From contig NZ_RZJR01000007.1 of NCBI RefSeq assembly GCF_003990975.1, forward strand, positions 187,079 to 251,078: 64,000 bases of DNA, in the 5' to 3' direction. Below, piece after piece: positions 1 to 64,000 of this stretch. The first letter of the stretch is position 1; every line of letters begins with the position of its first letter. The position numbers were made by a program, and so were the translations under genes. The notes under the pieces are model-generated. The model was not told the DNA's origin, ran no database searches, and saw nothing but the letters and a program-made list of their open reading frames with translations. Source of the stretch: Cohnella sp. AR92 (GTDB lineage: Bacteria; Bacillota; Bacilli; Paenibacillales; Paenibacillaceae).

Positions 1-401
1 GTCGTGACCGACTTCGGGAGCAGCGTGACGAGCAGCTCCTTCGAGCCTCCGAAAGCCATGACGATCAGCGAGGAGACGCACAGCCCGGCCACGGACCCGA
101 GCGTCACCCCGATGGCGACCGCCTTCAGGTGCTTCCTCATCGACAGAAGCGACTTATAAAGCGGCACCGCCAAGGCCACCGTCGTCGGCCCGAGGAAGAA
201 GGTGATCAGGTCCCCGCCTTCCGAGTAGCTCTCATAGGGAATATCCGCAGCCAGCAGCAGAACGATCAGAACCCCCGTGCAGGCAAAGAGAGGATGCAGC
301 CACTTCCATCGCCGATTCAAGCGGAGAGCCAGCACGTACGCGCCTAGCGTGAGCGAGATTCCGAAGATCGGCTCGCCCGTCAGATCGCTCCAATTAGACA
401 T
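1..401 (-). CDS. LrgB/CidB-family membrane protein (3' part missing)
   Basis: Partial gene; the C-terminal end lies beyond the left edge. The visible 133 residues begin with MSNWSDLTGEPIFG and show several hydrophobic segments and a TFFLGPTTVALAVPLY stretch typical of the LrgB/CidB/YohK family. These membrane proteins act with CidA/LrgA in murein hydrolase control or in export of small overflow metabolites; which of these applies here cannot be told from sequence. The ATG at 399-401 lies inside the end of the upstream cidA-like gene, with an 8-bp overlap, so the two are translationally coupled. The track start was inferred from family length and this overlap. Confidence 0.85.
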   Translation of the reverse strand, partial: MSNWSDLTGEPIFGISLTLGAYVLALRLNRRWKWLHPLFACTGVLIVLLLAADIPYESYSEGGDLITFFLGPTTVALAVPLYKSLLSMRKHLKAVAIGVTLGSVAGLCVSSLIVMAFGGSKELLVTLLPKSVT

Positions 402-789
402 GTTCCGCCTCCTCCGCGTCGTCCCGTCGGGCCAGCTTCCCCGTCGCCCAGCCGGTAACGAGAAGCACCGAGGCCATGCTGACGATCAGATTGATCGCGA
501 GGAGCGGCCAGCGCCCCCCGATCTCGGAGAAATAAGCGATAACCCCGACAATCGTCGGAGCAAAAAAGAGCATCATATGCTTAAGCAGGAACTGAGCGGA
601 TTCCTCCAGCCATCTCAGCTTTACCCAACCCAGCAGGAGCGATAGGGTCAGCAGCAGCATCCCGAGCACGTTGCCCGGAAGCGGAACATGCAGAAGCTCA
701 TGCAACGCCGTTCCGATCAAGTTATAAAGAAGTAAGATTGCGATCCCGGCCATTCCGATTCCCCCTAACAACGCTAACCCAAACATCAT
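394..789 (-). CDS. CidA/LrgA-family holin-like protein
   Basis: 131 residues, the usual length for CidA/LrgA. Four hydrophobic segments are visible (about residues 5-25, 35-55, 68-88 and 95-117), with the family pattern LLLYNLIGTALHELLHVPLPG near the N terminus (PGNVLGMLLL following). It is thought to form a holin-like membrane complex with the following LrgB-type protein, with which it overlaps by 8 bp. Two adjacent ATG codons (787-789, 784-786) follow a GAGG; the second has the better spacing. No regulator of the CidR/LytSR type is adjacent in the window. Confidence 0.85.
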   Translation of the reverse strand: MMFGLALLGGIGMAGIAILLLYNLIGTALHELLHVPLPGNVLGMLLLTLSLLLGWVKLRWLEESAQFLLKHMMLFFAPTIVGVIAYFSEIGGRWPLLAINLIVSMASVLLVTGWATGKLARRDDAEEAEHV

Positions 790-840
790 ACCTCAAATCG
801 GCCGTTTGCGGGCCGCTAATCTGAGGCAAAACGGGCAAAC

Positions 841-882
841 AAAAAAACGGATTCCCTCTCGGCAAGCTGCCTGGAGAATCCG
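841..882 (-). terminator. Rho-independent terminator of the NlpC/P60 gene
   Basis: Read on the minus strand, CGGATTC and GAATCCG arms (outer stem) flank a GC-rich interior and are followed directly by a run of seven T (841-847). It lies 44 bp after the stop codon of the NlpC/P60 gene and separates it from cidA. Confidence 0.8.
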
Positions 883-925
883 CTTCTATTGCTTCGCGTT
901 CGCTTTTGCGCCGAGCCCGGCTTCC

Positions 926-1405
926 TTACAGAATCCGCCTCGCCGTCACGTAGCTGTTTTTCCAATAGGTGCTGTTCAGGTTCGAGATCGTCACTCCCGA
1001 GCTGCTCGCCGCGTGGAGGATCTTGCCATCGCCTGCGTAGATCGCCACGTGAGAGATCCAACCGCCGCCCGTCCGGAAGAAGACGAGGTCGCCTACGCTC
1101 AGGTAAGCCTTCGAGACCGGCTCGCCCATGTAAGCCTGCTCGACCGAGGTTCTCGGGAGCGAGATGCCCAACTGGCGGAAAACGAATTGCGTGTAAGAGG
1201 AACAGTCGAACGAAGTGCCGTTAATGCCCGAAGCTCCGTAAACATAAGGGGTTCCTATGTAATCCTTGCCGAAGGAGAGCAGCTCCAGCGATTCGGCCGT
1301 AGCCGCGCTTGTCGTGGACGAGTGGCTGGCCGCCATTCCGAACCAACCGATCCCCGTCAATAGTCCAACCATAAGTAGCTTTTTCCTGATGCCGCCGAAT
1401 TTCAC
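926..1405 (-). CDS. Secreted NlpC/P60-family peptidoglycan endopeptidase
   Basis: Small secreted cell-wall hydrolase expected to cut D-gamma-glutamyl-diaminopimelate bonds in peptidoglycan stem peptides. A basic, hydrophobic signal peptide (KFGGIRKKLLMVGLLTGIG) ends near an Ala-rich AAT region; the NlpC/P60 domain follows directly. The catalytic Cys sits in FDCSSYT, and two His residues in GGWISHVAIY and KILHA complete the triad. There are no extra SH3 or LysM binding domains, so this is a minimal single-domain member of about 160 residues. I chose the GTG start at 1403-1405 because GGGAGGG lies 7 bases before it; the upstream in-frame TTG at 1420 overlaps that ribosome binding site. It is a single gene with its own terminator. 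Confidence 0.9.
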   Translation of the reverse strand: MKFGGIRKKLLMVGLLTGIGWFGMAASHSSTTSAATAESLELLSFGKDYIGTPYVYGASGINGTSFDCSSYTQFVFRQLGISLPRTSVEQAYMGEPVSKAYLSVGDLVFFRTGGGWISHVAIYAGDGKILHAASSSGVTISNLNSTYWKNSYVTARRIL

Positions 1406-1610
1406 TGTGTGCCCTCCCAACGTCCCTCTGCGATAGAGCGAACCGTGTCGTTGTCGTTGGGTAAACTATAGCACACCTGCAATGCCCTATTTTTTTCCAA
1501 GGTGAAGCGGAATCCCCATGACCCAACGGATCGAGACGCTTTCTTAGAAAAGAATGAGAAAATACTCATGTTTGCAACCTTGACTTCTCATAAATCGTTG
1601 CCTAGGTATT

Positions 1611-2612
1611 TTAGCGTTCATTTTGCTCCTCTTCCGCGGGCTTTTCTCCCGAATTCTCGCTCATTTGCCGTCTATATTGCTGCGGGCTCATCCCGACGGT
1701 CGCCTTGAAGAGTCGGCTGAAGTGCGCCAGATGGCCGAACCCGACTTCCCTGGAGACGGCCGAGACCGAGCGGAACGGCTCGAAGCGGAACAGGATCTTC
1801 GCTTGGTTGATTCGTCGATTGTACAGGTACTTGAACACGGTCGTCCCGGTCACCCTTCGGAACAGGTTGGACAGGTACGGCTTGGTCAGATGGAGCGCGT
1901 CGGCAATCCGATCCAGCGTCAGGTCTTCCTTATAATGCTCTTCCAAGTAAGAGATTACCCCTTGGACATGCTCCTCTTGCTGCGGACGCTGGCGGCTCTC
2001 TCCGGTCGGCTTGTCCAGCCACTTGCGAATAAGCACGAGAAGCTCCAGGAACACCACGTCCAGCCGGTCGATCGGGGAAGCCGCTCCTCCTTCCCGCTTC
2101 CTGGCGTCGAACAGCATGGCCAGCTCCTTGTACCGGCTGTCGATCTCCGCCTGCTCCTCGGGTCCGAGCGCCAGCCTGACGTTTCGCAATCGTTCGAAAG
2201 GCCTCAGCAGATTGGCGGCTGGCTCCGGCCGCAGCAGCTTATGCACGTATGCCGGGTCGAAATGCAGGATCGAACGCACATACGGGACATGCGGCGAGGG
2301 ATTCGGGCAATGCAGCGTCATTCCGTGCATCAGGATGAGGTCGCCGGGCTGGAGCATCATCAGCTGGTCGCCGATCAGGTACGTGCACTCGCCCTCCTGA
2401 AAATAATAGATCTCATAGTAGGCATGCGAATGGAACGGCGCCCCGTGGATCGGGGAGTCGCTCCGGTAAATGCATTCGATCGGCTGTTCCATCTGCGAAT
2501 ATCGGGCGTGCGGCAAGGACGGGTTGGAAGGCATGGAAGGCTTGAAAGGCTTAATCGACATGGATGGCTTAGGCGGCAAGGTTCTCCCCTCCGGAGCGCT
2601 TGATAGGGACAT
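1611..2612 (-). CDS. AraC-family transcriptional regulator with cupin sensor domain
   Basis: 333 residues. The N-terminal half contains a cupin-type ligand-binding fold (HSHAYYEIYYFQEGECTYLIG, then LQPGDLILMHG), and the C-terminal 100 residues contain two AraC helix-turn-helix motifs (LTLDRIADALHLTKPYLSNLFRRV and the SVSAVSREVGFGHLAHFSRLFK block). It follows the two Gfo/Idh/MocA genes by 15 bp on the same strand and probably controls them in response to a sugar or polyol. The first 35 residues are Pro/Ser/Lys-rich and poorly preceded by a ribosome binding site, so translation may start further in. The ligand is unknown. Confidence 0.85.
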   Translation of the reverse strand: MSLSSAPEGRTLPPKPSMSIKPFKPSMPSNPSLPHARYSQMEQPIECIYRSDSPIHGAPFHSHAYYEIYYFQEGECTYLIGDQLMMLQPGDLILMHGMTLHCPNPSPHVPYVRSILHFDPAYVHKLLRPEPAANLLRPFERLRNVRLALGPEEQAEIDSRYKELAMLFDARKREGGAASPIDRLDVVFLELLVLIRKWLDKPTGESRQRPQQEEHVQGVISYLEEHYKEDLTLDRIADALHLTKPYLSNLFRRVTGTTVFKYLYNRRINQAKILFRFEPFRSVSAVSREVGFGHLAHFSRLFKATVGMSPQQYRRQMSENSGEKPAEEEQNER

Positions 2613-2627
2613 TGTAGCACGCCTAAC

Positions 2628-3737
2628 CTATCCGTTCACCCGCACCGCTTGCTCCTGGGCGATCAGGCACAGCTCCGCCGCCTTGAACGCATGCTCCTGG
2701 GTCATCGCATTCTCCGTCCGATGGATGCAGTCGAGGATCAATTCCCCGAAGAACGGATAACCGACCTGCCCGGCCACGGAGAAATGGTATTGTCCGCTCT
2801 GGTTCACCAGATAGACATGATCCCCCGTATTCTCGCGCCCGACGTCGATGTATTTGCGCAGCTCGATATAGCCTTCCGTCCCGAGGATCAGCGTGCGGCC
2901 GTCGCCCCAGGTCGCGAGACCGTCCGGCGTAAACCAATCCACGCGGAAGTAGTTCGTCGCCCCGTTGTCTCCGATCAGCGTCGCGTCCCCGAAATCTTCC
3001 AGCTCCGGCTTGTCGGGATTGGCGTAATTGGCCACTTTGCTGTGCTGGACCGTCGCGTCCTTGCACCCTGCGTAGTAGAGGAACTGCTCGATCTGATGGC
3101 TTCCGATATCGCAGAGAATGCCCCCGTAATACTCTTTGCGGAAAAACCAGTCCGGCCGAGCGTTCTTGTTCAAGCGGTGCGGACCCATGCCGATGACTTG
3201 AAGGACCCTGCCGATCGCTCCTTCGCGAATGAGCTGTCCGGCATAAACGGCGCTCTCGACGTGCAATCTCTCGCTGTAGTAAACCATGTATTTCCGCCCG
3301 GTGCGCGCGGCCGCCGCTTTGGCTTGTGCCAACTGCTCCAACGTCGTGAACGGGCTCTTGTCCGTGAAGTAGTCCTTGCCGCTCTCCATCGCGCGGATGC
3401 CGAGCGCTGCGCGCTCCGAAGGAATGGCGGCTCCCGCTACCAGCTTGACTTCGGGATCTTGGAGGATTTGCTCCAGGGAGGCCGCTGGCTGGGCTTGCGG
3501 ATAAACGCGTTGGAAGGCTTCGACCTTGGCCGGGTCGGGATCGTACACCCACTTCAGCGTCGCTCCCGCTTCGAGCAGGCCGTTGGTCTGGCCGTATATA
3601 TGGCCGTGATCGAGCGCCGCCGCGGCGAAGACGAATTCGCCCGGGGCGACGACCGGCTTCGGCTTGACCGCCGACACCGGAGCGTAGTTCATTCCGTCGG
3701 CGCGGTTCGTTTCGCTAGGAGGTTGATTGTTGGTCAT
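2628..3737 (-). CDS. Gfo/Idh/MocA-family oxidoreductase (atypical EKP motif)
   Basis: 369 residues. A Rossmann N-terminal half (after a roughly 30-residue extension) and a C-terminal alpha/beta domain with GGILCDIGSHQIEQFLYYAG, matching the conserved G-x-D-x-G-x-H block of the family. The usual catalytic E-K-P is FTDKSPF here: the Lys is kept but Glu and Pro are replaced. Members oxidise or reduce sugars, inositols or their derivatives with NAD(P); the substrate cannot be named. It lies 22 bp after another Gfo-family gene and 15 bp before an AraC regulator, so the three form one operon. AAGGGAG lies 10 bases before the ATG. Confidence 0.85.
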   Translation of the reverse strand: MTNNQPPSETNRADGMNYAPVSAVKPKPVVAPGEFVFAAAALDHGHIYGQTNGLLEAGATLKWVYDPDPAKVEAFQRVYPQAQPAASLEQILQDPEVKLVAGAAIPSERAALGIRAMESGKDYFTDKSPFTTLEQLAQAKAAAARTGRKYMVYYSERLHVESAVYAGQLIREGAIGRVLQVIGMGPHRLNKNARPDWFFRKEYYGGILCDIGSHQIEQFLYYAGCKDATVQHSKVANYANPDKPELEDFGDATLIGDNGATNYFRVDWFTPDGLATWGDGRTLILGTEGYIELRKYIDVGRENTGDHVYLVNQSGQYHFSVAGQVGYPFFGELILDCIHRTENAMTQEHAFKAAELCLIAQEQAVRVNG

Positions 3738-3759
3738 CGAGTCTGATCTCCCTTGTCTA

Positions 3760-4926
3760 TTAGAATGTCCGGCTGAGGTCGACCGGCGCCGAAGGAGCGA
3801 CCGTCTCGTTCTTGCGGAAGGTTGAGGAGGAGATGCGCTTGTTCAGCTCCTCGTAATGCAGTTCCTCGTCGAACGGGAGCTCGACCCAGCCGTCCGTCCA
3901 TGTCGACAGGTGGATCGCGTTGGAGATAATCAGGCCGTTGATGCCTTCTTCTCCCGGGGCGACAAGCTCGGCGCCGTTCAGGATGGCATCCGTGAAGTTC
4001 TGCATGATTCCCGCATGCTCGGGGCTTGGTCCCTGGTCCGGGATCTCCACCTTCCACGCTTCGGGCGTACCGAAAGGAGCCTTATTCGTCGCATTGAATT
4101 CCGACTCCGGCTGGCGCAGGCGCCAGAACGTCATTTTGCCGTCTTCGATGACGATTTTGCCGCGGTCGCCGGTCACCTCGAGGCGATTCGTGCCCGGGGC
4201 GTCCGACGTGGAGGTAATGAACACGCCGGTCGCCCCGTTCGCGTACTCGGCATAAGCGGTCACGTCGTTCTCCACCTCGATGTTCCGGTGCTTGCCGAAC
4301 TGGCAGAACGCGCGGATGCGGACCGGCATCATGCCGATCGTCCACGGCCACAGGTCGAGCTGGTGCGGGCACTGGTTGATCAGGACGCCTCCGCCTTCGC
4401 CGGCCCAAGTCGCCCGCCACGAGCCCGAGTCGTAGTAGGCCTGAGACCGGTACCAGTTCGTGATGATCCAATTCGTGCGGCGGATCTCGCCGAGCTCGCC
4501 CGATCGGACCAGCTCGCGAAGCTTGCGGTAGAGCGGGTTCATTCTCTGGTTGTACATGATGCCGAACGTCTTGCCGCTCTTCGCGGCCGCTTCGTTCATC
4601 TCGCGAACCTGCTTCGCGTAGACGCCGGCGGGCTTCTCCACCAGCACGTGCACCCCGGCGGCGAACGCCTGGATCGCCTCGGCCGGATGGCTATAGTGGG
4701 GGCTCGCGATAATAACCGCGTCCACAAGCCCCGAAGCCAGCATCGCTTCCGAGCTGTCGAAGACGGCGACGCCCGGCCATTGCTCCCGCGCCCATTCGCG
4801 CTTGGCCGGCACCTCGTCGCACACGGCGGCCAGCTCCGCTCCCTTGATGCCGCCTTTATGGATGACGCCCGCGTGAGCGCTGCCCATGTTGCCTACCCCG
4901 ACGATGCCGTATCTTACTTTGCTCAT
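3760..4926 (-). CDS. Gfo/Idh/MocA-family oxidoreductase
   Basis: 388 residues starting MSKVRYGIVGVGNMGSAH, with the glycine-rich NAD(P)-binding motif GIVGVGNMG at the very N terminus, HVLVEKPAG as the catalytic EKP motif, and GEGGGVLINQCPHQLDLWPW as the conserved substrate-binding block. It is expected to be an NAD-dependent sugar or sugar-acid dehydrogenase. The open frame extends to 5142 but AGGGGG 8 bases before 4926 and the family N terminus place the start there. First gene of the operon continuing with a second Gfo-family gene and an AraC regulator; two different family members together often act on successive oxidation states of the same compound (inference). Confidence 0.88.
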   Translation of the reverse strand: MSKVRYGIVGVGNMGSAHAGVIHKGGIKGAELAAVCDEVPAKREWAREQWPGVAVFDSSEAMLASGLVDAVIIASPHYSHPAEAIQAFAAGVHVLVEKPAGVYAKQVREMNEAAAKSGKTFGIMYNQRMNPLYRKLRELVRSGELGEIRRTNWIITNWYRSQAYYDSGSWRATWAGEGGGVLINQCPHQLDLWPWTIGMMPVRIRAFCQFGKHRNIEVENDVTAYAEYANGATGVFITSTSDAPGTNRLEVTGDRGKIVIEDGKMTFWRLRQPESEFNATNKAPFGTPEAWKVEIPDQGPSPEHAGIMQNFTDAILNGAELVAPGEEGINGLIISNAIHLSTWTDGWVELPFDEELHYEELNKRISSSTFRKNETVAPSAPVDLSRTF

Positions 4927-5260
4927 TCGTGTTCCCCCTGTTGGTCGGATAAGTTCGCAGCTTTGGCCCGTTTTACGCTTGCTCACACCGTCCGGGGCAT
5001 GCTGCTTGAGAGTGCGATAAACTTGACTGAAATTAAGCTGGATTCGCCAAATTTGCAAGGTAATCAAGATAAAATCCGAAGGCAGGATCAAGGATAGATT
5101 CGTAGTATCGCGCCTATTGTAGCATAGGAATCTGGCGTTCAAGGCACTATTCTTGCCTTAGCATAATCACAGTCAAATGGATCCAGATAGTCCGAAACGC
5201 GAGTTAAAAGGGGAACGGACGGGAGGCGGGGCGACTTAGCCGAGAAGGCGGGTAACGGAA
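4927..5260. other. Intergenic region upstream of the dehydrogenase operon
   Basis: About 330 bases without a supported gene. The part next to 4926 must hold the promoter of the Gfo/Gfo/AraC operon, but I see no convincing -35/-10 pair. The open frame continuing from the first Gfo gene across this stretch lacks a ribosome binding site and family similarity. Confidence 0.5.
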
Positions 5261-5445
5261 AGTTGAGTAACTGTTCCCCATTTGGTGTGAGGCTGCCGGT
5301 TTTGATGCGCGAGTCGAGTAGCTGTTACCCACTTGGAGTGGATCTGCCGAATTCGGTGCGTGAGTTGAGTAGCTGTTACGCATTTGGAGTGGGGCTGCCG
5401 GATTCAGTGCGCGAGTTGGGTAACTGTTACCCATTCGGCAACCCC
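5261..5445. repeat. 51-bp tandem repeat, 3.6 copies
   Basis: Units start at 5261, 5312, 5363 and 5414 (last one truncated at about 32 bp). Each begins (A)GTTGAGTA, continues with CTGTTACCCATTTGGAGTG or a close variant and then GCTGCCGG. The 51-bp length is a multiple of three, so open frames with a 17-residue repeat exist on both strands, but they have no ribosome binding site and look fortuitous. The last unit contains the dyad TTGGGTAACTGTTACCCA. A related element with about 52-bp period is found at 20222-20345. Confidence 0.85.
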
Positions 5446-5458
5446 TAGTTAAGACAAA

Positions 5459-5484
5459 GAGCCATCCATACCCATGGATGGCTC
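5459..5484 (-). terminator. Perfect 10-bp stem-loop downstream of uxaA
   Basis: GAGCCATCCA and TGGATGGCTC form a perfect stem around a six-base loop. On the minus strand it is followed by TCTTTGTCTT, only moderately T-rich. It lies downstream of uxaA and the decayed reading frame at 5511-5685, and is the best candidate for the transcription end of the uxaBA unit. Confidence 0.6.
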
Positions 5485-5510
5485 AACAATATTGGGGCAG
5501 CACTCGCTTC

Positions 5511-5685
5511 CTACAGCTCAAGAGTCGCCTTAATCACCTTGGACTCGGGCTTCAGCCAGCTGTCGAAGCGGTCGATCATTTCGGTGAACGGGGTTCGGCG
5601 GGTACATGCCGGGATTGAGATCGGTCGCATCCGCTCGGATCTCCGTTACCCGATCGCCTCCAGCACCCGAGCGGGGTCCTCCATC
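5511..5685 (-). pseudogene. Decayed coding remnant downstream of uxaA
   Basis: Directly after the uxaA stop codon the minus strand reads MEDPARVLEAIG then a stop in one frame, VTEIRADATDLNPGMYPPN in the next, and PFTEMIDRFDSWLKPESK plus a short tail ending at a TAG (5511-5513) in the third. Joined across two frame changes the pieces give a continuous, protein-like sequence of about 58 residues. This suggests the tail of a lost gene of the same operon, interrupted by two frameshifts and an internal deletion. I do not recognise the family. Sequencing error could also cause frame changes, but the piece is too short for an intact enzyme in any case. Confidence 0.4.
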
Positions 5686-7185
5686 TCAGAGGATAACCCC
5701 GTCTTTGAAAATCGCGATCTCGCGGAAGCCGTTCGTCTCGTTATGAGTCCGGTTGTCGCCGGATGCGAGCCCGATGAGGTAGGCCCACAGCTCGTCCGTC
5801 AATTCGCCCATCGTCTTGCCTTCGAGCAGTTGTCCCGCGTTGTAGTCGATCCAGTTCTTCTTGCGGGCGGCCAACTCGGAGTTCGTGGACAGCTTCACCG
5901 TCGGCACCGGGCCGCCGAACGGCGTGCCGCGTCCCGTCGTAAACAGCACGATATGGGCGCCGCTTGCCGAGAGCGCGGTTACGGACACCAGGTCGTTGCC
6001 CGGCGCCTCGAGCAGATTGAGACCCGGCTTCGAGACTCTCTCGCCGTAAGGGAGCACGCCGGTGACGATGGCGTGGCCGCCCTTCTGCGTGCAGCCGAGA
6101 GACTTCTCCTCCAGCGTCGTGATGCCGCCCGCCTTGTTGCCCGGCGACGGGTTCTCGTAGATCTCCTGATCGTGCCGGAGGAAGTAGCGCTTGAAGTCGT
6201 TGATCAGGCTGACGATCTGCCCGAATACTTCCTCGTTCTCGGCTCGATTCATCAGAATCGTCTCGGCCCCGAACATCTCCGGCACCTCCGTCAGAACGGC
6301 GGTTCCGCCGTAACCGATCAGCCGGTCGGAGATCGAGCCGACGAGCGGATTCGCCGTGATGCCCGACAGCCCGTCGGAGCCGCCGCACTTCAGGCCGATG
6401 CGAAGCTTCGAGACGGGTACCGGCTCGCGCTTGAACGTCCCGGCATACTTGATCAGCTCTTCGATCAGCTCGAGCCCCCGCTCCAGCTCGTCGTCTTCCT
6501 CCTGCGACTTCATGAACTTCACGCGGCGCGGATCGAACTCTCCGATCGCTTCCTTAAACGAGTCGATCTGATTGTTCTCGCAGCCGAGTCCGACAACGAG
6601 CACGCCTGCCGCGTTCGGGTGGTTGACGAGCGAAGCAAGCAGCTTCTGCGTATGCCGCAGGTCGTCTCCCAACTGCGAGCAGCCGAACGGATGGGCGAAG
6701 TGATGAACGCCGTCTAACCGGTCGCCGGCCAACGCTTTGCCGCGATTCGCGAGAATCTCGCACGTCTTGTTGATGCAGCCGACCGTGTTGATGATCCAGA
6801 TCTCGTTGCGAATGCCGACGTCCCCATTTTCCCGATAGTATCCTTGGAAAAACGGAACTTCCGACGAAGCGGCCGCTGCCTTCGCTTCGGCGGCCGTCGG
6901 CTCGTACTCGTAGTCGAGAATGCCGCTCAGCCCCGTGGACAGATTATGCGTGTGCACCCAAGCGCCCGGCTTGAGGTCCTCCTTCGCCTTGCCGATCGAA
7001 TAGCCGAATTTGAACACGTCGGCTCCTTGCTCTACGGGGGCGGTCAGGATTTTGTGCCCCTTCGGGACGGCGTCGAGCAGAGCGACGGTCTCCCCGTTCT
7101 CCAGCGCTACAGATTCCCCCGCCTCATAGGGCCGAAGCGCGATAATGACCTGATCCTTCGGCGATAAACGAATCCAGTCGCTCAT
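5686..7185 (-). CDS. uxaA: Altronate dehydratase
   Basis: 499 residues, the usual UxaA length. It removes water from D-altronate to give 2-keto-3-deoxy-D-gluconate in galacturonate breakdown in the cytoplasm. The N-terminal SAF-type domain (about residues 1-90, with VHTHNLSTGLSG) is followed by the dehydratase domain containing FGCSQLGDD, VGLGCENNQID, LKCGGSDGLSGITANPLVG and KNWIDYNAGQLLEG, all typical of UxaA/GarD. I chose the ATG at 7183-7185 because it is preceded by GGAGG and overlaps the uxaB stop by 4 bp (ATGA). Second gene of uxaB-uxaA. Confidence 0.95.
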   Translation of the reverse strand: MSDWIRLSPKDQVIIALRPYEAGESVALENGETVALLDAVPKGHKILTAPVEQGADVFKFGYSIGKAKEDLKPGAWVHTHNLSTGLSGILDYEYEPTAAEAKAAAASSEVPFFQGYYRENGDVGIRNEIWIINTVGCINKTCEILANRGKALAGDRLDGVHHFAHPFGCSQLGDDLRHTQKLLASLVNHPNAAGVLVVGLGCENNQIDSFKEAIGEFDPRRVKFMKSQEEDDELERGLELIEELIKYAGTFKREPVPVSKLRIGLKCGGSDGLSGITANPLVGSISDRLIGYGGTAVLTEVPEMFGAETILMNRAENEEVFGQIVSLINDFKRYFLRHDQEIYENPSPGNKAGGITTLEEKSLGCTQKGGHAIVTGVLPYGERVSKPGLNLLEAPGNDLVSVTALSASGAHIVLFTTGRGTPFGGPVPTVKLSTNSELAARKKNWIDYNAGQLLEGKTMGELTDELWAYLIGLASGDNRTHNETNGFREIAIFKDGVIL

Positions 7186-8681
7186 TGTTGTCCTGCCTCC
7201 TTGTTCTCCCAAGCTTGCAGCCATGCGCCGACCGAAGCCGCGAGTCCCGGCCATTCCGATAGATCGGCGCCCCAGATCGACGTCTGGGCCAGCAGCTTCC
7301 CGACGGTTCGTTCCGGCGATTCGCCGCTAAGCCGAGCGTCCTCCCAGATGCCGGCGATAAGCTCCAGCAAGGCCTGGTCGTCGCGAACAACGTAACGCTC
7401 GCCTGCCAGCGTCGTCCCCTCGAAGGAGCCGTCCGCGCTTCGGCGAATCCGATAATAGCGAAGCAAGCTCGCCAAGCCGAGAGCCAAGCGCTCCGGAGCC
7501 GCCTCTCCCTCGTCGGCGTAGACCCTAATGGTCGGGAGCAGCCGAGTCTTGAACTTGCTGAGGCTGTTCATCGCGATATCCGCCAGGCGATGGCGAATGT
7601 ACGGATTGCCGAAACGCTCGAACACGGTATCCGCATAAGCTTTGAGCTCCTCCGCGGAATAAGGCAAGGAAGGCACGATGTCGGCGTACACCGTCTCGCG
7701 CACAAGCTTGCCCAGAACGTCGTGCTCCAGCAGCTCCCGCACATGCTCCACTCCATGGAGCAGGCCGAGCGGAGCCATCCAGGTATGCGCTCCGTTGAGG
7801 ATGCGCACCTTGCGCGTCGAGAACGGCCTCAGGTCCGTCGTCCAATGGACGTTCAATCCCGCTTGCCGCAAAGGCAGCAGCTCATCCAGCTCCGGCTCGG
7901 CTTCGATCGCCCATAGATGATAAGGCTCGGCGGTCGTCAGCATCGGGTCGCGATAGCCCCACTCCTCGAACCAGGCCTCCGCTTGCTGATCACCCGGATA
8001 GCCGGTTACGATGCGGTCGACAAGCGAATTGAGAAAGCGATTGTGCTCAAGAACCCATCGTTTGAATGCTTCCGGGAAGCGCCAGTCCTCCGCATATCGA
8101 AGCACGACGTCGCGAAGAGCGTCCCCGTTGCGGTCGAGCAGCTCGCAGGGCAGAAAGATCAGTCCCTTGTCGGCTTCGCCCTCGTATTTGAGGTAACGCT
8201 GGTAGAGCAGGAAAGCCAGCTTGCCCGGGAACGACTGGATCGGGCCTTCGCTAAGCGGCTCCGGACGGTAAGCGATTCCCGCTTCCGTCGTATTGGAGAC
8301 GACGAAGCGCAGCTCCGGACTCAGCGCCAGCTCCATCAGCCTCGTCCAATTCGAATACGGATCGAACGCTTCCGCGAAGACGGAGATTAACTCCTTGCGC
8401 TCAACCGCTTCGCCATTCTCAAGTCCTCGAATAACCAATGTATAAAGTCCGTCCTGGGCGGCCAATTCCTCGATTTTCGGCTTGCCGGCGGGACGCGGCT
8501 GGGTTACCGCGATGCTTCCGCGGAATAACCCTTGGTCCCGGCAGGTCTGAATCATCCAATCGAAGAACCCCCGCAGGAAGTTGCCTTCGCCGACTTGTAG
8601 AATCGTAATCGGAGCCGTCTTGGCCGCCGCGATTCGCTCCCTGTCCGTATCGTTCGCCCATTGTTGGTTTAATCGATTCAT
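7182..8681 (-). CDS. uxaB: Tagaturonate reductase (altronate oxidoreductase)
   Basis: 499 residues, a long-chain mannitol-dehydrogenase-type enzyme reducing D-tagaturonate to D-altronate with NADH. The N-terminal nucleotide-binding motif reads ILQVGEGNFLRGFFDW; later blocks include VVSNTTEAGI, ELLDRNGDALRDVVLRYA and TRKVRILNGAHTWMAPLG, the last matching the conserved catalytic K-x-x-x-L-N-G-x-H region of the family. It is the promoter-proximal gene, overlapping uxaA by 4 bp. Uronate isomerase (uxaC), KDG kinase and KDPG aldolase are not in this window, so the pathway must be completed elsewhere. Confidence 0.95.
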   Translation of the reverse strand: MNRLNQQWANDTDRERIAAAKTAPITILQVGEGNFLRGFFDWMIQTCRDQGLFRGSIAVTQPRPAGKPKIEELAAQDGLYTLVIRGLENGEAVERKELISVFAEAFDPYSNWTRLMELALSPELRFVVSNTTEAGIAYRPEPLSEGPIQSFPGKLAFLLYQRYLKYEGEADKGLIFLPCELLDRNGDALRDVVLRYAEDWRFPEAFKRWVLEHNRFLNSLVDRIVTGYPGDQQAEAWFEEWGYRDPMLTTAEPYHLWAIEAEPELDELLPLRQAGLNVHWTTDLRPFSTRKVRILNGAHTWMAPLGLLHGVEHVRELLEHDVLGKLVRETVYADIVPSLPYSAEELKAYADTVFERFGNPYIRHRLADIAMNSLSKFKTRLLPTIRVYADEGEAAPERLALGLASLLRYYRIRRSADGSFEGTTLAGERYVVRDDQALLELIAGIWEDARLSGESPERTVGKLLAQTSIWGADLSEWPGLAASVGAWLQAWENKEAGQQ

Positions 8682-8753
8682 CGTTTATCAAGCTCCTTCG
8701 CATGGCCGCCTGTTAACCTTCCTATATTCATTTTACTAGCGCAAATATGTTTC

Positions 8754-8783
8754 TTTATAGTGCTTGAAATTGCAAGTTTGTAA
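8754..8783 (-). promoter_or_regulatory. Predicted uxaBA promoter with dyad in the spacer
   Basis: On the minus strand TTACAA (-35, 8778-8783) and TATAAA (-10, 8754-8759) are separated by 18 bases. Inside the spacer lies CTTGCAATTTCAAG (8763-8776), with CTTG/CAAG arms, a candidate operator. The divergent AraC-family gene starting at 8833 is the natural regulator. Confidence 0.6.
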
Positions 8784-8832
8784 CTTTTTTTGATATCCTA
8801 ATGAGGAAAACGGGACGAAGGAGAGATGCCGC

Positions 8833-9705
8833 ATGAATCCGTATCGCAAGCCGTTCTTCGGGGACCCCCTCTTCCCCTTCGAATTGGTCTACCACGACAA
8901 AAAGAACCCCGCCGGGGAGCTTCCCGACCATCTGCATGACCGGTACGAGCTCGTCTACGTGCATAAGGGCTGCGGAACGTTCTTTATCGATAAAACCTTC
9001 TATGAGAAAAAACCAGGCGATCTGTTCATCATCCCAGGCAATACGATCCACCGTTCCGCTCCCGACGAAGCGAATCCTTACGTCACGAGCGCGGCGTTCT
9101 TCTCGCCGGCCTTCGCCAAGACGGAATCGCTGGACGATTCGTATTCGCCGCTGCGTTCCTTCGATTCCTCCCGGAAGCACAAGAGCTACAAGCTGGAGCT
9201 GCCCGAACCGCTTCAAGCTGAATTCGAGGAGCTTCTTAAGCGGATGGATCTGGAGCTGCGCGAGCGCCGGCTCGGCTACCGGGAGGCGGTTCGCCTGCAG
9301 CTCGGGGAGCTGCTTCTGCGCTTGAATCGATATGCCGCCACCCTATCTCCCGAGGATTCTTCCATCGATCACGGCGTCGGGCCGGCCTGGATGAAGGAAG
9401 CGCTGCGGGCGATCGATGAGCACCCTGAGCAGGATGCGAGCCTCGCGGAGATGTCGCGCCGGTCGGCGGTAACCCCGCCTCACTTCTCCCGGGTGTTCAA
9501 GCAGCTGACCGGCATGAACCTGACCGACTACGTCAACGCCAAGCGAATCATCCTCGCCAAGGAGCTGCTCGCGAACAGCGACGACAGCGTCGGGCTTATC
9601 GCCGAACGTTGCGGCTTCAACAGCCTGCCTCACTTCCACCGGGTGTTCAAAGCGTTCACCGGAATGTCACCCGCCGCGTACAAGAAGAGCTCGCATCTAT
9701 CTTAA
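8833..9705 (+). CDS. AraC-family regulator divergent from uxaBA
   Basis: 290 residues with an N-terminal cupin sensor domain (DHLHDRYELVYVHKGCG, KKPGDLFIIPGNTIHRS) and a C-terminal double helix-turn-helix (ASLAEMSRRSAVTPPHFSRV and SVGLIAERCGFNSLPHFHRV blocks). GGAGAG precedes the ATG. Because it shares the 150-bp control region with uxaBA, it most likely activates that operon in the presence of a uronate or rhamnogalacturonan-derived sugar; this is inferred from position only. It is of RhaS/YesN-like size without a receiver domain. Confidence 0.87.
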   Translation: MNPYRKPFFGDPLFPFELVYHDKKNPAGELPDHLHDRYELVYVHKGCGTFFIDKTFYEKKPGDLFIIPGNTIHRSAPDEANPYVTSAAFFSPAFAKTESLDDSYSPLRSFDSSRKHKSYKLELPEPLQAEFEELLKRMDLELRERRLGYREAVRLQLGELLLRLNRYAATLSPEDSSIDHGVGPAWMKEALRAIDEHPEQDASLAEMSRRSAVTPPHFSRVFKQLTGMNLTDYVNAKRIILAKELLANSDDSVGLIAERCGFNSLPHFHRVFKAFTGMSPAAYKKSSHLS

Positions 9706-9781
9706 ACAGCCGAAGCGGACGAGCCGTTCACTCGCTGCGCACGATGTCGGAAGCAGTCCCGCCAGACGATAGGCATATCCA

Positions 9782-10366
9782 TCAGCATCGCCTAATAATA
9801 TGAGCCGTAATGGCCTGCACGAACGGCTCGTCGAGTGACCCATGGCCGTTCAACAGCCGGTACCAGATCGGCCCGTAACAGAGGTCGGCAAGCAGCTCCA
9901 GATCGGCGTCCTTCGGCAGCTCGCCTCTTGCGGCTCCGCGCTGCAGAAGAGCGATGAGCATTGCCCTACGAGAGGAAATGAATGACTCGCGGAATATCTG
10001 AGCGAAGCCGTCGTCGAACTGGGCTTCCGCCATCAAACTGCGCATGATCCCACCCGCGCCCTGTGTCAACGAACGGCAAGTATCGCCGATGTAGAGGAGC
10101 AAGTCCGATTCAAGCGAGCCTGTATCCGGAACCCCAATGTCATGAAGGGCTTGCTGCTTCATCACGTCCATGACGATGGAGGCGATGTTTGGCCACCATC
10201 GGTACAAAGTGGGCTTGCCAACGCCCGCCGCCTTGGCGATGCCTTCCATTGTAAGCTCCTTGTAGGTCGACGTCTGCAACAGCTGGCGTACTGCCGTTAA
10301 CACCGCCTCCATCGCCTGTTGGCTTCTTGGGCGGCCGGGTGCCGGTTTGACTTGATGTCTATCCAT
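9782..10366 (-). CDS. TetR/AcrR-family repressor
   Basis: 194 residues. The N-terminal 65 residues hold the TetR helix-turn-helix (LTMEGIAKAAGVGKPTLYRWWPN), and the rest is the helical ligand-binding domain of the AcrR C-terminal type. It is divergent from the SDR gene at 10479; ACGTTACGTTACGT repeats in the SDR promoter are its likely binding site. The same control region probably also serves its own gene. The effector is unknown; TetR/SDR pairs often respond to small reactive or hydrophobic molecules. Confidence 0.9.
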   Translation of the reverse strand: MDRHQVKPAPGRPRSQQAMEAVLTAVRQLLQTSTYKELTMEGIAKAAGVGKPTLYRWWPNIASIVMDVMKQQALHDIGVPDTGSLESDLLLYIGDTCRSLTQGAGGIMRSLMAEAQFDDGFAQIFRESFISSRRAMLIALLQRGAARGELPKDADLELLADLCYGPIWYRLLNGHGSLDEPFVQAITAHIIRRC

Positions 10367-10402
10367 AAATAACTCCTCCAGGTAAATATTTCAAAATCCC
10401 TA

Positions 10403-10432
10403 TTTACATTACGTTACGTTACGTATTATAAT
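10403..10432 (+). promoter_or_regulatory. SDR promoter with embedded TetR-type operator
   Basis: TTTACA (10403-10408) and a perfect TATAAT (10427-10432) are separated by 18 bases. The spacer contains three direct TTACG repeats (TTACGTTACGTTACG), and similar half sites on the other strand. A repressor bound there would block RNA polymerase. The -10 box is about 46 bases before the SDR ATG, which has a perfect AGGAGG. Confidence 0.75.
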
Positions 10433-10478
10433 CCGAACAAGAAAACAAATCAATCGGTACGTATAGGAGGAACTGAAC

Positions 10479-11204
10479 ATGGGATTAGGAATTCAAGGGC
10501 AACGCATTATTATTATGGGCGGCACATCCGGTATGGGGCTCGCATCCGCACAGATGCTTTCGGCAGGAGGGGCCGAGGTCGTCATTACAGGGCGGGACAG
10601 CGCCAAGCTTGAAGAAGCACTTCGGCAGCTCGGTGGCAACGCTTCGGGCGAGCGTCTCGATGCGAGCTCCCCGGAAGCGGTCAAATCATTCTACGAACGC
10701 CAAGGCGCATTCGATCATCTCATTATATCCGTGTCCGGTGCCAAGGGAGCTGGGAATTTCCGCGAGCTCGCACTGGATGATCTGCGCGGCGGCTTCGAGG
10801 CCAAGTTCTGGCCGCAGCTCACGGCAGCCCAGCTGAGCTTGAACACGATCAGCGCGAACGGCTCCATCACGTTCATTACGGCCATCTCCGCCCGTCGCGT
10901 TTCTCCGGGGACTTCCGGCCTAGCCGCCATCAACGCAGCGCTGGAAGCGATGGTACCCAATCTTGCGCTCGAGCTTGCGCCGCTGCGTATCAATGCCGTT
11001 TCACCAGGTGTCGTCAACACAGCCTGGTGGAATTGGCTGCCGGCTGAGCAGCGCGAGGCAGCGTTTAGCAACTATGCCGAAAATACGCCGGTCGGTCGGG
11101 TAGGCGCACCCGATGATATTGCCAAGGCCATCGCCTATCTGGTCGACAATACCTTTGTCACCGGAACGGTTCTCGAAGTGGACGGCGGCTTGCGGCTGAA
11201 ATAA
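10479..11204 (+). CDS. SDR-fold protein lacking the Tyr-x-x-x-Lys catalytic pair
   Basis: 241 residues, the length of classical short-chain dehydrogenases. The dinucleotide-binding motif GGTSGMG is present (residues 14-20), as are the LRINAVSPGVVNT block and the C-terminal VTGTVLEVDGG. The active-site stretch, however, reads TAISARRVSPGTSGLAAINA: the positions of catalytic Tyr and Lys align with Leu and Asn. It therefore resembles the small SDR group that binds NAD(P) but lacks the standard catalytic residues. Function is unknown; a sensor-like or non-redox role is possible. It is controlled by the divergent TetR gene and ends in a terminator at 11222-11245. Confidence 0.85.
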   Translation: MGLGIQGQRIIIMGGTSGMGLASAQMLSAGGAEVVITGRDSAKLEEALRQLGGNASGERLDASSPEAVKSFYERQGAFDHLIISVSGAKGAGNFRELALDDLRGGFEAKFWPQLTAAQLSLNTISANGSITFITAISARRVSPGTSGLAAINAALEAMVPNLALELAPLRINAVSPGVVNTAWWNWLPAEQREAAFSNYAENTPVGRVGAPDDIAKAIAYLVDNTFVTGTVLEVDGGLRLK

Positions 11205-11221
11205 ATCGATTAGAGAAATCG

Positions 11222-11245
11222 AAAGGCACCCGCTTGGGTGCCTTT
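11222..11245. terminator. Bidirectional terminator between SDR and SRPBCC genes
   Basis: AAAGGCACCC and GGGTGCCTTT form a perfect 10-bp stem around a four-base loop, with A and T runs at the ends, so it works in both directions. It separates the converging SDR gene and SRPBCC gene. Confidence 0.85.
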
Positions 11246-11257
11246 ACCTTTAGAAAT

Positions 11258-11761
11258 TTAATGATTCCGAATGCCATCGTGCCGGACCATAGCCTCGCGC
11301 CTTCGCATCAGTTCCTTCTCCAGACTCTCTCTCCCCTTAGTCATTGCCCAGTGATGGTTCGAGATGAAGAACGGCTTCAAGATCGGCGAGAACAGCTTGA
11401 GCAGGAGCTTCTCGGCGTTCACGTACCAATCGAATTGTACATTCACGTATTCCCCGTCCTGCTCGAACCGCCACGTTCCGTGACCGACCAAGTCCCCGGA
11501 GGACTTCAAGGAGATGGAATGCGGCGCTTGTTCGGCTGTCTTGCATGACCTCCAGCGAAGCTTGTACGGCAGCTTGCCCCTTGAAAGAATCTCATAGACT
11601 TCGTTGCCAGTCTCCTTGTCCGTGCCTCCGGTTTGAATCTTCAGGTACACTTCGGGCCACCAGCGTTGATAGTCTAAGAAGTCGGAGCATACTTCATAGA
11701 TCTCCCAGATGTTTCCCTTCACCCGCCAATGGGTCGGCATATAATATTCGTTCGCAGCCAT
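11258..11761 (-). CDS. SRPBCC (START-like) family protein
   Basis: 167 residues with the pattern of polyketide cyclase/START-type ligand-binding proteins: an N-terminal IWEIYEVCSDFLDYQRWWPEV helix region with the typical DYQRWWP block, beta strands with SLKSSGDLVGHGTWRFEQDG and a long C-terminal helix (KGRESLEKELMRRREAM). These proteins form a hydrophobic cavity; the ligand is unknown. It starts 3 bp after the stop of a 42-residue membrane peptide (TAAGCCATG arrangement), so the two are translationally coupled. Confidence 0.8.
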   Translation of the reverse strand: MAANEYYMPTHWRVKGNIWEIYEVCSDFLDYQRWWPEVYLKIQTGGTDKETGNEVYEILSRGKLPYKLRWRSCKTAEQAPHSISLKSSGDLVGHGTWRFEQDGEYVNVQFDWYVNAEKLLLKLFSPILKPFFISNHHWAMTKGRESLEKELMRRREAMVRHDGIRNH

Positions 11762-11764
11762 GGC

Positions 11765-11893
11765 TTATTTCATCCCCTTTAATAGCTGTTCGATTTCAGG
11801 ACTTAACGATATCGCCCGCAAGAGGACGACCAAGCTGACGCTGAGCAGCATACAAGCGATTAGGAATGTCCAAATTCGACGCAAGGTTCGCAT
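11765..11893 (-). CDS. 42-residue single-span membrane peptide
   Basis: Small gene with a strong GGAGGAG 4-5 bases before the ATG at 11891-11893. The product begins MRTLRRIWTFLIACMLL, continues with a hydrophobic SVSLVVLLRA segment and ends with a charged tail EIEQLLKGMK. Its N terminus is strongly basic and the hydrophobic stretch (residues 8-27) is long enough to cross the membrane once, with the N terminus inside. It ends 3 bp before the SRPBCC start codon and is almost certainly co-translated with it. I recognise no family; it may anchor or partner the SRPBCC protein (inference). Confidence 0.7.
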   Translation of the reverse strand: MRTLRRIWTFLIACMLLSVSLVVLLRAISLSPEIEQLLKGMK

Positions 11894-11951
11894 AATTCTC
11901 CTCCAAATAGCAAATGAATCATTGTCTATTAATGTAGAATATTTGGGTATA

Positions 11952-11980
11952 ATAAAAAATCCCCCGAATGGGGGGGATTG
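11952..11980 (-). terminator. Terminator of the LytS-like/REC-LuxR operon
   Basis: On the minus strand a C-rich/G-rich stem (AATCCCCC with GGGGGATT, loop ATTC) is followed by TTTTTTATTATA, directly downstream of the response regulator stop codon. Confidence 0.85.
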
Positions 11981-11997
11981 GATAGAGAGCCTATCGG

Positions 11998-12591
11998 CTA
12001 TTGAACGATCTTCAATTCCTTGGCGCGCTGCAGCGCCCTCACGCGATTATTGACGTCCAGCTTCCGGAAGACGTTCTTCAAATGAGACTTAACCGTTTCC
12101 GAAGTGATGTGCAAAGCCTCCGCGATTTGCCTATTGGATAACCCCTCGGCCATATATTGGACGATTCGGGTCTCCTGTCCGGTCAGCAAGCCGGTTGCTG
12201 CAGCCGGTTCCCCCTCGAAAGCGTAATCGCGATACTTCTCCTTGATCTTCGCCCACGTCCGGGCGAGCCGTTGTTCCTTCACCGGCTTCATTAAGTAGTC
12301 TAACGCGTTCACTTCGAACGCCTGTACCGCATAATCGTCAAAGCCCGTGACGAAAATGACGGATAGGAAAGGATCACGCTCTAGCAATAATCGGGACAAC
12401 GACATCCCGTCAACCTCCGGCATGGAGATATCGAGGAACGCCACCTGAAAGGAATTGGCTCGCGCATACTCAAACGCCTCTCGCGGGGTCAGAAACGCGC
12501 CGCATACTTCGAGTTCCTCATATCCGGCAAGCAGATTCTTCAGCCGTCGCATCGACAAAGGTTCATCGTCCACGATAATAGCTCTTATCAT
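11998..12591 (-). CDS. Response regulator with LytR-type receiver and LuxR-type DNA-binding domain
   Basis: 197 residues. The receiver domain (1-120) has the acidic pair D8-D9, phospho-acceptor D54 in VAFLDISMPEVDG, and the sequence VTGFDDYAVQAFEVNALDYLMKPV that is characteristic of LytTR-type regulators. The output domain, however, is a GerE/LuxR helix-turn-helix (TGQETRIVQYMAEGLSNRQI, then ALHITSETVKSHLKNVFRKL), not LytTR. It overlaps the 3' end of the kinase gene by 29 bp, so the pair is translationally coupled. The signal and targets are not evident. Confidence 0.9.
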   Translation of the reverse strand: MIRAIIVDDEPLSMRRLKNLLAGYEELEVCGAFLTPREAFEYARANSFQVAFLDISMPEVDGMSLSRLLLERDPFLSVIFVTGFDDYAVQAFEVNALDYLMKPVKEQRLARTWAKIKEKYRDYAFEGEPAAATGLLTGQETRIVQYMAEGLSNRQIAEALHITSETVKSHLKNVFRKLDVNNRVRALQRAKELKIVQ

Positions 12592-13804
12592 CCAACTTCC
12601 TCCCGTCTGACGGATAGGGGAGCTCGAAAAGCACCTTCGTTCCGATTCCGACCGTACTTTTGACTTGCAGGCTTGCGTCGTATAACAGCTTGATCCGTCG
12701 CGCTATATTTCTCAGCCCTATTCCGCTGTGCTTCGAATCCGGACCAAAGACTTCTTGCCGCTTCGCCTCGCTCATTCCGCATCCGTTATCCTCGACGGCG
12801 AACCGAAGCTTCCCGTCCAGCTCCCGAATCGAGATTTTGACGGTACCGCCTCTTACGCTAGACATCAGACCGTGCTTGATCGCATTCTCGACCAATGGCT
12901 GCAAGATAAGCGGCGGAATCAGGCGATTCGGGTCGGCCTCGATGTCGTACTCGATGACTAACCGGTCGGCGAAGCGTACTTTTTCGATATTAAGGTAAGC
13001 TTGGATCAATTCCAATTCGTTCTCCAATGTCGTGAAGGTGGCCATTTGCTTGAAGTTGAGCCCGCTTCTGAGATATTGGGAGAGGTCCAGCGTAAGCTGT
13101 TCCGCCTGGCGGGGGTCCTCGGCGCAGAGGGCGGCTATCGAATTCAGAGCATTGTATAGAAAATGCGGTTGAATCTGCGAACGTAAAAAAGCGATCTCCG
13201 CATCTTTGGCTTCTGCCACTCGCTGCTGATTTTTCTCGAGCGTATCCTTAATGGTCTCATTCATCGCAACGAAGATCAGCACGACGGCCATCATCACCAA
13301 GGTGTACAGAAGAATAGCGCCCAAGAAAGTTCTGGACAAGCCGATAAAGATGGCCATAGACACAAAACTGCTAACGCAATAGCCAACCGTGAGACCTATC
13401 GCTATCCGCAGCCTTTGGTTCTTATTCCCTTGCAGGAATCGGGACTGGAAGAACATGAATATCGGGATGCACATGAACACCGCCAGCGTCGTCGCATAGA
13501 AACCTCCATCCATCCCAAGGTAGGAGCGGTAAAGCAGAATAAGCAAGGATAGAAAAAGCGTCGTCTCGAACCCGCCGTAGAAAGTTCCCAGAAGCATCGG
13601 AACGATGCGGATATCGACGCTTAATTGATCGGTAACATGGACGGGAAAGGTCATGCACAACACAAGTGCGACTCCGAATAGAACAGCCTGGGTCAGCCTG
13701 AAATACTTAAATCTCCCGAAGCCGATCGAATAAAACAATTGGAAAGCGAAAATCAACGTAACGACGAACGCCACTTGCAGCAATAATTCTTCGAGGATAT
13801 TCAT
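12563..13804 (-). CDS. LytS-like membrane histidine kinase
   Basis: 413 residues. The first 185 residues contain about six hydrophobic segments, with FPVHVTDQLSVDIRIVPMLL and GTFYGGFETTLFLSLLILL resembling the 5TM-LYT sensor. A His_kinase domain follows with the phospho-acceptor His214 in RSQIQPHFLYNALNSI, then HATPase_c with N box PLVENAIKHGL and G boxes VEDNGCGM and GIGLRNI. Such kinases sense cell envelope state or extracellular metabolites (family knowledge). It overlaps the downstream regulator gene. The 102-bp gap to the VOC gene contains no clear terminator. Confidence 0.9.
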   Translation of the reverse strand: MNILEELLLQVAFVVTLIFAFQLFYSIGFGRFKYFRLTQAVLFGVALVLCMTFPVHVTDQLSVDIRIVPMLLGTFYGGFETTLFLSLLILLYRSYLGMDGGFYATTLAVFMCIPIFMFFQSRFLQGNKNQRLRIAIGLTVGYCVSSFVSMAIFIGLSRTFLGAILLYTLVMMAVVLIFVAMNETIKDTLEKNQQRVAEAKDAEIAFLRSQIQPHFLYNALNSIAALCAEDPRQAEQLTLDLSQYLRSGLNFKQMATFTTLENELELIQAYLNIEKVRFADRLVIEYDIEADPNRLIPPLILQPLVENAIKHGLMSSVRGGTVKISIRELDGKLRFAVEDNGCGMSEAKRQEVFGPDSKHSGIGLRNIARRIKLLYDASLQVKSTVGIGTKVLFELPYPSDGRKLDDKSYYRGR

Positions 13805-13906
13805 AATGACAGCCCTATATCCTTCCCACCCGTTCTATTATGAATATTGTAAATACTTTCTGGCTGTTTTGTCTAACGGGGATGTCGGGCCCTCATTGCG
13901 AAGAAT

Positions 13907-14311
13907 TCAATGCCTACCTCTAAACCGTTTAATCGCCTCCTCGGTCACCGGCTCGAAGAGGTTAAGAAGGTTGCCGTCGGGATCGCGGAACAGCATGGAA
14001 CGGTTCCCCCAGGGCATCGTGGTCGGTTCCATAACCCAATTATCGACATAAGGCTTCAAGCGTTCATATTCGGCCTCGACATCGTCCACGCGGAACTCCA
14101 TCATGACAGTGCGATTACTGGCCGCCACTGCGGAATCGGCGCCGAATAGCTGCGTCGTCTGGGAGTGGCCGATTGCAAGGGTGAACGACGGCGCGACGAG
14201 TTCGGCAAATACCAGCGCGGGTCGTTCCGCCGAAACCCCCATGACTTTCTCATAGAACTCGACGAGACGATCCACGTCGTCCGTAATGATCCGTACAGAA
14301 GCGAAATTCAC
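13907..14311 (-). CDS. VOC-superfamily (glyoxalase/bleomycin resistance-like) protein
   Basis: About 134 residues with two beta-alpha-beta-beta-beta modules: an N-terminal VRIITDDVDRLVEFYEKVMGV and a C-terminal MMEFRVDDVEAEYERLK...NRSMLFRDPDGNLLNLFEPV. DPDGN followed by LFEP is the hallmark end of the fold and contains the metal-ligand Glu. Members are metal-dependent isomerases, dioxygenases or drug-binding proteins; no specific role can be given. I prefer the GTG at 14309-14311 because AGGAAGG lies 9 bases before it; it directly abuts the ATG at 14320, too close for that start. Confidence 0.82.
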   Translation of the reverse strand: MNFASVRIITDDVDRLVEFYEKVMGVSAERPALVFAELVAPSFTLAIGHSQTTQLFGADSAVAASNRTVMMEFRVDDVEAEYERLKPYVDNWVMEPTTMPWGNRSMLFRDPDGNLLNLFEPVTEEAIKRFRGRH

Positions 14312-14372
14312 AAATATCATCCTTCCTGTCTTTTTTACTTCTCTATCGCCTTTACATTTACATATCCCATTA

Positions 14373-14407
14373 TAAAAAACGCTACTGACAACGTTATGTC
14401 AGTAGCG
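14373..14407 (-). terminator. Terminator overlapping the WYL gene stop codon
   Basis: CGCTACTGAC and GTCAGTAGCG form a perfect 10-bp stem; on the minus strand it is followed by TTTTTTATAA. The stop codon of the WYL regulator (14399-14401) lies inside the stem. Confidence 0.9.
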
Positions 14408-15346
14408 TTTTAGAATTTTCTGGGCTTCCTCACGAACCCGATTCCGAAACGATTCGGGTTCCAACACGATTACGCCCGCTCCCCAGCCAAGCACCCATTG
14501 CAGCACTTCATCCGGCAAACGAACGCGTAAGACCACATCCAATCCATCTTGATGCTCTTTCATATCCTCTATGTAAGGATAGTTCGATTCCTTCACTTTA
14601 TCTGCAATGTCATGGTTAAATCGAAGGCATACTCGCAAGCGGCGATCGTCTAAAGGGGTATACTCCTTTAAGTCAAAATGCGCCGGGAGTTCGAATGATT
14701 CGTCTAGTTCGATAAGTTCAGTCATTCGGGACAACCGGAAATGGCGGATGTCTTGGCGCAGATCGCACCGGGCCACAAGCATCCAAGACCCTTCAACGAG
14801 TACAAGGCCATATGGAGCGGCGGTACGTTCGCTATGGCGGCCCTCCGTGGAATCCGCAATTCTTTTGGAATAATGAAATCCGATCTTTCGCCCATCCAAT
14901 AGAGCTCGGCGGATCTTATCGAGATTCTCCCTTTCGTTCGACTCAGCTGCCTGTTTGCCAGGAGCAAGCAATCGCAGCGACTTGCGTATACGGGAGGTCT
15001 CACGGCGGACCGTGTCTGATAGAGTGGCCTCGATTTTCCTCCTCGCAGCATTAGCTCTTTCCCGATAATCATCATCGAATCGTTGCTCGATAAAGTCCGT
15101 TCCGATAAGCAAGGTCACGGCTTCCTCTATCGTGAAACGAATCGGCGGCAGAAAATACCCCTCCATTAAGGAATACCCTTTGCCAGTAGTACCTGTAATC
15201 GGCACGCCCGCTTCGCTTAGAGCTTGAATGTCGCGATAGACGGTCCTCACACTGATTTCAAATCGTGCAGCCAAATCTTCGGCACGTACCGCATGCCTGC
15301 CTTGCAGCTCTAGCACGATGGCCAACAAACGATCGGTTTTGTTCAT
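14399..15346 (-). CDS. DeoR-like HTH / WYL-domain transcriptional regulator (YafY type)
   Basis: 315 residues. The N-terminal winged helix-turn-helix (HAVRAEDLAARFEISVRTVY followed by RDIQALSEAGVPI) is followed by the PF13280-type WYL domain (RKIGFHYSKR, GLVLVEGSWMLVARCDLR) and a C-terminal WCX extension. WYL regulators bind nucleic acids or nucleotides as ligands and often respond to DNA damage; in this genus many act on neighbouring small enzymes. I chose the ATG at 15344-15346 after AGGGGG; the longer open frame upstream has no family similarity. The neighbouring VOC gene could be a target (inference). Confidence 0.87.
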   Translation of the reverse strand: MNKTDRLLAIVLELQGRHAVRAEDLAARFEISVRTVYRDIQALSEAGVPITGTTGKGYSLMEGYFLPPIRFTIEEAVTLLIGTDFIEQRFDDDYRERANAARRKIEATLSDTVRRETSRIRKSLRLLAPGKQAAESNERENLDKIRRALLDGRKIGFHYSKRIADSTEGRHSERTAAPYGLVLVEGSWMLVARCDLRQDIRHFRLSRMTELIELDESFELPAHFDLKEYTPLDDRRLRVCLRFNHDIADKVKESNYPYIEDMKEHQDGLDVVLRVRLPDEVLQWVLGWGAGVIVLEPESFRNRVREEAQKILKRY

Positions 15347-15418
15347 TGACTGCCCCCTTGAAACGTGATCCTGCTCGTCCCTTAATGCCAAAAGACACCG
15401 TCTATCGGCGAAATTTGA

Positions 15419-15441
15419 AAGGCACCCATTTGGGGGTGCCT
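15419..15441 (-). terminator. Terminator of the HxlR gene
   Basis: GGCACCC and GGGTGCC arms; on the minus strand followed by TTTCAAATTT, 12 bases after the HxlR stop codon. Confidence 0.75.
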
Positions 15442-15453
15442 CGATATATTTGA

Positions 15454-15795
15454 TTATTGACGTATTTCCTTTATTTTTGGCAGGATATTCTTTTCGCCCC
15501 AATCGCTCATCTGATCAAGAAATACAATCATTGATCGTCCTGACAAAGTCAGTGTATATTCTACTCTTGGTCGAGGCTCCGGATAGGATTCCCTTTCAAT
15601 AATTCCGTCACACTCAAGCTCGCGAAGCTGTTCTGTTAGCATTTTTTTCGAAATGGATGGAAGATGCCTAAGCAATTCGCTATAACGTATTGGCTTTTCA
15701 TTATTATATAAATACCGATAAATGGGGATTTTCCATCTGCCGCTTAATATCGATAACACGATCTCTGCCGGACACTCATTTCGCTGGACAGGCAT
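15454..15795 (-). CDS. HxlR-family winged-helix regulator
   Basis: 113 residues, the typical HxlR length. A Cys near the N terminus (RNECPAEIVLSILSGRWK) precedes the winged helix (LRHLPSISKKMLTEQLRELE and IERESYPEPRPRVEYTLT). Members with this Cys often sense electrophiles or oxidants (YodB/HypR type). I chose the ATG at 15793-15795 following AGGTGAG; the longer frame lacks homology. Divergent from the NADP-binding protein at 15915, which it probably represses. The gene is clearly more AT-rich than its neighbours beyond 14.4 and 16.9 kb. Confidence 0.88.
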   Translation of the reverse strand: MPVQRNECPAEIVLSILSGRWKIPIYRYLYNNEKPIRYSELLRHLPSISKKMLTEQLRELECDGIIERESYPEPRPRVEYTLTLSGRSMIVFLDQMSDWGEKNILPKIKEIRQ

Positions 15796-15866
15796 TCTCT
15801 CACCTCGCTTACAAACATTATATCCCATTGCATATAAAAACGGTTTGGATACTAAAAAGTGCCTAA

Positions 15867-15895
15867 TTACTCACAAGACTTAATGTTCATATAAT
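15867..15895 (+). promoter_or_regulatory. Predicted promoter of the NADP-binding gene
   Basis: TTACTC (15867-15872) and a perfect TATAAT (15890-15895) with a 17-base spacer, 20 bases before the ATG of the 15915 gene. It lies in the HxlR/reductase intergenic region and so is the probable HxlR target. Confidence 0.5.
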
Positions 15896-15914
15896 TGCCC
15901 GTAGAAGGGAGAGG

Positions 15915-16559
15915 ATGAGCATGAACATTGGTATTCTCGGGGCGGGGAATGTAGGCAAAATTTTAGGCAAAGGATTAGTTACGGCAGGTTATCAAGTATT
16001 AATCAGCAGCCGTGAGCCCCACGATCCAAAGCATTTTACCTGGAAGCAAGAAGTAGGTAAATCAGGGGATATCGCATCATTTAATGAAGCCGCGCTGTTT
16101 GGTGAGATCATTATTGTGGCTCTTCCGTGGTCCTGCCTAAAAGAAGTGGTTGAAGCTATTGATCCTGTCTATTTGCAAAATAAGACGGTCATTGATGTAA
16201 GCAACGCCGTACATTTTGACAATGGGCCACGTTTACAGCTTGTCGATAGATCAGTTGCGGAAATTATCCAACAGTTGTTGCCAGAAAGCCATGTTGTTAA
16301 AACACTCAACACCGTCAGCGATAAGATCATGATTTATCCGAAATTCAGGGAAGGCTCACCTATCATGTTTATATCCGGAAACAATACTTCATCCAAGAAT
16401 CAGGTCAATTCTCTGCTCAAGGACCTTGGTTGGCCCTTGATCGTTGACTTAGGCGACATTAGACAAAGCCGACTGCAAGAATCAATTATGCTCGCATGTG
16501 TGATTAGTGAAAATCAATTACAGTCGCCAGGATCCGCATTTGCCTTGCTAAGACATTAA
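15915..16559 (+). CDS. NADP-binding F420-dependent reductase-like protein
   Basis: 214 residues starting MSMNIGILGAGNVGKILGKG, the Rossmann dinucleotide-binding motif at the N terminus, followed by SSREPH, IIIVALPWSCLKEVVEAI and KTVIDVSNAVHFDNGP, a layout found in NADPH:F420 reductase-like (NADP_F420_oxidored) and Npun-type proteins. Late blocks include VVKTLNTVSDKIM and ISGNN. Such proteins are often controlled by HxlR regulators and implicated in quinone or electrophile stress, but the reaction is unknown. Either the first ATG (15915) or the third codon ATG (15921) can be the start; both have GGAG nearby. AT-rich composition matches the HxlR gene. Confidence 0.75.
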   Translation: MSMNIGILGAGNVGKILGKGLVTAGYQVLISSREPHDPKHFTWKQEVGKSGDIASFNEAALFGEIIIVALPWSCLKEVVEAIDPVYLQNKTVIDVSNAVHFDNGPRLQLVDRSVAEIIQQLLPESHVVKTLNTVSDKIMIYPKFREGSPIMFISGNNTSSKNQVNSLLKDLGWPLIVDLGDIRQSRLQESIMLACVISENQLQSPGSAFALLRH

Positions 16560-16561
16560 TA

Positions 16562-16756
16562 TTATTCAATCACATCGAAAGATTGCTGCAGGTACGTTAT
16601 TCGGCCAAATACCTCAATGGAGCTGCCGGCATCGTTCCGTGGTTTGACACCATTCGTGTCAAACTTTTCGCCATCACTTATGGTAAGGTTCAGGGCGAAT
16701 AATCTTAAACTATACTTCTCGCTCTCCATAAGGAACTCAAAAGGTTTACCAGAGCC
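16562..16756 (-). pseudogene. Possible C-terminal coding remnant
   Basis: The minus strand reads a plausible protein tail of about 60 residues (ending FGRITYLQQSFDVIE) before a stop codon. Upstream, the same open frame runs straight through the large hairpin of the terminator at 16757-16815, so an intact gene starting at 16888 is unlikely. I see no ribosome binding site before the internal ATG at 16729. It may be a gene end left after deletion. Family not recognised. Confidence 0.3.
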
Positions 16757-16815
16757 TAATAAAAAGAGAAGGCTGTCCCGCAGCCTGATCCATTGGATCA
16801 CGGCGGACAGCCTTC
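16757..16815 (-). terminator. Long compound terminator of the Gfo gene at 16916
   Basis: GAAGGCTGTCC (16768-16778) pairs with GGACAGCCTTC (16805-16815), and an inner TGATCCA/TGGATCA pair (16786-16792 / 16794-16800) extends the hairpin. The minus-strand product ends in TCTCTTTTTATT. It lies about 100 bases after the stop of the Gfo-family gene. Confidence 0.8.
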
Positions 16816-16915
16816 CCATCTTGCTCACCCTGTTCACATGCTCAACCAGCACTGCTGCATCGCTGGAAAACTGCGTTAGAGCTAGCACTCAGCCGCCTTA
16901 GGCACTATGCCGCCC

Positions 16916-17896
16916 TCAGTAAGTCAACCCCCATTGCGCGCGGATCTCGTCCAGCGTCTCCATCAGCCCGACCGTCTCGTCAACCGGCATCTCCGCGCTC
17001 TCCTTGCGCCCTTCTCGCAGGCAGTCCATCGCTTCGATCGCCTGGAACGCGTGCCCGACGAACTCGCGGTCGTCCGTAACGACAACGGGCTCTTCTCCGT
17101 TCGCGTACAGGATCGCTTTCTTCGCGGCGAGGAAGTTCTCCACGTAGATTTTGCCCTTCGTGCCATAGATCCAGGCTTCGTTGTTCATGCCGAGACGAAC
17201 CGCGCTGTGCAGGGCGGCGGTACGGCCTCCGTCATACTCGAACAGCAGCGAGAACCGCTCGTCCACGCCGGTCTCGCCGATGTGAACCGTGCTCTGAATT
17301 CGCCGCGGACGCTCCCCGTAGACGAACGACGCGAACGAGACCGGATAGATTCCGGCATCCAGCAGCGTGCCGCCGCCCTTCTCCTTGCTCAGCAGGCGGC
17401 CTTCCGGATCCCATCCGGCGTCGAAGCCGAATTCGGCCTTCAGCAGTTGAACCTCGCCGATCGTTCCATCGCGCAGCCACTGCTTGACCTGGCGGATGAC
17501 CGGCAGATAGCGGGTCCACATCGCCTCCATTACGAAGAGGCCGCGCTCCTTCGCTACCTTCACGATCTCCTTGGCTTCCGCCGCATCCATCGTGAACGGC
17601 TTCTCGCACAGGATGGACTTGCCGCCGCGCAGCAGCGCGATCGCATTCTCCTTGTGAACCGGATGAAGCGTGCCGATGTAGACGATCTCGACATCCGGAT
17701 CGGCGGCCAGCTCTTCGCAGCTTCCGTACGAACGAGGCACGCCATGCTTGGACGCGAACGCCTCCGCCTTCTCCTTCGATCTTCCCGCTACGGCGACGAG
17801 CTCCGCTCCCGGAGCGTGCTTGAGCTCGGAGGCGAAGTTCCCCGAGATGCCTCCCGGACCCATGATGCCCCACTTGACGATGCGCTTATCTGCCAT
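16916..17896 (-). CDS. Gfo/Idh/MocA-family dehydrogenase
   Basis: 326 residues. Nucleotide-binding motif WGIMGPGGISGNFA at the N terminus, catalytic GKSILCEKPFTMDAAEA, and GGGTLLDAGIYPVSFASF, the D-x-G-x-Y variant seen in dimeric dihydrodiol/D-xylose dehydrogenase-like members rather than the D-x-G-x-H type. Probably a sugar or diol oxidoreductase using NADP. I chose the ATG at 17894-17896, supported by AAAGGGG 9 bases upstream and the family N terminus. Monocistronic, with terminators on both sides. Confidence 0.88.
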   Translation of the reverse strand: MADKRIVKWGIMGPGGISGNFASELKHAPGAELVAVAGRSKEKAEAFASKHGVPRSYGSCEELAADPDVEIVYIGTLHPVHKENAIALLRGGKSILCEKPFTMDAAEAKEIVKVAKERGLFVMEAMWTRYLPVIRQVKQWLRDGTIGEVQLLKAEFGFDAGWDPEGRLLSKEKGGGTLLDAGIYPVSFASFVYGERPRRIQSTVHIGETGVDERFSLLFEYDGGRTAALHSAVRLGMNNEAWIYGTKGKIYVENFLAAKKAILYANGEEPVVVTDDREFVGHAFQAIEAMDCLREGRKESAEMPVDETVGLMETLDEIRAQWGLTY

Positions 17897-17954
17897 GAAT
17901 GATTGCCCCTTTCCGACTATTCTTTCTTTACGATACCGCGGCCAAGCCCCGAAT

Positions 17955-17986
17955 GCAAAAGAAAGAAGCGGCCTGCAGCCGCTTCT
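17955..17986 (-). terminator. Terminator of the MTHFR-like gene
   Basis: AGAAGCGGC and GCCGCTTCT form a perfect 9-bp stem with a five-base loop; on the minus strand it is followed by TTCTTTTGC. Confidence 0.85.
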
Positions 17987-18016
17987 CATCCATGTCCGCT
18001 CGATAAAATTCTCTTG

Positions 18017-18946
18017 TTATCCGTTCAGCCTGTTCTCCATGAACCGCTTGATGTCCTTCGCCAGCTCGACCGCCGCTTCGATCTCCACCTTGCGAGTCGA
18101 GACGCTCTCCACGCTGCACCCGATCGGAATGCCCTTGCGGATGCCGAAGTCGAACAACTGCTCGAACACCTCGCGCGAGGAACGCAGCGAATTTTCCAGA
18201 ATGTCGTGGCTATGAAGAAGGTCGTTCTCCAGCCATCTCGGAATGCTGATCCCGAGCCACTTCATGAACTCCAACGTCTTCTGCGAGCCGCAAGGCGCCA
18301 GGTTAAACAGGATGGGAACCGGACGAAGGTCGTTCTCCTTGCAGTGATAATAATAGTCCGAGAGGAAATTCTTCGACGCTTCCACGTCATAGGTCGCCTG
18401 CGAGATGAAGAACGAGCATCCGCTCAGCTGCTTGCCCGCCACCCTCAGGTGCTCGTCCCCCTTGGCCTTATGCCGTTCGGGAATGACAACGCCGCCGAAG
18501 TGGAGGCGCGGATTGCGCTTCGCGCTAATCTCGTAAGCGTCCGGCAGCCTCATCGTCACCGCCTGCTTGCTCGAAGAGGACCCGACGAACACCGAGAAGC
18601 GATCCTCCGAAGAATTCGCTTCGATCCACTTGGCGAGCTCTTCCGGCGATTCCTTGCCTACTACCTTGTAGATTATCTTAGGCACGTCATAGGATTGCAG
18701 GTATTGCTTGCTGTATTCCGTCGGATCCATCGTGGACAGATAAGGAAAAGGCCGATCCTGGTCGTTGCGGTCCGCTTCGTCCTGCACGTCGTAAAGCACC
18801 AGGCCGTCGAGGCCGATATCCTGAATCCGTTCGATCTGCTTCCGGGCGATCTCGGCGATCTTGGCCGGCTCGTGGTTGGTCTTCGGAGGCGTCAGGCCGT
18901 AGGTCAGAATGCCCGCCTCTCTATTCTGAATTTTATGATTAAGCAT
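18017..18946 (-). CDS. Methylenetetrahydrofolate reductase-like TIM-barrel protein
   Basis: 309 residues resembling the MTHFR (PF02219) barrel: an N-terminal ILTYGLTPPKTNHEPAKIAE region, GLDGLVLYDVQDEADRN, and FHGG-like LHFGGVVIPERH, then GCSFFISQATYDVEASKNF, the flavin/folate-binding F-I-T-Q block of MTHFR. The canonical enzyme makes 5-methyl-THF for methionine synthesis, but this protein is divergent and probably acts on a related substrate or in a degradation pathway. I chose the ATG at 18944-18946 after AGGGAG. The adjacent upstream LysR gene is in the same orientation, and a dyad lies in front of this gene. Confidence 0.7.
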   Translation of the reverse strand: MLNHKIQNREAGILTYGLTPPKTNHEPAKIAEIARKQIERIQDIGLDGLVLYDVQDEADRNDQDRPFPYLSTMDPTEYSKQYLQSYDVPKIIYKVVGKESPEELAKWIEANSSEDRFSVFVGSSSSKQAVTMRLPDAYEISAKRNPRLHFGGVVIPERHKAKGDEHLRVAGKQLSGCSFFISQATYDVEASKNFLSDYYYHCKENDLRPVPILFNLAPCGSQKTLEFMKWLGISIPRWLENDLLHSHDILENSLRSSREVFEQLFDFGIRKGIPIGCSVESVSTRKVEIEAAVELAKDIKRFMENRLNG

Positions 18947-19035
18947 GGTGCCAATCTCCCTTGTCGTTTCTTCTCCCAAGTTTAGCACCTCGTTAAGCGG
19001 TCTTGAAGCTCTTTTTTGTCCCTTGCGGGAATCCA

Positions 19036-19054
19036 ATATCCTATAGCTGGATAT
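19036..19054. promoter_or_regulatory. Candidate LysR binding dyad
   Basis: ATATCC (19036-19041) and GGATAT (19049-19054) form a perfect interrupted palindrome with 7 bases between the arms, about 90 bases before the MTHFR-like start codon. The size and T-N11-A-like form fit LysR-type regulators, and a LysR gene is adjacent. Confidence 0.45.
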
Positions 19055-19110
19055 AGCTTGAGACTATAACAAGATTCAAACCACGAAGAGAGAGAATCCT
19101 TGCCGCCGAA

Positions 19111-20013
19111 TCACTCCTGAATCGCCGCCTTCAGCGCTTCGACGTAAGCCGCCCCCAGCTTGGTCAGAGAGGCGTTCTTATGCCCGATCCAGCCGACATG
19201 AATCGTCTCGTCGATGCTCAGCGGCACGGGGATGATGTCGTTGCCGTTCAGGTCCGCGCTCAGCACCCCGGTCGAGATCGTATACCCGTTCAAGCCGATC
19301 AGCAGGTTAAAAAGCGTGGCCCGATCGTTCACCCGAATGCTTTTCTTATGGGACAGCGTGCTGAGGATCTCCTCGGAGAAGTGGAACGAATTGTACTCCC
19401 CTTGGTCGAACGAGAGATAAGGGTAATCATCCAGTTGGTCGATGGTCACGCTCTTCTGCTTCGCGAGCGGATTGTGGACGCTGATAAAAATATGCGGCTT
19501 CGCGACGAACAAGCTGTTGAACTGGAGATTGGCCGACTTGAGCATCTTGTTGATGACCTTGGCATTGAACTCGTTAAGGTAGAGGATGCCGATCTCGCTT
19601 CTCATGTTCTTGACGTCCTCGATAATCTCGTAGGTCTTCGTCTCGCGCAGCGCCATCTCGTATTCCTCTAGGCCGTGCTCGCGCACGAGGCTGACGAAGG
19701 CATTCACCGCGAACGCATAGTGCTGGGTCGACACGGAGAAGTGCTGCGGCGACGGCTTGCCTCCCATGTAGCGGTTCTCCAGCAGGTCCGCCTGCTCCAC
19801 GACCTGCCTGGCATAGGAGAGAAACTCGGTTCCTTCCTTGGTCAGCGTGATCCCCTTGTTCGTCCGCTCGAAGATCGTTACTCCGACTTCTTCTTCCAGC
19901 TCGCGGATAGCGTTGGACAAGCTCGGCTGAGAGATAAACAGGCGCTTCGCGGCCTCGTTCATCGACCCCCGGCTCGCCACCTCGATCACGTACTTCAACT
20001 GCTGCAGCGTCAC
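19111..20013 (-). CDS. LysR-family transcriptional regulator
   Basis: 300 residues. The N-terminal winged helix-turn-helix (LKYVIEVASRGSMNEAAKRL, FISQPSLSNAIRELEEEVG) is followed by a periplasmic-binding-like effector domain with SLFVAKPHIFISVHNPLA and GLNGYTISTGVL. Reading from V70 of the long open frame gives the standard LysR N terminus (V/MTLQQLKYVIEVA); this GTG (20011-20013) has GGAGTGG 9 bases upstream, while the remaining 69 residues run through a C-rich stretch and are not family-like. Likely regulator of the MTHFR-like gene. Confidence 0.88.
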   Translation of the reverse strand: MTLQQLKYVIEVASRGSMNEAAKRLFISQPSLSNAIRELEEEVGVTIFERTNKGITLTKEGTEFLSYARQVVEQADLLENRYMGGKPSPQHFSVSTQHYAFAVNAFVSLVREHGLEEYEMALRETKTYEIIEDVKNMRSEIGILYLNEFNAKVINKMLKSANLQFNSLFVAKPHIFISVHNPLAKQKSVTIDQLDDYPYLSFDQGEYNSFHFSEEILSTLSHKKSIRVNDRATLFNLLIGLNGYTISTGVLSADLNGNDIIPVPLSIDETIHVGWIGHKNASLTKLGAAYVEALKAAIQE

Positions 20014-20095
20014 TGGACACGTCCACTCCGTTCTATGATGGATGTTCCTATTATAGCTCATCCGGGCGGGCGGAATGGAATGATTGCGGAAAAAA

Positions 20096-20134
20096 GGGGG
20101 GCTCGGCGGGGGGCAGGGGGGGGGGCGAGGCGGG
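20096..20134. other. G-rich tract upstream of the LysR gene
   Basis: Plus strand carries G6, G6, a G10 homopolymer (20116-20125) and G4, separated by one to six bases, 83-121 bases upstream of the LysR start codon. Such an array can form a G-quadruplex (i-motif on the other strand), and the G10 run is prone to slippage. No coding role is apparent. Confidence 0.7.
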
Positions 20135-20161
20135 GATCCGTTTCTTAGACACAATAGGAAA

Positions 20162-20192
20162 CGCTGCAACCCGACTTTATCGGGCTGCAGCG
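20162..20192 (-). terminator. Stem-loop upstream of LysR
   Basis: CGCTGCA/TGCAGCG outer stem (7 bp), one mismatch, then CCCG/CGGG around ACTTTAT. On the minus strand it is followed by TTTCC, a weak T-tract. It could end transcription coming from the MATE gene. Confidence 0.5.
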
Positions 20193-20221
20193 CCTCAGTC
20201 TGCTTGCTCGCATTCTCCAAC

Positions 20222-20345
20222 TTGATTTCTACTCAGCTGAGTTCCTTCTCGCTCCTATCGCCGCTCCAGTTGAGTCGCGGTTGCTCACCTGCACCCGCCA
20301 TCCGTCTGCGAACGCACCCACTTGAGTAATTTCTACTCAACTGAG
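20222..20345 (-). repeat. Second copy of the ~51-bp repeat family (52-bp period, degenerate)
   Basis: Read on the minus strand, units begin GTTGAGTAGAAATTACTCAA, GGTGAGCAACCGCGACTCAA and GCTGAGTAGAAAT at 52-bp spacing, each followed by TGGGTG or TGGAG. This matches the GTTGAGTA-N4-TTACCCA-N-TTGGAG core of the 5261-5445 array. The first unit holds a perfect TTGAGTA-GAAAT-TACTCAA dyad. It lies in the 400-bp gap between the LysR and MATE genes. Confidence 0.65.
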
Positions 20346-20425
20346 GAGCCTGATGCGGCTAGCAGCAGGCTAGCGACAGTCAAGTGGACTAACATCGGCT
20401 TACGATATCTGAAGCCCGAACACGA

Positions 20426-21847
20426 TCAACCGGATTGCGAAGCGTGATCCGCGTTCCCGCTGCTCGATACCCGAGCCTTGCCGTCCGGCTTAAACGCAAT
20501 CCAACGCCAGGCGAAATAGCTTCCCCGCATCGCTTCATCGAGAATCGCCGCGACGTAGACGCCGATGACGCCCCAGCCGGCAAGCGCGCCGAAGGCGTAG
20601 GCTCCTCCCGTCGCGACCAGCCACATGCCGATGACCGACAGGACGGCGACCGCGCGCGCACCTCCCGTGATATTGAGCGAGTTGGACAAGCAGAAAGGCA
20701 CGATCCGCATCGGCTGCCACAGGATGCAGATGGCCAGAAGCGGCAAGGCCGCGGAGACGACCTCCCGATCCTCCGTGAAGAGGCTCAGCAGCGGCTCGCC
20801 CGCCGCCCAGATGGCGGCGCTGGCCGTCAGCGCCAGGCTCACGCCGGCAACGATCGCCCGGATCGGCCCCCGGTAGACCTGCCCAAGGAACCCCGCTCCG
20901 AACCACTGCCCGATCTGGATTCCCAAGGCGCTGCCGATGGCGGACGCGATCATCCAAGGGAATTGCTGAATGGTTTGGACATAAGTATATGCAGCCAGAG
21001 GCTTCGGACCGAACGAAGAAATAATCGAGATCAGCACGATCTGCGAGAAGCCCCAGGACATCGCCGTCACCGATACCGGAATGCCGATTCCGACGATATC
21101 CTTGAGCAGGCCGCGATCCGTTCTCATCCAGTCGCCGAGCGTCATGCGCGGAACGAACATTCTCCACAGCAGCCAGAAGGACAGGGCAAGGCCGAACGAA
21201 CGGCTGATTACCGTCGAGATGGCGGTTCCTTGGACTCCCAGCTCCGGGAACCAGCCGATGCCGAAGATCAGCAGGTAATTCAGAACCAAATGAAGCAGGT
21301 TCATGCCGAGCGTCGCGAGCATCGGCCCTTTGGTGTTGCCGATGTTCCGAATCAGCGCGTTGACCGCGAGGTGCAGCGTCATCACGCCGATTCCGCCGCC
21401 GACGATCGAGAGGTACTCGACTCCATACCCGCGAACCTGCGCCGGAACCCCCATCAGTCCGACGACCGCCCCGGACCCGAAAGCAAGAACCAAGCCTCCG
21501 GCAACCCCGAAGATCAGGTTGGCCTTGATCGCGATAGCAGCCGTCTGCCTTGCCTTCGCTTGCTCGCCCGCCCCCCACATTCGGGCGATGATCGCCCCGG
21601 CTCCCGCATTGATGACGGCGAACAGCGTCATCGCGGTCTGAATGACTTGATTGGACACGCCTACCGCCGATGCGGCATTGTCGCCGATCCGGCTCACCAT
21701 GAGCGTATCGACCGTTCCCATGAGGAACTGCAGCAGCAGCTCCATGCCGATCGGCCAGCTCAGGCTCCAGAGGCCTAGGCGGCTCCGCTTCCGTTCCCCG
21801 GCGCGGGAAGGGCGATTGTCCCCGACCGGGGCCGTCTCCGACTTCAT
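20426..21847 (-). CDS. MATE-family multidrug/metabolite efflux transporter
   Basis: 473 residues with about twelve membrane segments in two six-helix halves. N-terminal GLWSLSWPIGMELLLQFLMG and MVSRIGDNAASAVGVSNQV are the MATE signatures (VDTLMVSRIG), and the C-terminal half repeats the pattern (AYTYVQTIQQFPWMIASAIG). Members export drugs or metabolites with Na+ or H+ antiport. It starts 6 bp after the GH35-like gene (AAGGGATAGG in the gap), so the two are cotranscribed; the transported compound could be linked to that glycan, but this is inferred. Confidence 0.9.
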   Translation of the reverse strand: MKSETAPVGDNRPSRAGERKRSRLGLWSLSWPIGMELLLQFLMGTVDTLMVSRIGDNAASAVGVSNQVIQTAMTLFAVINAGAGAIIARMWGAGEQAKARQTAAIAIKANLIFGVAGGLVLAFGSGAVVGLMGVPAQVRGYGVEYLSIVGGGIGVMTLHLAVNALIRNIGNTKGPMLATLGMNLLHLVLNYLLIFGIGWFPELGVQGTAISTVISRSFGLALSFWLLWRMFVPRMTLGDWMRTDRGLLKDIVGIGIPVSVTAMSWGFSQIVLISIISSFGPKPLAAYTYVQTIQQFPWMIASAIGSALGIQIGQWFGAGFLGQVYRGPIRAIVAGVSLALTASAAIWAAGEPLLSLFTEDREVVSAALPLLAICILWQPMRIVPFCLSNSLNITGGARAVAVLSVIGMWLVATGGAYAFGALAGWGVIGVYVAAILDEAMRGSYFAWRWIAFKPDGKARVSSSGNADHASQSG

Positions 21848-21853
21848 CGCAGC

Positions 21854-24220
21854 CTATCCCTTCTTCAGCACGAGCTCATAGACGGGTACGATCGAGACAT
21901 TCGACAGCTCGGCGATGAGTTCCGCCGCGTTCGAGCTCCAGCCGGCCATGGTCGTGTTGCTGTTCACCATGCTTCCCTTGCGGATCGGCGAGACGTACAG
22001 GTACATCCCCTCCCGAACGAGCCTCTCCTCGAAGCGCTTCAGGCCGATCTCCCACGTCTTGCCGTTGCTGAAGTTGTCGTTGATCAGGTCCCCGTCAATG
22101 AACGCGTAGCCGATGTCGCCCGCGTAATCGACGCGAAGCAGCGCTTCCTTCACTCCGGCGAAGGAGCCGGCGGCAAACTCCAAGGCAGCCTTGTCTTCGC
22201 CGACCCGTTCCAGGCCGAACGCGATCTCCCGGCGAGGGATTCGGAACCGGTATGCCGAGAACAGACCTTCATCCGTGCGTTCCAGCAATTCGCCGCCGAT
22301 CACCGAGCCAAGCTCTTCGAAGTCGGGGAACACCTTCAGCTCCACCTCATCGGCGTCCGTGGATTCCAGCTTCACCTCTCCGTCGCCGACCAGAAGGGTC
22401 GCGGAAGTCAGAAACACTCGCTCTTTCCCCCATACTTCCGCTTTCCAGAAGCCTAAGCTTTCCGCCTCTGTCAAAGTCCGGATCGAGACGATGGTTCCTC
22501 CGGGAGCCATCAGCACGATGGGCTCGGAGCTTCCTTCCGCGGGCCGTACGATCGTCCATTCTCCCGAGCGAGCCGTCTCGGCGGAGCCCGCTTCCAGCCG
22601 ATGCAGCGCAGCCGTCTCGAACGCGTACTCCGTCGGCATGCCCGGCACCGCCGCGAAGAAGCAGAGCAGCTCGCCGTCGGTCTCCAGCGTCGTGATCGGC
22701 TGCGCCATCGCGTACTTCAGGCGAATGCCGCCCAAGTCGAGGTTATAAGGCAGCATGGCGTACCCGTCCTTGCCGAGCTGGAGAGCCCCTTCCGCCGGGA
22801 ATCGGATCTCCTCGGAAGCCGTCTTGACCGTGACCCCTCCCGGTACGAACAAATCATGGGTCTCTACATGATCCTGATAATTGTTCAGGAACAGCAGGCC
22901 GGAGCCGTCGGCGGCGCGTACCGCATAACGCAGGGTATCGACGTCATAGGGGTCCATCGTCGACGTATCTCCGGGGAGAATCGTCTTCGTCCGGCACATC
23001 CATTCCTCGAACGTCCGGTAGAAATAGTGCTGCAGGCGCGTCCGGTGGTACGATTCCCTCACTTGCCCGAACTCTCCGATGCACGCGTTGAAGTCGTAGG
23101 AGATTTTCGGCGTGGCCATGTCGTTCAAGAACGGATCTCTCTGCCCGCTCGGGTTGGAGCCGCCGTGATACATGTAATACCCGATCAGGTTGCAGCCTTC
23201 CGCGACCTTCATCCCGGTCATCGCCGGTACGCTGATATACGGGAAGTCGAACCGGTACCGGTAGAACGGCGTCATTCCCCCGCCCATCTCGCAGCAGGCA
23301 TAGGGATAATCCTCGGGGACGTACGTCGGCTCGAAGTTATAGCTGACGGGAAGGGAATTGTTGTGCTTGTCGCGGAAAATATACTCCGGCGTCGCGGGAT
23401 GCTCCTTCATATCCCCGAAGCGGTCATGCTCGTAATAGATCCACGGCCAATGCGAATAGCCTCCCCAGAGGGGAAGCATCTCTTCGGCAGGGGTGGACGC
23501 TCCTCCCCAAGCCGTGCACGTATAGAACGGCGTATCGATGCCCGCTTCGATCGCCATCCGCTTAAGCCGCAGCATATGCTCTTCGCCGTCTTCGCCGCGG
23601 GTCATCCACTCGTTGCTGATGCCCGTCGTCAGCGCCCATTGCGCCGCGGAATGATTATGCTCGTTCTCGATCTGCGTTCCGATGATAGGACCGCCTTGCT
23701 TGTAGAGCAGCCCTTGAACCTGCAGGCTGATCTGCTCGTACAGCGGCTTTACGAAGGCCAGATAGCCTTCGTCGTTGGAACGGATCCGGATCGGCCGGCC
23801 GAACAGCCAATCGGGCAGGCCGCCGTTGCGGACCTCGCCATGGTCGAACGGGCCGATCCGAATGATGACATACAGATCATGCTTGGCGCACAGCTCGATG
23901 AAGCGGCGAAGATTCCGACGCCCGTCCCAGCGGAAGACGCCTCGGATCTCCTCATGGAAATTCCAGAAGATATAAGTCGAGACGATGTTGATTCCGCCCA
24001 TCTTCATTTTCACGATCTCGTCTTCCCAGAGGCTCTCGTCGTAACGGGCGTAATGGAATTCGCCGCAGATTCCGAAGTAAGGCTTGCCGTTTCTCTCCAT
24101 ATAATAATTGCTGAAGCTCAGGCTCTCTCCCGAAGGGTGAATCCCCTTCATCTTGCTCGCGCCCGAGCGGATATTCTTGCGGTCGTCTCTTGCGTCGATC
24201 GCGTAATCGGTCAAAGTCAT
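21854..24220 (-). CDS. GH35-like beta-galactosidase family glycosidase
   Basis: 788 residues. The N-terminal clan-A (beta/alpha)8 barrel has GKPYFGICGEFHYARYDE, WNFHEE, and GTQIENEHN, where E187 is the expected acid/base (NE). A second glutamate, E311 in YACCEMGGGM, fits the nucleophile. Beta-sandwich domains follow to the C terminus. There is no signal peptide, so the enzyme is cytoplasmic and probably cuts imported galactoside-type oligosaccharides. The ATG at 24220 has GGGAGGG only one base before it; a TTG at 24214 would have ideal spacing. Operon with the MATE gene. Confidence 0.85.
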   Translation of the reverse strand: MTLTDYAIDARDDRKNIRSGASKMKGIHPSGESLSFSNYYMERNGKPYFGICGEFHYARYDESLWEDEIVKMKMGGINIVSTYIFWNFHEEIRGVFRWDGRRNLRRFIELCAKHDLYVIIRIGPFDHGEVRNGGLPDWLFGRPIRIRSNDEGYLAFVKPLYEQISLQVQGLLYKQGGPIIGTQIENEHNHSAAQWALTTGISNEWMTRGEDGEEHMLRLKRMAIEAGIDTPFYTCTAWGGASTPAEEMLPLWGGYSHWPWIYYEHDRFGDMKEHPATPEYIFRDKHNNSLPVSYNFEPTYVPEDYPYACCEMGGGMTPFYRYRFDFPYISVPAMTGMKVAEGCNLIGYYMYHGGSNPSGQRDPFLNDMATPKISYDFNACIGEFGQVRESYHRTRLQHYFYRTFEEWMCRTKTILPGDTSTMDPYDVDTLRYAVRAADGSGLLFLNNYQDHVETHDLFVPGGVTVKTASEEIRFPAEGALQLGKDGYAMLPYNLDLGGIRLKYAMAQPITTLETDGELLCFFAAVPGMPTEYAFETAALHRLEAGSAETARSGEWTIVRPAEGSSEPIVLMAPGGTIVSIRTLTEAESLGFWKAEVWGKERVFLTSATLLVGDGEVKLESTDADEVELKVFPDFEELGSVIGGELLERTDEGLFSAYRFRIPRREIAFGLERVGEDKAALEFAAGSFAGVKEALLRVDYAGDIGYAFIDGDLINDNFSNGKTWEIGLKRFEERLVREGMYLYVSPIRKGSMVNSNTTMAGWSSNAAELIAELSNVSIVPVYELVLKKG

Positions 24221-24316
24221 GCCCTCCCGTCGATGTTATCGCTTACATTCTAGCACGGGCGATTCTGCGGGCAAGGCCGTAAAGCTATGATTTCCTTCGA
24301 AAAGCTAAGGTGGCTC

Positions 24317-25264
24317 TTATCCGATCTCCCGAGCGAGAAGCTCATACGAACGCAAGCGCTTGGCATAGTCCGGAATCGACGTCACGATCATGAACTCGTC
24401 AACGCCGTAGACGATCGCCAGCTCCTCCAATTGGTGGGCGAGCTGCTTCGGCGTGCCGAACAGAAGCTTGCTGTTGCCTCCCGAACCTCCGGTCGCCTCT
24501 CCGCCGGGAACGGCTTGGCGGAACAGGATCGACGAGTCCGCGGCCAGGCGGACCGCCTCTTCTTCCGTTTCGGCGCAGACGACTCCTATCGTCACGATGG
24601 CCTTGGCTTCCTGATGCAGCGGCGAAGGAATGAACGCCTCCCGGTAAGACCTCAGGACGGCGGCGCCGTTCGTCTCGCTCATGAACTGACCGAACACGTA
24701 TCCTATGCCGTATACCGCCGCGAATTCCGCGCTTTTCTTGTTCGTTCCCAGCATCCACGCCTCGGGCTGCTCGGGAGGCTGCGGGCGCGCCCCTACCTTC
24801 TCGCCATCATAGCGATAGGTATCCTGAAGAAGCGCGGACAGGTCCCGCAGCTTCTCCGGCACCTTGCTCACGTTCTCGATAAAGTTGCCGCTGAGCGCCA
24901 TGCTCACGTGCGCATTGCCGCCCGGCGCCCGCCCCAAGCCGAGATCGATCCGGCCGGGATACAGGCTTGCCAGCATCCGGTAGGTCTCCGCTACCTTCAG
25001 AGGCGAATAGTGCGGGAGCAGCAGCGCTCCCGATCCGAGCCGAATCCGTTTCGTCCGCGCCCCGACATGCGCGAGGAGCACGTCCGGCGTCGGACAGGCC
25101 AGGTGCTTCATGTCATGATGCTCCGCTACCCAATAACGCTCATAGCCCCACCGCTCCGCCGCGACGGCTAGCTCCGCCGCTTGGCCTAGAGCGTAGGAGT
25201 CGTCTTTATTTTCCAATACCGGCACCAGGTCCAGTACGCTGAGTTTGATTCGTCCCGCCGACAT
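24317..25264 (-). CDS. LLM-class flavin-dependent oxidoreductase
   Basis: 315 residues of the bacterial luciferase-like group. Diagnostic blocks: LSVLDLVPVLENKDDSYALG, RYWVAEHHDMKHLACPTPDV (EHH motif), RIRLGSGALLLPHYSPLKVAE and GRIDLGLGRAPGG. This is the short-chain LLM subfamily with no separate reductase partner seen here; FMN is the likely cofactor and the substrate is unknown. AGGA lies 9 bases before the ATG, and a promoter (TTGCTA-18-TATAGT) is predicted upstream. Single gene. Confidence 0.9.
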   Translation of the reverse strand: MSAGRIKLSVLDLVPVLENKDDSYALGQAAELAVAAERWGYERYWVAEHHDMKHLACPTPDVLLAHVGARTKRIRLGSGALLLPHYSPLKVAETYRMLASLYPGRIDLGLGRAPGGNAHVSMALSGNFIENVSKVPEKLRDLSALLQDTYRYDGEKVGARPQPPEQPEAWMLGTNKKSAEFAAVYGIGYVFGQFMSETNGAAVLRSYREAFIPSPLHQEAKAIVTIGVVCAETEEEAVRLAADSSILFRQAVPGGEATGGSGGNSKLLFGTPKQLAHQLEELAIVYGVDEFMIVTSIPDYAKRLRSYELLAREIG

Positions 25265-25304
25265 TCTCGATCATCCTTGTGCCAGATAGGCATGGTTTCT
25301 TTTT

Positions 25305-25334
25305 ACTATACTCATGAATGGTTTCATCTAGCAA
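25305..25334 (-). promoter_or_regulatory. Predicted promoter of the LLM oxidoreductase gene
   Basis: On the minus strand TTGCTA (25329-25334) and TATAGT (25305-25310) with an 18-base spacer, 41 bases before the start codon. Confidence 0.55.
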
Positions 25335-25426
25335 CGACTTCCTAACTTTATGTACTTTTTACCTATTTGCATGGAAACTAATGTTAAATTATCTGAGTCT
25401 AATTATTCATGGCAAAGGAAAAAGAA

Positions 25427-25451
25427 AGACACTGACGCAAGGTCAGTGTCT
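25427..25451 (-). terminator. Terminator overlapping the GH78-like stop codon
   Basis: AGACACTGAC and GTCAGTGTCT form a perfect 10-bp stem; the minus strand continues TTTCTTTTTCC. The stop codon of the glycosidase (25443-25445) is part of the stem. It ends the 25443-32178 operon. Confidence 0.9.
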
Positions 25452-27605
25452 CGCTTCGATCCCTTTCGCCGCGATCCCATCCGGCAGACGAAGCACGAGC
25501 GTCTCCTCGTTCCCGCGGTCCCATCCGGCTGTAATCGCTCCGAACGGGGTCGGAATCGTGCCCACGCAGCTTTCGATACCGGAGATGAGCCGAGGGTTGA
25601 AGGCTATCGAACTGTATCCCGGCTCCAAAGGCTCCACGCCAAGAACGCGCGCGACGATCCAATGCACGGGAGTGCCCGCCCAGCTGTGGCAGAGGCTGAT
25701 CCGATAGGAGTCGTACGCCGTGTAGGTCGTAAGCGCATCATGGAAGTCTCCGTCATGCTTCAGCTTCACGCTCTCCCAACAGGTCGTGGCTCCTTCCGCC
25801 AGCATTTTGCCCCAGACCTGCGATATGGCTTCCCATGCCTTCTCCTGCAGCCCGAGCATCGAGCAGCAATCCGCCAGCCAATACGCGGACAGCGGCGTGA
25901 TCGGGTCTCGGACCTCGTAGCTTCGAAGAAACGCTTCGCCCTGCTCGTTGCCGACATAGCCGGACAGAATGCCGAGAAGCCGGGTGATGAGCTGCTCTCC
26001 CTCCAAGAACCGCTCGGGTTCGATCTCGGGATAGGACCAATCCGGCAATCCGTTCAGCTCCGGAATATACCCGCCGAGCCGGCGCAAACGGTCGCCCGTG
26101 AGACGAAGGAGAGCCTGCATGCCGAGCCGTCCTTCCTCCTCGCCCATCGGCACCCACTCGATCAAGGTCGGAGTGACGTTAATCAGCTCGTTCGTCGTCG
26201 GATCGATGTTCCGGCTCACTTGGTCGCAGTGTCTCGCTATCTCCTCTTCCAACGAAAGGACGAACTCCTTGTCTCCCGTATGCAAATAGTACTCCCAGAT
26301 GTTGTTGAGCCACCACAGCGTGTATGCGGGAATCGCATTCATCCAGTAGCCGCCGGGCGTTCCTCGGCCTAACTCCTCGATCGACCTCTTAAGCACGGAT
26401 AGATCGTCCCATAGGGCGTAGTCCGCTTTCGCCGCGAGGTAGAAATCGTAAGTCCAATTAAGCCGGTCCCTCTTGATGCCGTCCCACAGCCCGATCTGAT
26501 GGCAGATCCGGTTCGTGTGGACGGAGATATCGTAAATATCCTTTAGCAGCTTCGAATCCGTCCGCAGCGTGCCCGCCTCCCTGATCGGAACGCCGACCTC
26601 CTCGGCCTGCCACTCCAATTCGAAGGGAATTCCGTCTTCCGCCATGACGTACAACCGGAAGTAACGAAGTCCTTGCGGAAGGGTGAATGGCGTCTCTCCC
26701 GCTTCCAGACGAACGACTTCCGTGATAAGCCCCTCGTAATTCGCCAGCTCCGGCAGCGATTCCGCCCCATTCCAGATGAGGGCGACCGAAGACGCCGAGA
26801 CATTGCGAAGACGGAACCGGACGTTGTATTCCCGCCCCAGATCCAGCGTGCAGAAGGGCAGCGCCGCGGCGTTCGAATCCCGAAGCGCCTCGTTCCTCTC
26901 GCGCCACTCCGTCTGCTTGCGCACATGATAGAAGATGTGCAGATCGCGCCTCGACGGCTCCGGCAGCGTAACGAAGCCTTGCCCGCTCCCGCGAAGCAAC
27001 GCCGACATCGACGTTGCGCTGACGTTTAGCCCCGAAGCCTCGAGAACCGAGAAGCCGACAAGCGGCCGAACCTCGATATCTCCGAAGCCTCCGGCGACGA
27101 ACCATTCCGGCCCGTCCTCCAGGTCGCCGAACGGTTCTTCTCCGAGCAAGCAGACGACGGCCGCCGATTGCTCCCCGCCCGCGCTCCATTCGTCGTCCGT
27201 CGCAAGCCAGAACGACTCCCCGGACAGATAACCGATACATCCGACGCTCCGCTCATGCAGATGGATGTTGATCGGAACGATCGGCATGAACGCCTCGCAC
27301 CGGACGCTCAGGCGAAGCTTATGGTTACCTGCCTCTAAGCGGGTCGGGAAGCCTTCGATCCGGCGGAAGGAGCACACGTTGGCCGCGCTCTCCTCCAGCC
27401 TTCCGACAGAAGAGCCGTCTAGCTCGACTTCGACGCCCCCGGTCAGGGCCACGCGAAGCTCTACCCCGTCGACCGCCTGGTCGAGAGAGAATTCCCTGAT
27501 CAATTCGATCGCTTGCCGTTTCTCCCGCTCTTGGTGCCAGATCCACTTGGGGATCTCTCCGCGCGGGCTTCTTTTGCCACTTTGAATATCGATTTGGGCT
27601 GCCAT
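25443..27605 (-). CDS. GH78-like alpha-L-rhamnosidase family (six-hairpin) enzyme
   Basis: 720 residues. Two N-terminal beta-sandwich regions (1-330, with IPKWIWHQ) precede the (alpha/alpha)6 barrel: LWDGIKRDRLNWTYDFYLAA is the rhamnosidase D-G-x-K-R-D-R block, and CHSWAGTPVHW and AFNPRL end the barrel and start the C-terminal sandwich. No signal peptide, so it acts inside the cell on imported oligosaccharides. It is the last gene of a CUT1 importer operon, 22 bp after the second permease. Substrate could be rhamnoside or a related unsaturated or branched sugar; not certain. AGGCGG precedes the ATG by 9 bases. Confidence 0.8.
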   Translation of the reverse strand: MAAQIDIQSGKRSPRGEIPKWIWHQEREKRQAIELIREFSLDQAVDGVELRVALTGGVEVELDGSSVGRLEESAANVCSFRRIEGFPTRLEAGNHKLRLSVRCEAFMPIVPINIHLHERSVGCIGYLSGESFWLATDDEWSAGGEQSAAVVCLLGEEPFGDLEDGPEWFVAGGFGDIEVRPLVGFSVLEASGLNVSATSMSALLRGSGQGFVTLPEPSRRDLHIFYHVRKQTEWRERNEALRDSNAAALPFCTLDLGREYNVRFRLRNVSASSVALIWNGAESLPELANYEGLITEVVRLEAGETPFTLPQGLRYFRLYVMAEDGIPFELEWQAEEVGVPIREAGTLRTDSKLLKDIYDISVHTNRICHQIGLWDGIKRDRLNWTYDFYLAAKADYALWDDLSVLKRSIEELGRGTPGGYWMNAIPAYTLWWLNNIWEYYLHTGDKEFVLSLEEEIARHCDQVSRNIDPTTNELINVTPTLIEWVPMGEEEGRLGMQALLRLTGDRLRRLGGYIPELNGLPDWSYPEIEPERFLEGEQLITRLLGILSGYVGNEQGEAFLRSYEVRDPITPLSAYWLADCCSMLGLQEKAWEAISQVWGKMLAEGATTCWESVKLKHDGDFHDALTTYTAYDSYRISLCHSWAGTPVHWIVARVLGVEPLEPGYSSIAFNPRLISGIESCVGTIPTPFGAITAGWDRGNEETLVLRLPDGIAAKGIEARH

Positions 27606-27627
27606 TCGATCTACCGCCTTTGCTTGG

Positions 27628-28461
27628 TTACATCTTCAGCGCGCCTTGCGTCATGCCCTGGATGTAATATTTCATGCCGAAGGAGAAAATGAGCAGCAGC
27701 GGCACGGACGAGATCGCGTAAGCCGCGAACCGAGTTCCGAGATCGGTCACCCCGAACTGCTTCGTGAAGATCGTCAGGCCGACCGCGATGACTTGCAGAT
27801 TGCTGTCCTGAATCGTGAGCAGCGGCCAGATGTAATCGTTGTAGACGCCGACCGACTGCATGATGAACAACGTTGCCAGAATCGGCAGCGAGAGCGGAAT
27901 GACGATGCGGAAGAACACGCGCAGCTCCGCCGCACCGTCCATTCTTGCCGCTTCGAACAGTTCGCCCGGCAAGCCGGACATATACGTGCGGCATAGGAAC
28001 GTTCCGAAGATCTGACCGCCAGCCGCGCTGGAGACGATGATGACCCAGGGAGTGTTCGTGAGCCCCATGTTCTCGTACAGCACGTAAGAAGGAATGAGCG
28101 TCAGAATGCCCGGAATCATCATGATCGCGAGCATCATCATGAAGAGGACTTCCTTGCCCGGGAACGATTTCTTGGCGAAAATGTACCCGGATACGGCCGA
28201 CAGCAGCATGACGCAGACGCTTCCCGATACCGCGTAGCCGACCGTGTTGATGATATAGCGCCAGATGGCGTGCAAGGCTTCGGAATAATTGCCCCATCTC
28301 GCCGGAGCCGGAAGTCCCCAGAAGTTGCCGAGAATCTGCGCGTTGCTCTTGAGCGAGCTCACGAGCATGAACAGGATCGGCACTAGGGTGAGGAAGACCA
28401 GCAATGCCAGAATCGCGACGATGCCGATTTGCCTTGCGTTAAGATTCTCACGAATATTCAT
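27628..28461 (-). CDS. CUT1 sugar ABC transporter permease (MalG type)
   Basis: 277 residues with six membrane segments and the EAA loop GELFEAARMDGAAELRVFFRIVIPLSLPIL, which contacts the ATPase. The N-terminal FLTLVPILFMLVSSLKSNAQI and FAKKSFPGKEVLFM are typical MalG/UgpE features. Together with the propeller-fused permease 12 bp upstream it forms the membrane pore. No ATPase gene is adjacent, so a shared MsmX-type ATPase is expected. Third gene of the 25443-32178 operon. Confidence 0.93.
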   Translation of the reverse strand: MNIRENLNARQIGIVAILALLVFLTLVPILFMLVSSLKSNAQILGNFWGLPAPARWGNYSEALHAIWRYIINTVGYAVSGSVCVMLLSAVSGYIFAKKSFPGKEVLFMMMLAIMMIPGILTLIPSYVLYENMGLTNTPWVIIVSSAAGGQIFGTFLCRTYMSGLPGELFEAARMDGAAELRVFFRIVIPLSLPILATLFIMQSVGVYNDYIWPLLTIQDSNLQVIAVGLTIFTKQFGVTDLGTRFAAYAISSVPLLLIFSFGMKYYIQGMTQGALKM

Positions 28462-28473
28462 GGTCGCCCCTCC

Positions 28474-30390
28474 TTAATCGTCCGCCGACTTGATGAATTT
28501 CATATTAATGACGGTAATGACCAGAATGACCGCGAACATGCTGACGCCAAGCGCCGAGGCGTAACCGAGATCGCTGAATTTCGTCGCGGCGTAATACATC
28601 TGCAAGGCGGGCACGTAGGTCGAATCCATCGGACCGCCGCCGGTTACGATCATGATGCCGTTGAAATCCTGAATGATGCCGATGAGGCCGAGTATGATCA
28701 GGAACTTGAATTGGCCGGACAGCATCGGCAGGTGAATGGACCGGATAATTCTCCCCAGCCCCGCTCCGTCCATCTTCGCCGATTCGGTCAACTCTCCCGG
28801 GATGGCCAGCAAGCCCGCATACAGAACAAGCAGCTGCAGGATCCCGATGAACGGAAAGCCGATGAAGATGAGAGCCCAGAGCGCCGTCTTCGGATCGCCA
28901 AGCCAACCGTGCGCCCAGGAGCCGAGTCCGATCAATTGAAGGAAGTTGTTGAACAGACCCATGTTCGGATCATAGAAGTTCTGCCATATGAGCAACCCCG
29001 CCACCGCCGGAATGACCATTGAAGCCGTGAATGCCGTCCGGAAGCCGTACTGCAGCTTCTTGCTGCGCAGGTGGTAGATCAGTTCGGCGACGATAAGCGG
29101 AGGGATGATCGTCTTGATAAGTCCGGTCACGATGAGAATAAGCAGGTTGCCGAAGCCTTTCGTGACGTAAGGATCGTGGATCATGCGCTTGAAGTTGTCC
29201 AAGCCGATGAAGGTCGTCGTTCCGCCGGGCTGCCATTTGTACAAGGAATGGACCAGTCCCGAGAACGCAGGGTAGTACAAGAACACGAAGATGAGCAGGA
29301 AGCTCGGAGCGAGCCCGAGGTAAACCCATTTGGCCTTCCAGATCTCTCTGAAAATGCCCAGCTTGTTGCGTTTCTTCATATAAAGCAGGAGCAGCACGAT
29401 GACCGCGACGGCTGCCGCCGCCAAGGCCGACCACAGGACCGTCTTCCACTTCGCCGCTTTCTCCGCGCTCTTCACGGCGCTGCCGATATCCAGCTTCAGA
29501 ATACGCCCGTCATCCGTTCCCGCGTAGAGGGTTTTGCTGTCCGACGCGAATTCAACCGCGCGCCCCGCCTGTCCTTCCTTCTCTTCCCACAGCTTCTTGC
29601 CGCCCCGATCGAAGATATAGAAGTTCCCCGACAGATCCGCGACGCCCAGCAGCTTGCCGTCTGTCGAGAACGCGACGGCCGAGACGCTGTCCCGGGTGCC
29701 GTAGGCCGTGATCCTCTTGCCTTGGGAATCGAACAGTTCGACCTGATTGGCGTTCGTGCCGACGGCCGTTTCGCCGTCGTTCGTCACGGCGATCGAGGAG
29801 ATTTGCCCCCTGGCTCCGAACTTATGAAGGACCTGGCCGTCTTTGCCGACCAGATGCAAGAACTGGTCCGCCGTCGCGGCGACGATCCATTCCCCGTTCC
29901 CGGATACCCGAACCGACTTCATCACCGTTCCGATGGATGCCGTTCCGGTCTGCTCCCCGGTCTGTCCGTTCACGAACAGGAGCTCGTTGCTCCGCTGAAT
30001 GACGACCGCGATCGCCGAGCCGTCGTTCGAAGCGGACACGCTCTTGACCTGCCGCTTCATATCGGTGTCCCAGCGCGTGTTGCCCGCGGAGTCGTAAGCG
30101 TAGAGATGCCGGTCGTCCGAGGCGACGAGCATCGTCCCGTCATCCAGAAGCACGACGTCGGTAATGACGTTCTTCGCTTGCTTCTCGTACAGGAGCTGCC
30201 CTTCTTGATCGAAGACGACCGCCTTGGAGCCATGAGTTCCGACCGCAAGACGGGTGCCGTCCTCCGAAGCGTTGATGGAGGTAATGTCTCCGGCGCCTTC
30301 GATCGCCCACTCCTTGCTTGCCGAAGCGGCATTCGGTACGAGTCCCAGCAGGAGCAATAATGTTATCAGGATCCAAGGGGTTCTTCTCAT
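28474..30390 (-). CDS. Beta-propeller/MalF-type ABC permease fusion
   Basis: 638 residues (start chosen at the second of two ATG codons; AGGAGG lies 6 bases before it). Residues 1-24 form a signal peptide (RRTPWILITLLLLLGL, cut near ASA). Residues about 37-303 contain seven repeats of about 40 residues, each with an S-x-x-x-S-x-D/N-G pattern and a final L/V-x-D (e.g. SINASEDGTRLAVGT, SVSASNDGSAIAVV, AVAFSTDGKLLGVA), i.e. a seven-bladed WD40/PQQ-like propeller. A membrane segment (318-337) with KKRNK follows, then a complete MalF-like permease (350-638) with EAA loop IPGELTESAKMDGAGLGRII. Topology places the propeller outside the cell. Normal MalF-type permeases lack it. Partners: lipoprotein 30505-32178, permease 27628-28461. 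Confidence 0.92.
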   Translation of the reverse strand: MRRTPWILITLLLLLGLVPNAASASKEWAIEGAGDITSINASEDGTRLAVGTHGSKAVVFDQEGQLLYEKQAKNVITDVVLLDDGTMLVASDDRHLYAYDSAGNTRWDTDMKRQVKSVSASNDGSAIAVVIQRSNELLFVNGQTGEQTGTASIGTVMKSVRVSGNGEWIVAATADQFLHLVGKDGQVLHKFGARGQISSIAVTNDGETAVGTNANQVELFDSQGKRITAYGTRDSVSAVAFSTDGKLLGVADLSGNFYIFDRGGKKLWEEKEGQAGRAVEFASDSKTLYAGTDDGRILKLDIGSAVKSAEKAAKWKTVLWSALAAAAVAVIVLLLLYMKKRNKLGIFREIWKAKWVYLGLAPSFLLIFVFLYYPAFSGLVHSLYKWQPGGTTTFIGLDNFKRMIHDPYVTKGFGNLLILIVTGLIKTIIPPLIVAELIYHLRSKKLQYGFRTAFTASMVIPAVAGLLIWQNFYDPNMGLFNNFLQLIGLGSWAHGWLGDPKTALWALIFIGFPFIGILQLLVLYAGLLAIPGELTESAKMDGAGLGRIIRSIHLPMLSGQFKFLIILGLIGIIQDFNGIMIVTGGGPMDSTYVPALQMYYAATKFSDLGYASALGVSMFAVILVITVINMKFIKSADD

Positions 30391-30460
30391 CATGCTCCTC
30401 CTTGCTTTTGCTTGATCTTCCATATCCATGGTTGCCCGACTCCTTCGTTAAGCCTGAAGG

Positions 30461-30495
30461 CCGACTGCACAGGCCGCTCGAGCCTGTGCAGTCGG
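30461..30495 (-). other. Stem-loop between binding-protein and permease genes
   Basis: CCGACTGCACAGG (30461-30473) and CCTGTGCAGTCGG (30483-30495) form a perfect 13-bp stem. There is no T-run, so it is more likely a 3' stabilising or processing hairpin that keeps the lipoprotein mRNA abundant relative to the permease mRNA than a full terminator. Confidence 0.7.
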
Positions 30496-30504
30496 ACAGC
30501 TTGC

Positions 30505-32178
30505 TTACTTGCGTTCCGGCGGTCTGCTCTCCGGCGTATCCAGGTCGGACAGCTCCTTCTTGCCTTGCTTGAGCATCGGCTCGAGATACTTGTCGACGTT
30601 GGCTTGAAGCTCGTTCAGATACTGCTCCGTCGTGATCTTGCCTGCGAAGAAGCGCTGTACGCTGCCTACCCAATCCTGAACGGACGGCTGATAATCATTC
30701 AGGCCGCGTGCCAGCTTGTTGCCTGCGCTCTCGTAGCCCTCCGTGTTGCCGATCGGCGTAAAGTCTGCGAATGCGGCCGTCATATCAGCCGGCAGGGTGA
30801 TGTCCTTAAGCGCAGGCGCTCCCGACAGGGATGCATCCTTGCTGTTCTGAATCGCCTCGGCGTATACCTTATAGCCTTCCGGACTGGTCACATACATCAT
30901 GAAGTTCATGGAAAGCGCGTTTTGCTCGGCGTTCTTGCTGACGATGCCATAGAAGCCGATCGGAATCTGGATCGTGCGTGCCGGAGCCTTCACTTCCGGT
31001 CCTTGCATCGAAGGCATGTTGAAGAATCCATATTCGAACGCCTTCACGCCTCCCTGAGCGCCCGTCTTGGTCTCATCGGCGAAGTCCTTCGGCAGCTGCC
31101 AGTACGAAGCCGGGGTGGAGACCATCGTCGCCGCCTTGCCCGTAAGGAACAGCTGGTAAGCTTGGTCGTCCTTCACTCCGAAGAATCCGTCCGGCGTATA
31201 AGAGAACAGCTTCTTCAGATTGTCCGCATAAGCGGCCCAAGCCGGGTTGCCCGCGATCTTGTAAGGACCTTCCTTGTCCCTAACGGCCTTCCATTGGCGA
31301 ATCTCGTTCTTGGTGACGTTGCTGTTCGAGTCGTTGTACGGATCCGTCGGGTCGTACTTCCATATATCGTCGACGCCCGGCAGGAACGTATAATCCTGTT
31401 CTTGGGAACGAATGACATTAATATAATCGCGGAGGTATTGGTCGGCATAGATCCGCACCAGCCAGCCGGCTTGGTTGCTCCACATCGAGTTCGCGTCTCC
31501 GGCGAGCGCCAGCGGCGTGAAGCCGGCTGCCTTAATCTTGTCGAAGTCGGCGGTCAGTTCGTCAAATGTCTTAGGCGTCTCCGTGATGCCGACCTTATTG
31601 AAGATCTCCTTGTTGTACATCCAGACGATTTGAACGGATTCGAAATTCAGATTGTACAGGTGGTCTTCCGTGCCGACTCCGTCCAGGTTGATGCCCATCG
31701 CCGCCAGATCGAGCGAATCCTTCCACGGCTTGCCGGTGTACGGATTCACTTGGTCGAAATAAGGGTAGTAGTCGACGAACTTCTTATCCGACATCAGGTT
31801 CGCCACTTCGTTGTTGACGATCAGGTCGGCGTCAGGCGTTCCCGCCGCGAATTGAGCCGTCAGCCATTCCTTATAGCCTTCCAGCGGCTTATTGTCTACG
31901 TTGACCTTTACGCCGGGGTTCCTCTTCATGTACGCGTCCGCTACCGAATTCCAGACGGAAGACGAAGCGTTCGGCAACGAGATGTTGATGGTCCCCTTCA
32001 GTTCGGGCGCGGCCGATTCGGATGGGCTCGCGGAAGGGCTTGCGGATTCGCTCGGCGTGCCGGAAGCCGAATTCGAAGCGCTCGGCTCGGCCGTGTTATT
32101 GTTGTTGCTGCACGCCGCAAGTACGGACGTGGCCATCAGAGCGCTAAAGAGCAATGCCGATCTTTTTCTGATTGTCAT
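30505..32178 (-). CDS. CUT1 ABC transporter sugar-binding lipoprotein (long form)
   Basis: 557 residues. Signal peptide with lipobox L20-A-A-C23, so the protein is lipid-anchored on the outer membrane face of the cell. A Ser/Ala/Pro-rich linker (about 25-60) leads to an extracellular-solute-binding family 1 fold (WNSVADAYMKRNPGVKVNVDN, PLEGYKEWLTAQFAAG, LALAGDANSMWSNQAGW). It is over 100 residues longer than usual members. AGGAG precedes the ATG. First gene of the operon with permeases at 28474 and 27628 and the GH78-like enzyme; a cre box and AAGTATACTT-type operators lie upstream. Ligand unknown, likely a rhamnose- or uronate-containing oligosaccharide. Confidence 0.92.
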   Translation of the reverse strand: MTIRKRSALLFSALMATSVLAACSNNNNTAEPSASNSASGTPSESASPSASPSESAAPELKGTINISLPNASSSVWNSVADAYMKRNPGVKVNVDNKPLEGYKEWLTAQFAAGTPDADLIVNNEVANLMSDKKFVDYYPYFDQVNPYTGKPWKDSLDLAAMGINLDGVGTEDHLYNLNFESVQIVWMYNKEIFNKVGITETPKTFDELTADFDKIKAAGFTPLALAGDANSMWSNQAGWLVRIYADQYLRDYINVIRSQEQDYTFLPGVDDIWKYDPTDPYNDSNSNVTKNEIRQWKAVRDKEGPYKIAGNPAWAAYADNLKKLFSYTPDGFFGVKDDQAYQLFLTGKAATMVSTPASYWQLPKDFADETKTGAQGGVKAFEYGFFNMPSMQGPEVKAPARTIQIPIGFYGIVSKNAEQNALSMNFMMYVTSPEGYKVYAEAIQNSKDASLSGAPALKDITLPADMTAAFADFTPIGNTEGYESAGNKLARGLNDYQPSVQDWVGSVQRFFAGKITTEQYLNELQANVDKYLEPMLKQGKKELSDLDTPESRPPERK

Positions 32179-32208
32179 GTCGATCTCCTCTCGTTCTTTA
32201 GGACATTT

Positions 32209-32222
32209 TTAAAGCGCTTACT
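32209..32222 (-). promoter_or_regulatory. cre-like catabolite control site
   Basis: TTAAAGCGCTTACT matches 12 of 14 positions of the CcpA consensus TGWNANCGNTNWCA, with the full CG core. It lies 31 bases before the start codon of the binding-protein gene, a position where CcpA would block elongation or initiation. Confidence 0.65.
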
Positions 32223-32259
32223 TTCCCCCGCTAAAAAAAACCGCTTATTGCGCTACGGT

Positions 32260-32310
32260 AAAGTATGCTTCATATATATTCGTATACTTTACTGTTTAAA
32301 GTATACTGTA
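32260..32310 (-). promoter_or_regulatory. Cluster of three GntR-type operator sites (AAGTATACTT-like)
   Basis: AAGTATGCTT (32261-32270, 9/10), TCGTATACTT (32280-32289, 8/10) and AAGTATACTG (32299-32308, 9/10) at intervals of about 19 bp. The core GTATAC fits the HutC-type GntR consensus. The repressor gene at 32413 has the exact palindrome at its own start. Confidence 0.7.
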
Positions 32311-32360
32311 TAGGCAACGATCACGCAATAGCTTTTTCCAATGTCGAGAAGAGACAAGAA

Positions 32361-32388
32361 AAGCTGTCGCCTTATTGCTCGACAGCCT
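32361..32388 (-). terminator. Terminator of the GntR gene
   Basis: AAGCTGTCG and CGACAGCCTT form the stem; the minus-strand end reads GCTTTTCTTGTC. It lies 25 bases after the stop codon of the GntR-family gene and insulates it from the transporter operon. Confidence 0.8.
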
Positions 32389-32412
32389 TCTATCCGATTA
32401 CGGGCTATTTAG

Positions 32413-33537
32413 TTATTTGCTGCCGCGCGGCGCCTTCTTCGGCGCCGGGCCGGTGCTGTCCCTCTGTACGAGAGTAGGAACGATCTCATCCTTGATCAGT
32501 TGGACCTGATCCCCCTTCATCTCGAACAAAAGAATCTCGGCAGCCCGCTGCCCCAGCTTCTTGGTATTCTGGTTTACCGTTGAAAGAGCAGGATAAGTAT
32601 ACTTGCTGACCTTAATATCGTCGTATCCCATGATACTGATCTCTTCCGGAACCTTCAGTCCCATCTCTCGGGCCGCTTCCATCGCGCCGAACGCCTTGTA
32701 GTCGCTGGTGGCGAAGATCGCGGTCGGCGGCTGTTCCAGCTTCATTAAACGTCCGAAGCCCTCGGCCCCCATCTCCAGCCGCTCCTTGCCGCCGCTCATG
32801 AACGCGACAAGCTCCGGATCGAACGCGATCTGGTGCTGCGACAAGGCCAAACGATACCCTTGCAGGCGGAGCGAGAACTCTTGGTTAACATCGAGAATGG
32901 AATCGCCGGTCAGGATGACCCCGATCCTCTTATGACCCAGAGAGAGCAGATGCTGGGTCGCCAAGTACCCTCCGGTCAGGTTGTCTACGATAACGTAAGG
33001 GATTCCGAGATGCGGGTAGTAGAAATGGACGGTCGCGATGCGCCGGTTCTCTTGCTGCCACGCGGTCAGGCGGGACAGATCGAAGTCATCCTTGGTCGTC
33101 AGCAGGATAATGCCCGCGTTCGGATCGTCCGGCAGCACGTAATCGCTCCCGATATTCCACAGATGGAATTCGACCCCGTTCTCTTCGCAAGTCTCCTTGA
33201 TTCCTTCGAACATGTCGTTGAAGAAAGGATGGTCGAAGCTGTCGAGCTGATTCCGGTGGGCGAAATAAATCGTGCGGATCGGCTTGCTGCCGGCGCCGGC
33301 GGTCGGATTCTCCTGGATGAAGCTGCCTTTGCCGCGGATCCGGTAGACATAGCCTTCCTGCACCAGATCCGACAGCGCCCGCCGGGATGTAATCTCGCTC
33401 GTGTTGTATTCCTTGGCCAGGTCGATCTGGGTAGGCAGAGGATCGTGCGGCTTCAGCTCGCCGGATTCTATCTTCTGTTTAATATCGTTCATGATATATT
33501 GATACATCGGAGTCTTGTCCATTTTCTCCGTATCCAT
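32413..33537 (-). CDS. GntR/LacI-hybrid repressor (AraR-like architecture)
   Basis: 374 residues. N-terminal GntR winged helix (residues 12-75: MYQYIMNDIKQKIESGELKP, TQIDLAKEYNTSEITSRRAL) followed by a LacI-type periplasmic-binding-like sensor (FNDMFEGIKETCEENGVE, HLLSLGHKRIGVILTGDS, AIFATSDYKAFGAMEAAREM, SIMGYDDIKVSKYTYPALST). This is the arrangement of B. subtilis AraR: the sugar binds the sensor and releases the repressor. An exact AAGTATACTT lies 28 bases before its ATG, suggesting autorepression. Probable targets are the importer operon downstream, the GH operon upstream and the secreted protein at 41549. Inducer unknown. Confidence 0.92.
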   Translation of the reverse strand: MDTEKMDKTPMYQYIMNDIKQKIESGELKPHDPLPTQIDLAKEYNTSEITSRRALSDLVQEGYVYRIRGKGSFIQENPTAGAGSKPIRTIYFAHRNQLDSFDHPFFNDMFEGIKETCEENGVEFHLWNIGSDYVLPDDPNAGIILLTTKDDFDLSRLTAWQQENRRIATVHFYYPHLGIPYVIVDNLTGGYLATQHLLSLGHKRIGVILTGDSILDVNQEFSLRLQGYRLALSQHQIAFDPELVAFMSGGKERLEMGAEGFGRLMKLEQPPTAIFATSDYKAFGAMEAAREMGLKVPEEISIMGYDDIKVSKYTYPALSTVNQNTKKLGQRAAEILLFEMKGDQVQLIKDEIVPTLVQRDSTGPAPKKAPRGSK

Positions 33538-33564
33538 GCGAATCCACTCCTCCCGAGTTGGGTT

Positions 33565-33574
33565 AAGTATACTT
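33565..33574. promoter_or_regulatory. Exact operator palindrome AAGTATACTT upstream of GntR
   Basis: Perfect 10-bp palindrome 28 bases before the GntR start codon and just behind the end of the GH78-like gene at 33651; probable autoregulatory site. Confidence 0.72.
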
Positions 33575-33650
33575 TAGGTCGCAGATTTTCGCAAGACAAA
33601 CAGGCAGCCTGAGCCCTTAGCCCCAAGCCGCCTATAAGAATAGAATAGAT

Positions 33651-36044
33651 TCAAGAGTTGGGCAACGCGCACTCCGCTTCCGCCAGCATTCCGCTTCCGC
33701 CGCGTCTTGGAACCTTGCCCTCGACGCGGATAAACTCTCCGTTCTCCGAAGCGGTCGCCTCCTCTACACCAGGAGCCGACCAAGCCAGCTCTCTCGGAAT
33801 GTCGGCCCGGTAGCGGACATCCTCTTCCGTCACCCGCTCCCATCGGACGCGAATCTCGCCAAGCTTCGTCGGGACGACGCCTTCCGCCCAGCCGATTCCT
33901 TCCACCGCAAGAGGCCGAAGGACGACATCCTCGACGCTCTCTTCCGACACTTGAACGCCGAGCAGCCCTCTGCTTAACAGATAAGTCGGGGATGCTCCCC
34001 AGCCATGCGACAGGCTGACCGGGATCGAGTCTTGCAGATAGGTCGGCGTATGGCCCAAGTACGGGCTCGGAATCGTCGGGAAAGGCAGCGAAGGATCGAA
34101 CGTCTCCCACCAGGTCGTCGCCCCGCGATCCAGCATGGCTCCCCAATACTCCCGGATGATACGGACGGCATCCTCCGCGTAGCCGTGCCGGAATAACGTT
34201 TCAAGCACGATATGGTAGAAGAACGCGCCTCGAATCGGAGGCAAATTGCCCTTTAGGAACTCCCCTTCGACGAAGGAGGCAACCTCCGAGTCTTCCATGA
34301 GGCCCGACCAAGCCGCGGCGAAGTTCGTCTGCGCGGTCACGCTGGCGGACAGCCCTTCGCCGGTCAAGCAATCGGCGTAGATGGCCGTCCCCGGAATCCG
34401 GAGCAGGCTTCGAACGGAGCCGCGAACCTTCTCCGCTTTCGCGGACAGCTCTTCCGAGAACGACGTCTCTCCGACCTCCTCGGCCATTCGGGCGGCCGTC
34501 TCGAGGAACTTGTAATAGAAGCAGGAGATGGCGGTCACTCGATCCTTGCGTTCAATGTCGTCCGTCCAGTCGATGAAGCACCACCAGCCCTCGCGGTCCG
34601 CCTTCGCGAACAGGCCCGATTCATCCTCCTGATCCGCGAACCACTTCGCGAGCCGCGGAATCGTCGGCCATACTTCCTTAAGGAACGCCTCGTCCTTGCT
34701 GTACAAGTAATACTCCCACACGCCGAAGAGCCAGTGGGCGCAGAAATCCGGCAGCATAAACGTATTGCGAACGGGCCCGTTGCCCGGAATCGAGCCGTCC
34801 TCGTTCTGTATTCTCGCTCCTTGAAGAAGGGACTTGCGCACAAGGGCCGCATCGTCGGAGATTTGATAGACGACCTTGGCCATGACCACCGCATCGGCTA
34901 CCCACAAGGCCGCTTCGCGATGAGGGCAGTCCTCGAAGTGGTTCTGGCTGTTCACGATCGTCGTGTAACGCCCCGTCTCCCAGATCCGGTTCAGCTTCTC
35001 GTCGCTGCAGCGGAACGCCCCTTCGCCGGTAAACGGATAATGAACGAATTCCACCTGCAGCCTCTCGATCCGAATCGGAGCCGGAGTAGCCATTGCCGCC
35101 AGCTTCAGATAGCGGAACGCGCGCCTTCCGAACGGCTCCAGCACGTTCTCCCCTTGGCGCAGAAGGAACGTATCCGTCAAAGACACCTCCAGCGATTCTC
35201 CATAGAAGAGCTGAAGAACGCCCCCCTCCTTCGCGTATACCTTAAGCTTCGGATAGCCGACGACCTCCGCGCCGAAGTCGTACGTAATCTGCGGCAGGCT
35301 TCCCGGTACCGACGCGTCCATTGTCAGCCCCGGCAAGCCCGATAATGCAGCTTCGGGCGATGAGATCGCGCCGCGGAACGGCTCCGCGGAGACGACCGTG
35401 ACCGGGCGGACGAGCGTGCTCTTCAGGAACGGAATCTCGCGCGGCAGCAGCCGCGGCCATGGAGAATCCGCCTGCTCCGCCCGCGCGACGACCTCGGCGT
35501 TCGGCCAAGACGAATCGTCGTAGTCCGCTCGTTCCCAGCCGTCCTCCTTCGAGGCGTCGAAGATCTCCCGATAGCCTCCCCAATAGTGGAGCCGGCTCGT
35601 TCCTTGTTTCCAGCGCGGAGAGCGCCGGCACTTCCAGTTCGCGCCGCTCGCGATCGTCTGCAGCGGCGCGGCCGCTTCCTCCTCCGAGCCGTACAAGTCC
35701 AATTGGCAGATCAGGCCGCCCGGCCCTTGCAATTGCTTCGTCACGATCATCTCGTTGCCGAAGTTGTTCGCCACGATAGCCAAAGAGTTAACGCCGCCAA
35801 CGAGACGGTCCGCAACCTCGTACGTATCGTAAGACATCCAGTCCAAGTCGGCAGGGGTCGGCCCTCTGCCCAGCTCTTCTCCGTTCAGGAAGAGCTTATA
35901 GGCTTGGTTCGCGGAGATGCGAATTCTCGCCCGCTTGATCCCCGCTTCCGGTTCGAAGACGGCCCTCGCCTCCGCGAAGACGTCGTTTAACCCTGCCGTC
36001 CCCGGAACCCATATCCACTTCGCCTTCCAACGTTCTGCTCCCAT
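33651..36044 (-). CDS. GH78 alpha-L-rhamnosidase family enzyme
   Basis: 797 residues. N-terminal carbohydrate-binding-like sandwiches start with KWIW and contain YKLFLNGEELGRGPTPADLD, typical of rhamnosidase domain N. The (alpha/alpha)6 barrel has NHFEDCPHREAALWVADAVV (the DCPHRE motif of GH78) and ends with SLSHGWGASPTYLL. It hydrolyses terminal alpha-L-rhamnose or related sugars; no signal peptide, so it is cytoplasmic. I chose the ATG at 36042-36044 after GGGGGAG rather than the GTG at 36059. It lies 27 bp after the GH99-like gene and forms an operon with it. Confidence 0.85.
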   Translation of the reverse strand: MGAERWKAKWIWVPGTAGLNDVFAEARAVFEPEAGIKRARIRISANQAYKLFLNGEELGRGPTPADLDWMSYDTYEVADRLVGGVNSLAIVANNFGNEMIVTKQLQGPGGLICQLDLYGSEEEAAAPLQTIASGANWKCRRSPRWKQGTSRLHYWGGYREIFDASKEDGWERADYDDSSWPNAEVVARAEQADSPWPRLLPREIPFLKSTLVRPVTVVSAEPFRGAISSPEAALSGLPGLTMDASVPGSLPQITYDFGAEVVGYPKLKVYAKEGGVLQLFYGESLEVSLTDTFLLRQGENVLEPFGRRAFRYLKLAAMATPAPIRIERLQVEFVHYPFTGEGAFRCSDEKLNRIWETGRYTTIVNSQNHFEDCPHREAALWVADAVVMAKVVYQISDDAALVRKSLLQGARIQNEDGSIPGNGPVRNTFMLPDFCAHWLFGVWEYYLYSKDEAFLKEVWPTIPRLAKWFADQEDESGLFAKADREGWWCFIDWTDDIERKDRVTAISCFYYKFLETAARMAEEVGETSFSEELSAKAEKVRGSVRSLLRIPGTAIYADCLTGEGLSASVTAQTNFAAAWSGLMEDSEVASFVEGEFLKGNLPPIRGAFFYHIVLETLFRHGYAEDAVRIIREYWGAMLDRGATTWWETFDPSLPFPTIPSPYLGHTPTYLQDSIPVSLSHGWGASPTYLLSRGLLGVQVSEESVEDVVLRPLAVEGIGWAEGVVPTKLGEIRVRWERVTEEDVRYRADIPRELAWSAPGVEEATASENGEFIRVEGKVPRRGGSGMLAEAECALPNS

Positions 36045-36071
36045 GTCCCTCTCCCCCACACTCTGCTTGGA

Positions 36072-37805
36072 TCATTCTAATCTGTCGTCCGGGTTCTCTT
36101 CGTCCCGGATCGTATAAACATAGTTCAATCGCCCTTCCGGAGCGGTATCCCCGTATTGATAGAAATCCATGACGTCCCCTTCCGCCAGCAACTGATCCCC
36201 CCACTTGAATTCCAGCCTTTGCTCCCGCCCGGAAGCCTCCAGCCCCAGCAGTTTGCGAGGAATCGCCAGATGCAGCTCGTTCCCGGCGGCTGCGAAGCGA
36301 ATCTCCCCGACGGGCGTCCAATTCCAGCCTCCTTCGCTTCTCTCCAACAGCGTCGACGAACCGTCCTTTACGATGCGGTTCACGATATAAGAGTAACCCT
36401 CCCAGCCTTCGTCCTGCCCTTCGGTTCGAAGGAGCAGCAGCATCCAGTTCGTGTCTGCGCTAGAGGTAAGCGGTTCACGGGTTCTTGCGTAGAAGAAGAT
36501 GTCCTCGGCGGTATGCGCGACCTTGAAAAGCAGCAGTTCGTTGCGCCCGGTTTCGTTCTTATAATGCAGCTCGCCGTATCCCTTATGGTCCCGGGGAATC
36601 GTATCCCCGTCGCAGTCCCGATACTCCGCTCTTACCCGCTCCCAATCTCCGAATTCCGCTGCGATCGGGATGGGGCGCTCGAGATGATGGCCTTGGGCAC
36701 CCGGATCGTCCATTCCTTTGAAGCGACGGATATACGAGATCAGCTGCATGTAATAGTTGTCGTTGTAGCCGCCCTTCATCGGCTCGATATCCCGGCTGAA
36801 GTTCAGCGTCGCCTGATCGACGAACAGCACCGGCCTCTCCGGCGGCCCCGACAGCCTCATGGCGATCCATTCGTTCCAGCCCGTCACGAACACGATTCGC
36901 GGATCCTCGGAGAGCGCGAACTCCCATTGCTCCGCCACGTTGGTCCCTCGGAGAATGTCCTCCGGCAAGTCCCCTCGCGCGTTCGCGGCGTCCGAGCGAT
37001 AGCCGCGCCCCCAGTTATCGCCGTATCCATAGAACGGCGTATCGCTCATCGCGATGCTAGGGTGCTGGGCGACCGACACGCTGATAATCTCCTTCTCGCC
37101 CTCGTCGTTATAGAAGACGCGCTGCGGGCGCTGGAATTCGATCCAAGGGAACCCGTTCGTCTTGGCGGCTTCGTTAGGCCACTGATTGAGCCGGAACGTG
37201 AAGAATTCCCTCTGCTCCTCGGTGCATTCGGCCGGATCGCCGATGATGAGGGGCTTGCCGCGCCAACGGAACCAGAGATGCTCGTAACGCCCGGGCTTGT
37301 AAAGGTCTTCGTAGAGCTCGCCGATCGTCTTGCCGGATTCGGTATTGGTATAGAAGACGAATCGCGGAACGCGGAAGCCCTGCGCATCGATCTCGTCCAT
37401 GATCGCGAACAGCTTGTCGTAGACATTCTTGTAAATAACGGCGTTGGTCGTATCGAACACGAGAAAGTCGACTCCGGCCGCGGTCAGAAGCCGAACGTGC
37501 CTGCGCAGCACCCACTCGTCGTCGTTCCGATAATAGCCATGCAGGGGCTCTCCCCAGAAATGAAAGGCTTCCGCCGGTCCCCACGCTTCATGCCCAGGGT
37601 CTAAAGCCGCTTCCGGCCAATTCGACAGGATCCGCGTATTGTCGTAAGGCCCGCCCGTTCCGTGCTGGCCTAGCCAAAGGAAATAGAAGAGTCCGACATG
37701 GCGATCCGGGCGAGCCGGCCCGGCTTCCTCTCTCGTCGGCAGCATTCGCCCAAGGCCATCCACGCCGCCATATGATTCATTCCGATATAGGCGTTCTTTC
37801 CGCAT
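36072..37805 (-). CDS. GH71/99-like glycosidase with C-terminal sandwich domain
   Basis: 577 residues. The first 350 residues look like a (beta/alpha)8 barrel: VGLFYFLWLGQHG, HVRLLTAAGVDFLVFDTTNA, FYTNTESGKTIGELYEDLYK, and VFVTGWNEWIAM, which matches the W-N-E region of GH99/GH71-type enzymes and of polysaccharide-associated relatives. A beta-sandwich with EDIFFYAR, RTEGQDEGWEGYSYIVNR follows. The exact reaction is unknown; endo-acting mannan- or glucan-type activity is possible. No signal peptide is visible. AAGGGGAAGG precedes the ATG. Upstream AT-rich DNA carries a 9/10 operator match. Confidence 0.65.
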   Translation of the reverse strand: MRKERLYRNESYGGVDGLGRMLPTREEAGPARPDRHVGLFYFLWLGQHGTGGPYDNTRILSNWPEAALDPGHEAWGPAEAFHFWGEPLHGYYRNDDEWVLRRHVRLLTAAGVDFLVFDTTNAVIYKNVYDKLFAIMDEIDAQGFRVPRFVFYTNTESGKTIGELYEDLYKPGRYEHLWFRWRGKPLIIGDPAECTEEQREFFTFRLNQWPNEAAKTNGFPWIEFQRPQRVFYNDEGEKEIISVSVAQHPSIAMSDTPFYGYGDNWGRGYRSDAANARGDLPEDILRGTNVAEQWEFALSEDPRIVFVTGWNEWIAMRLSGPPERPVLFVDQATLNFSRDIEPMKGGYNDNYYMQLISYIRRFKGMDDPGAQGHHLERPIPIAAEFGDWERVRAEYRDCDGDTIPRDHKGYGELHYKNETGRNELLLFKVAHTAEDIFFYARTREPLTSSADTNWMLLLLRTEGQDEGWEGYSYIVNRIVKDGSSTLLERSEGGWNWTPVGEIRFAAAGNELHLAIPRKLLGLEASGREQRLEFKWGDQLLAEGDVMDFYQYGDTAPEGRLNYVYTIRDEENPDDRLE

Positions 37806-37847
37806 TGGCCTTCCCCTTTGGATAATGAATGATTGAAATCGAAACTA

Positions 37848-37857
37848 AAGTATTCTT
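37848..37857. promoter_or_regulatory. GntR-type operator upstream of the GH71/99-GH78 operon
   Basis: AAGTATTCTT, one mismatch to AAGTATACTT, 43 bases before the start codon of the 36072-37805 gene; a second weaker match (TAATATACTT) lies at 37870-37879. The whole 118-bp intergenic region is strongly AT-rich. Confidence 0.6.
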
Positions 37858-37923
37858 TGATTAATTAAATAATATACTTAATTGACGAATAACACAACTA
37901 AATATACGCTGAAAATAAAAATA

Positions 37924-39642
37924 CTAAGCAGATTCGACCTGCTGGAGCATCTCCTTATAAACCGTCGCGGAAGCCATCAGGCTGTCATGATCCCCTTGCT
38001 CCACCAAGCGGCCTTGCCGAAACACGCAGATCATATCCGAGTTGCGGATCGTGGATAAGCGGTGAGCGATCACGATGGTTGTCTTGCCCTTGCGAATCTC
38101 GTCGAAATGGCGCTGCACTCTGCGCTCCGTCTCCAGATCGAGAGCGGACGTCGCCTCGTCGAGAATGAGGAGTTCCGGATTGTCGAGCACGGCTCTCGCC
38201 AGCGCGATCCGTTGGCGTTGCCCGCCGGACAGGGCGATGCCCCGCTCGCCGATCTCCGTGTCATACCCTTTCTCAAGGGAGACGATGAAGTCGTGAATAT
38301 CGGTGAGCCTGCAGGCGGCCTCGATCTCCTCTTGGGTCCGTTCCTCCGAGCCCAGATTCAGGTTGCTGCGGATCGTATCCGGGAACAGGAAGGGATTCTG
38401 GAAGACGATCGACAGCTTGCTCCCCCAATCCTCTCTCTTGTACTCTCGCAGATCCCTGCCGTTAACCGCGATTTGACCGGCATCCGGATCGTAGAATCGG
38501 ACGAGCAGCTGGGCGATGGTCGATTTGCCGCTGCCGCTCGGTCCGACGAACGCGACTTTGCCTCCGATCGGAATGGTCATGCCGACGTCTCGCAGGATAG
38601 GCTCCGGCTGTCCCTTGTAGCGATAGGTTACGTTCGCCAGCTCCAGGGAGCGAATCGGTTCTCTCAGCTCCGTATCCCCGTCTTCGATCGTCTCCTGCTC
38701 CAGATAACCCCGAAGCGCTTCGATCTTGGCCATGTACATCGAGTAGCTAAGGGCGAATAAGTAGAGTTGCTCGTATTTGTCCATCAGTTGGCGGGAGAAC
38801 TGGAAGACGACGACGAACGCCCCGAGCGTCAACGACCCTTGCAGCGCGCAATACCCTCCGTACAGCAGGATGAACAGGTTCATTCCCCACTTCAGCGGGT
38901 GGCTGACGACCATCTGGCGGTTGAGCAGTTGCCCTTCCTCCAGCACGTTGCGAAAATACTTATCGAACAGCGATCGGTACGTCGAGGTCTCGTAATCCAA
39001 GCGATGATAAGCGAGAACTTCCCGAGTGGAAGATACTCCCTCCTCGAGGAAGACGCCGACTTCCCGCCGGGTGTCGTTGACCCGGTGCGCGGCCCGCTTC
39101 AGCTTCTTGCCGTAGCGGTAGCCGAGGATCAGGTAGCAGCAGCTGAACAGGACGACGAAGAGCAGGATGACCGGGCTGTACCAGCCGACAACAGCCATCA
39201 GGGCAATCGCTGGAACGATCTGGAAGAAGCCGTTCGGCAGTTGAAGGCCGATGCCGATCGCGGACAGGAAGACGTAATCGTTCATCACGTCCACGTACTT
39301 GGACGTTCTCTCGTTCTGAATGGAGGAGGCGGGAATCCGCTGCAGGAACCGGGCGGCTCTCTCGAACAAGGAATAGCGAATCCGGAACAGGATCACGTGG
39401 AACAGATAGCCGATTCCGGTTAGCGTCGCGGATTGAAGCAGCGCCGCGGCGAGGAAGATAACGAGCAGCAGGGCAAGCCGACCTCCTTCCCCGTGGAGGA
39501 AGACGTTATCGATCAACCGCTGCTGCACGCCCGTGGAAACAAGCTGAGCGGCGAGCTGGACGATCAGCATCAGCAAGCAGACAAGATATAAGGCGTAATG
39601 AGGCCTCGCCACGCTGCGAATGAACTTGAAGTTGTCTCTCAT
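37924..39642 (-). CDS. ABC exporter subunit (fused membrane and ATPase domains)
   Basis: 572 residues. Six membrane helices in residues 15-300 (LmrA/MsbA-type exporter fold) and a nucleotide-binding domain with Walker A GPSGSGKST, Q loop in VFQNPFLF, signature LSGGQ, Walker B LLILDEATSALD and H loop IAHR. All catalytic residues are intact. It overlaps the next exporter gene by 4 bp and is the second gene; the two probably form a heterodimer. Substrate unknown: a peptide, lipid or drug. Between two glycan-use operons but no operator is seen at its own start. Confidence 0.9.
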   Translation of the reverse strand: MRDNFKFIRSVARPHYALYLVCLLMLIVQLAAQLVSTGVQQRLIDNVFLHGEGGRLALLLVIFLAAALLQSATLTGIGYLFHVILFRIRYSLFERAARFLQRIPASSIQNERTSKYVDVMNDYVFLSAIGIGLQLPNGFFQIVPAIALMAVVGWYSPVILLFVVLFSCCYLILGYRYGKKLKRAAHRVNDTRREVGVFLEEGVSSTREVLAYHRLDYETSTYRSLFDKYFRNVLEEGQLLNRQMVVSHPLKWGMNLFILLYGGYCALQGSLTLGAFVVVFQFSRQLMDKYEQLYLFALSYSMYMAKIEALRGYLEQETIEDGDTELREPIRSLELANVTYRYKGQPEPILRDVGMTIPIGGKVAFVGPSGSGKSTIAQLLVRFYDPDAGQIAVNGRDLREYKREDWGSKLSIVFQNPFLFPDTIRSNLNLGSEERTQEEIEAACRLTDIHDFIVSLEKGYDTEIGERGIALSGGQRQRIALARAVLDNPELLILDEATSALDLETERRVQRHFDEIRKGKTTIVIAHRLSTIRNSDMICVFRQGRLVEQGDHDSLMASATVYKEMLQQVESA

Positions 39643-41438
39643 CGGATAGCCTCCTCTCCGAGCGGGGGCTCGCCCATGGCTAACCGGTAGAAAAGCCCCT
39701 GCCGATTCATTAGCTCCTCATAGGTGCCCTCTTCCCGGATGCGCCCTTCATGAATGAATAGAATGCGATCGTAATTGCGGATCGTGGAGAGACGATGGGC
39801 GACCGTTACCGTCGTTCGTCCTTCCAGCAGGCGGTCGAGCGCCTCCTGCACCGCCCGTTCGCTGACGTTGTCGAGCGCCGAGGTCGCCTCGTCGAGAATG
39901 ACGATCTTGGGGTCCCGCACGAACATTCGGGCGATGGAGAGCCGCTGCCGCTGCCCGCCGGACAGCTTCGCGCCCCGTTCCCCGACTACGGTGCCGTAGC
40001 CGTTCGGCAGATGCATGATAAATTCGTGAGCCATGGCCGCCCGCGCCGCCTCGAACACCTCCTCGTCCGTTGCCGAAGGGTTGCCGAAACGAATGTTGTC
40101 CATGACCGTCCCTCCGAACAAATACGTCTCCTGGAACACGATTCCGATGGCGCCGCGAATTTGTTCGAACGTCAGCTCCTTGAGGGACACCCCGTCAAGC
40201 AGCACCTCCCCGTCGTCCGGATCGTAGAACCTCGGGATCATTTTGAGCAGCGTCGTCTTGCCATTGCCGCTCTCGCCTACGAGAGCCACCTTCTCTCCCG
40301 GCCGAATGACGGTATCGATCCCGTTCAGAATAGGAGAGCCGCCGGGGTAACCGAACGTCAACCGGCGAAACGTCAGCTCTCCGCGAACTTCCGCCATCTC
40401 CCGAGGCGCGCTCGGCTCTTGGATGTCCGGCTGCTGAATGGCGAAGCCGTGCAGCCTGGAGGCATGCAGGAGCACGGTCTTCTGCTGCGCGAAGCTGGAT
40501 AGCAGGTTCATATAATGGCCGACCGCCAGAAAGAAGTAGAAGTGGAAAGCGATGAACTCTCCGACGGTAAGCTCTCCGCCTCTCACGAGATGATAGCCGT
40601 AAAGAAACATGAGAGCGGCGCCGCCGAAGATGCAGAATAGTTGAAAAGCAAAAGCCAGGTACGCGAACAAGAGATGCCTTAAGTGAACGGCTTGAAGCTC
40701 TCCCAGCTCTCCCAGCAATCCCCGCAGCTTTCTCTCGGAGGTATTGCGCACGCGAAACTCCAGCGTTGCCGAGACAAAGTCATACGCCCTTCGCCCCACC
40801 TGCCCTTGCAGGCGGATCCATTCGCTGTCGAGCATCGAGCGCTTCGCATTGAGGAAAGGACCGAACAAGGTATACAGAAGCAAGGAAGGGACAAGCACCA
40901 GGCTAAGCTTCGGACTGGTGACGATAAGGAAGCATGCGGAGATAAGCATGATCAGGGAGCTCGTAAAGGCAAGGGGGAGAAATTCGCGGTAGAAGGTCTG
41001 CACGCGCTGCACGTCGTGATTGAGCAAAGTGACCGCATCTCCGGATGGAGACCGCTCGTAATAGGAGAAGCCCAACGTCCGCAGATGCCGGAAAACGGAG
41101 AACTGCATATCCGACGACGCCCTCTCGCCGATATATCGTTGGACATAGGTGACGACCCAGGAGGCTCCGACCAGCAGCGCGAGGACGATCAGCATCGTCA
41201 TGGCGATATAAGCGAGCAAACCCGTCTCCTTGCGAGGATAAATGGTATCCGTGAAGTATTGAAAGGCTTGAGGAACGGCCATCTCGGATGCCGCGACTCC
41301 AAGGCCGCAGACGATCATAATCGCAAGCTTGGCTCCGTAGGGACGGAGAAAAGACAGCATCCACCTCACGATCCGAAGCTGGCCGCTTCGTCCTCGTCGT
41401 CTTCTCCTTTTGCTCGTTCGTTCATATGCGATTTCCAC
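39639..41438 (-). CDS. ABC exporter subunit (fused membrane and ATPase domains)
   Basis: 599 residues with an N-terminal basic patch (SKRRRRRGRSG), six membrane helices and a complete ATPase: Walker A GESGNGKTT, LSGGQ, Walker B IVILDEATSALD, H loop VAHR. Partner of the 37924-39642 subunit with 4-bp overlap; both ATP sites look active, unlike many heterodimers with one degenerate site. Start is GTG at 41436-41438 with AAGG 6 bases upstream. It is separated from the 1325-residue gene by a terminator at 41471-41524, so it needs its own promoter or read-through. Confidence 0.9.
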   Translation of the reverse strand: MEIAYERTSKRRRRRGRSGQLRIVRWMLSFLRPYGAKLAIMIVCGLGVAASEMAVPQAFQYFTDTIYPRKETGLLAYIAMTMLIVLALLVGASWVVTYVQRYIGERASSDMQFSVFRHLRTLGFSYYERSPSGDAVTLLNHDVQRVQTFYREFLPLAFTSSLIMLISACFLIVTSPKLSLVLVPSLLLYTLFGPFLNAKRSMLDSEWIRLQGQVGRRAYDFVSATLEFRVRNTSERKLRGLLGELGELQAVHLRHLLFAYLAFAFQLFCIFGGAALMFLYGYHLVRGGELTVGEFIAFHFYFFLAVGHYMNLLSSFAQQKTVLLHASRLHGFAIQQPDIQEPSAPREMAEVRGELTFRRLTFGYPGGSPILNGIDTVIRPGEKVALVGESGNGKTTLLKMIPRFYDPDDGEVLLDGVSLKELTFEQIRGAIGIVFQETYLFGGTVMDNIRFGNPSATDEEVFEAARAAMAHEFIMHLPNGYGTVVGERGAKLSGGQRQRLSIARMFVRDPKIVILDEATSALDNVSERAVQEALDRLLEGRTTVTVAHRLSTIRNYDRILFIHEGRIREEGTYEELMNRQGLFYRLAMGEPPLGEEAIR

Positions 41439-41470
41439 GACGCACCTTCTCTTCTCTGCTGGTTGTTTTC

Positions 41471-41524
41471 AATAGAAAGGCCGCCCCGCCCTGTCTGACG
41501 AGATCCACGGGGAAGGGCGGCCTT
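41471..41524 (-). terminator. Terminator of the 1325-residue secreted protein gene
   Basis: AAGGCCGCCC (41477-41486) and GGGCGGCCTT (41515-41524) form a perfect 10-bp stem; on the minus strand it is followed by TCTATT. It lies 25 bases after the stop codon. Confidence 0.8.
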
Positions 41525-41548
41525 GCCTGCTTGCGCGATCGGCGATGG

Positions 41549-44500
41549 CTAATTCGTCAATCGAATGTTATCCACTTGGAAGTCAGGAGCCCAAGCCATC
41601 GCGTTGCCGACTGCCCGGAAGGAGATCTCGATGGACGTGACCGAAGTGCGGAACGCCCATGAAGAGATATCGGCGGAGATCGCGTTCCAACGATCCGGCG
41701 TCATTTTCGATGCATAGACGAAGCTCTCGCCGCCGCTGCGAAGCGTGACGCGCGTCTCGTAAGTTGCGTTCGGGACGCCCCCGTAAGAGTCGATGTCGTA
41801 CGCAAGCTTGCTGCCGCCGCTCAAGTCGAGAGGCTTCGCAAGCGTCAGCTTCACCGTTCTCCAAGCATCGGCGGCCACGGCCGACGAATGCGCGGCCAGG
41901 GCATATTGCCCCTGGCTCGGCGTCGTCGGCCCGTTCGCGAACGAGGTGACCGATGCGACGCTGGCGGTGTTCTCGCCGGCGGTCCAGCCCTGAGTGTCGC
42001 CATTCTCGAAGGTGAACGGCAGGCTGACGGGAATGACCTTTGCCTTCAGAACGAACGAGAATTTCCGCTCCTCGTATGTCGCCTTCAGGACGGCGTCCGC
42101 ATCTTCTTGAGGAACGTATCCCGCCACCTCGAGCGTGAAGGTCTGGCTCTCCTCCGTGCCGAGATTGTTCAGCTTGAGCTTCGCGGGCTTCACGCTAAGC
42201 CCTCCAACCGCCTCAATCTCAAGCTTCTTGCTCAGCTTATCCGAGCCATGGTTCGTTACGGTGAGGCTGATCTGCGATCCCGCTTCCAGCTCCTCGGAGA
42301 GCGCCTTGGCGTTCGCCTCCAGATTCGGAAGCTTCGAATCGGTCTTGACGTTCTTCTCGAACGCCGCCCCGTCGATCCGAAGCTCGCCCTTCCACGGCGC
42401 TCCTCCCTCGGAACGAACCCAGATTTTCACGCGATCGATCGCTCTTGCGCCATCCCATCCCTTGAGAGGAAGGGCAAGCTGCTGCCATCCTGCCGTCGGA
42501 TCCAGCTTCGCGGTTCCTTCAACGCTGCCGGTTCCGCTGTAGGCGATGAACTTCGCGTAATAGGATAGCTTCGGATTGGCGTTCGGGATCTGAACGGCGG
42601 CCGTGAAGTAAGGCGCCTTATTCGCGTCCACGGGAGTCGCGAACGTCTTCTGCACGCCGGCCCAGTTCAAGCCGTAAGCGCTGTTCACCGTTGCGGACAG
42701 ATAGCCGTTCCCTTCGAATGCGTCTCCCGCGACGGCTTTAACCGAGCTGACTTCATCGGAGGCCGCGAACCCGTCGACGCTGCCGTCTTCGAAGCTTCCG
42801 ACCGCGATCGTTTTCTTATCGCTCTTATCCGACGCGACGAACTCCAGGCCGTTCATCTCCGGAAGGGACCGATCCGCGAGCTGCGACGGATCGAAGCCGG
42901 GAATCGCGTCCGCCCAATCCGAGATGCCGATAATGGCCTTAGCGAACTCTGTTGCTTCAAGCGACTTCTCCGTGTCGATGTACTTGAACACGTCGTAGAT
43001 CGCCTTATGCTCGCCCGGCGTGACGACGGTTCCCGGCGCGTGCTTCCACAAGCCGAGGTTCAGGCCGCCTTCCTCCCCGTGATCGACGTGGCGGTGCAGA
43101 ATGAACGCGTCGATGCCGTCCAAGAACCGAATCTTGTAGTAGGCATAAGCATAAGCGGCCGCTTGGATCTTCTGATCCTCCTCCGAGTTGCTCAAGCTGT
43201 GGAAGCCTTGCTCCGAGAGGATAATCCGGCGCATCGCCCCATCATAGAGGTAATTCGGCTGCTTCATATAATCCACGAGCACATCCAGGTTCTTGAACGT
43301 GATCCGCTTCGTCTGGAACGATTCCGTCGCCGTCTCGTCGTTCCAGAACTGAGGATCGAACAAGTCCTCCGGATAAGGATGGAACGCCAGGTTCCAGTTG
43401 AAGTCGCCTTCGGCCTTCGTCAGCTCGTTCAGACGGTCGACGATCGCCTTGTTGTCGTACTTCCAGAGCGAGTCGCCGTCCAAGTTCTCGTCCCAGAAGT
43501 GGTCCAGCGACACGTACGTTCTGGCGTTGGCGTATGCGGTCTTCACGATCGTGTCGATCAAGCGCAGTGTCTGGGCATACTCCTGCACGTATTCATCCAG
43601 CTTCTTCGGCCCCATGTTGTTCCAGACCATGTTCTGGCCGATCTCGTTGCCGACGATATAATTGACCGCCCGGCCATGCTCCTGGCTTGGCATCGAATAG
43701 CGCTCGGCCAGGAACTTGGTCGTCGCCTTCACGTACTCCACGCCGACCGCATTGGACGTGTTCAGCGCATAGACCGTGCCGCCCGGCCGGGAATCGGGAT
43801 GGATCAGGTACTCGTTCGCCGAGTTGGAGTCCTTCGTGTTGTACATGATCAGGATCAGCGAGACGAGAATCCCGTTGTCGGACAAGCTCTTGACCTGGCG
43901 GTCGAGCGCTTCGATCCGATCCTTGCGCAGATAGTAGCTCTTGCCTTCGACGACGTACTCGATCGTGTTGGCCGGGTTGCTGTTCGTCTTGTACGTCAGC
44001 TCGTTATAGGCGACATTCAGCGCCGCATGGCTGATGCCGAGCTCCTGCGCGTCTCCCGTCATCTGAACCTGCAAGCCCTTGATGCTCTTGGCCGTCGGGA
44101 ACGGCTCCCGGTTGCCGGAGATGGCCTCCGGGTTGGACACGTATTGCGGCGCGGCCACTAGCGCGTATTCTCCATCCTCCGATTTGGCCGCGACGGCAAA
44201 CTTGGAGTACAACCGGCTTCTCGCCCCATCGTTCAGATCCGTCTCGAATCGGAATGCTTCCGAGAGCGCCGAGCTAGCCAGCGGCTCCTTCGAGGATAGG
44301 ACCGTCTTCGCATCCTCGTAAGTCGCGAGCTCGAACAGATAGAGGTTCGCGTCCGGATTCGCGGCTACGAATGACGGCTTCACCGTGCCGGCGATCTCGA
44401 TTCGGCCGGCGTCCGCGAGAAGGGCCTGTGCCGTTCCGTCATAAGGTTTCTCAAGCACAGGCAGCATTTTCGGACGGATCTGGTCGATACCGATCGTCCC

Positions 44501-45526
44501 TTCCTTTGCCGGAATAAGGAACCGGAACGCCGTCACCGTGCCGCTCCACTCCGAGCGGTCCGAGAAGTTGAAGTCCTGGGTGAACGTCCCCGATGAAGGG
44601 ATGGCGAACGTCTTCGCCTGCTCCTCGTTCCAGTCGCCCCCTGCGTACTTCCATTGCATCGTCAGCTCGCTCGCCCCCGTCCCGTTCGTCATCGTTACCG
44701 ACAGACCGTTGCGCTTCGAGGTGTCCAGCGTCAGGTCAGGCGACTCCAGTACGCCCTCGTCGCCGGCTATCGCGTAGCGGAGAATCCCTCCTGCCGACTC
44801 GACCGTTCCGTTCGGAGAGGCGAAGCCTTCCGTATCGCCCTCCGCGCTGAAGGTAAGGTCAAGTACGTTAGTCGCGCTTAAAGAGTCGATCTGGAACCGG
44901 CCGTCCCAATAATCGTAGCCCGGCGCCCCCGGAGCGACTCCGTCCAGATCGAAGTTCTGCATGAAGGAGATCTCGATCCGGGACACGGCGCCGCGCCCTT
45001 CCCAATCCCCAAGACGGATGAACACCCGGCTCCAGCTGTCATGCTCGATCTTGGCTATGCTCTCGTAGGTGTCGTCTCCGCTGTGCAGCGTTATTTTCAT
45101 CATGTAATCGACCGCCTGCCATCCCCAGCTGTTCGCCGCGAAGGCGAGATAGCGGTAGTCGGACAGATCCAGCGGCTCGGAATAGTCCCGATAGATCGTC
45201 CTCCATTCGTATACCTTGACCGGCTTGGGCACCTGCTCCAGTACGCCGGCTCCCTCATAGGGGGAATTAGGCCCGTTCAGGATGCTTGTCTTGAATGCGA
45301 CGCTTTGGGTGTTCGTTCCGGGCTTCCACTCCGCTACGCTCTCCGCGGTATTAAAGCCGTCGATCAGCTTGGCGGGAAGCAAATCCTGCCCGGTAAAGAC
45401 ATTAGAGGATGGCTTCAGCTCAGGATCGTAAGAGCCTGCCGATACGGCGGCGGCGAGCAGAAGCTGAAGCAGCAGAATAGCGGACAGGAAGGCGGAAACC
45501 TTGCTAAGCCTGTTTGGACGTGACAT
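41549..45526 (-). CDS. Giant secreted DUF5722-like glycosidase candidate
   Basis: 1325 residues, exported by a signal peptide (1-30, AFLSAILLLQLLLAAAVSA) and without sortase motif or LysM. Discoidin/CBM-like beta-sandwiches occupy about 40-230, 240-370 and 920-1325 (the last with WRTVKLTLAKPLDLSGGSKL). The central part resembles DUF5722 (from memory): DNGILVSLILIMYNTKDSNS, NYIVGNEIGQNMVW, NWNLAFHPYPEDLF and RRIILSEQGFHSLS. The NE in VGNEIG and the E in LSEQGF fit the acid/base and nucleophile of clan-A retaining glycosidases. It probably cuts polysaccharide outside the cell for the importers nearby. AAGGAGG precedes the ATG; operator AAGTATACTT and a cre box are upstream. Confidence 0.75.
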   Translation of the reverse strand: MSRPNRLSKVSAFLSAILLLQLLLAAAVSAGSYDPELKPSSNVFTGQDLLPAKLIDGFNTAESVAEWKPGTNTQSVAFKTSILNGPNSPYEGAGVLEQVPKPVKVYEWRTIYRDYSEPLDLSDYRYLAFAANSWGWQAVDYMMKITLHSGDDTYESIAKIEHDSWSRVFIRLGDWEGRGAVSRIEISFMQNFDLDGVAPGAPGYDYWDGRFQIDSLSATNVLDLTFSAEGDTEGFASPNGTVESAGGILRYAIAGDEGVLESPDLTLDTSKRNGLSVTMTNGTGASELTMQWKYAGGDWNEEQAKTFAIPSSGTFTQDFNFSDRSEWSGTVTAFRFLIPAKEGTIGIDQIRPKMLPVLEKPYDGTAQALLADAGRIEIAGTVKPSFVAANPDANLYLFELATYEDAKTVLSSKEPLASSALSEAFRFETDLNDGARSRLYSKFAVAAKSEDGEYALVAAPQYVSNPEAISGNREPFPTAKSIKGLQVQMTGDAQELGISHAALNVAYNELTYKTNSNPANTIEYVVEGKSYYLRKDRIEALDRQVKSLSDNGILVSLILIMYNTKDSNSANEYLIHPDSRPGGTVYALNTSNAVGVEYVKATTKFLAERYSMPSQEHGRAVNYIVGNEIGQNMVWNNMGPKKLDEYVQEYAQTLRLIDTIVKTAYANARTYVSLDHFWDENLDGDSLWKYDNKAIVDRLNELTKAEGDFNWNLAFHPYPEDLFDPQFWNDETATESFQTKRITFKNLDVLVDYMKQPNYLYDGAMRRIILSEQGFHSLSNSEEDQKIQAAAYAYAYYKIRFLDGIDAFILHRHVDHGEEGGLNLGLWKHAPGTVVTPGEHKAIYDVFKYIDTEKSLEATEFAKAIIGISDWADAIPGFDPSQLADRSLPEMNGLEFVASDKSDKKTIAVGSFEDGSVDGFAASDEVSSVKAVAGDAFEGNGYLSATVNSAYGLNWAGVQKTFATPVDANKAPYFTAAVQIPNANPKLSYYAKFIAYSGTGSVEGTAKLDPTAGWQQLALPLKGWDGARAIDRVKIWVRSEGGAPWKGELRIDGAAFEKNVKTDSKLPNLEANAKALSEELEAGSQISLTVTNHGSDKLSKKLEIEAVGGLSVKPAKLKLNNLGTEESQTFTLEVAGYVPQEDADAVLKATYEERKFSFVLKAKVIPVSLPFTFENGDTQGWTAGENTASVASVTSFANGPTTPSQGQYALAAHSSAVAADAWRTVKLTLAKPLDLSGGSKLAYDIDSYGGVPNATYETRVTLRSGGESFVYASKMTPDRWNAISADISSWAFRTSVTSIEISFRAVGNAMAWAPDFQVDNIRLTN

Positions 45527-45649
45527 GAGTAACCTCCTTGAATGGTTGGAATTTAGAAGGCGGATTCTGGCACTTCGAATGGCAAAGCGAATCGATAAGG
45601 CCGGTTGGCAAGTTCTCGATCAAGTCACCTCCAATCGGACAAACGACAG

Positions 45650-45663
45650 GGGAAGCGCTTGCA
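45650..45663 (-). promoter_or_regulatory. cre-like site upstream of the secreted glycosidase gene
   Basis: GGGAAGCGCTTGCA matches 11 of 14 positions of the CcpA consensus and has the full AAGCGCTT core. It lies about 125 bases before the start codon. Confidence 0.45.
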
Positions 45664-45684
45664 AATTATACATTGATGATTATT

Positions 45685-45694
45685 AAGTATACTT
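45685..45694. promoter_or_regulatory. Exact operator palindrome AAGTATACTT upstream of the secreted glycosidase gene
   Basis: Perfect copy of the palindrome found at the GntR gene, about 160 bases before the 41549-45526 start codon, in an AT-rich region containing TATTAAGTATAC and TAATATATAC. It links this gene to the GntR regulon. Confidence 0.7.
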
Positions 45695-45742
45695 TCAAGT
45701 GTAATATATACGTTGTGTTGAATATTTTCAAGTGGAGAATAT

Positions 45743-45783
45743 AAAAAAAGACTTTGCCCCTCATAAGGAATAGGCAAAGTCTT
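45743..45783 (-). terminator. Terminator of the 45.8-49.1 kb importer operon
   Basis: AAGACTTTGCC and GGCAAAGTCTT pair perfectly over 11 bp; the minus strand continues with a run of seven T. It lies 47 bases after the stop codon of the MalG-like permease. Confidence 0.9.
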
Positions 45784-45829
45784 CCGGCATAACGGTAGAG
45801 AGTATTCGATTCTTAGAGCCTCGCCAGGG

Positions 45830-46654
45830 TTATCCCTTGACCGCGCCCATCGTAATCCCTTGGGTGAACGCCTTCTGGAACAGCAGGAAGACGCAGATCA
45901 TCGGAATCGACGCCATGAGAGCCCCGGCCATCAGCACTCCGTAAGGCGTCGTGTATTCCCCCTTCAACGTCGCGACCCCGAGCGGAAGCGTCATCATCGG
46001 AGTCGAACGAGTGATGATCAATTGGCTGAAATAATCGTTCCACGCATTGATGAACGTGAAGATGGCAAGCGCTCCGATCGCCGGCTTCAGTAGAGGCAGT
46101 ATAATGCGGCTGAAAAGCCGAAGCTCCGAGCAGCCGTCCATCTTGGCGGCTTCGATCAGCTCGCTCGGGAGAGTCTGGGCGAATTGCTTCATGAGGAAGA
46201 TGCCGAACGGCCACCCGATGGCGGGAAGGATCAGCCCCTTGTACGAATCGATCCAGCCGAAATCCGCGAGCATCGTAAACAGCGGAACGAGGATGACCTG
46301 CTTCGGCAACGCCATCGCCGTAACGAACGCGGTAAAGACGATCTTCCGGCCGGGGAACGATTTCTTCGCGAGAACGTACCCCGCCATGGAGGCGACGAGA
46401 CAGACGCCGGCCATCTCCCCGCACGAGATGAAGAAGCTGTTGAAGGTCCAGCGCCAGACCGGATTCTTGAACAGGTCGACATAGTTCTGCACGGTTGGCT
46501 CGAGCGGGAACCACTCGGGCGGGATGGAGACCGCCACGGTCTGGATTTTGAAAGACCCCGTTAGGATCCAATAGAACGGGAAGGCGAACAGCAGAGCGGC
46601 GACGACAAGCAGCAGGTTGGACGCCGCGCTTCTGGATCGTTCGTAAATCGTCAT
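45830..46654 (-). CDS. CUT1 sugar ABC transporter permease (MalG type)
   Basis: 274 residues with six membrane segments (LLLVVAALLFAFPFYWILTG at the N terminus) and the EAA loop SELIEAAKMDGCSELRLFSR. Typical C-terminal LLFQKAFTQGITMGAVKG. AGGAGG lies 6 bases before the ATG. Last gene of binding protein - MalF - MalG; 10 bp after the MalF-like gene. ATPase not encoded nearby. Confidence 0.93.
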   Translation of the reverse strand: MTIYERSRSAASNLLLVVAALLFAFPFYWILTGSFKIQTVAVSIPPEWFPLEPTVQNYVDLFKNPVWRWTFNSFFISCGEMAGVCLVASMAGYVLAKKSFPGRKIVFTAFVTAMALPKQVILVPLFTMLADFGWIDSYKGLILPAIGWPFGIFLMKQFAQTLPSELIEAAKMDGCSELRLFSRIILPLLKPAIGALAIFTFINAWNDYFSQLIITRSTPMMTLPLGVATLKGEYTTPYGVLMAGALMASIPMICVFLLFQKAFTQGITMGAVKG

Positions 46655-46664
46655 GCCGTACCTC

Positions 46665-47561
46665 CTAGTACTCGACGTTGCTGCCTAAATATTTGAACTG
46701 CACGACGGAGATCAATCCGATGACGACGGCCAGAAGGACTCCCATCGCGGCGGCAACCCCGAAGCTTCCCAGCATGAAGGCTTGTTCGTAGACTCCGTAC
46801 ATTACGGTGGAAGTCGCATACATCGGGCCGCCGGAAGTTAGCAGCTGGATAATGGCGAACACCTGGAAGGTGCTGATCGTCGTCATGACGATCACATATA
46901 GATTCGTCGGCATCAGCATCGGCCAGATGATCCGGCGGAAGATCTGCCCGGAGGAGGCGCGGTCGATCTGGGCGGCTTCGATATAGGAGGCGGGAATATT
47001 GCCGAGGGAAGCGACGTACAGAATGATCGGCTGGCCGACGGATGTCGTGATGAGGACGAGCACGATGGCCAGAAGGGCCGTCCGGGTATCCCCGAGCCAA
47101 GCGATGGGCTCCAGACCGAACAGGCTGGTGACATAGTTCAATATTCCGAAGTTCGGATCGTAGATCATGGCCCAGACGACGGTAATGCTGACAACGGAAG
47201 AAACGACCGGCAGGTAGAAGATCCCCCGGAATAGGGAGCGCAGGAACTCCGGTTTCTTGTAGATGTTCATCGCGACGAAGATGGAGAATAGAATGACGAG
47301 AGGAACCGCGATGACGACGATCAACATGGTATTTCTCATCGAATGAAGGAAATTCTCGTCGTTCAGCAGGTAATCGTAATTCCGCAAACCGACGAATTCG
47401 AATTTGTTGAGCGTGTACGTGAAGAAGCTGATGTAGACTCCTTTGACCATCGGATAAGCTACGAACAGCAGAAAGAATCCAAGCGCGGGAAGCAGGAACA
47501 GGTAACTGGTCAACCAGTCGCGCTTGATATAAGGACTCGTCTTGCGCAAGGCTGCGAACAT
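46665..47561 (-). CDS. CUT1 sugar ABC transporter permease (MalF type)
   Basis: 298 residues with six membrane segments (YLFLLPALGFFLLFVAYPMV first), KGVYISFFTYTLNKFEFVGL and EAA loop PASYIEAAQIDRASSGQIFR; the usual A-x-x-D-G-A reads A-Q-I-D-R-A here. Ordinary length, i.e. no propeller extension, which sharpens the contrast with 28474-30390. AAGGGAAG precedes the ATG. Second gene of the operon. Confidence 0.93.
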   Translation of the reverse strand: MFAALRKTSPYIKRDWLTSYLFLLPALGFFLLFVAYPMVKGVYISFFTYTLNKFEFVGLRNYDYLLNDENFLHSMRNTMLIVVIAVPLVILFSIFVAMNIYKKPEFLRSLFRGIFYLPVVSSVVSITVVWAMIYDPNFGILNYVTSLFGLEPIAWLGDTRTALLAIVLVLITTSVGQPIILYVASLGNIPASYIEAAQIDRASSGQIFRRIIWPMLMPTNLYVIVMTTISTFQVFAIIQLLTSGGPMYATSTVMYGVYEQAFMLGSFGVAAAMGVLLAVVIGLISVVQFKYLGSNVEY

Positions 47562-47591
47562 GCCGGAACTTCCCTTCTTATCCCGCGGCGA

Positions 47592-47622
47592 GGAACGGCG
47601 CGGCTAGCCGCGGGACCGTTCC
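47592..47622 (-). other. Stem-loop between binding-protein and permease genes
   Basis: GGAACGG (47592-47598) and CCGTTCC (47616-47622) form the outer stem, with CGGC/GCCG inside; an alternative CCCGCGGC/GCCGCGGG pairing overlaps it. No T-run. Position between lipoprotein stop and MalF start suggests 3'-end stabilisation of the binding-protein mRNA. Confidence 0.6.
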
Positions 47623-47640
47623 TTGCGTTCGGGTCGGTCG

Positions 47641-49050
47641 TTATTTGGTTGCGGCTTTGGAGGCGTCCGCTTTGGCTCTGGCGATCGCTTCGTTCGCTTT
47701 GGACGCGAAGCTGTCCAGCGCTTCCTTGCCCGTTGCCGCTCCTAACAAAGCGCGCTGCAATTCGGGGAACCAGGAAGTGCGGATCTCCGCATAGCCGTCC
47801 GCGATCGTCGGCGCATCGGTAATGAATTGGCGCGCCAGCTCCGAATACGCATATTCCGGATCGTCGTACAGGCCGGTGATCGAATTGCGAACCGAGAGTC
47901 CCCCGGTCTGAAGCAGGTTCTTCTTCCCGTATTCCGGATCGTTGGCCATGAAGTCGATGAATGTCTTGGCCGCCTTGATCTTCGCCTCGTCTCCGTTATC
48001 GAAGATGGCCATGCCGCCCAGATACGGCTCCAGCTTCGGCTTGGAACCGTCCGGAGTCGGGAACGGAAGCAGAACTTCCTCGAACTCCGTCTTCTTGTTC
48101 GGCACGTTCTGCGCCTTGAGCACGGCGGAATAGTTGATGGTGAACGCCAGCTTGCCTTGCAGGAACAGATCGTTCACGTCGGCAGCGGCGAGCGAGGCCG
48201 AGCCCGGCACGACGAGCTTGTCCTTCTGCGCTTGCACGATCCAATCGAGCGCTTGGGCCGCGCCGTCCGTGTTGATCGCGACCGCGCTGTTGTCTTCATT
48301 GAGGAATCGGGTCGCGCCAAGGTTCGCGATATAGGCGCGGGTTCCCTGATCGCCCGCCTGGCTCTTCGCGTAGAACCCGGAAGGAATGACGTCAGGGGCT
48401 TTTTCTTTGACCGCCTGCAGGGCTTTCTTGTATTCGTCGACCGTCCAAGTCCGGTCCGGCCTGTCCAGCGGCAGCAGGTCCAATGTGCCTATTTTCTCGA
48501 ATACCGTCTTGTTGACGGCCATCATGAAAGGAGCCGTATTGATCGGGTACATATACGTCTTATCCCCGACCATGGATTGCTTCCAGAACGCGTCCGGGAT
48601 ATCGCTTCGCGCCTCGGCCGTCACCATGTCGTCGAGCGGAGCGAGCAGGTCCTTCTTCGCCCAATCGATAATGCGGCCCGGCGCGTCGTAGATCACGTCG
48701 GGGGCCGAGTTCGTGGCGATCGCGACGTTCAGCTTCTCCGGTCCTCCGTCGAAGGTAATCATCTCTAGGTTCACTTTGATTTCGGGGTGTTTCTGGTTGA
48801 AAGCGGCGATGATTTGCTTCTCGTACTTCCCGACTTCCCCGTCAAGAGCTTGGAAGTTCGGGAAGTTCCACCAGGTAATCTCCACGGGCTTGGTAGCGGC
48901 CGCCGTCGATTCCGAGCCTGAAGGCGAGGCGGAAGGCGAGGCTGGCGTCGCGTTCTCCGCGTTATTGTTCGAGCTGCATGCCGTTAAGAGCGCGCCGGAT
49001 AAGGCGACGACGATACCGGCGGTGAGCGTTTTGCGCAAGCTGCTAAACAT
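47641..49050 (-). CDS. CUT1 ABC transporter sugar-binding lipoprotein
   Basis: 469 residues. Lipobox L22-T-A-C25, followed by a short Ser/Ala/Pro/Glu-rich linker. The extracellular-solute-binding family 1 fold shows EITWWNFPNFQALDGEVGKY, AAFNQKHPEIKVNLEMIT and NSAPDVIYDAPG. Substrate unknown; likely an oligosaccharide or glycoside. AGGGGG lies 6 bases before the ATG. First gene of the operon, divergent from the YesN/YesM-type regulators at 49269, which probably control it. Confidence 0.92.
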   Translation of the reverse strand: MFSSLRKTLTAGIVVALSGALLTACSSNNNAENATPASPSASPSGSESTAAATKPVEITWWNFPNFQALDGEVGKYEKQIIAAFNQKHPEIKVNLEMITFDGGPEKLNVAIATNSAPDVIYDAPGRIIDWAKKDLLAPLDDMVTAEARSDIPDAFWKQSMVGDKTYMYPINTAPFMMAVNKTVFEKIGTLDLLPLDRPDRTWTVDEYKKALQAVKEKAPDVIPSGFYAKSQAGDQGTRAYIANLGATRFLNEDNSAVAINTDGAAQALDWIVQAQKDKLVVPGSASLAAADVNDLFLQGKLAFTINYSAVLKAQNVPNKKTEFEEVLLPFPTPDGSKPKLEPYLGGMAIFDNGDEAKIKAAKTFIDFMANDPEYGKKNLLQTGGLSVRNSITGLYDDPEYAYSELARQFITDAPTIADGYAEIRTSWFPELQRALLGAATGKEALDSFASKANEAIARAKADASKAATK

Positions 49051-49268
49051 GGATATCCCCCTTGTTCGTTGTTGGCAAGGACTTCCGGATTGCCCTTCCC
49101 GCTCTCAGCATAGGCTAACCGCCCTCGTGCCGAGAATCCCCTTCGTTTTACATTCATGGCTCATATTTGACCTCTTGTTTTTCCCAGCCGTTTTACATGG
49201 CTTTAACGCTTTGAGCGAAATCTATTTGTTGTATAATTAATGTTATATTAACTGACAAGGAGCACAAC

Positions 49269-50927
49269 ATGCACAAGCTTATGATCGTGGAGGATGAGCC
49301 TATCATTCGCGCAGGACTTAAGCATTACTTCCCCTGGCAGGAGTTAGGCGTGCATGAGATCGTGGATGCGGAGAACGGCCGCGAGGGTGTCGAAGTCGCT
49401 CTTCTTGCCCGCCCCGACCTGGTCATTACCGACATTCGGATGCCCGAGATGGACGGGCTGGAGATGATCGAACGGCTGCGCGGCGAGCTGCCGGACACCC
49501 TGTTTATCATTCTGACCGGACACGGCGACCTTCAATTCGCGCAGAAGGCCATTCGGCTGGGCGGCGTTCGAAATTATCTGCTTAAGCCGCTGGAATACGA
49601 AGAGAGCTATGCCACCGTCGTGGAATGCTTAAAGGAGATCGAGTCGCGCAAGCGGGAACGGGAAAGCCGGCGCAAGCTGGAGACGGAAGTCCGGGCATTC
49701 GGGAAGGTCAGGGACGACAGCCTGTTCAAGCTTCTTCTGGAGGAAGGGGACGCCTCGGACGGAGACCGTCAGGAGCGCCTGAGCCGGTGGGAGGAATCCG
49801 GAATGCTGTACTATCCCGCCGTATTGACGGCGATCCCCCGCCGCTATCCGATGGGCCGCGGCCGAGAAGCTTGGAAGCGCTTCGCAAAGGAACGAGTCAA
49901 GGAGCTCGCGGCCGAAGCTCTCGGGTTAGGCAAGGTCCATCGGCTCCTGTCTTACTCGTACCAGTCCAAATTATACCTGATCGCCGTATGCCCCGATCCC
50001 GGCGGAGAACGGCCCTCCGGACTCTATTTCCCTGCCGGCGGCCGAATGAACGAGATTCTCGCCTCGGACGGAGACCTGTCGGGACTCGCCGTATTCGCAT
50101 CGGCGGGCCTGCCGGCGTCCAAGCTGTCCGAGGCGGGGTCTCGGCTTCGCCTTGCGGACAAGTCTCTCTATCGCCGATACTTCGAATCCTCCCGCTTCTT
50201 CTTCCCGCAATCGGATGCGGATGCGGCTGGCGCAAGCTCGGCCGCGCCGTCCCGCCTTCAGCTGGAGGCGGAGGACCGAGCCGAGATTCGATCCTGCCTG
50301 GAGAACGGCAGCGAAGCGGATACGAGACGATTGATGAACCGGTTCTCGGAGCGCGTTCAGTCCAAGGAAGCCCGCGCTTCCGTAGACTCGCTGCTTCTCT
50401 TCCTGCAAGAGCTGATCAACGCGACCCTTCGGTTCGCTCACAAGCACGGGATTCCGGTCGAGGAGATCTACAGCCATAAGCTGATCTCGTTGGCCTTCGC
50501 GGATGATTTCGAGAATTCGGACTCCCTCTTCGACTGGCTGGCGAACTGGGTGCTGGAGCTGAACTCCGCCTATCGGACTCGTTCCTCGAGACATCCGCTG
50601 CCGGACACGGCTATTTTCCAACAGATCGAGAGCTTTATCCTTCAGCACATGGAGCAGGACATCACGCTCCAGACGATTGCGGATCGCTTCTTCTATAACC
50701 CGTCCTATCTGAGTCGGCTGTTCAAGAGCAAGCTTAACAAGAACTACTTGAGCTTCGCGACCGAGATCCGCATCCGATACGCGCAGCAATGCCTAATGGA
50801 TCCGAAGTACCTGGTGACGGACGTATGCGTGATGTGCGGCTACAAGAGCTACAAGCACTTCGTAAAGACCTTTCGAACGGTGACCGGCAAGACGCCGACC
50901 GAATATCGCAAACAGTTAGGATTGTGA
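49269..50927 (+). CDS. YesN-type response regulator (REC + AraC HTH)
   Basis: 552 residues. Receiver domain at the N terminus with the acidic pair E8-D9, phospho-acceptor D55 in LVITDIRMPEMDG and signal K in NYLLKPLEY; a middle region (about 120-430) of the kind found in YesN proteins; and a C-terminal AraC double helix-turn-helix (ITLQTIADRFFYNPSYLSRL, FKSKLNKNYL and VTDVCVMCGYKSYKHFVKTF). It starts with AAGGAG and ends 4 bp before the kinase gene. Divergent from the importer at 49050, its likely target. Confidence 0.93.
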   Translation: MHKLMIVEDEPIIRAGLKHYFPWQELGVHEIVDAENGREGVEVALLARPDLVITDIRMPEMDGLEMIERLRGELPDTLFIILTGHGDLQFAQKAIRLGGVRNYLLKPLEYEESYATVVECLKEIESRKRERESRRKLETEVRAFGKVRDDSLFKLLLEEGDASDGDRQERLSRWEESGMLYYPAVLTAIPRRYPMGRGREAWKRFAKERVKELAAEALGLGKVHRLLSYSYQSKLYLIAVCPDPGGERPSGLYFPAGGRMNEILASDGDLSGLAVFASAGLPASKLSEAGSRLRLADKSLYRRYFESSRFFFPQSDADAAGASSAAPSRLQLEAEDRAEIRSCLENGSEADTRRLMNRFSERVQSKEARASVDSLLLFLQELINATLRFAHKHGIPVEEIYSHKLISLAFADDFENSDSLFDWLANWVLELNSAYRTRSSRHPLPDTAIFQQIESFILQHMEQDITLQTIADRFFYNPSYLSRLFKSKLNKNYLSFATEIRIRYAQQCLMDPKYLVTDVCVMCGYKSYKHFVKTFRTVTGKTPTEYRKQLGL

Positions 50928-50931
50928 AGCC

Positions 50932-52737
50932 ATGAGCCGGTTGAAGAACCTGATGGGGCGGTTCCAGATCAAGCACGTCAACCGTCAAATTTTCGTCCTG
51001 TCCATCTTCGTCATCACGATTCCGCTGCTGGTCATGGCCGGCGTCGTCTACATCTTCATGATGAATACCGTTCGGAACGAGTATCAGGACAGCTCCAGCC
51101 TAATCTTGAATAATCTATCGTTCAATATCGATCAATATCTGCAGAGCATTGAGACCGGAACGCTGACCGCTCAATTGAACAGCCAACTGCAGAAAGCGCT
51201 GGACCAGTGGGCGAGCAATCCCGACGAAGGAGTCGACCAGACGATCCAATATCGCAGCGTCATCGAGAATTTCGTCAGCACCATCGAGATGACCGTCAAG
51301 AACACCGACAGCGTCCAGCTGTACTCCGGCAACCGCCTGTTCTACTCCGTCAACTTCAACCGCGCCGATTACAACGCGGGAGACTTCACGAAGGAGGGCT
51401 GGTACGCGCAAACCTTGAAAGGGAAGGGGAAAATCCAGCTGTTCGGGACCCACCTGCCCTTCCACCGAGTTGGCGCCAAGGACCCGGTTATCTCCATCGC
51501 CCGCGTCATCAACCGCAACGGCACCCGTTATCCGCTCGGGGTTCTGCTTGTCGATATCCGCCTGGATTCGCTGAAGGACATCCTCGACCTGTCCGAGAAC
51601 CGGAACCGCAAGTTTCTCATCCTGGACGGATCGGGCAGTCCCATCTACTCCTCCGAAGGGAAGAACCGGACCGGCCTGCCCGTCAACGTTCTGGAGCCGT
51701 CCTCGCTCGGCCGCATTCTCGGCAGGGACTCGGACAGCTTCTATGCGTCCATCGAAGGCCGGCCCTCCTATCTGAACTTCGTCACCTCCGCCTACTCCGG
51801 GTGGAAGGTCGTTCAATACATCGAAGAAGGCGAGATGACCAAGGACGCGGTCCTGTTCCGCAAAGTCATCCTGAGCTTCGCGGCCGGCTCCGTCGGCGCC
51901 GCGCTGCTGTTCCAATTCATTCTGGCCCGCCGCGTGACGCGGCCGATCATCAACCTCAGCAAGCAAGTAAGGGCCGTCGGACTCGGCAAGTTCGACGTCG
52001 ACTTCAACAGCGAGCGGCAGGATGAATTCGGGATTCTATACCGGGGCATCCGCAACATGGTCCAGGACCTGCAGGAGCATATCGAGCGGTCCTCCCATAC
52101 GCTGGCCAAGCAGAAGCTTGCGCAATTCGGAGCGCTGAAGAGCCAGATCAACCCTCATTTTCTCGCCAATACGCTGGAATCGATCCAGATGAAGGCGGTT
52201 CTCGGGGGACAGCGGGAGCTGAGCGATATGGTCGGCCTGCTCGGCCGTCTCTTCCGGATCCATATCCAGAGCGGCAAGGAGATCGTGCCTCTTCGCGAGG
52301 AATTGATCCATACCCGGCTATATGTGAAAATCCAGCAGATGCGGTTCGGAGACAAATTCCGGTATGCCGAGCAGCTGACCGAAGGATGCGACGAGCGTCC
52401 GGTTCTCCACTTCATGCTGCAGCCCCTGATCGAGAACGCGATCGTCCACGGCTTGGAACGCAAGAGCGGACAAGGGCATCTGTCGATCGCAACCTCTTTG
52501 ACGGCCGATTATTTCATTATCGCGATCGAGGATGACGGCGCGGGGATGGACGAAGAGAATCTTCGCCGGCTGAGGAGCGAGCTAAGGAGCATGGAGGACA
52601 CGCTTCTTAGCGACCATATCGGCGTGAAGAACGTGCACGACCGCATTCGCTATTATTACGGGGAAGCTTACGGGCTTACGATCGACAGCGTTCTCGGCCA
52701 AGGCACCAAGGTTACCATCCGCCTTCCTTCTCAATGA
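50932..52737 (+). CDS. YesM-type sensor histidine kinase
   Basis: 601 residues. First membrane segment 19-43, an extracellular double-Cache/dCACHE-like sensor (50-308), second segment 310-331, HAMP 332-385, then the His_kinase domain with H409 in KSQINPHFLANTLESI (Ala in place of the usual Leu/Tyr after HF) and HATPase_c with LIENAIVHGLE, EDDGAGM and GVKNVHDRI. It senses an extracellular signal, possibly sugar bound to the lipoprotein, and passes phosphate to the 49269 regulator. Gene order regulator-kinase, 4 bp apart. Confidence 0.93.
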   Translation: MSRLKNLMGRFQIKHVNRQIFVLSIFVITIPLLVMAGVVYIFMMNTVRNEYQDSSSLILNNLSFNIDQYLQSIETGTLTAQLNSQLQKALDQWASNPDEGVDQTIQYRSVIENFVSTIEMTVKNTDSVQLYSGNRLFYSVNFNRADYNAGDFTKEGWYAQTLKGKGKIQLFGTHLPFHRVGAKDPVISIARVINRNGTRYPLGVLLVDIRLDSLKDILDLSENRNRKFLILDGSGSPIYSSEGKNRTGLPVNVLEPSSLGRILGRDSDSFYASIEGRPSYLNFVTSAYSGWKVVQYIEEGEMTKDAVLFRKVILSFAAGSVGAALLFQFILARRVTRPIINLSKQVRAVGLGKFDVDFNSERQDEFGILYRGIRNMVQDLQEHIERSSHTLAKQKLAQFGALKSQINPHFLANTLESIQMKAVLGGQRELSDMVGLLGRLFRIHIQSGKEIVPLREELIHTRLYVKIQQMRFGDKFRYAEQLTEGCDERPVLHFMLQPLIENAIVHGLERKSGQGHLSIATSLTADYFIIAIEDDGAGMDEENLRRLRSELRSMEDTLLSDHIGVKNVHDRIRYYYGEAYGLTIDSVLGQGTKVTIRLPSQ

Positions 52738-52753
52738 GATGGAATGTTAAAGA

Positions 52754-52790
52754 AAAGCTGCCGTCCGACGATGCCGTCGGCGGCAGCTTT
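52754..52790. terminator. Bidirectional terminator between YesM and nanE
   Basis: AAAGCTGCCG and CGGCAGCTTT arms with an inner CCGAC/GTCGG pairing. T-rich ends on both strands; it ends the converging YesNM and nan transcripts. Confidence 0.9.
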
Positions 52791-52810
52791 CTTGCTTGCA
52801 TGCGATATTC

Positions 52811-53488
52811 TCAAGATAGAACGGCTACGAACCTCGAGGTGATCTCCTTAGGCCTCGTGATCGCTCCGCCCACGACCGTCGAGTGGACGCCCAGCTCCAG
52901 GCAGCGCTTGAACATCTCGGGCGTGATCACGTTCCCTTCCGCGATGACGGGGACCTCCGCTTCGCGCAAGACGTCCTTAAGGAATTGAAAGTCATTGTGA
53001 TACAGCTTCGAGGCCGCCGTATACGGCGTATAGCCGTGCAGCGTCGTGCCGACGCAATCGAAGCCCAATCGCTCCGCGGCTATCGTTTCTTCCACGGTGG
53101 AGATATCGGCCATCAGCCGCACCGCCGGATTTCTCTCCCGGCAATACCGCACGAGCTCCTCCAGCGACTCGCCGCCGGGGCGCGCCCGGTTCGTCGCGTC
53201 CATCGCGATCATCTCGCAGCCGCTCTCCAGCAGCTCGTCGATCTCCCGCTTCGTCGCGGTGATGAATACCTCGCTGTCCGGATAATCCCTCTTCACGATT
53301 CCGATCACCGGAAGCGGCACCGCCTTCTTGATCTCGACGATGTCCTCCTTGGAATTGGCTCGAATGCCAACGGCTCCGCCCTCCAAGGCGGCTACCGCCA
53401 TCCGGGACATGATATACGAGCTATGAAGCGGCTCGTGCTCCAGCGCCTGGCACGAGACGACCAGGCCCCCTTTGATCCGATCCAACAT
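52811..53488 (-). CDS. nanE: N-acetylmannosamine-6-phosphate 2-epimerase
   Basis: 225 residues, the usual NanE length. It converts ManNAc-6-P to GlcNAc-6-P in sialic acid use. The (beta/alpha)8 barrel carries [34 protein letters not shown] (with catalytic Lys in the IVKRD block), [27 protein letters not shown] and [15 protein letters not shown]. Overlapping neighbours: 14 bp after nanA. AGGAGGAGG lies 8 bases before the ATG. Last gene of the nan operon; its stop is followed by the terminator at 52754-52790. Confidence 0.96.
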
Positions 53489-53502
53489 CTCGCTTCCTCC
53501 TC

Positions 53503-54423
53503 CTATCGTTTCGTATAGGCGGCGACGGTTCGCAGAATGTCGTCGTTCAGCTCGGCAAGCGAACCCTGATGCTCCTCGCCTACGGGGAGGAGCGGCAGGC
53601 GCGGCGATCCCGTCTCGACTCCGCGAAGGCTAAGGATGGATTTGCAAGCGCCGTAAAGCGACGGATACGCCAAGAGCCGCTTGATAATCCCGTTGATTCG
53701 GAACTGCAGCTCTCGCGCCGCTTCCATCTTCCCTTCCGCATACAGTCCGTCCAGCGCGACGAACAGCTCCGGCATGACGCCGTAGGTGCCGCCGATTCCT
53801 CCGTCCGCGCCGATGCTGCGGCCCGCCAGGTATTGCTCGTCCGGTCCGTTGAACACCAGGAAGTTGTCTCCTCCGGCCGCCTTGAACTGCTGCAGCTCGA
53901 ACGTGCTCTCGCCCGACATCTTCACCCCGATGACCTTCTCTTGCTCCGCCATCCGGCTCAGAAGGCCCATGGACAGCTGGAAGCCCGTCGTCTGCGGGAT
54001 GTTATAGATAATGAAAGGAAGGCTCGTGCTGTCGATCATCCGCTGCCAGTGCGTCTCGACCGCCTTCTCCGACAGCCGGTAGTAGATCGAAGGCACGGCG
54101 GAGATGACGTCCGCTCCGACGCTCTCGGCATGCCTCGCCAGCTCGACGCTCTCTCTCGTCGAGTTCGCCCCGACATGGACGAGAATGACGAGCTCGTCTC
54201 TGACTTCTTCCATGACCGCTTCGAGCACCTTCTTGCGTTCCTCGGCCGTCTGCAGGATGCCTTCCCCGGAGCTGCCTCCGACGTACAAGCCCTTGATCCC
54301 CTTGCCGACATAGTAGCGGGCAAGCTTCCGGACTCGGTCCGAATCGACTTCTCCCGCGTCGTTATAAGCCGAATACATCGCCACGTACACGCCCGCTAAT
54401 TCCTTAACCCAATTGCGCTCCAT
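53503..54423 (-). CDS. nanA: N-acetylneuraminate lyase
   Basis: 306 residues of the DHDPS/NAL aldolase family. It splits N-acetylneuraminate into pyruvate and ManNAc. GGSSGEG (49-55) is the substrate-binding loop, Y140 in [11 protein letters not shown] is the catalytic tyrosine and K168 in [10 protein letters not shown] forms the Schiff base; [13 protein letters not shown] is in the usual place. The operon context (NanE, ROK kinase, NanQ) supports the sialate assignment over other family members. It overlaps the kinase gene by 20 bp. Confidence 0.95.
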
Positions 54424-55321
54424 CGTTCGATCTCTCCATCTCTCTTATAAAGTAAGGATAAATAACGCCGTATAAGGCCGCGCGGTTGCCCAGCTCCGCC
54501 GGCTTCAACGAGGTCCGGCAGAAGCCTTCCGGCAGGTAAGCCGACAGATGCCCGCGGATCGGCTCCAACAAGAGCTCCTTCTGCTCAGACACTCCGCCGC
54601 CGACGACGATGACCTCCGGATCGGCAAGCAGAACGATCTCCGCGAGCCCCCTGGCAATCTCTTCGGTCCAGCCGTCGAGCAGGCGCCGGCAAGCCGCGTC
54701 TCCCTCGCCCGCTCGCGCGAAGAGCTCGCGTCCCGAACCGGAGAAGCCCGGGAGCTCGTCCGCCGCGCGGCGGAGCAAGGCGGACATGGACGCCCTCTGC
54801 TCGTACGTCGTTCCCGAGCCCTTCTCGTACAGAGAATGGCCGATCTCGCCCGCGCGGAAGTGCGGCCCGAGCACCAGCTTGCCTTCGCTGAACAAGGCTC
54901 CTCCGATCCCCGTGCCGATCGTGACGCAGAAGAAGTGATCGACTCCCCGCGCCGCTCCCTTCCAGCGCTCCCCTTGAGCCGCCGCGTTCACGTCGTTCAG
55001 AACGTTGGCGGGCAAGCCGAAGCGATCTTCGACGACCCGCTTCAGGTTCGTTCCGCGGTACCCCGGGAGGGTCGGGCCGGAGAAGACGATCTCGCCGCTG
55101 TCCGGATGGACGACGCCGGCGGTGCTGATCCCGACCCCGGACGAATTCGGGTAACGGCCCAGCAGGCTTGCCAGAACCGCTTCGACGGCTTCCGGGATGC
55201 GGACTCCCGCATCCCCTTGAGGCGTCGGAACGGAACCGTGACGAACGATCTCCGCTTCCCGGTTGAAGACGGCGAACTTCATGTCCGTCCCGCCGATATC
55301 GATGCCAATCCAATTCTCCAT
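54404..55321 (-). CDS. nanK: ROK-family sugar kinase, probable ManNAc kinase
   Basis: 305 residues. ATP-binding DIGGTDMKFAVF, the catalytic VLNDVNAAAQGERW (D in NDVNA) and GIGGALFSEGKL are ROK features, and GEIGH keeps the conserved His. The zinc-binding C-x-C-G-x-x-G-C that normally follows is missing; the region reads YEKGSGTTYEQRASM. Position in the operon, between permease and nanA, makes it the ManNAc kinase (inference). Start is the ATG at 55319-55321 after GAGAGGA; the longer open frame crosses the permease gene and is not real. Overlaps nanA by 20 bp. Confidence 0.85.
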   Translation of the reverse strand: MENWIGIDIGGTDMKFAVFNREAEIVRHGSVPTPQGDAGVRIPEAVEAVLASLLGRYPNSSGVGISTAGVVHPDSGEIVFSGPTLPGYRGTNLKRVVEDRFGLPANVLNDVNAAAQGERWKGAARGVDHFFCVTIGTGIGGALFSEGKLVLGPHFRAGEIGHSLYEKGSGTTYEQRASMSALLRRAADELPGFSGSGRELFARAGEGDAACRRLLDGWTEEIARGLAEIVLLADPEVIVVGGGVSEQKELLLEPIRGHLSAYLPEGFCRTSLKPAELGNRAALYGVIYPYFIREMERSNDGAQLG

Positions 55322-55341
55322 GATTCCGTCCTCTCCGTTCG

Positions 55342-56199
55342 TCATTCCTTGACCGCGCCGCCCGCGAGGCCGCGGGTGAAATATCCTTGGAACAGAAGGA
55401 AGATGATCAGCATCGGGATAGCCGCCACCGTCGCGCCGGCCATCTTGTAAGCGAAGTTCGGATTCAGATCCTGCATGAGGGTCGCGATGCCGACCATCAG
55501 CGTCTTCATCTCCTTCTCCTGCCCGATGACCAGCTGCCACAGGTAGTCGTTCCATACCTGGACGAAGTTCAGGATGAACAGCGCCCCGATTCCGGGCTTG
55601 ACGATCGGAATCATGATCTGCAGGAAGGTACGGACTTCGCCCGCTCCGTCGATGCGGGCCGCCTCTCTTAACGCGTCCGGGACGGAGTCGAAGAATCCCT
55701 TGAGCAGGAACACCCCGAAGGCGACGGCCACGTTCGGCCAGATCATCCCGTGCAGGTCGTTGACCAGCCCCAAGTCCTGGGCGATGCGGAAGAGCGGAAC
55801 GATCATCACTTCCTTGGGAACCATGAGACTGGAGATGAAGATTACGAAGATGACCATTTTCCCTTTGAACCGAAGCTTCGAGAAGGCGTAGGCCGCCATC
55901 GAGCTGGTCACGACCAACAGGATCGTCGACAGGCCGGCCACGTACAAGCTGTTGAACGTCCAGCGCAGCGCCGGCTGGCTGTCGAACACTTCCGTGTAAT
56001 TCGAGAACGTGAACGTCTTCGGCCACCAATCCGGCGGCATCTTGATGACGTCGGAGCTGTTCTTCAGCGAGCTGGTGAACAGCCAATAGATCGGAAACAA
56101 GTTACAGATCGCGAAGAAGACGATAACGATATTGGCAACGACGTCGTAGCTGTCCCTCTTCTTCTTGCCTTGCAGTTTCGCCATGACCGTATCCCTCAC
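55342..56199 (-). CDS. CUT1 ABC permease (MalG type), sialic acid operon
   Basis: 285 residues with six membrane segments; N-terminal VANIVIVFFAICNLFPIYWL, EAA loop PDALREAARIDGAGEVRTFLQ and C-terminal LLFQGYFTRGLAGGAVKE. It overlaps the MalF-like gene by 4 bp (ATGA). Together they form the pore of the likely sialic acid importer, related to the SatABC-type CUT1 systems. ATPase must come from elsewhere. Confidence 0.92.
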   Translation of the reverse strand: MRDTVMAKLQGKKKRDSYDVVANIVIVFFAICNLFPIYWLFTSSLKNSSDVIKMPPDWWPKTFTFSNYTEVFDSQPALRWTFNSLYVAGLSTILLVVTSSMAAYAFSKLRFKGKMVIFVIFISSLMVPKEVMIVPLFRIAQDLGLVNDLHGMIWPNVAVAFGVFLLKGFFDSVPDALREAARIDGAGEVRTFLQIMIPIVKPGIGALFILNFVQVWNDYLWQLVIGQEKEMKTLMVGIATLMQDLNPNFAYKMAGATVAAIPMLIIFLLFQGYFTRGLAGGAVKE

Positions 56200-57071
56200 T
56201 TATCCTTGAACAGCGCTCGAAGTTGCGGCACCGACAGCAGCAGCGTAATGACGAACATGATGACCCCTACCGCGGAGGCAATGCCGAGCTGGTTGTACTT
56301 GAAGGCATTGTTGTACAGGTAATACATCAAGGTCACGGAAGCGTTGTTCGGTCCGCCGCCCGTCAGCATCTGAATGACGACGAAGATCTTGAGCACGGCG
56401 ATGATGTTGATGATCGTAATGTAGATCGTGGTCGGCTTGACCAGCGGGATGAGAATCCGGAAGATCACCTTCAGGCGGCTTGCCCCGTCGACCTCCGCGG
56501 CTTCGAAGAGATCCTTGGGAACTCCGATCATGGATGCGATGTACAGGATGATCGCTTGCCCGACGTTCGTCGCGAAGGTCACGAAGATGACGACGGGAAG
56601 CACGAGCTTCTTATCCCCGAGCAGGTTGACGGTGCTGAGATCGAGCTGTCTGGCCGTGAACGAGATCAAGCCGTTGGCGGGATTCAGCAGGAAGCTCCAT
56701 ATCATGCTCATGACGACCATGGAGACCATGACGGGAATATAGTAGCTCCCCCGGATGAACGAGACGTACTTAGCGTTTTTATCAAAAACGGCCGAAGCGA
56801 CGAACAAGGAGAAGATAACCGTCAGCAGGACGATAAAGACGACGAAGACGACCGTATTGCCGACTGCCTTGAAGAAGATCGGATCGCTGAACAGAGCCGA
56901 ATAGTTGTCGAAGCCGACAAAGGTCTCCTTCTGGAACTGAACCTTGTAGAAGCTGAGCCGGATGCCTTCGATTATCGGATAGACGATAAACAGGAGAAAC
57001 AACAGCGTCTGAGGCAGAATGAACAGATACCCGGTGAGATTCTCTTTGAGATAAGGATTGCGCAATTTCAT
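56196..57071 (-). CDS. CUT1 ABC permease (MalF type), sialic acid operon
   Basis: 291 residues with six membrane segments (NLTGYLFILPQTLLFLLFIV first) and EAA loop PKDLFEAAEVDGASRLKVIF. Ordinary MalF length without extra domain. 4-bp overlap with the MalG gene; preceded by the binding-protein gene with a stem-loop between. Confidence 0.92.
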   Translation of the reverse strand: MKLRNPYLKENLTGYLFILPQTLLFLLFIVYPIIEGIRLSFYKVQFQKETFVGFDNYSALFSDPIFFKAVGNTVVFVVFIVLLTVIFSLFVASAVFDKNAKYVSFIRGSYYIPVMVSMVVMSMIWSFLLNPANGLISFTARQLDLSTVNLLGDKKLVLPVVIFVTFATNVGQAIILYIASMIGVPKDLFEAAEVDGASRLKVIFRILIPLVKPTTIYITIINIIAVLKIFVVIQMLTGGGPNNASVTLMYYLYNNAFKYNQLGIASAVGVIMFVITLLLSVPQLRALFKDK

Positions 57072-57100
57072 AGGACTCCGTACCTTTCTTCCATGTCCCT

Positions 57101-57125
57101 CCGCGCGGATGATGACACCGCGCGG
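57101..57125 (-). other. Stem-loop between binding-protein and permease genes (nan operon)
   Basis: CCGCGCGG (57101-57108) and CCGCGCGG (57118-57125) are self-complementary arms around nine bases. No T-run; probably stabilises the upstream lipoprotein transcript, as in the other two importer operons of the window. Confidence 0.6.
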
Positions 57126-57166
57126 CCGGGTCCATGAAATGGTTAGTGAGAGGTGCTTCGTAGACG

Positions 57167-58579
57167 TTATTTATTCAGAACGGAGTTTTGTCTGGCCTTC
57201 TGGATAACCTCGTTGCCCTTCGCCTGGTAATCCTTGACCGCCTCGGCCGGCGTCTTCTCGCCGATATACATCGCTTGAAGCTCCGGATACAGAACCTGTC
57301 TCAGCTCGCTGTAGCCCGGAACGTTGCCGGTGAAGGAGAACAAGTGCGCCGAATTCTTGTCGTACGCCTCGAAGAGCGGGAATTGATCCTTGAACTCCGA
57401 GATGACGGAGCTGCGAACCGGAATGCTGTTCTTGGAGGCCTTGACCAGCTCGGGGTCGCTGGAGAAGAACTTGACGAAGTCCTTCGCCACTTCCGTTCTC
57501 TTGTCGTCGCCGGTCTTGAAGACGCTGGCGCCGACCACGTAAGTGAAGGTAAGCGGATCGCCGCTGACCGACGGAATGTTGGCCAGGCGAACGTCGAACT
57601 TAGGAGCCTTGCCCGCTGCCATGTCCGCTTTGGCGTTGTTGAATAGGACGGGGTTCGTGAAGCTGACGGCAAGCTGCTGGTTCAGGAACATCGCGTTGGC
57701 GTCGTTGGACGATACCGATTCGGCGCCCGGATTCGTGTAGCCCGACTTGTACAGGTTCCTTAGCCATTCGGCCGCCTTCACGCCGTTCTCGTCGTCGAGA
57801 ACGATATTGCCTTGGTCGTCGAAGAACTTATTGCCGAACATTCTAAGATAAGCCAGGTTCCAGGTGTCGCCTTGGTTGTTGAGCGCGTAGAGGGCCATCG
57901 GGTAAGCGTTCGAGTACTTATCCTTCGGAAGCTTGGTCTTAAGCGCCTCGAGGATTTGATTGTACTCGTCGAGCGTCCAGGTCTTGATCTCGCTCTCTCC
58001 CCCGACGAAGCTGTCGAGCCCGGCGGCCCGGAACATATCGGCGTTGTAAGCCAGCGTGCCCGGATTGTTGGAGAACGGATAGAAGTAGATGTCGTTGCCG
58101 AAGGTCACGTTATCCCAATAGCCTTGGGCGATATCGCTCTTCGCCGCGTCGTCCACGATGTCGTTCAGCGGAACCAGTGCCCCGCGATGCGCATAATCGC
58201 CCATCGCGAATACGCTTTCAAAGAAGACATCCGGAGGAGTGCCGCCATTCAGGTTGACGTTGAGCAGCTCGTCGCGCTGATCGCCGGCGATGACTTGGAC
58301 GTTGATCTTCGCGTCGTACTTGTCGTACTGCTTCACGAACTTGTCGGCCGCGTACTTGAAGAAGCTGTCATAGTCGGCGTCGCTCTCCGTCGAATCGAAG
58401 GCGCCCTTCCATTGCGGAGTCAGCCATACGGAGATCTCGACCTTGTCCTTGCCGGCTCCGGCGCTTGCGGAACCGGATGCCTCCTCGCCCGAATTGCCGT
58501 TATTGCCGGAGCATCCGGCAAGCAGGCCGACCGTCAAGGCAACTGCGGGAACTGCGGCGAACAAACGTTTTTTCAACAT
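57167..58579 (-). CDS. CUT1 ABC sugar-binding lipoprotein, sialic acid operon
   Basis: 470 residues. Lipobox L20-A-G-C23 and a short linker, then the family 1 solute-binding fold: ISVWLTPQWKGAFDSTESDA, INVQVIAGDQRDELLNVNLN, GGTPPDVFFESVFAMG and NNPGTLAYNADMFRAAG. Predicted ligand is N-acetylneuraminate or a related sialic acid because of the nan genes in the same operon (inference). AGGGGG lies 8 bases before the ATG. 56 bp after the NanQ gene. Confidence 0.9.
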   Translation of the reverse strand: MLKKRLFAAVPAVALTVGLLAGCSGNNGNSGEEASGSASAGAGKDKVEISVWLTPQWKGAFDSTESDADYDSFFKYAADKFVKQYDKYDAKINVQVIAGDQRDELLNVNLNGGTPPDVFFESVFAMGDYAHRGALVPLNDIVDDAAKSDIAQGYWDNVTFGNDIYFYPFSNNPGTLAYNADMFRAAGLDSFVGGESEIKTWTLDEYNQILEALKTKLPKDKYSNAYPMALYALNNQGDTWNLAYLRMFGNKFFDDQGNIVLDDENGVKAAEWLRNLYKSGYTNPGAESVSSNDANAMFLNQQLAVSFTNPVLFNNAKADMAAGKAPKFDVRLANIPSVSGDPLTFTYVVGASVFKTGDDKRTEVAKDFVKFFSSDPELVKASKNSIPVRSSVISEFKDQFPLFEAYDKNSAHLFSFTGNVPGYSELRQVLYPELQAMYIGEKTPAEAVKDYQAKGNEVIQKARQNSVLNK

Positions 58580-58635
58580 GGATCCGTACCCCCTGCGATT
58601 TTGTCTGGTTCGAAATTCGGCATTCCTGTTGCGGC

Positions 58636-59106
58636 TTACAGCAATTCCTTGTCCACTTTAACGACGACCTTGCGAATGACGGAGGCGCCTGTCTCGCTCA
58701 GGCCGGGCCGATGAATATCGTCCGGCAGCAGAACCATGTACATGCCCGGCTTCATCGCCTGCAGGCTCTCCTCGGACAAGGCTCCGTACAAGGCGTAATC
58801 CTGCTCCTCCTCGTAAGGACGGACGGGCTCCGCGCCGCACGCCAGCGACTGCCAGCCGATGGTCTCCTCTCCGTTCAACAAATAATGAATGTCGAGGAAC
58901 CGTTCATGCTTCTCCGCGGACTGCTCCGCTCTCGGCTTGGCGTCGATCGTCATGATTCTTGCGTACATGTCGTCTCCCCAGATCGGGTATTTCCCGTCCT
59001 CAAGCAAGCTGAAATCCGTCTCGTCCAGGAAGTCGATCGCCCGGCGGATGACCGGATGCGCGTAGTTCCGTTCCTTCGTCCAATTCTCGATTTTGCCGAT
59101 CAACAT
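58636..59106 (-). CDS. nanQ: YhcH/YjgK/YiaL-family sialic acid anomerase
   Basis: 156 residues, cupin-like fold of the YhcH/DUF386 family (NanQ in E. coli), which speeds conversion of the alpha- to the beta-anomer of free sialic acid. Conserved blocks: FLDIHYLLNGEETIGW (H-x-D-x-H-like metal site), YEEEQDYALYG and VLLPDDIHRPGL with metal His. The short distance to the binding-protein gene (56 bp) and the other nan genes place it in the operon. GGAGG lies 10 bases before the ATG. Gene symbol by analogy. Confidence 0.85.
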   Translation of the reverse strand: MLIGKIENWTKERNYAHPVIRRAIDFLDETDFSLLEDGKYPIWGDDMYARIMTIDAKPRAEQSAEKHERFLDIHYLLNGEETIGWQSLACGAEPVRPYEEEQDYALYGALSEESLQAMKPGMYMVLLPDDIHRPGLSETGASVIRKVVVKVDKELL

Positions 59107-59238
59107 GTTGGCCGCTCCTCCTCTCCCCTAAGGTCTTCCAAGTCCTCCAGGCCCGCATTCCGCGGCCGGCTAGAAGCTTGTGAGAAAATTATATCGGCGG
59201 AAAATCGGCTTGAGCAGGAACTCGTTTGCGCGAAATAT

Positions 59239-60477
59239 TCACAATATTTCGTTCCCGCCCTTTCGTTCTTGCAGCCTATCCCCCGTTCGCTTGCCCAGCG
59301 CTTGGTGCCTGGCGCGATACTTCTGAGGGCTGACGCCCTTGAGCTTCTTGAAGATCCGGCCGAAATAATTGATATTCTCGTAGCCGACCTGCTCCGCGAT
59401 CAGGTAGCTGGGAAGATCCGTGTCCGTCAGAAGGTCCGCCGCTCTCTCGACCCTCTGCAGGTTGATCCAATCCGTGAATCCGGTCCCGGTCTCCCGCTTG
59501 AATAGCGTGCTCAGGTAGCTCTCGCTCATGTTGATCCTCTCCGCCGCTTCGCGCAGGGACAGATTCCGAGCCAGATGGGCCCGCAGGTAATCCAGCAGCT
59601 GCTTGATATCGCTGCGGGTCTCCGAATTCGCCCACTTCTCCTTGGCGAGAGCGTACCTCTTGGCGGCTTCGCGCCAGTCCTCGAGAGGACCCGAAGCCTC
59701 TCCCAGCAGGGAGATGCCCAGCAGCTGGCTGGAAGCGCCGGCCAGGTCGGATACGATTCTCTCGAGATCCGGACGCCTTCCGCCGTCTTCCTTCAAGAGA
59801 ACGACGATATCCCGGTCCCCTGCGCTCTCCGGGCGGGTCGCCAGCAGCGGCCCCAGCTCGGACTCGGCCAGATGCTTCAACAGCTGCGCGGCCGATCGCT
59901 CCGGCACTCCGTCCCGTATCCGCCTCATATGCAAGGCCAGCAGATAATGATTGGCGGGAAGCGGCACCGCATCGGCGCCTTCGCGCTCCTCGTCCGCACG
60001 CTGCTCTAAGCAGTCCAGCAGCCGATCCGTCAGCTTGCGCAACGACGAATCCGGCTCCTCCGGAACCGGCGGCTGGCCCGCGCGACCCTCCCTTCGCTTA
60101 ACGACCTTGTCGGAGGCTTCGATCAACAAGGCGAGCAATTCGGCGGGCTTCAGGGACGTCTTGAGCAGGTAATCCTCGACGCCGAGCTTCATGGCCCTGC
60201 GAACGTATTCGAATTCGTTGTGGCTGCTCAGCACGATGATCGCCATGTCCGGATACCGTTTCTTCACCCTCTCGATCAATTCGAGCCCGTTCATGTTCGG
60301 CATGACGATATCGGTGAGCAGAATGTCGGGCGCCTTCCGCTTCATCAATTCCAGCGCTTTCTCTCCGTCCGCGGCGTCTCCGATAAACTCGAACCCGTGC
60401 TTCTCCCAATCGATAAGCGACTTTACTCCCAGCCGAACGAGAAGCTCGTCGTCAACGAGCATGACTTGAAGGGCCAT
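59239..60477 (-). CDS. YesN-type response regulator of the nan operon
   Basis: 412 residues, shorter than the regulator at 49269. Receiver domain with D9-D10, phospho-acceptor D56 in ILLTDIVMPNMNG and Lys in DYLLKTSLKP; a middle linker with an RAG/PPVP stretch; C-terminal AraC HTH (LSLREAAERINMSESYLSTL and PSYLIAEQVGYENINYFGRI). It overlaps the kinase gene by 26 bp and lies 132 bp upstream of nanQ on the same strand, so it probably activates the nan operon. Confidence 0.92.
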   Translation of the reverse strand: MALQVMLVDDELLVRLGVKSLIDWEKHGFEFIGDAADGEKALELMKRKAPDILLTDIVMPNMNGLELIERVKKRYPDMAIIVLSSHNEFEYVRRAMKLGVEDYLLKTSLKPAELLALLIEASDKVVKRREGRAGQPPVPEEPDSSLRKLTDRLLDCLEQRADEEREGADAVPLPANHYLLALHMRRIRDGVPERSAAQLLKHLAESELGPLLATRPESAGDRDIVVLLKEDGGRRPDLERIVSDLAGASSQLLGISLLGEASGPLEDWREAAKRYALAKEKWANSETRSDIKQLLDYLRAHLARNLSLREAAERINMSESYLSTLFKRETGTGFTDWINLQRVERAADLLTDTDLPSYLIAEQVGYENINYFGRIFKKLKGVSPQKYRARHQALGKRTGDRLQERKGGNEIL

Positions 60478-62272
60478 TCCCCATTCCTCCTCTCGCTTTC
60501 TTGGTCGGCAACCGGAACTCGGCGACCGTGCCGGTTCCGGGTTCGCTGAACAGATCGACCCCGTAAGGCTCTCCGTACTGAAGCCTCAGCCGATCGTGAA
60601 CGTTCTTGATTCCGATTCTCTCCGGCGGCTCCCCCCCATCCGGGGAAGCTAACAGCTCGCGTACGGTCCGCAAGCGTTGCTCCGGCATTCCGACCCCGTT
60701 ATCCCCAAGGGTGAGAACGAATCGATCCCCTTCGCTTCGGGCGCGGATCGTGATGATCCCCACCCCGTCCATCGGATCGATTCCGTGCTGCAGGCAGTTC
60801 TCGATGAAGGGCTGCAGCATGATCTGGATGACCTCCTGCTCCATCAGCTCCTCCGGAACGTCCATCTCGATCTTGAGGCGATCGGGGTATTTGATCTGCA
60901 TCAGGCCGATATAGTTGTGGATGTAATCCAACTCCTGGCGAAGCGGAATCAAATTTCCGCCCCGGCCGATGCTGCCTTCCAGGATTCCTCCCAGATGCGA
61001 GAGCATGTCGCCGACGTCGTTGTCGCTGCGAATATAAGCCATCCACTTGATGTTGTTTATCGTATTAAGAAGAAAGTGCGGATTGATCTGCGCCTGAAGC
61101 GCGCGGAACCTCATGTCCTCCTTCTGCTGGTACTCCTCTTTGACCCGCTGCAGCAGGGTGCGGATCTCTTTGACCATCTTGTTGTAGGTGTCGTTAAGCG
61201 CGGCGATCTCCTTCGGGCCTCTGACCGAGATGGAGGAATTGAAGTCCTTGCCTTCGAGCTCCTCCATCCTCTTGCGGAGCAGCTTTAACGGCCTGGAGAT
61301 TCCGTACGCGATGGAGAGCGTTATCAGGAAGAAGACGATAAAGATCAAAGCGAATATGATAATGTTCGTCCGCCGGATGTCGAAGATCTCGCGGAAGACC
61401 GTGTCGTAGGAGACAAGCTGCACGACCTTCCAGCCGTTCGCCCCGACCGAATGGTAATTGACGATCCACTTGCGCCCGTCCTTGACCAGGATCTCCTGCC
61501 CCTTGCCGCCGCCGGCATAGGACAAGTTCCCGACGACGTCCGACAGCTTCGTCCCGATCGCGTCCTTGGCCGAGCTGGAGACGACGGTCCCTTCTTGATC
61601 GACCAGATACAAACGTCCGTCCAAGCCGCTCAGATACTTGCGCAGATCTTCTTCGGCCACGCTGAAGAGGATCATTCCGACATTCCGGTTGCTCTGAGGA
61701 TCCGTAACGGTTCGAACCAGCGTCACGAGCGGCTTGGAGTCCGCGTACCACGGATTGCGGCTGCTGAACATCCACTTGAGCTGATAGGGTCGGGTCATCA
61801 TTCCTTTGTACCAGCCCGATTCCGTCAGCCGCGTCATGGAGGAATCCGACATATAGCTCGTGCTCAGCCGATGGCCGTAAAGGTCGATGAGCGTGGAGTA
61901 CGTATTGGAGAAGTAAGAGCTGGTCTGCCGGTTCAGGATCTCGTCGTTCAACCGCAGCTTGCTGAACTCGCTGAACGCCTCCGGCTTCCGGAGCACGGAT
62001 ACGACCTCGGAGCGGCCGGAGATTTGCACGGACGCCTGCAGCATGTCTTGAAACAAGAGGTTCACGTTCAGGCCGACCAGGTACAGGGAATCCTGCGCGG
62101 ACTTGCCCAGATTCCGTTCGATGACCTTCTCCAAGGGCTTGTCCATGAGATAGAAGGTCAAGAGAACCGGAATCATGAGATAAAGGACGATGGAGGAAAC
62201 CAGCTTGAAGCCGATCGTATTCATTCGATCCGCTAAAGCGGAAGCGCCGGTAAATTTGTTCACTATTTTCAC
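60452..62272 (-). CDS. YesM-type sensor histidine kinase of the nan operon
   Basis: 606 residues. Membrane segments at 22-43 and 303-325 with a dCache-type extracellular sensor between, HAMP, H399 in RALQAQINPHFLLNTINNIK, and HATPase_c with FIENCLQHGI, LGDNGVGM and GIKNVHDRL. The start codon at 62272 is a GTG with a poor ribosome binding site (AAAGGAC adjacent); a GTG at 62263 has better spacing. It probably senses sialic acid or a sialoglycan product outside the cell. Overlaps the regulator gene. Confidence 0.9.
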   Translation of the reverse strand: MKIVNKFTGASALADRMNTIGFKLVSSIVLYLMIPVLLTFYLMDKPLEKVIERNLGKSAQDSLYLVGLNVNLLFQDMLQASVQISGRSEVVSVLRKPEAFSEFSKLRLNDEILNRQTSSYFSNTYSTLIDLYGHRLSTSYMSDSSMTRLTESGWYKGMMTRPYQLKWMFSSRNPWYADSKPLVTLVRTVTDPQSNRNVGMILFSVAEEDLRKYLSGLDGRLYLVDQEGTVVSSSAKDAIGTKLSDVVGNLSYAGGGKGQEILVKDGRKWIVNYHSVGANGWKVVQLVSYDTVFREIFDIRRTNIIIFALIFIVFFLITLSIAYGISRPLKLLRKRMEELEGKDFNSSISVRGPKEIAALNDTYNKMVKEIRTLLQRVKEEYQQKEDMRFRALQAQINPHFLLNTINNIKWMAYIRSDNDVGDMLSHLGGILEGSIGRGGNLIPLRQELDYIHNYIGLMQIKYPDRLKIEMDVPEELMEQEVIQIMLQPFIENCLQHGIDPMDGVGIITIRARSEGDRFVLTLGDNGVGMPEQRLRTVRELLASPDGGEPPERIGIKNVHDRLRLQYGEPYGVDLFSEPGTGTVAEFRLPTKKARGGMGNGPSSHAR

Positions 62273-62534
62273 GTCCTTTACTGCGCGATCTGGCTGCTCG
62301 TCCCTAAGTGTAAAGGAATGATCAAGGCGCGATATCCCTTGGATTTTGCTTGTTTAAGGTCCATTTTTGACTTCTTGCCAGCAAAAGTTGGAATAGGGAG
62401 ATTCACTAGGTTAAGGTGGGAGAAAAAGGGGGCAAGGAGCCGGAACGCGCCATCGAAAATTAACGATTGATTCGCCGGCCGGGCAGTGCTACCTTGGACG
62501 AGGAATCCATTCGAAACGTTAGGAGAGAATACGA
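62273..62534. other. Divergent control region of nan operon and SGNH gene
   Basis: 262 bases without a gene. It must contain the promoters of the minus-strand nan operon and the plus-strand SGNH esterase gene. I see no reliable -35/-10 pair or palindrome. A short open frame (62278-62544) has no ribosome binding site. Confidence 0.5.
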
Positions 62535-63197
62535 ATGACGACAAACACTTCGTTCACCGTCTTGTTCCAGGGAGATTCCATCACGGATGGAACCCGTTCG
62601 AGGGAAGGAGATCCCAGCCTCTGCCTCGGGCAAGGATACCCTTATTTGATCGCGGCCCGGCTGGGCGAGGAGCTGGCCGGCCGGCCGCTTCGGTTCGTCA
62701 ACCGCGGGATCAGCGGGAACCGCGTATCGGATCTGTACGCCCGTTGGAACGAGGATACGATCTCGGTCAAGCCGGACGTCGTCAGCATTCTGATCGGCGT
62801 CAACGACGCGTGGAGAATCGTGGAAGAGCTGCCTACGGGAGCGACCGACCGCTTCGAGCGGGCTTATCGCCACTTGCTGGAGGAGACGAGAGAGGTGCTT
62901 CCGAACGCCGCCATCGTGCTTTGCGAGCCTTTTATTCTCAAGACCGGCGTTACGGAAGCGCGTTGGGAGCGGTGGCAGTCAAGAGTCGCCGCTTACGGGC
63001 GGACGACGAGGAAGCTGGCCGAGGAATACGGCACGCTGTTCGTGCCCTTGCAGGAAGCCTTCGATCGGGCGGCCGAGCGGGCCGAACCGGCTTATTGGAT
63101 CTGGGACGGGGTTCATCCGACGGCGGCCGGTCATCAGATTATCGCCCGCGAGTGGCTGGCCGCGGTACAAAGCGCTACTCCCGCTCTGAGAGCATAA
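62535..63197 (+). CDS. SGNH/GDSL hydrolase, possible sialate O-acetylesterase
   Basis: 220 residues. The four SGNH blocks are present: FQGDSITDG (S15), VNRGISGNRV (G), GVND (N90) and WDGVHPTAAGH (D191, H194). No signal peptide, so it is cytoplasmic. Lysophospholipase L1-like rhamnogalacturonan/acetylxylan esterases share this fold. Since it is divergent from the sialic acid operon across 262 bp, removal of O-acetyl groups from imported sialic acids is the most attractive role (inference). AGGAGAG precedes the ATG; it ends in a long terminator. Confidence 0.85.
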   Translation: MTTNTSFTVLFQGDSITDGTRSREGDPSLCLGQGYPYLIAARLGEELAGRPLRFVNRGISGNRVSDLYARWNEDTISVKPDVVSILIGVNDAWRIVEELPTGATDRFERAYRHLLEETREVLPNAAIVLCEPFILKTGVTEARWERWQSRVAAYGRTTRKLAEEYGTLFVPLQEAFDRAAERAEPAYWIWDGVHPTAAGHQIIAREWLAAVQSATPALRA

Positions 63198-63204
63198 TCC
63201 GAAT

Positions 63205-63258
63205 AACAAAGAAGACACTGCTCCCCCGATGGCATAGAGGGACAGTGTCTTCTTTGTT
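63205..63258. terminator. Long bidirectional terminator after the SGNH gene
   Basis: AACAAAGAAGACACTG and CAGTGTCTTCTTTGTT form a perfect 16-bp stem with A/T-rich ends on both strands. It separates the converging SGNH and amylase genes. Confidence 0.9.
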
Positions 63259-63287
63259 AGCGGTCTCGCACGGCAAACATTCCTTGC

Positions 63288-64000
63288 TTAGAAGCTTGGA
63301 TAGACATCCACGGTGGTTCCGCCGGTCACGGTGTAGTTCGACCCTGTGGACCAAGTGTCATTATTGATCATAGGCTTGAATTCTACCGTCGTTCCCGCGG
63401 GAATTCTCTCCATCTCGAACTCCCACACATCCGATGAGACGTTTCTCATCGCTCTGCCCTTGTCCCACCACAATGGATAATTGGAGCCTCTGAGATACAT
63501 GCTGTTCCCATAACCGACATTATAGTGTACCCGGATCTTGGTGATGGTCGGCGTAGGAGGAGTATAGCTGGCAACCATACCCGCAGCCAGAATCATTCCT
63601 TGTTTGCCGTCAAGGGTCACCGTAATTTGCTTGCCGGTTACGCCGCCCGATGCCACCGTAACGGTCTGGCTCGTGTTCAGCAGGTTCGTCAGCACGGTTC
63701 CTACCGGAATCGTGCTCTCCGCTCTCAGCGGTATTGTTCGAGTAGAGCTGTCATATCCGTTGTTCAATACGGTGATGACTTCATGCGCGGTCGTATCGAT
63801 TCTTCTTGAATACGAATAGACGAAGGAATCCGACCACATCTCCCTCTGCGTACCCGATCTCAATGCGTCGTAATCCTTGCGGATCTGAGCCAGCCTTTGG
63901 ATGTATTTGAAGTTGATGTTCGTTTCATTGAACGAAGGCATGACTTCCCTGTTCTCCTTGTTCGCGATGCCGGTGTATTCCGTCGGCACTCCTCCGCCAT
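63288..64000 (-). CDS. GH13 alpha-amylase C-terminal part with starch-binding-like domain (5' end missing)
   Basis: The frame is open at the right edge, so only the C-terminal 237 or so residues are seen. GVPTEYTGIANKENREVMPS is typical of the region after the catalytic barrel of GH13 amylases. An aggregated-beta C domain (STIPVGTVLTNLLNTSQTVT, GKQGMILAAG) is followed by a roughly 90-residue starch-binding domain (KIRVHYNVGYGNSMYLRGSN, PLWWDKGRAMRNVSSDVWEF), CBM20/26-like. A secreted starch-degrading enzyme is likely. The GTG at 63989 is an internal codon, not the start. Confidence 0.85.
   Translation of the reverse strand, partial: GGGVPTEYTGIANKENREVMPSFNETNINFKYIQRLAQIRKDYDALRSGTQREMWSDSFVYSYSRRIDTTAHEVITVLNNGYDSSTRTIPLRAESTIPVGTVLTNLLNTSQTVTVASGGVTGKQITVTLDGKQGMILAAGMVASYTPPTPTITKIRVHYNVGYGNSMYLRGSNYPLWWDKGRAMRNVSSDVWEFEMERIPAGTTVEFKPMINNDTWSTGSNYTVTGGTTVDVYPSF

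Follow-up and report, generated by a model that had tools for sequence, protein, structure and literature searches.

Within a 64,000-nucleotide stretch of DNA from Cohnella sp. AR92, referred to below as the window, one gene was found to encode a seven-bladed beta-propeller and an ABC transporter permease of the CUT1 (MalF) type in a single polypeptide. Both halves are of known kinds; their combination, with the propeller at this position in the chain, is new as far as was searched, and the fusion was not described in the open-access literature searched, which omits most subscription journals. The propeller is predicted to act, tethered to the membrane, as a module on which the cognate solute-binding lipoprotein docks or hands off its cargo, a tentative assignment that we rate at somewhat less than an even chance.

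The fused gene (minus strand, 30390 to 28474, stop codon included) runs through its 638 codons in a single frame without interruption, as the initial annotation had stated, and the good ribosome binding site noted at the chosen start was found as described (AAGGAGG, 30403 to 30397 on the minus strand, 6 bases before the ATG at 30390). The initial annotation had given no strand. An alternative in-frame ATG at 30429 would give a protein of 651 amino acids. Hydropathy placed membrane segments at residues 7 to 25 and 318 to 336 and six further regions in the permease core. At position 24, 39 of the 46 proteins of the main clade, as distinct from the divergent fusions described below, have Ala, six have Gly, and one has Glu; by the A-x-A rule of signal peptide cleavage, the main-clade N terminus looks like a cleavable signal peptide.

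Table 1. Positions in the window of the fused gene, its parts, and its neighbors
Feature	Positions	Strand	Basis
Fused gene, 638 aa: signal peptide, seven-bladed propeller, stalk/extra membrane helix, MalF-type permease	28474-30390	minus	
Signal peptide, residues 1-24, A-x-A type end	30319-30390	minus	predicted
Seven-bladed WD40/PQQ-type propeller, residues 26-301	29488-30315	minus	AlphaFold2, PDB matches, Pfam
Asp93-Arg94, B-C loop of propeller blade 2	30109-30114	minus	face away from membrane (inferred)
Helical stalk and extra membrane helix, residues 302-342	29365-29487	minus	AlphaFold2 and hydropathy
MalF-type (CUT1) permease core, residues 346-638, six hydrophobic regions	28477-29355	minus	BPD_transp_1, PDB 2r6g_F
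EAA loop, residues 536-555 (ESAKMDGAGLGRIIRSIHLP)	28726-28785	minus	read from sequence and alignment
MalG-type partner permease, 277 aa	27628-28461	minus	Pfam, NCBIfam
Six-hairpin alpha-rhamnosidase-like enzyme, 720 aa	25443-27605	minus	Bac_rhamnosid6H; PDB 3cih, 2okx
Solute-binding lipoprotein (SBP_bac_1), 557 aa, upstream partner	30505-32178	minus	Pfam
GntR-HTH and LacI-type sensor regulator, 374 aa	32413-33537	minus	Pfam
GH78-type alpha-L-rhamnosidase-like enzyme, 802 aa	33651-36059	minus	Pfam
Secreted-looking DUF5722 protein, 1325 aa	41549-45526	minus	Pfam, 496.8 bits (query without last residue)

Propeller repeat families scoring above their Pfam cut-offs included WD40 (46.9 versus 27 bits) and PQQ_2 (48.4 versus 27.6 bits), with the best stretches between residues 35 and about 322. 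In the C-terminal half, BPD_transp_1 matched residues 441 to 628 (38.8 bits versus a cut-off of 26.4) and the core matched E. coli MalF (PDB 2r6g_F) at an E value of 1.4e-12; the best NCBIfam matches, UgpA, GlcT, and MalF, were all under their cut-offs. Among the matches listed, no Pfam or NCBIfam model covered the whole propeller-permease arrangement. Residues 536 to 555, which we take to be the motif between late membrane helices that is called the EAA loop, include E536, D541, G542, A543, L554, and P555 as invariant positions in a 26-row alignment. Hydropathy, Pfam, and alignment agree on the extra membrane helix and the MalF-like permease with an EAA loop that had been read from the letters. 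With BPD_transp_1, the EAA loop, a MalG-type partner and a solute-binding protein in the operon, and a MalK-type ATPase in the genome, the protein has the features of the CUT1/MalF type.

AlphaFold2, run on an 18-row alignment from which three loci (L044, L058, and L060) were excluded, gave a propeller with a pLDDT of about 92 (block means of 81 to 96 over residues 31 to 300). Its 28 strands correspond to seven blades of four, the strand of residues 26 to 29 completing blade 7, and a closed ring of this kind together with repeat matches over the cut-off is characteristic of WD40/PQQ-type propellers. The initial annotation had proposed a seven-bladed propeller and staked it on structure prediction; the prediction did give one, in accord with the PDB and Pfam matches. 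One helix follows (residues 302 to 340), where confidence drops to 41 to 71, and the permease half was poorly modeled from a shallow alignment (pLDDT below 50 from residue 344); the identity of that half as a permease rests on sequence. The nearest folds among the PDB structures covered (Foldseek, VIA) were seven-bladed WD40-type propellers, natural and designed. The designed protein 7big matched the propeller model with a TMt of 0.90 and an rmsd of 2.0 (VIA Z 38.4 over 278 residues), and many WD40 protein-interaction scaffolds were among the nearest folds listed.

In the strand order of the model the chain joins blade 7 where the outer strand begins and departs where the third strand ends, which places both chain ends on the A-B/C-D face. 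Because both ends lead to membrane segments, the A-B/C-D face should look to the membrane and the B-C/D-A face outward. By topology the propeller is predicted to lie outside the membrane, in line with the earlier proposal. Conservation of the loops did not differ between the outward and the membrane face when all residues were counted (0.561 versus 0.538, p 0.43). The outward face was the more conserved when glycine was left out (0.558 versus 0.485, p 0.035) and when G, D, N, and P were left out (0.544 versus 0.447, p 0.007), exclusions that were chosen afterwards. Asp93 and Arg94 stand out on the predicted outward face. Position 93 is Asp in 54 of 56 fused proteins and position 94 is Arg in 52, with Gln in two, Phe in one, and one gap in a broken copy, whereas the matching motif in 28 propeller proteins without a permease (from weakly matching loci) has Gly at 38 and Arg at 5 of 92 positions. 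The Arg of blade 2 is retained in all eight divergent fused loci.

A whole-protein search of the genome itself returned 55 permease matches, some of them MalG-type or partial, only one of which, the fused gene, aligns over the propeller; it was also the sole match in propeller searches of that genome. The other MalF-type permeases of the window (46668 to 47561 and about 56217 to 57029) have no propeller, and the genome searches confirm that the other two CUT1 permease pairs of the window lack one. The description of the propeller as system-specific holds in that it is unique in its own genome, but it is not confined to this organism, forming a conserved clade in one order. A single OB_MalK match was found in this genome, on another contig (G000:C26:4069-4239, L219; open frame of 374 amino acids), compared with the 55 permease matches and 71 matches to SBP_bac_1.

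The search for this domain order among bacterial permeases that the initial annotation had proposed found the fusion in 18 of 37 genomes of the genus (20 matched the propeller, two of them weakly via unrelated proteins) and in 39 genomes of the family. Twenty Cohnella and Paenibacillus loci match the fused protein, most over nearly its full length; in the single-ORF comparison L058 and L060 matched partially and L044 was split. With a 26-row profile, 40 of 394 family genomes, from 5 of 19 genera, matched at an E value of ≤1e-15, and at the fetched loci the fusion was present, whole, split, or divergent, in 39 of these, the source genome included; the 40th (G370) had contig-end pieces only and was left out of the fused count. 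In the order, 23 of 392 genomes matched at an E value of ≤1e-12, 22 of them fused (one as a broken copy) and one (G483) unfused, and in the phylum the source genome matched among 398, along with three genomes with unrelated repeat proteins. A broader 12-row profile gave strong matches (E ≤ 1e-33) in 17 of 236 genomes of the order and, among 199 of the phylum, in the source genome alone. No fusion was found outside the order in these phylum samples of 398 and 199 genomes, which as samples do not prove absence there.

Weaker propeller matches, many in open frames of 600 to 800 amino acids, were considered as further fusions and rejected: they are repeat proteins, and no permease was found at the 12 and 16 loci inspected, three further weak places being left out. 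With the 12-row profile, ten weakly matching genomes of the order had no permease at one locus each, and six of the phylum had none beside the propeller. Weak matches to the first profile in G316, G505, and G516 were true divergent fusions. Plasmid records gave 18 weak propeller matches only, none annotated as a permease. A split version, with a stand-alone propeller beside an unfused relative, was not found in the fetched loci; the single candidate, L154, proved to be a piece of a fused gene that is broken. At both L139 and L154 the fused gene and several neighbors are in broken frames, which looks like sequencing error or decay.

A permease-domain search of 296 genomes of the order returned, besides close relatives, permeases 35 to 47% identical, seven of which lie in frames of 649 to 685 amino acids. 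These seven and L162 (48%, from the family search) carry an N-terminal propeller, only 14 to 21% identical to that of the window in the seven of eight that were aligned. The divergent fusions (L155 to L162) begin with an apparently uncleaved membrane anchor where the main clade has the cleavable-looking signal peptide, and it seems that the fused family has altered the way in which its propeller is anchored. One genome (G010) has three fused paralogues (L135, L136, and L137), each with its own solute-binding protein and MalG partner and with different neighboring genes.

A tree built from the permease part of 87 proteins separated the 56 fused ones from all others by a single branch (bootstrap 98, SH-aLRT 90), and the fused or unfused label required one change, a value as low being reached in none of 500 shuffles. 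The unfused rows were a selection, namely 22 loci fetched from among those of the permease-domain search, 35 to 46% identical over that domain, and 9 paralogues from the source genome. The broken L139 and L154 were kept in the tree and in the Arg94 count and excluded from the conservation, distance, and dN/dS counts. Because the 56 form one supported clade, drawn among unfused relatives in a tree rooted at its midpoint only, the simplest account is a single fusion that was retained thereafter. In 13 usable pairs, not all independent and with one of the 14 saturated in the propeller, dN/dS was 0.04 to 0.23 for the propeller and 0.01 to 0.08 for the permease; the propeller is maintained by purifying selection. 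Mean distances (1.58 for the propeller versus 0.54 for the permease core) indicate that it evolves about three times faster.

In all 55 fetched fused loci (47 main clade, 8 divergent), the gene immediately upstream, in the same orientation, encodes a homologue of the solute-binding lipoprotein. Under a strict gap rule, 49 of the 55 have a MalG homologue immediately downstream; in the remaining six it adjoins the fused gene in the same orientation, in frames that are longer and overlap. Other neighbors were counted mostly within about 10 kb on each side, and the counts are lower bounds. A relative of the regulator (at least 40% identity) was present in at least 38 of 47 main-clade and 2 of 8 divergent loci. 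The GH78-type enzyme was found in at least 35, the DUF5722 relative in at least 25 (within the stretches fetched), and the six-hairpin enzyme in at least 17 of the 47 main-clade loci. Because the six-hairpin enzyme and the GH78-type neighbor resemble alpha-rhamnosidases, the main-clade neighborhood points to a rhamnose-containing glycan as a candidate substrate.

Two other neighbors are of interest. The 577-amino-acid protein at 36072 to 37805 matched nothing in Pfam, NCBIfam, or the PDB sequences at the thresholds applied. Relatives occur in 16 of 47 main-clade loci, and the protein may be a new enzyme belonging to this glycan locus. Between its gene and that of the DUF5722 protein sit two ABC exporter-type half transporters (ABC_membrane plus ABC_tran, 37927 to 41438), odd in an uptake locus. 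The term DUF5722 was not found in the open-access literature searched.

The co-occurrence with GH78 and DUF5722 genes that had been suggested for the fusion holds for the main clade, where one or more of the four window enzymes (GH78-type enzyme, six-hairpin enzyme, 577-amino-acid protein, and DUF5722 protein) occur in 44 of 47 loci, but fails in the divergent clades, where they occur in none of eight. The unfused permeases nearest by identity and by place in the tree (L163, L164, and L166, their place weakly supported at 89/28) have at their loci a six-hairpin enzyme 48 to 49% identical, solute-binding proteins only 25 to 28% identical, and no propeller. Both observations argue that the propeller goes with the transporter and its solute-binding protein rather than with the enzyme set, as far as sequence comparison can tell.

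The lipoprotein had been called unusually long and a possible partner of the propeller. Its length is not special, because 16 of the 71 SBP_bac_1 matches in the source genome, this one included (open frame of 567 amino acids), have open frames of at least 550 amino acids. A model of it, made to seek an extra docking domain, had a pLDDT of 49. In the genus, the lipoprotein was matched at an E value of ≤1e-200 in 18 of 37 genomes, exactly the 18 with the fusion, with 21 binding-protein genes to 21 fused genes; three more distant homologues (31 to 33% identical) occupy other places in three of the 18. A 52-row tree put the 32 binding proteins of fused systems on one side of a branch (SH-aLRT 99); the tree was made by a quick method with long-branch warnings, 24 fused loci, many but not all close relatives, were excluded beforehand, and 2 of the 22 unfused loci had no binding-protein match. 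L044 was excluded from the binding-protein alignment. On the sequence evidence, the linkage of the fusion to one lineage of binding lipoproteins is constant. Distance matrices for 39 systems did not single out the binding protein: partial correlations with the propeller were 0.35 for the binding protein, 0.44 for the permease, and 0.50 for the MalG partner, and that for the binding protein was 0.05 once the regulator was added as a control.

In the mechanism that we propose, the fused protein would be the MalF-side subunit of a CUT1 oligosaccharide importer, and its N-terminal membrane segment and extra helix would present the WD40-type propeller outside the membrane, raised on a short helical stalk next to the translocation pore. 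The propeller would serve as a docking or hand-off platform for the cognate lipoprotein with its bound oligosaccharide, and docking may raise the local occupancy of the binding protein or check its loaded state. In function it would thus resemble the P2 domain of MalF, from which it differs in fold and in position along the chain. Transport would run on the one MalK-type ATPase found in the genome search. Retention of the upstream binding-protein gene while the enzymes change was counted for docking, as were the matching occurrence of binding protein and fusion in the genus, the grouping of the binding proteins in their tree, the distant binding proteins of the nearest unfused permeases, the position of both chain ends on one face, the conservation of the outward face without glycine, the near-invariant Asp93-Arg94, the likeness to WD40 scaffolds, and the single OB_MalK match; a shared fold shows no function, and adjacency of binding-protein and permease genes is by itself no proof of contact because it is usual in CUT1 operons. 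The distance-matrix result, the face test with all residues, and the quick binding-protein tree were counted against it. We lean weakly toward a role intrinsic to the transporter.

The main rival of docking is that the outward face is a glycan-binding site that would gather or pre-sort a polymer or a long oligosaccharide close to the binding protein, like a carbohydrate-binding module fixed to the transporter, which is possible though on the whole unlikely. The rhamnosidase-like enzymes and the secreted-looking DUF5722 protein of main-clade operons would suit glycan binding, and so would the conserved polar residues of the outward face. However, the window enzymes are missing from the divergent fused loci, every one of which keeps the blade 2 Arg, and a constant Arg beside varying enzymes fits a constant partner better than varying glycans. 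Moreover, the unfused relatives beside a related enzyme have no propeller. Rather improbable is a structural role, in which the propeller would aid folding, assembly, or stability of the permease, or cell-wall spacing, with no specific ligand: its faster evolution and the description of the Pfam PQQ_2 model by the assembly factor BamB agree with such a role, but the 54 other permease matches of the genome (some MalG-type or partial) do without a propeller, and Arg94 is kept across clades whose propellers have diverged so far. That the propeller senses extracellular polymer or the state of the binding protein and alters transport across the membrane is improbable. Propellers on bacterial membrane kinases exist (PDB 7dxn and 7eq5, by their molecule names), but the usual main-clade regulator is a DNA-binding protein of the GntR/LacI type that has a small-molecule sensor domain of its own, and no cytoplasmic output domain other than the permease was seen in the fused protein. 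An annotation, assembly, or frame artefact joining two genes, including the break between propeller and permease against which the initial annotation had cautioned, has a negligible likelihood, because the 20 Cohnella and Paenibacillus loci match the protein mostly nearly end to end, many independent genomes have the same continuous frame, and both halves are under purifying selection.

The fused protein resembles E. coli MalF (MalFGK2-MalE, PDB 2r6g) in having a MalF-type core and a large domain predicted to be extracytoplasmic. The P2 domain of MalF is not a propeller and lies between two later membrane helices, whereas the propeller comes ahead of the six-helix core and is flanked by the signal segment and the extra helix; taking P2 at that position, no P2-type domain is inserted within the membrane-helix core of the fused protein. 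Titles in the reference lists of PMC3328499 and PMC3150292 indicate that MalF P2 interacts with the binding protein. Ordinary CUT1 permeases (UgpA, GlcT, SugA, and AlgM1) share BPD_transp_1, the EAA loop, and the pairing with a MalG-type partner and a binding protein but have no N-terminal propeller. WDR5, RACK1, G-beta, the designed WRAP proteins, and BamB-like seven-bladed propellers have the same fold and repeat pattern; among the matches listed, no WD40/PQQ-type propeller is described as part of a transporter, whereas here one is fused to a transporter and would be placed outside. The kinase of 7dxn and 7eq5, known to us by molecule name, likewise carries a propeller on a membrane protein but belongs to signaling rather than transport.

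An extension of the docking proposal, more speculative and clearly short of even chances, is that this importer lineage evolved its own permease-borne receptor, in which the propeller would capture the loaded lipoprotein or the polymer at the pore through the outward Asp93-Arg94 site. If so, the permease-borne propeller would be an independent Gram-positive counterpart of MalF P2. It would also be, as far as we know, the first transporter role for an extracytoplasmic WD40-type propeller. To our knowledge, it is little understood how the lipid-anchored binding proteins of Gram-positive bacteria find the right permease, one ATPase perhaps serving dozens of systems. A permease with a conserved outer domain, together with related permeases that lack it, offers a natural experiment on docking and specificity.
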